Of a DNA stretch of 22,576 bases, positions 1 to 22,576 are shown piece by piece. Source of the DNA: a virus; the IMG/VR virus record IMGVR_UViG_3300012363_000023, positions 1 through 22,576 of that record. The stretch is one strand, 5' to 3'. A program made the position numbers and the translations under genes. Below the pieces are notes generated by a model that ran no database searches, was not told where the DNA came from, and saw nothing but the letters and a program-made list of their open reading frames with translations. The stretch's first letter is position 1; each line of letters opens with the position of its first letter.

Positions 1-238
1 GCGGAGAGCGCGGCGTCGAGCGCGGCGTGGAGCGCGGAGGCGAGCGCGGCGGCGAGTGCGGCGTGGAGAGCGGAGAGCGCGGCGTGGCGCGCGGAGGCGA
101 GCGCGGCGGCGAGTACGGCGGCGAGCGCGGAGGCGAGCGCGGCGGCGAGTGCGGCGAGGAGCGTGGCGAGGAGCGCGGCGGCGAGTGCGGCGTGGAGCGC
201 GGAGAGCGCGGCGTCGAGCGCGGCGAGGAGCGCGGCCT
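1..238 (+). repeat. GC-rich degenerate 12-bp tandem repeat
   Basis: The first 238 bases are made of variants of gcgagcgcggcg with gtggagcgc and gaggagcgc interruptions. The period is 12 bases, matching a four-residue protein repeat in frame 1. Almost no T occurs and the composition is far more GC-rich than the rest of the window. The repeat is coding in my reading, and its copy number is likely to be unstable and prone to assembly error. Confidence 0.8.
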
Positions 239-315
239 ATGTTCTCATGTCCGTGAAGCTACTTCAGCTATTGCAAGTTGCGCCAAGGGGTAAAATGAGT
301 AAGGAAACCGCATGA
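1..315 (+). CDS. Ala/Ser tetrapeptide-repeat protein, C-terminal part (left-truncated)
   Basis: Reading frame 1 is open from the first base of the window to the TGA at 313-315, giving 104 visible residues. About the first 78 are built from four-residue units of the type S-A-A-X, where X is W, R, E, S or A. They are followed by a short unique tail, AAYVLMSVKLLQLLQVAP and then GKMSKETA. All three forward frames are open through the GC-rich repeat, but only this frame ends in an ATGA overlap with the next gene (ATG at 312), so I take it as the real one. From memory, phage and bacterial proteins with SAAW/SAAR repeats followed by a short 'kLLeLL' tail exist, and their function is unknown. The repeat would be helical with small residues on one face. 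The start lies outside the window. Confidence 0.55.
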   Translation, partial: AESAASSAAWSAEASAAASAAWRAESAAWRAEASAAASTAASAEASAAASAARSVARSAAASAAWSAESAASSAARSAAYVLMSVKLLQLLQVAPRGKMSKETA

Positions 316-407
316 GCTATCGTCTAGTAGTTGCGGTTTGGGCGGTTTGGCCAATTCTTATAGTTGCATTCTTCGTCTGGTACGCATTTTTTCTGAGGTT
401 AAAATGA
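312..407 (+). CDS. 31-residue single-helix membrane protein
   Basis: The ATG at 312 overlaps the TGA of the upstream repeat protein (ATGA), and this gene's own TGA at 405-407 overlaps the next ATG at 404. The product is 31 residues: a short MSYR start, one hydrophobic stretch from about residue 5 to 28 rich in V, I, W and F, and a basic RLK end. It would span the membrane once with the basic end probably cytoplasmic. The N-terminal half aligns with the next protein (Y/R, L, V.VWA, F..WY), so the two look like tandem paralogues. Small membrane proteins in phages are often holin-, antiholin- or superinfection-related, but nothing here decides between these. Confidence 0.5.
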   Translation: MSYRLVVAVWAVWPILIVAFFVWYAFFLRLK

Positions 408-568
408 GATACTTGTTAACAGTTGTAGTCTGGGCGGCTTTCGTTGCAAGCTTCCTCTTTTGGTATCATCGGCGCCCTCGGCAGAAGACTACTCACTACT
501 GGGCCGATGATATACCAACGGCGAAATTCGAGACTAAATTCCTGGAAGAGTATGAGTCCCGAAAGTAG
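404..568 (+). CDS. 54-residue membrane-anchored basic/acidic protein
   Basis: I start this gene at the ATG at 404, which overlaps the previous stop, rather than at the upstream in-frame ATG at 338, which lies inside the previous gene. The product begins with a hydrophobic helix (about residues 3-20, ending FLFWY), then a basic patch HRRPRQK, then a soluble tail ending in charged KFLEEYESRK. This is a bitopic architecture with a soluble domain of about 33 residues. The helix resembles that of the preceding 31-residue protein. No lipobox cysteine is present, so it is not an obvious o-spanin. It overlaps the recombinase-like gene by 17 bases. Confidence 0.5.
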   Translation: MRYLLTVVVWAAFVASFLFWYHRRPRQKTTHYWADDIPTAKFETKFLEEYESRK

Positions 569-890
569 ATGCTCCCAGTGTGGCCAATGGATGCCTGGAA
601 CGTTAGCGGAACGCGCTAAGATAGCTCTGCAGTTGAAGCGTAGTCGTGGGGAGTACTGTGGCGGCCAGGTGCCATATGGGTCGACACTGTCATTGGACCA
701 TAAGCAGATTCTCCCGAATCCCGTTGAGCAAGTCGTCGTACGAAAAGTCCAAGAATTGGCCCGTGATGGGGTGACATACAGAACGATCGCGGATGTGCTT
801 GAAGTGGACGGTTACACGACTCGCATTGGAAAGAAGTTTCGGCCCGGCCAGATATTCAGGATGGTCCATTCTCCAGCTGTTCTTGGTTGA
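552..890 (+). CDS. Orphan serine-recombinase DNA-binding domain protein
   Basis: The 112-residue product carries the signature of the 'Recombinase' domain that follows the catalytic resolvase domain in large serine recombinases. It reads KRSRGEYCGG, VPYG, L.PNPVEQVVVRKVQELARDGVTYRTIADVL, GYTTRIGKKF and ending GQIFRMV. The catalytic resolvase domain with its nucleophilic serine is absent, and there is no upstream reading frame that could supply it. The N-terminus has a CSQC pair that could help bind a metal, but only three cysteines are present. The start at 552 is chosen because ggaagag precedes it at 544-550 (spacing is tight) and because a longer version would cover the previous gene. A DNA-binding regulator or homing-type remnant is more likely than an active recombinase. 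Confidence 0.65.
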   Translation: MSPESRCSQCGQWMPGTLAERAKIALQLKRSRGEYCGGQVPYGSTLSLDHKQILPNPVEQVVVRKVQELARDGVTYRTIADVLEVDGYTTRIGKKFRPGQIFRMVHSPAVLG

Positions 891-915
891 GGCGTAACGC
901 GTCTAAATAGGGAGG

Positions 916-1599
916 ATGCTAGAACTCCCATTAAGCCTGCTGCGTTCGCTTCCATCATTAGTTCTTTCTGTAACGTCAGGAAGCGCGCTCTCCATACCTT
1001 CTGGGAGTTGGTTGGCGCTTGATGGCTCTGCGGCCGGAGTGACCCCAACGCGTGGGATCCGATATAGCCCATCAGCAATCAATTTTGCTACTTCTGGAGG
1101 CATTGGGATATTGGTGCAGGACGGAGCGCCAACATTCGTAGTCAATGGACAGTCGCGGCTAGGTAATGATCAAACTAATTTTTTGACCGTCTCAGGGTCA
1201 GCAACTACACCTTCGATTGTGGCTGGCGGAGGTGGGGCTAGTATTGGGATTGCGTTAACTCCAGTTGGCACGGGCACGGTTCAGCCGAGTTCTCCGATCG
1301 ATTGGAAGACTCCTGGCCAGTATACTGACAATTCAGGAACGCCAGGCAACACTACTATCAGCAAGGTCACGGGTCGCGCAGCAATCGCATCAGGTGCCTC
1401 TGCGTGCGTGGTTACTAACACTTTGGTTTCTGCCACCTCTATCGTTTTTGCGTTCTGTGAAACTATCGGCGTTGGTGTTGCTGATCTTGTGTGTGTTCCT
1501 GGGGCGGGATCGTTCACGGTCACATCTGTCAGTGCGACTGGTGTGGCAACGGTTACGACCGGAAACCTTAAATTTTCGTTCATCATCTTCAACGTGTAG
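916..1599 (+). CDS. Phage appendage (tail-fibre-like) protein
   Basis: The 227-residue product is rich in G, S, T and V, with short beta repeats such as GGGGASIGIALTPVGTGTVQP. It ends in a domain with GRAAIASGASACVVTN.LVSATSIVFA, VPGAGSFTVTSVSA and KFSFIIFN. From memory, this C-terminal pattern (IA.GA..vtVtNslVtatS, vpaaGSFtvt, KfsFvv.N) is very common at the ends of phage tail fibres and related virion appendages. The protein is probably a trimeric receptor-binding or appendage subunit. The GGGAGG Shine-Dalgarno at 910-915 touches the ATG directly, which is unusually close. A CTA or other downstream start is not convincing, so the exact start is uncertain. It sits upstream of the packaging genes, away from the other fibre genes. 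Confidence 0.6.
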   Translation: MLELPLSLLRSLPSLVLSVTSGSALSIPSGSWLALDGSAAGVTPTRGIRYSPSAINFATSGGIGILVQDGAPTFVVNGQSRLGNDQTNFLTVSGSATTPSIVAGGGGASIGIALTPVGTGTVQPSSPIDWKTPGQYTDNSGTPGNTTISKVTGRAAIASGASACVVTNTLVSATSIVFAFCETIGVGVADLVCVPGAGSFTVTSVSATGVATVTTGNLKFSFIIFNV

Positions 1600-1635
1600 G
1601 AGCTACTGACGAGCTTAGATTAGTTAGTTGTAGTA

Positions 1636-1980
1636 GTGGAATTGACGTTTTTCCCTGATGGAGTTTTAGTGTCCTATACTGCTGATGATACGTTGACGGC
1701 AAATCTGACTTTTGCGGGTCGGATTCGCATGGCGTCTGTTCGAGCGGCAGAACAGATTCTTGCCGAGACACCTAATCCGAAGGCGAATGTAGAGCGGAAA
1801 CGACAAGCGTTGGCGGTCTCAGTCATTCAGAATCCAACAATGAATCTCAACAGTTTTGTTCATGCCACCCTTGAATACGCTGGCATTTCAAGTTTAACGA
1901 GCACCAGCCTTGACTCTGACATCGACACGGCGATTTCTGCAATATGGAATGATGTAGCGGGCGTAGTTTTTGGCGACTAA
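1636..1980 (+). CDS. Hypothetical phage protein, 114 aa
   Basis: The product starts at a GTG with no clear Shine-Dalgarno, after an in-frame stop at 1621-1623. The N-terminal 30 residues look like beta strands (FPDGVLVSYTADDTLTANLTFAG). The remainder is helical: RIRMASVRAAEQILAE, then KANVERKRQALAVSVIQNP. It ends with an acidic DSDIDTAISAIWNDVAG segment. The helical part resembles small phage virion-cluster proteins that share RIR.A...Aa..il.E and 'R..lA..v...P' patterns, whose role is not known to me. There are no membrane segments or cysteines. A later start at the Met in RIRM would remove the beta part. Confidence 0.55.
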   Translation: MELTFFPDGVLVSYTADDTLTANLTFAGRIRMASVRAAEQILAETPNPKANVERKRQALAVSVIQNPTMNLNSFVHATLEYAGISSLTSTSLDSDIDTAISAIWNDVAGVVFGD

Positions 1981-1992
1981 CCGGAGCGAGCA

Positions 1993-2250
1993 ATGACAGA
2001 AGGAAGTAATGGAACAATGCAATCCAAGTTCGATCAGTTGATGGCGAGATTCGCTCAAGCGTGCGTCAAACTTGGAGAACTCGAGTATCACTACCTGGAA
2101 GTTCTGCCACGACACCGAAAGGAGCTTTTGAAGGAGATGAATGAACTCCAGAAACAGGCGAATAGATGCAAGCTTACGACTCAGGCAAAGGCGGGTGGAG
2201 TTTTGGATCCTGTCGAAGCCGAAACAAAGCCCGCCGAGACGTCCGAATAG
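1993..2250 (+). CDS. Hypothetical coiled-coil protein, 85 aa
   Basis: GGAG at 1983-1986 lies six bases before the ATG, giving a good ribosome binding site. The product is helical through most of its length: KFDQLMARFAQACVKLGELEYHYLEVLP, then HRKELLKEMNELQKQANR. Heptad-like spacing of L and A suggests a coiled coil of about residues 12-58, followed by a flexible tail ending KPAETSE. No catalytic or metal motif is visible. It is co-oriented with and close to the neighbouring small genes. I do not recognise the family. Confidence 0.5.
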   Translation: MTEGSNGTMQSKFDQLMARFAQACVKLGELEYHYLEVLPRHRKELLKEMNELQKQANRCKLTTQAKAGGVLDPVEAETKPAETSE

Positions 2251-2270
2251 TCTTAAGAGAGATTCAGGCA

Positions 2271-2582
2271 ATGCGGAAAGGGAAGCAGCGTCGGTTGAAG
2301 AGCATGGAGAATATTCGAGCTCTTCTGGCTGACACGATTCGTGCGCTTGAAGAGACATCAGCGTTATCTGATCCTGAAACTGCGAAGTTGGTGATTAATG
2401 GTGCAAGAGTTCTAGGCGAACTTGTTCGAGGTGCGAAGATCGAGGATCGACTGGACAAGGTCGAACAGATGCTAGCAAATGCGACTGCACCACAAACGGA
2501 CAGCGGTCCAGACTTTTTTAAACTGAGTGAGAGCGCTGCAGTCATTCCCGTGATTAGTCCTCCTGTAGGCGAGGTATTGTAA
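2271..2582 (+). CDS. Hypothetical small helical protein upstream of GNAT-like gene
   Basis: I start at the ATG at 2271, preceded by aagagaga at 2254-2261, rather than at the more upstream in-frame ATG at 2166, which lies inside the previous gene. The 103-residue product has a basic N-terminus (MRKGKQRRLK). A helical region follows (MENIRALLADTIRALEE, then KLVINGARVLGELVRGAKIEDRLDKVEQML) and then a disordered Pro/Ser-rich end. The basic start and helical body would suit a nucleic-acid-binding or small-terminase-like role, but no helix-turn-helix is clear. Its TAA shares one base with the ATG of the next gene. Confidence 0.5.
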   Translation: MRKGKQRRLKSMENIRALLADTIRALEETSALSDPETAKLVINGARVLGELVRGAKIEDRLDKVEQMLANATAPQTDSGPDFFKLSESAAVIPVISPPVGEVL

Positions 2583-3031
2583 TGGAAGCAAACCTCTGTC
2601 GACCGCCGACATTCACTGCGATAGAGCCATTCGTTCACGAGACATTAGTTCGACCTGCAACCAACCAGGATTGGCCATTCATTACATCGTCTTGGTTGAA
2701 GTCATATCGTCACTCCCAGTTTGCGAACCATGTCCCCCCAGCAATTTACTTCAAACAGCACCACACGATCATTGATCGGATCATGGCACGTGGTGGTCAA
2801 TGTACAATCCTAGCGATGCAGGATAATCCGGATGTGGTCTTAGGCTTCATTTGCACCGAAGATCACGTACTGCATTACTTGTATATCAAGCTTTCGTTCC
2901 GTCGGATCCATCTAGGAACCAAACTCCTTCAATTCCACGACATCCAAGTTGTAACGCATCTGACCAAGGCCGGGTCGGCTTTCAAAGCGTCCAAACTACC
3001 ACAAGCTGTATATAATCCTTATTGTGTGTGA
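2582..3031 (+). CDS. GNAT-fold acetyltransferase-like phage protein
   Basis: The 149-residue product matches the phage GNAT-like family often found beside terminase genes. It has TNQDWPFITSSWLKSYRHS at 27-45, then a strand with VLGFICTE, then HYLYIKLSFRR leading into the cofactor loop at about 107-113. In active GNATs this loop carries R/Q-x-x-G-x-G/A. Here it reads RRIHLGT, with the first glycine replaced by histidine, so acetyl-CoA binding may be weak or lost. The C-terminal part is short and ends ...VYNPYCV. The start overlaps the preceding stop by one base, consistent with coupled translation. The substrate is unknown. Confidence 0.6.
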   Translation: MEANLCRPPTFTAIEPFVHETLVRPATNQDWPFITSSWLKSYRHSQFANHVPPAIYFKQHHTIIDRIMARGGQCTILAMQDNPDVVLGFICTEDHVLHYLYIKLSFRRIHLGTKLLQFHDIQVVTHLTKAGSAFKASKLPQAVYNPYCV

Positions 3032-3062
3032 TCCCTTTTGGAACTGACTTATTCACAAAAGT

Positions 3063-3077
3063 TTTAACTGAGTTAAA
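3063..3077. promoter_or_regulatory. 15-bp palindrome (TTTAACT-G-AGTTAAA)
   Basis: A perfect 7-bp inverted repeat around a central G lies in the 61-base gap before the 3093 gene, 16 bases from the ATG. It could be an operator for a DNA-binding protein, or a short RNA hairpin is possible in principle, although a one-base loop makes that unlikely. Its right arm is also the start of a leader motif shared with the 7788 gene. Confidence 0.3.
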
Positions 3078-3092
3078 GTAAGAGAGGACAGA
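3071..3092 (+). promoter_or_regulatory. Shared leader/RBS element, copy 1
   Basis: The 22 bases before the ATG at 3093 match 19 of 22 positions of the leader at 7761-7782. The common part is AGTTAAAGYAAGAGAGGA. It contains a strong purine-rich Shine-Dalgarno (AGAGAGGA) four bases from the start codon. Its conservation beyond the ribosome binding site suggests a shared expression signal. Confidence 0.45.
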
Positions 3093-3518
3093 ATGGCAAA
3101 GACACAAGATGAGCAGTTTGCAGCTGAAGAGGCCGCTAAGCGGTACATTGCATCAAAGACTACTGGTTTGACTGTTGATACGAGCGATGCACCTAGATCA
3201 ATATCAACAGCAGTATTCCAAATTCCAGAACTTCATAAATCTTGTGCGGTGCCGGGGGGGATTCATCCACTGTCTAAAGTTTTAGACATGCCTAGTTTCG
3301 GTCGTAGAGTTTCCAGTTGTACTCTAGCGCACGCTGTCTCAATTCGAGGTACAGAGACACGGACTGTGTCTTCAATGAAATTGGATTTCAAAGCTTGTGG
3401 CCTGATGATCACTGAATGTGACCGGGGTCTTGAGATCTCTTATACCGGAACAGATACCACGCGGTACACGTTCACCACTCCATGGGCAAACGTTGTCCAA
3501 TTTTCCTATGAAAAATGA
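3093..3518 (+). CDS. Hypothetical protein coupled to terminase gene, 141 aa
   Basis: The product begins with a helical charged segment (DEQFAAEEAAKRYIASKTTG) and then a Pro-containing middle with IPELHKSCAVPGGIHPLSKVLDMP. It ends in a beta-rich domain, MKLDFKACGLMITECDRGLEISY...YTFTTPWANVVQFSYE. The last part resembles short phage proteins with a '...iPwsnV..f.y' ending, of unknown role. Position alone (stop overlapping the terminase start as ATGA) would suggest a small terminase subunit, but no helix-turn-helix or typical small-terminase pattern is visible, so I leave it unassigned. The start is well supported by the AGAGAGGA leader. Confidence 0.55.
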   Translation: MAKTQDEQFAAEEAAKRYIASKTTGLTVDTSDAPRSISTAVFQIPELHKSCAVPGGIHPLSKVLDMPSFGRRVSSCTLAHAVSIRGTETRTVSSMKLDFKACGLMITECDRGLEISYTGTDTTRYTFTTPWANVVQFSYEK

Positions 3519-5074
3519 GCAGTTTAGCCACCCGACTTAAGCATCTTGAGGAGCAACTCCGGAATCTCAAGCCACGTTCGTCGAAAGATCGACCGCTAGA
3601 GTTTCCGTTCCCTCAGCGACGTGCGTGGATGGACGATCCTAGCTCCCGAAAAGGATTGTTTTGCACTCGACGAGCCGCAAAGTCGTTGACCTTCGCTCGA
3701 TATATGTGTGAGACCAATCTAAGGTATCCTGAGAGTGTATGCCTGTATATCGCCTTGACTGGAGACTCAGCTGAGAAGATCCTCTGGCACGCGTTGAAGA
3801 AGATTAATCGGGAATACAGGTTAGGAGCAAAGTTCAATGAGACGGATCGGTCGGCTACTTTTGCTAATGGCAGTGTTTCTTATCTTCTGGGTGTGGATCA
3901 AGACGAAGGTCAGAAAGACAAATTGTATGGAATGAAGTTGAAGCTTGTCGGGATTGATGAGGCCCCGCTTTGGAAAACGGATATCCGTCGGTTTATTAAT
4001 GATACCCTGGACCCTGCTACCTTGGATGATCGTGGGACCATCTGTCTGATGGGAGTGGCTAATCCATATGTCAAGCGTGGGCTGTTCTACGACCTCACTA
4101 AGAATTTTGACGCCAGCAAGCCGTTCGTAACCAAGGTTCGCGATCCAGATCAGGTCAACCCTACCGGCAACTGGTCCTTCCACGGTTGGCCCGGAACGGT
4201 GAATCCGTACATCGCCAAAGAGTTTCAGGAGAAAGTGGATTCTCTGATCAAGGAGAACGGTCCGGAGTTCAAGCAAGTTCCTTTCTTTGTTTGCAACTAT
4301 TTGGGTCGTTGGGCGATCGATCTCACGAAACTTGTTTACAAGTATAGTGACACGAATGCGTGGGATGGAGAGTTGCCGAGCTATCCACAAGGCAACTGGA
4401 GTCATACGTTAGGAGTGGACCTAGGTTTCACCAACCCCTCGGCTTTCACAGTGACTGCATTTCATGACAATGATCCAGCGATGTACATCCGTCGATCGTT
4501 TCAGCAACCGGGTCTTGATTTCACCGGTGTAGCACAGACGATCCATGCTTTGCAGATACAGTACGACGAGCAAATGCGAATCGTGATTGACGGCGCTAAC
4601 AAGCAGGGTGTTGCAGAGATGTGCAATCGTTTGATTCTGCCACTTGAGCTTGCAGACAAACGGGGCAAAGAAGAGTTCATCGGCTTGATGAATGCCGACT
4701 TTACAACCGGAAAGATCCAGGTCGATACTGAGAACTGTGATCCCTTACTAGAGGAATACTCTAGTTTGACTTGGCGCGAGATTGAACGTGCCGGAATGGT
4801 TACGCGTCGAGTAGAACATGGTCCTAATCACTGTGCGGACTCGGCCTTGTATGCTTGGCGTGCGAATTATTCTTACCTCTTTGATTCCATGGAAGAATTT
4901 GCACCTAGACCGGGCTTTGCTCGAGCTCAGGGGAAGTTGGTTCAGGATGAACGATTGGATGACTTACTAGAGCGGAATCAACGGGAGCATGATGATTTGG
5001 AACCATCCGACCAAGTCTCTATCGTGATCGAGCGGTTGAATTGGCTAGCTGGCCGCGGTATGCGTCAAATCTAG
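3515..5074 (+). CDS. terL: Terminase large subunit (ATPase-nuclease)
   Basis: The 519-residue product has both domains of a large terminase, the motor that packages phage DNA and cuts it at the portal. The ATPase part has a Walker A variant RRAAKS at 52-57, Walker B KLVGIDEA with D148 and E149, and a coupling motif CLMGVANP at 177-184. The RNase H-like nuclease part has D302 in LGVDLGFTNP, D359 in RIVIDGAN and D442 in NHCADSALYAWR. The P-loop lacks the usual glycine before lysine (RRAAKS rather than RRxGKS). The size is typical of the family. The start overlaps the upstream stop by four bases, so translation is probably coupled. A zinc-ribbon protein and the portal follow. Confidence 0.93.
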   Translation: MSSLATRLKHLEEQLRNLKPRSSKDRPLEFPFPQRRAWMDDPSSRKGLFCTRRAAKSLTFARYMCETNLRYPESVCLYIALTGDSAEKILWHALKKINREYRLGAKFNETDRSATFANGSVSYLLGVDQDEGQKDKLYGMKLKLVGIDEAPLWKTDIRRFINDTLDPATLDDRGTICLMGVANPYVKRGLFYDLTKNFDASKPFVTKVRDPDQVNPTGNWSFHGWPGTVNPYIAKEFQEKVDSLIKENGPEFKQVPFFVCNYLGRWAIDLTKLVYKYSDTNAWDGELPSYPQGNWSHTLGVDLGFTNPSAFTVTAFHDNDPAMYIRRSFQQPGLDFTGVAQTIHALQIQYDEQMRIVIDGANKQGVAEMCNRLILPLELADKRGKEEFIGLMNADFTTGKIQVDTENCDPLLEEYSSLTWREIERAGMVTRRVEHGPNHCADSALYAWRANYSYLFDSMEEFAPRPGFARAQGKLVQDERLDDLLERNQREHDDLEPSDQVSIVIERLNWLAGRGMRQI

Positions 5075-5084
5075 GAAGGATTCC

Positions 5085-5456
5085 ATGTCTATCTATGACG
5101 ACCAAACCATCGAAAAGAATGTCGCGGAACACAACGAAATCTACAAGTCTGGAGTGACTCCTACGCGGAAAGATATTCGATGGACAAGCACGGAAAGACG
5201 ACAGAGAGACAAGGATATGAAGCAGTTTTGTAAGAGCAGCGGCGAGTCCGGGATCGACCCTTACTTCGTAGTCAATGATGCATATCGGGAAGGGTGGGAA
5301 CGGATCTTTGGAAGAGCTCAAGATGAGGACGGTCTTTCTGTGTGGTTGCCAGAACCAATTAATGTAGATGAACAGCATGTATGTAAGCATGTTTGGAACG
5401 GCGGTCCGTATTGCTCTAAGTGTGGTCTAATCCAGTTTGACCGAGTAGGACGATGA
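5085..5456 (+). CDS. Small protein with C-terminal zinc-ribbon-like motif
   Basis: GGAAGGA at 5074-5080 gives a clear ribosome binding site. The 123-residue product is charged and mostly helical at the front (TIEKNVAEHNEIYKSG, TERRQRDKDMKQFC). It ends with VCKHVWNGGPYCSKCGLI, where C100, H102, C110 and C113 could bind one zinc ion. The gene lies between terminase and portal, and its stop overlaps the next start (ATGA), so it is probably made with the packaging genes. I do not recognise a named family, and a DNA- or protein-contacting role is an inference from the ribbon alone. Confidence 0.6.
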   Translation: MSIYDDQTIEKNVAEHNEIYKSGVTPTRKDIRWTSTERRQRDKDMKQFCKSSGESGIDPYFVVNDAYREGWERIFGRAQDEDGLSVWLPEPINVDEQHVCKHVWNGGPYCSKCGLIQFDRVGR

Positions 5457-5656
5457 CACCAGATGAGATCAAATCTCTGTTTGCAATGATGCGGGAGTTC
5501 AAGGTGTATCGTTTCAAGAACAGCGACATCGACATATCAATGGAAATGGATGCTCCTATTGGTGCATCAATTCCACCGATCGACTTGAAAGATGCAAAGT
5601 ATTGGTCTGTTGATCAACCGCCCGTGGATGATGAGATCCTTCCAACTACGACTTAA
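5453..5656 (+). CDS. Small acidic protein upstream of portal, 67 aa
   Basis: The gene begins in an ATGA overlap with the zinc-ribbon gene and ends three bases before the portal ATG. The product starts with IKSLFAMMREFKVYRFKNSDIDISM, a helix followed by a strand. It continues into an acidic proline-rich tail that ends in three threonines. Short proteins with 'ikeLFaMMrEf.v..fk..d..i' placed just before the portal occur in related phages, as far as I recall, and have no known function. Confidence 0.6.
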   Translation: MTPDEIKSLFAMMREFKVYRFKNSDIDISMEMDAPIGASIPPIDLKDAKYWSVDQPPVDDEILPTTT

Positions 5657-5659
5657 TCA

Positions 5660-7552
5660 ATGGCAATCTATCAAGGTCAAACTTCGGAGAACAGTTACGA
5701 TGGGTATCCCCGAGATTGGTGGAACCAGAAAGGCGATGATGCTGCTAAGTCAATCACGTCTGTCCTGCAAGTACTGAAGCGGCAGCAGCGGCCCCGGATT
5801 CGGCAGCTGATAGATTCAACCCGATTGTATGGGAATCTAGCCCTCTTTGGCCCCTACGGTCCCAATCAAGTCAGACTCCGGCAGAATTATGGAAGTGTCA
5901 ACATCGACCGGGTTACATTCAATCTGATCCAAGCGGTCGTGGATACGATCGTTAGCCGACTCGGTGCAAAGAATAAACCTAAGCCTTACTTCTTGACTTC
6001 CGGTGGAACCTATAAGGATGTACGTAAGGCTAAAAAGTTGAACAAGTTTATAGACGGGATGTTTCAAGAGTTGAAAGTCTATGACCTTGGTGTTCATGCT
6101 TTGAAGATGGCTGCTGTTCATCACGATGGGATTGTCCACGTCTTCGAGAAAGATGGACGAGTTGCAATCGAGATTGTCCCAGCGAACGAAATCTTGATCG
6201 ATGAGGTCCAGGCGATTTGGGGCAAACCCCGGCAATGGCACCGGGTTCACGCGGTGGATCAGCTCCAACTGGAAGCCTTGTTTCCTGGTAAAGTTCAGCA
6301 GATTCGCACAGCCGATAAGATTCGTTATCCCGACAAGGGGATATATCCTGGCGTTGCTGACATGATTGAGGTGCGCGAATCGTGGCATCTTCGATCGGGT
6401 GCGAAGAAGAAAGACGGGAAGCATGTTATCACATGTGAGAAATTCAATCTGATTAAGGTCGAGGATTACGAGGAAGACTTCTTCCCTTTTGCAGTCCTCC
6501 CTTGGTCCAAACGATTACATGGGTATTGGGCGCAGTCGTTGGCAGAACAATTAGAGAATCTTCAAATCAACGTCAATCGGATGTTGATGGTGATCTCTAG
6601 GACGTTGCACCTTGCTGGCACGTTCAAGATCTTTCTGAAACAAGGATCAAAGGTTTCGAAGGAACATCTGACGAATGAACTCGGTCTAGTGATCACTTAC
6701 AGTGGCGAAACTCCGCCAAAGTATGAGACACCGCCTGTGCTACAGCCTGAATGGTGGGAAACGATCGACAAGTTCATTGAACGTGCTTTCGACCAATCTG
6801 GTATCAGTATGATGTCAGCTTCGTCTCGTATTCCGGAAGGAATCACAAGTGGGACAGCGATCCGAAGCTATGATTTTATCGAGACGGATCGCTTTCAAGA
6901 GCGCGGACGGCAATACGAGAACTTGTTTCTAGATATTGCTAAGATCAGTCTTTCCGTTGCTAGTCAGATCGTTGAACGCGACGGGAAGTATGAAGTCAAG
7001 ACCGGCAAGAAGTTTCTTCAAGTAATAGATTTAACGGAAATCCTTGAAGATGGTTTTGACATCCATAAGGATTCAACGATTCAAGTCTTTCCAATTAGCG
7101 CGTTAGTGCAAGAGCCAACAGGTCGTTGGCAGCAGATCCAGGAATGGATTCAGGCTGGATTCATAGATCCTCGGACTGGTCATCAGTTGATGAGTTTCCC
7201 CGATATTGAGCGAATCGATAACTTGCAGGATGCGATGGAAGAGTGGGTCCTGATGGTTCTAGAGAAAATGGTCGATGATGGAATAGAGACCGATCCCGAG
7301 ACGTATATGGATCTTGATCTTGCAATGACGTTGGCACTTCAATTTTATGCCTACGGTCAGAGTCAAGACCTTCCTGAAGACCGGTTGGACATGCTTCGCA
7401 GTTTCATGGAGAAGACTAGCAAGTTGAAGAAACTTGCAGCTCCTTCAACGCTTGTCGCAGCCCCAGGAGTGGGTCCACCACAAGCAAATCCAAGCGCTCC
7501 CCCGGTATCAAACATGATCCCGAATGTCCCAGCACCCGCTGGTGTTAGTTAA
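5660..7552 (+). CDS. Portal protein
   Basis: The 630-residue product follows terminase and precedes scaffold and capsid genes, the usual place for the portal, the dodecameric ring through which DNA enters and leaves the head. Typical segments are FNLIQAVVDTIVSRLGAKNKPKPYFLT near the front and the long helix AQSLAEQLENLQINVNRMLM. The strongest is the stretch with FDQSGISMMSASSRIPEGITSGTAIRS followed by RFQERGRQYENLF, a pattern I know from many phage portals. The C-terminal 40 residues are rich in P and A and probably disordered. The size suits short-tailed phage portals. The start has little Shine-Dalgarno and is probably coupled to the gene three bases upstream. Confidence 0.88.
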   Translation: MAIYQGQTSENSYDGYPRDWWNQKGDDAAKSITSVLQVLKRQQRPRIRQLIDSTRLYGNLALFGPYGPNQVRLRQNYGSVNIDRVTFNLIQAVVDTIVSRLGAKNKPKPYFLTSGGTYKDVRKAKKLNKFIDGMFQELKVYDLGVHALKMAAVHHDGIVHVFEKDGRVAIEIVPANEILIDEVQAIWGKPRQWHRVHAVDQLQLEALFPGKVQQIRTADKIRYPDKGIYPGVADMIEVRESWHLRSGAKKKDGKHVITCEKFNLIKVEDYEEDFFPFAVLPWSKRLHGYWAQSLAEQLENLQINVNRMLMVISRTLHLAGTFKIFLKQGSKVSKEHLTNELGLVITYSGETPPKYETPPVLQPEWWETIDKFIERAFDQSGISMMSASSRIPEGITSGTAIRSYDFIETDRFQERGRQYENLFLDIAKISLSVASQIVERDGKYEVKTGKKFLQVIDLTEILEDGFDIHKDSTIQVFPISALVQEPTGRWQQIQEWIQAGFIDPRTGHQLMSFPDIERIDNLQDAMEEWVLMVLEKMVDDGIETDPETYMDLDLAMTLALQFYAYGQSQDLPEDRLDMLRSFMEKTSKLKKLAAPSTLVAAPGVGPPQANPSAPPVSNMIPNVPAPAGVS

Positions 7553-7561
7553 AGGAGCAAA

Positions 7562-7741
7562 ATGATTTACGGGCATAACAATACTATTCATCATACAAGT
7601 TACCTAGATGTTGAAACGGATAAAGCCGGGAATGTTGTTTCAGTTTGGTTTCGGTGCATGAAGCTGCCGTTTAAGCAGACAAAAGTAGACAATGCCCGTG
7701 CGTTGGAAATGAAAGCAGACCACAACCCCCCAGACTTTTAG
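7562..7741 (+). CDS. 59-residue conserved-type phage protein (VWFRC motif)
   Basis: AGGAG at 7553-7557 sits four bases from the ATG, making this a well-supported start. The product reads MIYGHNNTIHHTSYLDVETD, then KAGNVVSVWFRCMKLPFKQT, then KVDNARALEMKADH and a short end. The pattern 'LDVe.D..G.VVsVWFRC..LPF.....dnaRAlEM' resembles a small protein I recall next to phage portal genes. Its function is unknown. It would form a compact strand-and-helix fold with a single cysteine and no membrane segment. It fills what would otherwise be the largest gap in the structural cluster. Confidence 0.65.
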   Translation: MIYGHNNTIHHTSYLDVETDKAGNVVSVWFRCMKLPFKQTKVDNARALEMKADHNPPDF

Positions 7742-7760
7742 CGGTAGAAGTAGCAGAATA

Positions 7761-7782
7761 AGTTAAAGCAAGAGAGGATGGA
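7761..7782 (+). promoter_or_regulatory. Shared leader/RBS element, copy 2
   Basis: This leader ahead of the scaffold gene matches the one before the 3093 gene at 19 of 22 bases (AGTTAAAGYAAGAGAGGA core). The AGAGAGGA Shine-Dalgarno lies nine bases from the ATG at 7788. The left arm of the palindrome seen at copy 1 is missing here. Confidence 0.45.
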
Positions 7783-7787
7783 AACAC

Positions 7788-8780
7788 ATGGCAACACTTG
7801 AGGAAAGAGTAGCGACAGCAGTTTCGAAGGTAGAAGCGTCCAAGGCAGAGGCCGCTAAAGACTCGGTGGCAACTCCTGGTGGAGATCAGCTAGTCAAGAA
7901 GGTTGAGGCATCGGTGACGGCGCCTGTAGTTGTGGCGACTTCCACCGCGCCCGCTGAACCAAAACTGCCAGATACTTCAAAGAAGGATTACATCAATCTA
8001 GCTAAGATGGAAGCGAGGCTACACGCTGAACGTCGTCAATATCAAGCAGATGTCCAAGCTTTTCAACAACGACAGCAACAATTAGTTGCTGAAGAGCGGG
8101 AACGATATGCGCGGGAGTTAAAGTCTCGCGCTAAAACCGATCCGGCGGGGGTGGCTAAAGAGGTCGAACTTGACTATGGGGGATGGACCAGTCAGATACT
8201 TAATAATGGTGAATCAACAGCCGACCAGAAGATTAACGCCTTGGTCGAGGAAATCCAGAATCTTAGGAATGAGGCCCAAGAAGAGAAGGATCAATCCAAG
8301 CGATCGGCGGCTGCGCGTCTAAATAGTGAAGCGGTCGCTACAATTCAGAACTTCCGTGGCGAGATCAGTCAGTTCGTCGAGAGTAATGCTGAGCAATACT
8401 CTGGTATTAAGGCAATGGGCCTACAGTCGTTGGTTTACGACTTGATCAAGGAACATTTCCGAACCCAGAGGAAGCTGCTAAGTGTTAAAGAAGCAAGTGA
8501 TATTCTCGAAGAAGCCGTGTCTGGTTCAGTAGAGAAGTTCGTCGAAAGTAAGAAGTGGAAGGACAGAGTAGCGTCTAAAGCGAAGGGTATACCTGCCGGT
8601 ACAACGGCAACCCAGAAGGAATCTAAGCAAGACGCGGATCGGGAAGTACGTACCGTAAGTAACGAGATGACAGCCGAAGCTGGCATGCCAAATCCTGAAA
8701 CTGGAAAGCGGTTAAGTTTCAATGAACGGATTCAACGCACGATCGCCAGCGCAGAAGCAAAGAAGGCTGCTCGCATCTAG
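7788..8780 (+). CDS. Capsid scaffolding protein
   Basis: The 330-residue product lies directly before the major capsid gene, as scaffolding genes do, and has the right composition: highly charged, almost all helix, rich in A, E, K and Q. An Ala/Pro-rich disordered region covers about residues 10-65. It is followed by a long coiled coil (MEARLHAERRQYQADVQAFQ and onward) and a middle with INALVEEIQNLRNEAQEEK. The end is basic, SFNERIQRTIASAEAKKAAR, and could contact the shell. Sequence identity with a named scaffold cannot be shown by eye, and the call rests on position and composition. The ribosome binding site is strong. Confidence 0.7.
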   Translation: MATLEERVATAVSKVEASKAEAAKDSVATPGGDQLVKKVEASVTAPVVVATSTAPAEPKLPDTSKKDYINLAKMEARLHAERRQYQADVQAFQQRQQQLVAEERERYARELKSRAKTDPAGVAKEVELDYGGWTSQILNNGESTADQKINALVEEIQNLRNEAQEEKDQSKRSAAARLNSEAVATIQNFRGEISQFVESNAEQYSGIKAMGLQSLVYDLIKEHFRTQRKLLSVKEASDILEEAVSGSVEKFVESKKWKDRVASKAKGIPAGTTATQKESKQDADREVRTVSNEMTAEAGMPNPETGKRLSFNERIQRTIASAEAKKAARI

Positions 8781-8800
8781 GTTCTAACGAACTTAGGGCT

Positions 8801-8861
8801 CATCTGAAGGACGTACAAAATCACATTCGACCGCGCGTAGCGCGAGGGATGTCCTTCGATG
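8801..8861 (+). promoter_or_regulatory. Leader hairpin enclosing the capsid gene start
   Basis: catc plus gaaggac (8801-8804 and 8806-8812) pairs with gtccttc plus gatg (8851-8857 and 8858-8861), leaving one bulged T at 8805. This is an 11-bp stem whose end contains the ATG of the capsid gene. Inside lies a second stem, CGCGC-gta-GCGCG (8832-8844). The Shine-Dalgarno-like agggat (8845-8850) falls between the two stems. No T-tract follows, so it is not a terminator. A translational control or RNA-processing element is plausible. Confidence 0.5.
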
Positions 8862-10109
8862 GGTGCAAGTTTCTCAGCTTCCGACGCTGCCTTTCTACTC
8901 AAAGAGTATTACGAATCTGATCTCCAGATCGCTGCTGATCTGATGTATGGTCAAGACGCTCACGTCCTTTTTCACCGGGTTGCAAAAAATACCAAGGTTG
9001 TTGGTAAGATAGTTCCAATCCCTGTTCGGTACGCCCCCGTGGCCGGTCGATCAGCGACTGCTGCGATTGCTGCTCAGAACGCACAGACCCTTCAAGGTTC
9101 TGCGTTTCAGTTGGCGATCAAGACCGACTACGATTTTGCGTACATCGATGGTCGGACGCTGAAACTGGCTGCGACTAACCAAGGTGCATTTCTTTTGGAT
9201 GCTGTTCCTATCGTTGACTCCGCTTGGTTGAAGGTCAGTCAATCGATTGCATCCTCGTTGTATCGGGATGGGTCAGGCTTCATCGGCCAAATCAGCACTA
9301 CGATCGCACCTAGTACAGGAGTTCTGACTCTTCAGAATCCTGGGGACGTGGTCAACTTCGAAATCAATGATGTCCTGGAAGCGGCGACGACTACGACCGG
9401 GTCTCCACGGGCTGCAAATGGTTTCGTGGTGAAGCGTGACGAATCTTCAGGAACTATCACAGTTTCCACTTCGTTTGGTGGAGCGCCAGCAACTCCAGCC
9501 AGTTGGACTACTGCCGACTTTTTGACGGTTCAAGGAGACAGGAATAACAAGTTCCCAGGTCTTCAAGGTTGGATTCCTACTACCGCTCCGACTACGGGTG
9601 ACAACTTCCAGTCTGTAGACCGAAGCGTCGATCCGACTCGTCTTGCAGGTAGCCGATATAACGCACAAGGTCAGAATATCGCTGAGGGGTTCATCGACGG
9701 TCTTGCGTTGGTCAATCGCTCAGGCGGTTTCCCGAACGAGGCTTACCTGAACCATGTTTCGTGGGCGGGTTTGGCGAAGTCTGAGACTGCGAAGATCTTC
9801 TACGACGAGCACAACCAGGACAAGGATGCGGTGATCTCTTTCCCGAGTTTCCGGATCCTCGCTGGCGGATCTAGCCTTCGAGTCTTTGCGGACAAGTCTC
9901 AACAGCAAGGGATTGCACATGCATTAGATATGCGTTCCTGGGAACTGCTGTCGGCCGGTGACGCTCCGCATGTTGCCGAGTTTGAAGACGACATGCACCA
10001 ATGGAATCGTGTGCCGGGGCAAGACTTTGCGCAGCTGATGCTGCGTGCGTATCTCACGTTAGGAACTTCTGCTCCGCGAAACAATCTTGTGATCCAACTG
10101 CCTCAGTAA
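8859..10109 (+). CDS. Major capsid protein
   Basis: The 416-residue product directly follows the scaffold gene and has segments I associate with HK97-fold capsid proteins of short-tailed phages. These are IPVRYAPVAGRSATAAIAAQ near residue 55, then LKVSQSIASSLYRDGSGFIGQI, then a beta-rich stretch ending TVQGDRNNKFPGLQGWIPT. The region of about residues 140-235 looks like an inserted or extended surface domain common in this capsid group. The start at 8859 is favoured over the ATG at 8849, which is out of frame and stops after 23 codons. GAGGGAT at 8844-8850 is the likely ribosome binding site. The start codon lies in a predicted hairpin. Confidence 0.85.
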   Translation: MGASFSASDAAFLLKEYYESDLQIAADLMYGQDAHVLFHRVAKNTKVVGKIVPIPVRYAPVAGRSATAAIAAQNAQTLQGSAFQLAIKTDYDFAYIDGRTLKLAATNQGAFLLDAVPIVDSAWLKVSQSIASSLYRDGSGFIGQISTTIAPSTGVLTLQNPGDVVNFEINDVLEAATTTTGSPRAANGFVVKRDESSGTITVSTSFGGAPATPASWTTADFLTVQGDRNNKFPGLQGWIPTTAPTTGDNFQSVDRSVDPTRLAGSRYNAQGQNIAEGFIDGLALVNRSGGFPNEAYLNHVSWAGLAKSETAKIFYDEHNQDKDAVISFPSFRILAGGSSLRVFADKSQQQGIAHALDMRSWELLSAGDAPHVAEFEDDMHQWNRVPGQDFAQLMLRAYLTLGTSAPRNNLVIQLPQ

Positions 10110-10135
10110 GTACGGCCGGATCAGGATAGGGATGT

Positions 10136-10903
10136 ATGGGTGATCGTCGTTGGAACCTGGTGTCGTACCACCTTGAGCCTAACAAGGCTACGGTGTTCTG
10201 CCAATTCACTGTTGGAGCCGTGGGCGCTCCAACATTGATGCAGTACAACTACAAGACGGGTCTCTATACTGCCGCTCCTACCCCTGGTGCTACGAACACT
10301 TTTGGCATCCAGGCTGGAGCTCGCGGCGTCCTATCTATCGTTCGAAATTCGACCGGAAACTACACACTCAAACTTCAGCAATCTTTCACCAGATTCCTCC
10401 AAGGATTGGTGGCATATAAGACTCTGGGGACCTCGGTCTATCCAGATACAACTTTCCCATTCCCCGAATCTACGATTCGTCTTCCAGTCAGTTCGTTTAC
10501 GACCAATGCGCAAAGTGGAACGGTCACGATTTCGACCATCACTGAATCCGGAAACACAGTCACGGTTACTACCGGAAGTGCTCCTAGTCCCGCGTTCGCA
10601 GTTGGCCAACTGGTACAAATCTCTGGAGCGAACATCACAGGTCCTGTTGTCACTGGATTGGCGGCCTACAATGGCGTGTACACAATCACGTCGGTGATCA
10701 GCACGACATCCTTTACGTATACTTGTCCGGAGAATGGCCTAGCGGCCGGTACGGCGGCGGGAACAGCCCAAATCCTGGCGGGCTCTCCCGGACCGTTCTT
10801 GACCATGCAATTCTTGAATCCTACGACGGGTGCGGCCATCGAACTGGCGAACGGCGATATTGCAGATGTGGAGCTTGACCTCGGCATTGGGTCTGGGACG
10901 TAA
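10136..10903 (+). CDS. Virion protein with inserted beta module, copy 1
   Basis: The 255-residue product begins MGDRRWNLVSYHLEPNKATV and continues FCQFTVGAVGAPTL and GARGVLSIVRNSTGNYTLKL. It closes with PFLTMQFLNPTTGAAIELANGDIADVELDLG. The two flanks together resemble a capsid-cluster protein of about 170 residues known from related phages, without a set function. Residues about 128-213 interrupt it with a beta-rich module (ISTITESGNTVTVTTGSAP, VGQLVQISGA, AAYNGVYTITSVISTTSFTY) that recurs in two other genes here. A head decoration role is plausible from position. The upstream ATG at 10132 is rejected because it stops after three codons. Confidence 0.65.
   Translation: MGDRRWNLVSYHLEPNKATVFCQFTVGAVGAPTLMQYNYKTGLYTAAPTPGATNTFGIQAGARGVLSIVRNSTGNYTLKLQQSFTRFLQGLVAYKTLGTSVYPDTTFPFPESTIRLPVSSFTTNAQSGTVTISTITESGNTVTVTTGSAPSPAFAVGQLVQISGANITGPVVTGLAAYNGVYTITSVISTTSFTYTCPENGLAAGTAAGTAQILAGSPGPFLTMQFLNPTTGAAIELANGDIADVELDLGIGSGT
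10517..10774 (+). repeat. Beta module insertion, copy 1
   Basis: Residues 128-213 of the 10136 protein: ISTIT, NTVTVTT, VGQLVQISG, AAYNGVYTITSV, STTSFTYT and a final GTAAGTAQ. The same order of elements occurs at 11219-11482 and 13309-13539. It looks like a small Ig-like or fibronectin-like beta sandwich, judged by eye. Nucleotide similarity between the copies is low, so they are not a recent duplication. Confidence 0.6.
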
Positions 10904-10906
10904 TTC

Positions 10907-11590
10907 ATGGCTGTTACTGGAACCATCGCATTGAGTGCTTCGGTTATCCAAGCGAACCAACCGTTCGGAGTGGTCCTTTCCCTCGCGAACGGTGGAGCTC
11001 AGCCGGTGAACGTGCTGTCGATTACTCCTCGGATTCAATCCACACCGTTGAATGCGACTCCAGCAGCAGTTCCGGGGTTTTCTGGACAGCCAAATGGCCC
11101 CGCTACGAACATGTCAATAGCCGGCGGTGCGACGAATACGTACAACTACTTAGACATCATCCATGGTCCATTCATCAAGACGGGTCTTGCGAATGATTTG
11201 ACTCCCCAGTTGACGGCTATTGGTATCACTTCGATCACGCAAGTCGGCAACTTGTGTACAGTCACTACATCTAGCACGCATGGCTTCCCGACGACCGTCC
11301 CCGGTCCCGGACAGGGTCTAGTTGTTAACATCACTGGAAATACGATCAGTGGGTCTGTTCCGATCGTTCCAGCTGGCTACAATGGTATCTTTTCGGTTGT
11401 GGCAGTTCCTAGCACCACGACCTTCACTTTCAACGCTCCGACGCCCAATCAAGCTGCTGGCGGAGCTGCTGGAACTTGCCAACTGATGGGCGGTTGGGTC
11501 TATGCAATCGACGCTTATGTCACCTTCTCCGACGGCACTAGCATCTTTGCTACTGCTACGAATGTTACAGTCTTGGCACCGACTTTCTAG
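10907..11590 (+). CDS. Ig-like virion protein with beta module, copy 2
   Basis: The 227-residue product begins GTIALSASVIQANQPFGVVLSLANGGAQPVNVLSI, split by eye into Ig-like strands ('F.VVLslaN.G..PVNVLsI'). It ends AIDAYVTFSDGTSIFATATNVTVL. Both ends align with the next protein, which is a shorter paralogue. Residues about 105-192 carry the beta module (ITSITQVGNLCTVTTSST, GLVVNITG, AGYNGIFSVVAVPSTTTFTF). A virion surface or decoration role is inferred from composition and position between the capsid and connector genes. Start at the ATG at 10907, three bases after the previous stop. Confidence 0.65.
   Translation: MAVTGTIALSASVIQANQPFGVVLSLANGGAQPVNVLSITPRIQSTPLNATPAAVPGFSGQPNGPATNMSIAGGATNTYNYLDIIHGPFIKTGLANDLTPQLTAIGITSITQVGNLCTVTTSSTHGFPTTVPGPGQGLVVNITGNTISGSVPIVPAGYNGIFSVVAVPSTTTFTFNAPTPNQAAGGAAGTCQLMGGWVYAIDAYVTFSDGTSIFATATNVTVLAPTF
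11219..11482 (+). repeat. Beta module insertion, copy 2
   Basis: Residues 105-192 of the 10907 protein hold the module in the order ITSITQVGN, CTVTTSS, GLVVNITG, AGYNGIFSVVAVPSTTTFTF and GGAAGTCQL. It has an extra Pro/Gly loop (TTVPGPGQG) compared with the other two copies. The neighbouring paralogue at 11594 has no such segment. Confidence 0.6.
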
Positions 11591-11593
11591 GTT

Positions 11594-12130
11594 ATGGCAA
11601 TCACGGCTACTCTCAGTGTCGATCGGGATAGTATCACGGCTGGGTTGTCGTGTCGTTTCACTCTTGTCGTGGCAAATACCGGCACTTCTCCGGTAAACAT
11701 CCTCGACATTGCTACGACTGATCTAAGTTCGAACTCCACGATAATGGCGGAAGATGGTTCTCGTACGGCTTTGGCGATGGGTCAGACTGGTTTTGCTCCA
11801 TCCAGTTCGGTAGCGTCTCAAACGAAGCAAGTTCCGGCTAGCGGATCGGTAACTCTGGGTTGGGCAAGCACATATTTCAGTGGACCCCAAGGTCCTAGAA
11901 ATGCGTCACAACCCTCAAGTTTCTCGACTGGCGTGATTGTTAGGACCGATGATGGGTCTGTGACTGCTAGCAACACTTTGACGATCGCGTGTTCTCCAGC
12001 ATTCGATTTCAACACCGGTGTTCAATCGGGAGCATACCCACAGTTGCCAGTAGTCGGTCAGGGAAGGTTTGATCTGAACATCACAGGCAGTCCAATGGTT
12101 GCAGTGCTATTTCCGGGGGCGCCCGCGTAA
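11594..12130 (+). CDS. Ig-like virion protein (paralogue without module)
   Basis: The 178-residue product begins MAITATLSVDRDSITAGLSC and then RFTLVVANTGTSPVNILDI, clearly like the start of the preceding gene. The later STGVIVRTDDGSVTASNTLTI matches that gene's VTFSDGTSIFATATNVTVL. It has no copy of the inserted module, so the pair gives a with/without comparison. The C-terminal 40 residues (FNTGVQSGAYPQLPVVGQGR and beyond) are not in the neighbour. A structural or decoration role is inferred from its place and its strand-rich composition. The start lies three bases after the previous TAG. Confidence 0.65.
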   Translation: MAITATLSVDRDSITAGLSCRFTLVVANTGTSPVNILDIATTDLSSNSTIMAEDGSRTALAMGQTGFAPSSSVASQTKQVPASGSVTLGWASTYFSGPQGPRNASQPSSFSTGVIVRTDDGSVTASNTLTIACSPAFDFNTGVQSGAYPQLPVVGQGRFDLNITGSPMVAVLFPGAPA

Positions 12131-12156
12131 TGCGTCAAATAAGGTAGGTCAAGAAT

Positions 12157-12741
12157 ATGGGAATGACAGTAGGCGATAAATCAGGCAATCCGGTAGTTCT
12201 GGCGCACTCCACGTCTGACCCGGTCTTCTCAGCAGCTTTCAGTGTTCCGGCGGCTCAATACGCGGCTGGAGTGCTAGTCTCGTTTACGGGGGCGGCGGGG
12301 TTTGTCACTCGGATCAAGTGGATCAAATTGACGCTTAGAGCTGGGAGCGTGGCAAACGCGACGCAGAATGTGACTCTTGAGCGACGTTCTACTGCTACCA
12401 CGGGTGGAGCAACTACGGCTACCACGACCACGCTTAGCAAAAATGATCCAGTTAACGACATTACGACACAGCAGACAACGGTTACGCATTATTACAACGC
12501 AACCCCGTCGGCACCTACGGCAGGCACGTTGACTGCCACCATGCGGACTGAACCATTAGCTGCTACGGGGGCAACAACTGACGCCACCAACACGGTTGTT
12601 GAGTGGAACTTTACGACTCGTGGTGAGAAACCAATTACTCTCCGAGGTACTTCTGACTTCGTGACTTTGTCTCTTTCGAATGCCCTTTCGACTGCTCAGA
12701 CTCTTGGGGTCGAGTACACGTTCGAAGAGGCAACGACCTAG
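12157..12741 (+). CDS. Thr-rich beta virion protein, hypothetical
   Basis: The 194-residue product is rich in T and A, with strands such as PVFSAAFSVPAAQYAAGVLV, FVTRIKWIKLTLRAG and WNFTTRGEKPITLRGTSDFV. The composition and position after the capsid cluster suggest a virion component. I do not recognise a family. GGTAGG at 12143-12148 is a fair ribosome binding site for the ATG at 12157; the second ATG at 12163 is also possible. There are no cysteines, membrane segments or catalytic motifs. Confidence 0.6.
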   Translation: MGMTVGDKSGNPVVLAHSTSDPVFSAAFSVPAAQYAAGVLVSFTGAAGFVTRIKWIKLTLRAGSVANATQNVTLERRSTATTGGATTATTTTLSKNDPVNDITTQQTTVTHYYNATPSAPTAGTLTATMRTEPLAATGATTDATNTVVEWNFTTRGEKPITLRGTSDFVTLSLSNALSTAQTLGVEYTFEEATT

Positions 12742-12758
12742 TTAGTTGGAGCCCCTTG

Positions 12759-13001
12759 ATGCACCCAGCGCTACAGGTCATACTGCAACACAGTCCCACC
12801 GGACGGAAGATGGCTGAAGGTGGGATGATGGATGGTGGGGACGACGGCGAACAGATGCCGAGCGGTCTTCATGAGATTGCTTCAGAGCTAATCGAAGCCG
12901 TCCATATGAAGGATCCTGTGAGAGTTGCTGAGTGCCTCGAAGATGCGTTCGAGATGCTTGAGGCGATGCCACACGACGAGGCACCGCACGAGGAAGAGTA
13001 G
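12759..13001 (+). CDS. Small acidic helical protein, 80 aa
   Basis: I start at the ATG at 12759, seven bases after GGAG (12748-12751), rather than at the in-frame TTG just before it. The front has a Gly/Met/Asp-rich loop, EGGMMDGGDDGEQMPS. Two helices follow: LHEIASELIEAVHMKDPVRV and AECLEDAFEMLEAMPHDEAP. This resembles small acidic phage proteins with 'a..li.Avh.kD...va.aL...fe' located before connector genes. The function is unknown. A head-completion or chaperone-like role is only a guess from size and charge. Confidence 0.6.
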   Translation: MHPALQVILQHSPTGRKMAEGGMMDGGDDGEQMPSGLHEIASELIEAVHMKDPVRVAECLEDAFEMLEAMPHDEAPHEEE

Positions 13002-13011
13002 GCCGTCTAAA
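12998..13011 (+). repeat. Junction motif GTAGGCCGTCTAAA, copy 1
   Basis: This 14-base sequence covers the stop codon of the 12759 gene and the first bases of the gap. An identical copy lies at 18772-18785 in the same position relative to a stop codon and the next start. Shorter CGTCTAAA matches occur at 900, 8316 and 8572. Confidence 0.4.
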
Positions 13012-13026
13012 CTGTAGAGGTGTTGG

Positions 13027-14052
13027 ATGGCTTTACTCCCGGGGCAGACCAATTTAAGCGGTATCAGAACCACAGTTCGACAGCGGACGGATAAGGTCAA
13101 TTCTCAGTTCGTCACTGACCCCGAACTGAATGGTTTCATCAACAGTTCGATTCAAGAGTTGTACGACCTCCTAATCGGGGCGTATGGGGAAGATTATTTT
13201 AGTCAGATCCCCCCTTACTTGATTACGACCGACGGGGTCAATGACAAATATAACCTGCCCGATGGTTCTAGTATATATATGTTGCCGTTGCCAGCAGGTG
13301 GCGTTGTTCCCATTAGTACTATTACAAATGCGACACAGTCCGGTACTTTAGTAACCATCACCACGGATACAGTCGCCCATCTTTTGAACGCTGGGCAGTT
13401 GGTTACAATTTCAGGCGTAGGAACTGCCGGATACAATGGTACATTTCCCATCACATCCGTACCGACTGCAACAACTTTGACGTACAACACCACATCGGGG
13501 TTGGCTACGGATACGAGTGGAGGAACGGCAAAGGTGACAGCGACTCCGTTCTACAAGTTGATCGGAGTGGATCATCAGATCGTTGGGGTACCTGGCGCTC
13601 CGAACGGCATCTATGACCGTGTTCAGCGTTTCAAGATGGCAGAGAGGAATCAATACACCTTTCCAATCTGGACGAACCACTGGTACGGGAACATTGTTCT
13701 GAAGTACCATCTACAGAACACTAACCCGGCTCAACTTTGGATCATTCCTCTGCCTCCCGGAGGCAGGACGATTCGAGTGTTGTACGCCCCCCGGTTTGTT
13801 CCCTTGGTTAACGACGTTGACGTGTTCGACGGCATTAACGGCTGGGAAGAGTACGTGGTCGCTGATGTGATGATCAAAGTTCTTCAGAAAGAAGAGTCGG
13901 ACGTGTCTGTACCGGTTGCGATTAAACGAGACCTGTTGGAGCGCATCAAGGACATCGCAGATACGCGAGACATTGGTAGTCCATCAACGGTTGTAGATGT
14001 CTATCGATCTGACTTCCCCGGATTCGGATTTGATCATGGCGCTTGGAAGTGA
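13027..14052 (+). CDS. Head-tail connector/adaptor protein with inserted beta module
   Basis: The 341-residue product begins with an adaptor-type region: VRQRTDKVNSQFVTDPELNG, FINSSIQELYDLLIGAYGED. It ends with LYAPRFVPLVNDVDVFDGIN, GWEEYVVADVMIKVLQKEES and ERIKDIADTRDIGSPSTVVDV. This pattern is familiar from podovirus proteins joining portal and tail. In the form I know, 'Y.LP.dFykLlGVd' runs without a break. Here KYNLPDG (74-80) and PFYKLIGVDHQI (174-185) are separated by about 93 residues, most of which is the beta module (about 95-171). Two PLPxGG loops (86-92 and 241-246) are curious. It is followed directly by the fibre genes. Confidence 0.75.
   Translation: MALLPGQTNLSGIRTTVRQRTDKVNSQFVTDPELNGFINSSIQELYDLLIGAYGEDYFSQIPPYLITTDGVNDKYNLPDGSSIYMLPLPAGGVVPISTITNATQSGTLVTITTDTVAHLLNAGQLVTISGVGTAGYNGTFPITSVPTATTLTYNTTSGLATDTSGGTAKVTATPFYKLIGVDHQIVGVPGAPNGIYDRVQRFKMAERNQYTFPIWTNHWYGNIVLKYHLQNTNPAQLWIIPLPPGGRTIRVLYAPRFVPLVNDVDVFDGINGWEEYVVADVMIKVLQKEESDVSVPVAIKRDLLERIKDIADTRDIGSPSTVVDVYRSDFPGFGFDHGAWK
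13309..13539 (+). repeat. Beta module insertion, copy 3
   Basis: Residues 95-171 of the connector protein: PISTITNATQSGTLVTITTD, AGQLVTISGV, AGYNGTFPITSVPTATTLTY and DTSGGTAKVT. This is the cleanest copy and the closest to copy 1. It falls between YNLPDG and PFYKLIGVD, which would adjoin in a form without it. Confidence 0.65.
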
Positions 14053-14062
14053 GTATTACTAG

Positions 14063-14512
14063 GTGGCTACACGAGACCTCCAGAAGATTCTGGTCGAAAA
14101 GTTGGACGACGTAAATCGCATGCAAGACGCATGGATCGCCGTGCTTCGACCATTCTTGAAGTCTGCACCTGCATCTACGACCTCGTGGATCAATGTCGGT
14201 AGTTCAGGAGCGCCGATGTTCCAGAACAGTTGGGTAAACTTTGATACGACTAGGACTGCTGGATTCAGCAAAGACAGCCTGGGATGGGTCCGGCTTAGAG
14301 GTGTAGTTAAATCTGGAACTGTTAGCTCGACTATTTTTACCCTACCCACAGGATTTAGACCGAAGCGGAGTATGACTTTCGTAGGCGACAGTAACAACGC
14401 GTATCAAACTGTAGGAGTAAATTTGAACGGAAACGTTTTTCAAGGAACCTCGGCCGGAGCCAGTAATGCTTGGCAATTCTTAGATGGGATTCACTTCTTA
14501 GCAGAGAACTAA
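14063..14512 (+). CDS. Tail-fibre/appendage-type protein, 149 aa
   Basis: The product starts at a GTG ten bases after the previous stop, with only a weak ribosome binding site. A helical front (ATRDLQKILVEKLDDVNRMQDAW, seen in parts) leads into a C-terminal beta domain. That domain carries WINVGSSGAPMFQNSWVNFD, FSKDSLGWVRLRGVVKSGTV and FTLPTGFRPKRSM. From memory, 'W..vG..GaP.FqNsWvN' and 'kDslGwV.LRG.ikSGt' is a widespread module at the ends of phage fibre proteins. Here it is a short free-standing protein, followed after three bases by a larger fibre gene. The two may assemble together. Confidence 0.7.
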   Translation: MATRDLQKILVEKLDDVNRMQDAWIAVLRPFLKSAPASTTSWINVGSSGAPMFQNSWVNFDTTRTAGFSKDSLGWVRLRGVVKSGTVSSTIFTLPTGFRPKRSMTFVGDSNNAYQTVGVNLNGNVFQGTSAGASNAWQFLDGIHFLAEN

Positions 14513-14515
14513 ACC

Positions 14516-15688
14516 ATGGCTACACCTTTCATGAGTCTTACGTTGCCCACCGTGTCGATCACAATTGGACCAACGTGGGCAACTCAATTAAACGCAGCGT
14601 TGACGCTGATAGATTCTCATCAACACACGCCGGGTACAGGCCAACTGGTCCCCACCACCGGTTTGAATATCAACGCAGATCTCACTTTCAGTAACTTCAA
14701 CGCCACTACGCTACGAACCACTCGGTACTTCAACCAATCTGCGCCACTAGCGTTACCTACTGACATTAACTGCTTGTTTGTTTCAGGTGGAGAACTTTGG
14801 TTCAACAATCAAGCCGGCGTGCCTTTACAGTTGACCTCGAACGGCTCTCTCAGTGTTGGGTCTATCGGTGGAATCACAGGTCTTGGTGGAACGTCTGCGG
14901 CCCTAAACTATACGTCGGGAACAGGAACGTTCGTCTTTACTCAGAATCCGAGTCAGGCTGCGAACATCGATGCAGGGAATGTAATCATTCACAATCCGAT
15001 CGGAACGGGCAATCCGGGAGTGACTCTGTCTGTGGGGGCACTGAGCGGATCGTACGTATTGACTCTCGCAAGTGCATTACCTGGATCCACATCATTCTTG
15101 ACATCTACGGCCACGGGTCAACTTGGGTATATCGCCACGCTTGGTACGCTAACTACAGCGAATCTGTCGGCTAGCGCAGCAATCAAAGGAACGCAGTTGG
15201 CATCCAATGCCACAATCCTTGGAACTCAATTAACCAATCAGACGATCACAGCCACACAGATTGCCAATGCTACGATCACTCGGACCCAAGAAGCAGCGGT
15301 CGGTCAACAGCTTTCAGGCGGAAGTGGCGCGTTTACCAGTACAGCCGGCGGGGGCTTTCAGACTGTGGTTTCCGTAGGTCTTACTACAATAGGTCGTCCG
15401 GTTATCGTAAGTGTACAGCCCGACACATCGACGGGTGCGGCCTTTGTGCAACCGAATGGAACTACTCAACAAGTGCTGTTACGGATTACTCGAGACGCCA
15501 CAGAGGTGGCTAGATGGGCGTGGACTCCAACATCCACTGTAGTAGCTCAACCCGGTATCAGTATGCCAATGATGATCCTAGATCCCATTGGATCTGGAGG
15601 GCATACATGGAATCTTCAAGTTGCTTCTAATCCAGATAACTCAACGATAACGGTAAATAATTATCTAATTGCTGTCTACGAGCTGTAA
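14516..15688 (+). CDS. Tail fibre protein
   Basis: The 390-residue product opens with TIGPTWATQLNAALTLIDSH, QHTPGTGQLVPTTGLNINAD and a CLFVSGGELWFNN stretch. In my memory this is the attachment-side start of fibres in short-tailed phages of environmental origin. A glycine-rich beta middle, four ten-residue repeats (about 220-259) and a compact beta C-terminal domain follow. The C-terminal domain is the likely receptor-binding part, and the protein probably forms a trimer. There is no chaperone gene next to it. The ATG at 14516 lies three bases after the previous stop. Confidence 0.75.
   Translation: MATPFMSLTLPTVSITIGPTWATQLNAALTLIDSHQHTPGTGQLVPTTGLNINADLTFSNFNATTLRTTRYFNQSAPLALPTDINCLFVSGGELWFNNQAGVPLQLTSNGSLSVGSIGGITGLGGTSAALNYTSGTGTFVFTQNPSQAANIDAGNVIIHNPIGTGNPGVTLSVGALSGSYVLTLASALPGSTSFLTSTATGQLGYIATLGTLTTANLSASAAIKGTQLASNATILGTQLTNQTITATQIANATITRTQEAAVGQQLSGGSGAFTSTAGGGFQTVVSVGLTTIGRPVIVSVQPDTSTGAAFVQPNGTTQQVLLRITRDATEVARWAWTPTSTVVAQPGISMPMMILDPIGSGGHTWNLQVASNPDNSTITVNNYLIAVYEL
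15173..15295 (+). repeat. Ten-residue coding repeats in tail fibre
   Basis: Four tandem units near residues 220-259 share I-x-x-TQ spacing: SAAIKGTQLA, NATILGTQLT, NQTITATQIA and NATITRTQEA. They would build a short triple-beta-helix shaft. The repeat number in relatives could set fibre length. Confidence 0.6.
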
Positions 15689-15700
15689 AGGCGAGCGATC

Positions 15701-18700
15701 GTGGCTCTTGCTACCAACGTTTTCAGCGTTCAGCTTCGACGCGGTCTAGATACTAAGACTGATTCGAAGCTGGTCATTGCGGGGAAGCTCTTACTCCTCG
15801 AGAATGGCGTATTCTCTCGTCCAGGTGTGATTACGAAGCGCCCGGGCTATCAGTTGTTGTCAAATACGCTCCAAGTTCCTTTGTCTGTCCATCAGACGAT
15901 TTTGACATCTGGTCAAGGGCTGTTCACATTCAATTCAGAGTTGTTAGAGGCAAACTCGACTACTCTTTTTAGCTATAATGGACTGACACAAACTTGGTTA
16001 AGCAAGGGGGCGCTGTATAGCACATACGTAACTCAGAAGGCAATCACCCGGAACACGCTCCAGCAGACACAGCAGGACAGTACGACGCATCCAGCTGGCA
16101 TCGAAGTCTATGCCTACGAAGATTCAGGCGGTGGGGTCCGGTATTCGATCGTAGATAAGATCACTGGACAGCAGATCATCAACAACGTTCTCGTTAACGC
16201 GAACGCGGTTAAGCCTAAAGTTCTCAGTTTAGGCGTCAATGTGCTGATCTTGTACTACAACAGCAGTGACACCAAGCTTTACATGGCTGTCGTTCCAAGC
16301 ACATCCCCAACGACAGCGTTGTCTCCGGTAGCGTTGACAAACACCGGAGTATCAAACAGCGCAGTTAATACGACTAACCCTAATTATGATGCGACTGTGT
16401 CTGGAACAAGTCTATATGTAGCCTTCAATACGACGAACAGCACAACTACAATCTTCAAGATGGCAGCTGGAGCTCCCACAGTTGTCACGAACCAAGTCTC
16501 GACCGCTTTTGACAACGGAGCTCCGCTGGCTTTAACACTCTTCGCTGATGTTAATGGAGGCGGTGTTGTGTGGGCAGGGGCAGACACCGCTGCTGTGCGG
16601 ATGCGGATCTGGAATTCATCGCTACAGATTCAGACGCTGATCTCTGTTGAAACGATTGGGAACGTGGCCTTATTGACAGGAATCACACAGCCTACACCTG
16701 CGCGGTTAACTCTGTTCTACACAGTGTCTGCTGCTCAGACGTACAACTACTTTACGAAGCAAGCGCAGTTTACGCAGATTCTTGGTCCTCCCGGCATATT
16801 ACTGTGGATCGGCGGATCGTTCATGCCATACACGAGTCCGGGATACCTCGTCGATTCGGGATTTCCAAAGGTCTTCTTCAGAAGCCTTGCACTTGCAGGC
16901 AAAGCGTTCTTGTACCAAAACTTGCCATATATTCCTCTGATTTATCAGAGTCCACTTCAGCCGACCTACTTTCTCGCTGATACTAACGGCAACTTCGCTG
17001 GAAAGATCCTGTCTGGTCTCGGCGGTGAGGTTCCAACCCGAAGCAGTCTCGGGGCTTCTCTGCTTCCAGAAAGCAACCAAGTTTCTACTAGCTTGTTTCA
17101 GTTCTCTTTCCTTGCGAAGAGTACACTAGCAACTCAGAACGGCACATTGTTGACTCGGTCCGGCGTGCAGTCAACCACCATGAATTTTTTTGACCCGCTG
17201 AATAGCTATCTTCGATTACAAGCAGGATCAACGCTCCTCTTATCTGGAGGAGTTCCTTCCATTTACGACGGTGTAAGCATGGTGGAACAGAACTTCTTGA
17301 TCTATCCTGAACCAGTCACTGCTACAACTAGCGCATCTGGTGGGACCATCCTTCCAGGAACGTATCAATACATCGCAATCTACACCTGGCCAGACGGCCA
17401 AGGAGTTCTACATCGTTCTACCCCGTCTATAGCTACTACGAATCTTACAACCTCCGGATCTACGAGTTCAAATACGATAACAATTCCCACTCTTCGAGCG
17501 ACTGCAAAGCTTGGAGCTAGGACTCCGGTCAATGTTGAGGTCTATCGGAATGCAGGTGAGACCGGAGGCACAGTCTTCTATCAAGTAACATCAGTCATCG
17601 CGCCGCTTCAGAATAGCGTGACGGTTGATACTGTCCAATTCGTAGACACGCTGCCAGATTCGAGCATCATAGGGAATAACACATTGTATACGACTGGCGG
17701 GACCGTCCCAGACGGTCCTCCGAATCCGTTTAGCAGTATGACGATCCATCGGAATCGTGTATGGGCGCTGGACAGCAGTAATCCCTTACAGCTATGGTTC
17801 AGCAAGCCAATTATTCCTGGCGCTACACCGGTCGAATTCTCTCCATTCTTTACGCTGAACATAGACTCGAAGGGGGGACAGGCATTTGCGATCGCGTCTT
17901 TGGACGAGAAGCTGATCATCTTTCGGTCAAACTCTATTGGATTTACATATGGAGACGGTCCTGACAATACAGGGAATGGTTCATTTGCGGACGTGATTCC
18001 GATCGTTGGTGCGGATACTGGTACCAGCAACCCCAGAAGTGTGGTCTTAGTGCCTCGAGGATTGATGTTTGATTCTCCGAAGGGAAAGTATCTTCTGACC
18101 CGGGGCTTGACACTGGAATATGTTGGAGCAGATGTGGAAGCGTTCAATGGGATTCCGGTTACTAGCGCTCAGCTCGTTCCGAATACCAACCAAGTTCGTT
18201 TCGCCTTGAACAATGGTACAGTATTGATGTTCGACTACTTCGTCAATGAGTGGTCTGTGCACACAAATGTGAATAGCGTGGACAGTACTCTCTTCCAGAA
18301 TTTGTATACATTCCTACGGAACGATGGGGCAGTCCTCCAAGAAACGCCTGGACTATTCTTAGATGCTGGACGGCCAATCAAACTTCGGCTGACGACCAGT
18401 TGGCTCCAATTCGCGGGTCTGCAAGGATTTACGCGTGTTCGGAAAATTTACGTCCTTGGTGAGCAAAGCGCACCTCATACGATGCAGTTGAGTCTAGCTT
18501 ACAACTTTGATCCTGCCGTGATCCAGAGCGCGATTGTCACCCCTGCTTCTCCAGTGACTTATGGAAATGACGGAACATACGGAACTGGTACTCCTTATGG
18601 AGATGGCTTCCCATTGTATCAATTCAGAATCGATCCGACACAACAGTTGTGTGAGGCAATCCAGTTATCGATCGAGGACATCAATGACTCAGGTAGCCTG

Positions 18701-18775
18701 TCTCTAGCAGCGATCTTGTTAGAAGTGGGATTGAAAGGGCGCGGCTTCAAACTACCGGCTACAGCACAGACGTAG
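15701..18775 (+). CDS. Large tail protein (tubular/nozzle-type)
   Basis: The 1024-residue product begins at a GTG with aaaggcgag upstream. The N-terminus holds QLRRGLDTKTDSKLVIAGKL, LLLENGVFSRPGVITKRPGY, a pattern I recall from large tail proteins of short-tailed phages. The rest is strand-rich throughout, with segments such as WTRP-like WPDGQGVLHRSTP, MTIHRNRVWALDSSNPLQLW, SKPIIPG and RSNSIGFTYGDGPDNTGNG, which suit a propeller- or sandwich-rich nozzle. It follows the fibre genes and precedes the internal proteins. I would place it as a tail tube/nozzle component analogous to T7 tubular protein B by role. A stretch near 18546-18610 carries GNDGTYGTGTPYGDG. Confidence 0.65.
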   Translation: MALATNVFSVQLRRGLDTKTDSKLVIAGKLLLLENGVFSRPGVITKRPGYQLLSNTLQVPLSVHQTILTSGQGLFTFNSELLEANSTTLFSYNGLTQTWLSKGALYSTYVTQKAITRNTLQQTQQDSTTHPAGIEVYAYEDSGGGVRYSIVDKITGQQIINNVLVNANAVKPKVLSLGVNVLILYYNSSDTKLYMAVVPSTSPTTALSPVALTNTGVSNSAVNTTNPNYDATVSGTSLYVAFNTTNSTTTIFKMAAGAPTVVTNQVSTAFDNGAPLALTLFADVNGGGVVWAGADTAAVRMRIWNSSLQIQTLISVETIGNVALLTGITQPTPARLTLFYTVSAAQTYNYFTKQAQFTQILGPPGILLWIGGSFMPYTSPGYLVDSGFPKVFFRSLALAGKAFLYQNLPYIPLIYQSPLQPTYFLADTNGNFAGKILSGLGGEVPTRSSLGASLLPESNQVSTSLFQFSFLAKSTLATQNGTLLTRSGVQSTTMNFFDPLNSYLRLQAGSTLLLSGGVPSIYDGVSMVEQNFLIYPEPVTATTSASGGTILPGTYQYIAIYTWPDGQGVLHRSTPSIATTNLTTSGSTSSNTITIPTLRATAKLGARTPVNVEVYRNAGETGGTVFYQVTSVIAPLQNSVTVDTVQFVDTLPDSSIIGNNTLYTTGGTVPDGPPNPFSSMTIHRNRVWALDSSNPLQLWFSKPIIPGATPVEFSPFFTLNIDSKGGQAFAIASLDEKLIIFRSNSIGFTYGDGPDNTGNGSFADVIPIVGADTGTSNPRSVVLVPRGLMFDSPKGKYLLTRGLTLEYVGADVEAFNGIPVTSAQLVPNTNQVRFALNNGTVLMFDYFVNEWSVHTNVNSVDSTLFQNLYTFLRNDGAVLQETPGLFLDAGRPIKLRLTTSWLQFAGLQGFTRVRKIYVLGEQSAPHTMQLSLAYNFDPAVIQSAIVTPASPVTYGNDGTYGTGTPYGDGFPLYQFRIDPTQQLCEAIQLSIEDINDSGSLSLAAILLEVGLKGRGFKLPATAQT

Positions 18776-18785
18776 GCCGTCTAAA
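18772..18785 (+). repeat. Junction motif GTAGGCCGTCTAAA, copy 2
   Basis: This 14-base copy is identical to the one at 12998-13011 and again spans the stop codon (TAG) of the gene before it. AGAGGA (18785-18790) follows, then the next ATG at 18794. Confidence 0.4.
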
Positions 18786-18793
18786 GAGGATAT

Positions 18794-19972
18794 ATGGCAG
18801 GGGCAATTGGCAGTACATTAGGGGGGGCAGGAACTGGGGCGGCGATCGGTAGTGTTATTCCGGGAATTGGGACCGCGATCGGCGGCGTGATCGGCGGTGT
18901 TGGGGGCTTACTTAGTAGTTTGCTCGGAGGGAATGACAAGTACTCAAACTATGAACAGGCGATCGAGCGCGGTAAGACATTGGCTCCACAAAGTGGATTC
19001 CACACCACTCCATTAGATGAGGAATCATACCGGAAACTGATTGCCGCTCTACAGCACCAAGCCGCGACAGGGGGAGCTCAGGCCGGAGAATCCCGTGAAG
19101 AACAGATGCAGTTCGTCAAGGCTTTGCAAGATCAAGCGGCAGGTCGTGGACAATCCCTTGCTCAATTACAGCTTACACAAGCCGCGGATGAGGCAACGAA
19201 ACGTTCCGCAGGACAAATCGGCAGTACTACGGGAATCAATCCGACGCTCCAGGCACGACTGATTGCGGAGAATAATGCGGCTACTCAGCTTGGCTTGGCT
19301 GGTCAATCCGGACGTTTGCGAATGGAAGAACAGTTCGGAACCCAAGGATTACTAAATCAAGCATTAGCGTCCGCCCGCAGGGGTGATCTAGAAACAGAAC
19401 AGGCTGCACTGACAGGCGTTGGTACAGCTGGTCAACTTGCGGGATCTGAGCAACAAAGAGTTTTAGCACAACAGGGACTAGAGCAACAGGTCGCGGCAGG
19501 TAACCAGCAAGCCCAGCTTGATGCTGCGCATTTGAATGCTCAGATGCAAGAATCTAATGCGGGTCGAGCTACAGCCCAATCTAATATACGAACAGGGGGT
19601 CTAGTTAGTGGGCTTGGATCAGCTGCTGCAATGATTCCTGGAATGTTCGGCGGAGGTGGGGGCGGATCAACTTCGACACAGACAAGTTTTAATGATCAAG
19701 GGATTGCGCATGGTGGGATGATTCAAGGTCACGATTCAGAAGAGTATGACACCGTCAATGCGAAGCTTTCTCCAGGAGAGATTGTACTCCCTCGGTCTGT
19801 TACTCAAAAAGGGGACGCTCCGGATCGAGCTGCTCAGTTCGTTGCTGAGATCCAGAAGCGAGCGCGAGGCGGTAAAGTAGATGGGAAGTCTGCTGCTAAA
19901 GAACCGAACTATGGTCCTGTCTTGGCAAAGCTGAAACGAATCAAATTGGAACTCGCAGCGCTGGGAGTCTAG
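18794..19972 (+). CDS. Glycine-rich internal virion/ejection protein
   Basis: The 392-residue product opens with a glycine-zipper-like hydrophobic stretch at about 9-45 (GGAGTGAAIGSVIPGIGTAI, GGVIGGVGGLLSSLL) that could enter a membrane. A long Q/A-rich helical middle follows, then a Gly-rich linker at 284-291. The C-terminus has GGMIQGHDSEEYDTVNAKLSPGE and IVLPRSV at 326-336. The 'D.v.a.LSPGEivLPrsV' motif is familiar from phage internal or injected proteins and tape-like proteins. AGAGGA at 18785-18790 is the ribosome binding site. The role in DNA ejection is inferred from position and architecture. Confidence 0.65.
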   Translation: MAGAIGSTLGGAGTGAAIGSVIPGIGTAIGGVIGGVGGLLSSLLGGNDKYSNYEQAIERGKTLAPQSGFHTTPLDEESYRKLIAALQHQAATGGAQAGESREEQMQFVKALQDQAAGRGQSLAQLQLTQAADEATKRSAGQIGSTTGINPTLQARLIAENNAATQLGLAGQSGRLRMEEQFGTQGLLNQALASARRGDLETEQAALTGVGTAGQLAGSEQQRVLAQQGLEQQVAAGNQQAQLDAAHLNAQMQESNAGRATAQSNIRTGGLVSGLGSAAAMIPGMFGGGGGGSTSTQTSFNDQGIAHGGMIQGHDSEEYDTVNAKLSPGEIVLPRSVTQKGDAPDRAAQFVAEIQKRARGGKVDGKSAAKEPNYGPVLAKLKRIKLELAALGV

Positions 19973-19973
19973 G

Positions 19974-21491
19974 ATGGCGAAGGCAAAAAAGGACTACAAA
20001 GTCAAAGAACATCCAGACCATTACGAGGTCGATGACGGTAAGGGACCATTCAAGATCGCGAAACACACTATTCCGGGCGAGCTTCACGTCCATATTCGTA
20101 AGATGGCAAGCGGGGGGGATGTTGAGGTCGATCCCTCTACGGGAGCGCCAACGGCAGAAAGTTCTGGAGTATCTTCTACAATTAGTCGTTTAGGCGAAAA
20201 AGTCTTCGGCCGAGCACTCCCAACACCAGAACCCTCGGGAGCAACCGGGTCCTTTAAAATGCCAGAAGGGCCACAAGTTCCTGAGGGAAGTGTTCAAACA
20301 CCTTCGGGAACTGTAACGCCCGGGCAAGGTGCCAGTCAGACTCCGAAACCACAACCAAAGGAGGGTGGCGAGGGGGGGGCTACTAAAGAGTATGAGAAAG
20401 CAGAGAAGGGGCAGGAAGCAGCTCTCCAAGCACAAGCCGCTCTAGCGACCAAACAGGGTGCAGTTCAAGCTGTTCTCCAGCATCAATCCCTTGAGGCCCA
20501 GGATGCATTCAATAAGTCTGAAGATGCAAAGGAGGCATCCCATCAAGCTGAATTGGCCCAATCTATCCGGGATTTTAAAGAGGGGAAGATCAATCCTAAT
20601 CAGCTTTGGGAGCAGTCTGACTTCGGCTCGAAGGCATCGGCTTTGATCGGGATTGTGCTGGGTGGGATTGGGGCGGCTTATACTGGAGGACCCAATCAAG
20701 CTTTAGGGGTTGTTCAGAAGCAGATCGATCGGAATATTGATGCTCAAGTCAAGAATAAACAGAACCAGGAGTCGATGATCAACGTGTTGATGCGCCAAGG
20801 CTATGACATGCGTCAAGCTCGTGGCGTAGCTGAAGCACGAATGAAGGATCGGTTAGCAGGACAGATGGAAGCTTCTGCATCTGATTTCTTGGGAGAGAAA
20901 GCTCAAGCCAACGCTCAGACAACGATCGCAGCTTTGCGCGCAGATTCTGTCCAAATCAAACAGAAGATGCGTGCGGAGGGGTTGGACTCTACTCTCAAAG
21001 GCCTTCAAATTCAGAGTGCTCGCTTTGGAATTCAGAATCAAGAGTTTCAACGCGTTGCTACCGCTCAATTGCTATCAGGCAAGCCTGTAGACCCGTACTT
21101 GATGTCTTACTTGTCTCCCGAGATGCAAAAGAGATTCGGTCCGAATGCTGAAGAAGTCGGTGCACATGAAGCGTTAGGTGCTGCCGCTGCTGCAGACATC
21201 CATCCCCTTTTGGCCAAGGTGCCATTCACTGCTTCAAAGGCAGAACGGGAAGCACATGCTGGTAATGTAGCTGCTCGCTATCTCAAGATGCAGGGACAGG
21301 ATCCGTCGAAGAGGAATCCGATGTGGGAAGTGTTGCACAACGTGGGTTTAGACCTGAGTTCGCCGATCCAAGAAAAGAAGAACAAGGCAACTGCTTTCTT
21401 CATGGACCTAGAAAGACAGAATAAGCAGAAACGAGCACTGGGCTACGGCTCAACGCCCTCTCCCACGCAATCCGTAGAATCGGAGTCGTAG
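19974..21491 (+). CDS. Internal virion/ejection protein, 505 aa
   Basis: The start lies one base after the previous stop, so translation is probably coupled. The product has a small basic front domain (KDYKVKEHPDHYEVDDGKGP and FKIAKHTIPGELHVHIRKMA). A Pro/Gly-rich linker (about 80-135) follows, then a helical region and one hydrophobic segment at 221-238 (ASALIGIVLGGIGAAYTGG) just before NQALGVVQKQIDRNIDAQ. The last pattern, hydrophobic glycine helix then 'a..vi...id.ni.aQ', is one I associate with phage internal proteins. Long charged helices make up the rest. It would be packaged in the head or tail and act during genome ejection. Confidence 0.6.
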   Translation: MAKAKKDYKVKEHPDHYEVDDGKGPFKIAKHTIPGELHVHIRKMASGGDVEVDPSTGAPTAESSGVSSTISRLGEKVFGRALPTPEPSGATGSFKMPEGPQVPEGSVQTPSGTVTPGQGASQTPKPQPKEGGEGGATKEYEKAEKGQEAALQAQAALATKQGAVQAVLQHQSLEAQDAFNKSEDAKEASHQAELAQSIRDFKEGKINPNQLWEQSDFGSKASALIGIVLGGIGAAYTGGPNQALGVVQKQIDRNIDAQVKNKQNQESMINVLMRQGYDMRQARGVAEARMKDRLAGQMEASASDFLGEKAQANAQTTIAALRADSVQIKQKMRAEGLDSTLKGLQIQSARFGIQNQEFQRVATAQLLSGKPVDPYLMSYLSPEMQKRFGPNAEEVGAHEALGAAAAADIHPLLAKVPFTASKAEREAHAGNVAARYLKMQGQDPSKRNPMWEVLHNVGLDLSSPIQEKKNKATAFFMDLERQNKQKRALGYGSTPSPTQSVESES

Positions 21492-21495
21492 CTTC

Positions 21496-22576
21496 GTGGC
21501 AGCTGCTAATACACTTGTAATTGGTCCGGGAGGTAAGGTCGTCCCTGTTCCAACAGAACATGTGACTCAATATGCGGCTCTTGGGTATGGAGCAGCCAAC
21601 GAACGCCAGGTCGCTGACTATGAACGAGACCAACAGTTCGCAACTCCTGGCCAGCAGTTAGTCACGGGCTTAGAAGCCGCGGGTGCGACAGCGACGTTCG
21701 GGCTCAGTACCCATCTTGAAAAGGCTTTTGGTGTTAAGCCGGAAGATATTGAGGCCAGAGAACGGGTTAATCCAATTGCTCACGGTTTAGGTACCGCTGC
21801 CGGTTTCGTAGTTCCTGGTTTGATTCCGGGCGTTGGAGAGCTGACTGCTCCGGGATTGATCGCCCGCGCTGGCAGAGGGGTCTCGGGGATCGTTGGTGCA
21901 GCCCTTCCTGAAGCTACGGGACTCCTTGGCAAAGCTGCCGCTAGAGCGGCCGAATTGGGCTCAGGAAGCGCGATCGAGGGGGGGCTGTGGGCAACAGGTC
22001 AGGTAGTGCACGAACGTGCCTTAAACCCCCAGCTAAGCGCCGAGAATGCCCTCCATACGATAGGATTAGGAGTGATCCTGGGCGGAACTCTAGGGGGTGC
22101 TCTTGGGGCAGCTACAGAAGCTGTACCTGCAGCAATTTCTAAGGCTAAAGACATCGTCTTCGGCGCTGAGAAGGAACCAGGAGTATACGCTAAATTAGCC
22201 GGAAAGTTCTATAACGAAGAACCTCAAACAATTCAAGATGTTATCTACGCAAAAGGACAGACACTAGCTGACTCCAAAGTTCGAGCCAAGTTCTCGGAGC
22301 AGCTTACCAAAGGGATATCAGATCGCATCGCGGCTGATGATACAGCAGTCAAGACGTACTGGGACAAGATTCAACCCTCATTGACTGATGAGCAACACGC
22401 TGCGTTTGAGGCCGTGCAGGGTGCACATGAGGACCAAGTTGACCAGTTATTTCAACGGTTTGGGTCAGGTAAATCTGGACATGTTAGCGCAAAAGAGATT
22501 GATACCTGGTTGAAAGATTCGATCGTAGAAGGCCATCCTCTGGATACCGACGTATTTGATTCCTGGCACAAGAGTA
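21496..22576 (+). CDS. Internal virion-like protein, N-terminal part (truncated by window end)
   Basis: A GTG at 21496, five bases after the previous TAG and ten after GGAG at 21482-21485, opens a frame that stays open to the window edge (360 codons). The front reads MAAANTLVIGPGGKVVPVPTEHVTQYAALG in parts. Then come ATFGLSTHLEKAFGV, IEARERVNPIAHGLGTAAGF and three glycine-rich hydrophobic stretches, such as GLIPGVGELTAPGLI and IGLGVILGGTLGGALGAA. 'aRE..nP.a...G...G' followed by glycine-rich helices resembles large phage proteins thought to be injected. The later part is charged and helical. The C-terminal domain is outside the window, so an enzyme fused there cannot be excluded. Confidence 0.65.
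   Translation, partial: MAAANTLVIGPGGKVVPVPTEHVTQYAALGYGAANERQVADYERDQQFATPGQQLVTGLEAAGATATFGLSTHLEKAFGVKPEDIEARERVNPIAHGLGTAAGFVVPGLIPGVGELTAPGLIARAGRGVSGIVGAALPEATGLLGKAAARAAELGSGSAIEGGLWATGQVVHERALNPQLSAENALHTIGLGVILGGTLGGALGAATEAVPAAISKAKDIVFGAEKEPGVYAKLAGKFYNEEPQTIQDVIYAKGQTLADSKVRAKFSEQLTKGISDRIAADDTAVKTYWDKIQPSLTDEQHAAFEAVQGAHEDQVDQLFQRFGSGKSGHVSAKEIDTWLKDSIVEGHPLDTDVFDSWHKS

Follow-up and report, generated by a model that had tools for sequence, protein, structure and literature searches.

A single protein module of about 75-95 residues is present in exactly three proteins encoded by the window, i.e. the whole analysed stretch of 22,576 bases of the virus record IMGVR_UViG_3300012363_000023, with profile E-values ranging from 8e-22 to 2e-27. 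The three proteins (hereafter host proteins A, B and C) are unrelated to one another, and relatives of every one of them lack the module, which indicates from comparison of their sequences that the three segments are insertions. The best explanation of these observations and those described below, to which as a whole a probability of roughly 0.6 can be given, is that the module is one small β-barrel of the endosialidase-barrel or E1-FCCH kind, placed in-frame in loops of the three proteins as an exposed add-on for contact or bracing, and that it represents a general insertable unit of tailed-phage virion proteins in the role that Ig-like domains have elsewhere.

Genomic setting of the host proteins

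The window displays the usual gene order of a short-tailed phage on the + strand (Table 1), the identities of genes other than that of the adaptor having been read from size, sequence and order. Host proteins A and B are probably virion parts, as they are placed there by the position of their genes between those for the capsid and the adaptor. The first 39 residues of protein B are a weak paralogue of the 11594 protein.

Table 1. Genes and inserted modules of the window (a single number gives the start of a gene)
Feature	Position	Strand	Description
Small protein	3093	+	
Large terminase	3515	+	
Portal	5660	+	
Scaffold-like protein	7788	+	
Major capsid protein	8859	+	
Host protein A	10136..10903	+	255 aa; immediately 3' of the major capsid gene
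Module copy A	10520..10783	+	Protein A residues about 129-216; profile match 10520-10765, E 7.7e-22
Host protein B	10907..11593	+	227 aa, β-rich
Inserted block with copy B	11210..11497	+	Residues 102-197; empty site in L127; profile match 11216-11476, E 7.4e-23
11594 protein	11594..12130	+	Module-free neighbour; N-terminus similar to protein B
12157 protein	12157	+	
12756 protein	12756	+	
Host protein C	13027..14052	+	Head-tail adaptor, SU10/N4/GP4 short-tail type; Pfam SU10_adaptor and Foldseek
Copy C insertion	13264..13545	+	Residues 80-173 (94), between YNLPD and PFYKLIGVD; profile match 13315-13527, E 2.5e-27
14063 protein	14063..14512	+	
14516 protein	14516	+	
Nozzle-like protein	15701	+	
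Two internal proteins		+	After the nozzle-like protein

Certain other features of the window can be placed alongside these genes. Positions 27-293 hold Arg-, Gly- and Glu-rich repeats (RGGERGGE...) that look like a tandem array of low complexity at the end of the contig, possibly an assembly edge. In the ORF at 444-890, 5' of the structural genes, the C-terminal part resembles by eye the DNA-binding region of serine recombinases (RGEYCGGQVPYGS...). The short protein encoded immediately downstream of the adaptor (14063-14512) matches the C-termini of long minor tail proteins from several PHROG families (best E 3.7e-12), and may represent a stand-alone fibre tip domain. A search with the capsid protein against 297 Acidobacteriota genomes, run without a positive control, gave zero matches.

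One module in three proteins

The profile with which the whole 22.6 kb window was searched comprised 17 modules, the three copies of the window among them, and it recovered these three copies and no others; a check of the capsid protein and the nozzle-like protein likewise revealed no hidden copy. Pairwise local alignments of the full host proteins scored 169, 142 and 103, as against maxima of 95, 73 and 66 in 500 shuffles, and the aligned parts approximately coincide with the segments claimed earlier. The original prediction of one element of about 80 residues in the 10136, 10907 and 13027 proteins is thus borne out by the local scores and by the profile search that it had proposed as a check; the order of motifs that it gave along the element is also correct, with the full inserted blocks being slightly longer than 80 residues. 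These blocks measure about 88 residues in A, about 96 in B and 94 in C, where the insertion consists of an 18-residue linker (included in the 94), the module and a short tail. The copies are 40-47% identical to each other in protein and about 47-52% in nucleotide sequence, in keeping with the strong nucleotide difference noticed at the outset. Copy A possesses an extra loop (ANITGPVVTGLA) before the YNG motif, and a longer loop at this point is common to copies A and B. Elsewhere in the window, the capsid protein contains a β-rich stretch (9300-9560; VGQISTTIAPSTGVLTLQNPGD...GTITVSTSFGG) with the look of an inserted domain, for which profile similarity to the module was absent.

Filled and empty insertion sites

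For the site in the adaptor, 56 loci encoding adaptor relatives were fetched and 41 were inspected across the insertion site, with L049 (module in a different protein) and L013 (truncated) being excluded. The insert was absent in all 38 other informative homologues and present only in L001 (87% identical). In 26 of the 27 module-free homologues displayed, a YxLPx stretch or a divergent equivalent leads directly into the DFYKL stretch, as expected from the earlier claim that YNLPDG and PFYKLIGVD, which are split in the window, are contiguous in relatives; the adaptor of L004 has seven extra residues at this site. The homologue of protein B in the contig L127 is module-free and only 133 residues long, and excision of the inserted block from protein B raised its global alignment score to this homologue from 174 to 242 with a gapless join. 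In the same contig the homologue of A is filled with the module while that of B is empty. Other contigs encode phage homologues of A of 129-173 residues, versus 255 in the window, which are without the module; the exact boundary of insertion A is less certain because the matches listed for these homologues are weak (E 1e-5 to 1e-1). Sites A, B and C all have empty-site relatives, as had been predicted for true insertions. The contrary reading, raised together with that prediction, in which the segments belong to the ordinary conserved sequence of each family, has next to no probability, as only their presence in L001 speaks for it and it is already contradicted by homologues of all three proteins without the segments. 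As filled and empty sites are so cleanly distinguished among close relatives, gain, copying and loss of the module become directly testable.

The 34 kb record of L001 carries the same three copies and no others. Between it and the window, dN is 0.027-0.167 across the three modules and dS is high or saturated, a saturation that precludes exact dN/dS ratios; the low dN against such dS suggests that the modules are maintained for a use. In the same comparison 25% of the residues differ in copy C versus 8.5% in its host protein (p 2e-4), while copies A and B show the same conservation as their host proteins.

Fold and family of the module

Pfam searches with the 17 module members recovered E1_FCCH (PF16190) in nine and End_beta_barrel (PF12195) in six of them, with a best E of 3.2e-8. 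All window copies fall below the curated cut-offs of both families: copy C scores 17.6 bits against PF16190 within the whole protein and 21.2 bits alone (E 3e-4; cut-off 29.5 bits), and the 35 bits of PF12195 are reached by none of them, with the nearest relative, L097, scoring 34.6 bits. The module in baseplate J of the Pantoea phage PdC23 lies above the PF16190 cut-off (56.1 bits, E 3.9e-15).

The AlphaFold model of protein A has a pLDDT of about 70-88 in most blocks of the module and is poor over the rest of the protein, and that of protein C has a good adaptor core and a weakly modelled module (pLDDT 38-51). Alignments in which fragments of the module were combined with module-free homologues were misaligned and were kept out of the folding. 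In a Foldseek comparison of the protein A model with the PDB, the five best matches were endosialidases (endoNF and phi92; E 6e-4 to 8e-4, probability 1.00), in long alignments of high rmsd that extend over poorly modelled parts of the protein. Next came the FCCH domain of Uba6 and Uba1, with rmsd of roughly 2.8-4 Å over about 90-96 columns (2.8-3.1 over about 95 columns for Uba6). The low query-normalised TM-scores and the high rmsd to the endosialidases arise because most of protein A is unmodelled. The model of copy A matches both the FCCH barrel fold and the endosialidase β-barrel fold; a barrel is thus supported by the model for copy A, and is predicted by homology for copies B and C.

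The original prediction had termed the module Ig-like. This label was dropped, since the model of copy A resembles endosialidase and E1-FCCH barrels rather than Ig sandwiches, the Pfam hits include no Ig family and no Ig domain is named among the PDB matches listed for copy A. The Pfam name E1_FCCH merely reflects the first place where the domain was described. The conserved GYNG motif of the module is also found in eukaryotic Uba1, whose FCCH barrel is not known to act as a lectin; as YNG is shared with Uba1, its conservation points to the fold and gives no hint of a binding site. A search of the open-access literature found no relevant paper on FCCH-type domains in phages.

The adaptor and its inserted module

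Host protein C scores 28.5 bits against SU10_adaptor (PF24175), above the cut-off of 27, and its model recovered the SU10 tail chain 7z47_B with a Foldseek E of 1.3e-5, in addition to 8jov, 9nwi, 8zkk and 9lc0, the adaptor core matching tail structures of SU10, GP4, Pa223, VP1 and N4. A sequence search of the PDB with the adaptor profile gave no match, whereas the fold search did. By its profile score and fold, protein C is a SU10-type head-tail adaptor, and the gene order fits a dodecamer that would sit between portal and nozzle and carry the tail fibres. The SU10 adaptor, gp11, forms a dodecamer in which a helix bundle, a fibre-dock domain and an embracing loop are distinguished (PMC9509320). 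The insert of C lies after the helix bundle, in a β-rich stretch that by analogy should correspond to the SU10 fibre-dock domain, and because it falls in this presumed dock domain, twelve extra barrels would be expected by the fibre attachment zone. The insertion in the adaptor ring points to an addition next to the region where tail fibres are expected to dock.

Distribution of the barrel beyond the window

Three copies each were found in two unrelated phages, the Pantoea phage PdC23 (Certevirus) and the Yersinia phage vB_YenM_29.18, the third being weak in the latter. Those of PdC23 reside in a protein encoded 5' of the capsid gene, in the tail sheath (phrog_205) and in baseplate J; the pre-capsid protein has 290 residues, yet matches a 211-residue family. 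PdC23 pdc_05 (L131:5303-6172), which adjoins the capsid gene and contains one barrel copy, is annotated as an 'endosialidase'; a Pfam search found no enzyme domain in it, and the barrel may explain the annotation. More generally, phage structural proteins with odd database labels such as 'endosialidase' or ubiquitin-E1 may merely contain the barrel. Viral structure matches include tail fibres, baseplate J and wedge, tail sheath, neck and the K1E tailspike. A tblastn search of named phage records with copy A gave no direct match, and copy C found 43 records at E up to 1.

Bacterial occurrences include prophage-like nozzle proteins, as well as a di-haem oxidoreductase and a multicopper oxidase of Acidobacteriota, both enzymes having module-free relatives in the same phylum. 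Barrel-bearing proteins of the di-haem oxidoreductase family (DHOR) are encoded in Acidobacteriota at L114:1006-2619, L124:976-2622 and L098:3230-5050, with the barrel situated between the first CxxCH region and the next conserved core. An acidobacterial multicopper-oxidase-like protein (L099:104-2089) carries a barrel that is missing in its 58-64% identical relatives L160, L161 and L166. At E 1e-5 the module matched 11 of 149 Acidobacteriota genomes, with 1-4 copies per matching genome, and on account of these numbers a high-copy in-frame repeat akin to the Rickettsia palindromic elements was ruled out.

The mobility that had been proposed for the module hence holds in a wider sense, given its presence in PdC23 proteins and in Acidobacteriota enzymes with empty-site relatives. 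These occurrences mark the barrel as a reusable, mobile surface domain that is also found in tail parts of other phages and in secreted enzymes of soil bacteria. A more far-reaching and rather doubtful version of this would be a travelling insert domain common to phages and their bacterial hosts, exchanged as a surface add-on, probably for attachment to shared polysaccharides, with the same unit inserted in-frame at loops in at least six unrelated virion protein types and at least two families of secreted redox enzymes of Acidobacteriota. It is improbable that the barrels are near-neutral passengers, tolerated in loops, spread by chance recombination and retained because clean deletion is rare. 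Their presence in many unrelated proteins including redox enzymes, their loop positions and the few copies per bacterial genome would be in line with such passengers, but the dN of all three copies, which is low while their dS is high or saturated, and the retention of the same three copies in L001 argue against them.

History of the copies

In a tree of 48 modules built on 73 columns, copies A and B grouped with the A-copy of L127 (support 0.96), and copy C was placed, with moderate support, nearer to the copies from Acidobacteriota and prophages. Given this grouping and the extra loop that they have in common, one of A and B was probably copied from the other, in an event between neighbouring genes, with C having a separate origin. 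The earlier proposal that the copies are old or independently acquired therefore probably does not hold for all three of them. As the B site is empty in L127, the simplest account is that A came first and that B was later copied from it. Under this order of gains, which is drawn from the sequence comparisons, copy A would have been present before the split of the window lineage from L127, copy B would have been gained by the adjacent gene after that split, probably from A, and copy C would have been acquired from a pool that also supplied the Acidobacteriota and their prophages.

Functional implications

The module is inserted in loops of unrelated folds, is optional and is under sequence constraint, all of which fits a self-folding exposed add-on, and the barrel is most likely one that serves contact or stabilisation. 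Every barrel would fold independently at its loop, leaving the fold of its host undisturbed, and would be displayed in many copies on the particle, with 12 on the adaptor ring provided that its geometry is that of SU10. The extra contact surface could provide weak binding to glycans of the envelope or the environment, or could brace adjacent virion parts; glycan contact and bracing appear about as likely as each other.

Glycan binding is plausible from the precedent of the endosialidases, the closest solved barrels, in which one of three polysialic-acid binding sites is located in the barrel and discrimination between hosts is steered by the barrel loops (PMC12632334). It is possible, if tentatively so, that the barrels are lectins for polysaccharides of the host envelope or the environment that raise the rate of productive encounters, as several relatives of the module occur in fibres and tailspikes and copy C evolves at about twice the rate of its host protein, as would an adapting contact surface. 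The Ig domains of T4 Hoc reportedly have a similar encounter-raising role with mucin. However, conserved surface binding residues are not evident in the module, whose conserved positions look structural, with YNG recurring in Uba1; copies A and B are conserved equally to their hosts; and tail sheath, baseplate J and redox enzymes form no obvious lectin pattern. That the barrels are structural braces, filling the spaces between subunits of the capsid, neck and tail and stiffening the particle with no outside binding, merits the same degree of caution. The location of the A, B and C genes between the capsid and nozzle-like genes, the copies in load-bearing parts of PdC23 (tail sheath and baseplate J) and the equal constraint on A and B and their hosts are consistent with bracing; yet every site is optional, with most homologous phages being without the insertion, and copy C is more variable than its host.

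Comparison with known systems

Ig-like domains provide the textbook example of how tailed-phage particles are decorated in a modular way, and the preferred reading of the barrel as an exposed, insertable add-on would imply that a second, unrelated fold acts like them. Both are small β-domains on unrelated virion proteins and are often optional, but the phage Ig-like domains, of which T4 Hoc is an example (PMC10385173), are Ig sandwiches, whereas the module described here is a predicted barrel placed within its host proteins. The adaptor of the window differs from SU10 gp11 (PF24175, PMC9509320) by the 94-residue barrel insertion after the helix bundle. The barrel of PF12195 (endoNF, 1v0e/3ju4; phi92, 4hiz) is likewise a β-barrel domain of a virion protein and is the top structural match of copy A, but the window copies, which score below its cut-off, reside in an adaptor and in proteins near the head instead of a tailspike enzyme. 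Similarly, E1_FCCH (PF16190), the barrel of the first catalytic cysteine half-domain in ubiquitin E1, shares with the module its fold, as in Uba6 and Uba1, and the GYNG motif, and includes the baseplate J relative above its cut-off, whereas the copies of the window occur in a virion setting with no ubiquitin chemistry.
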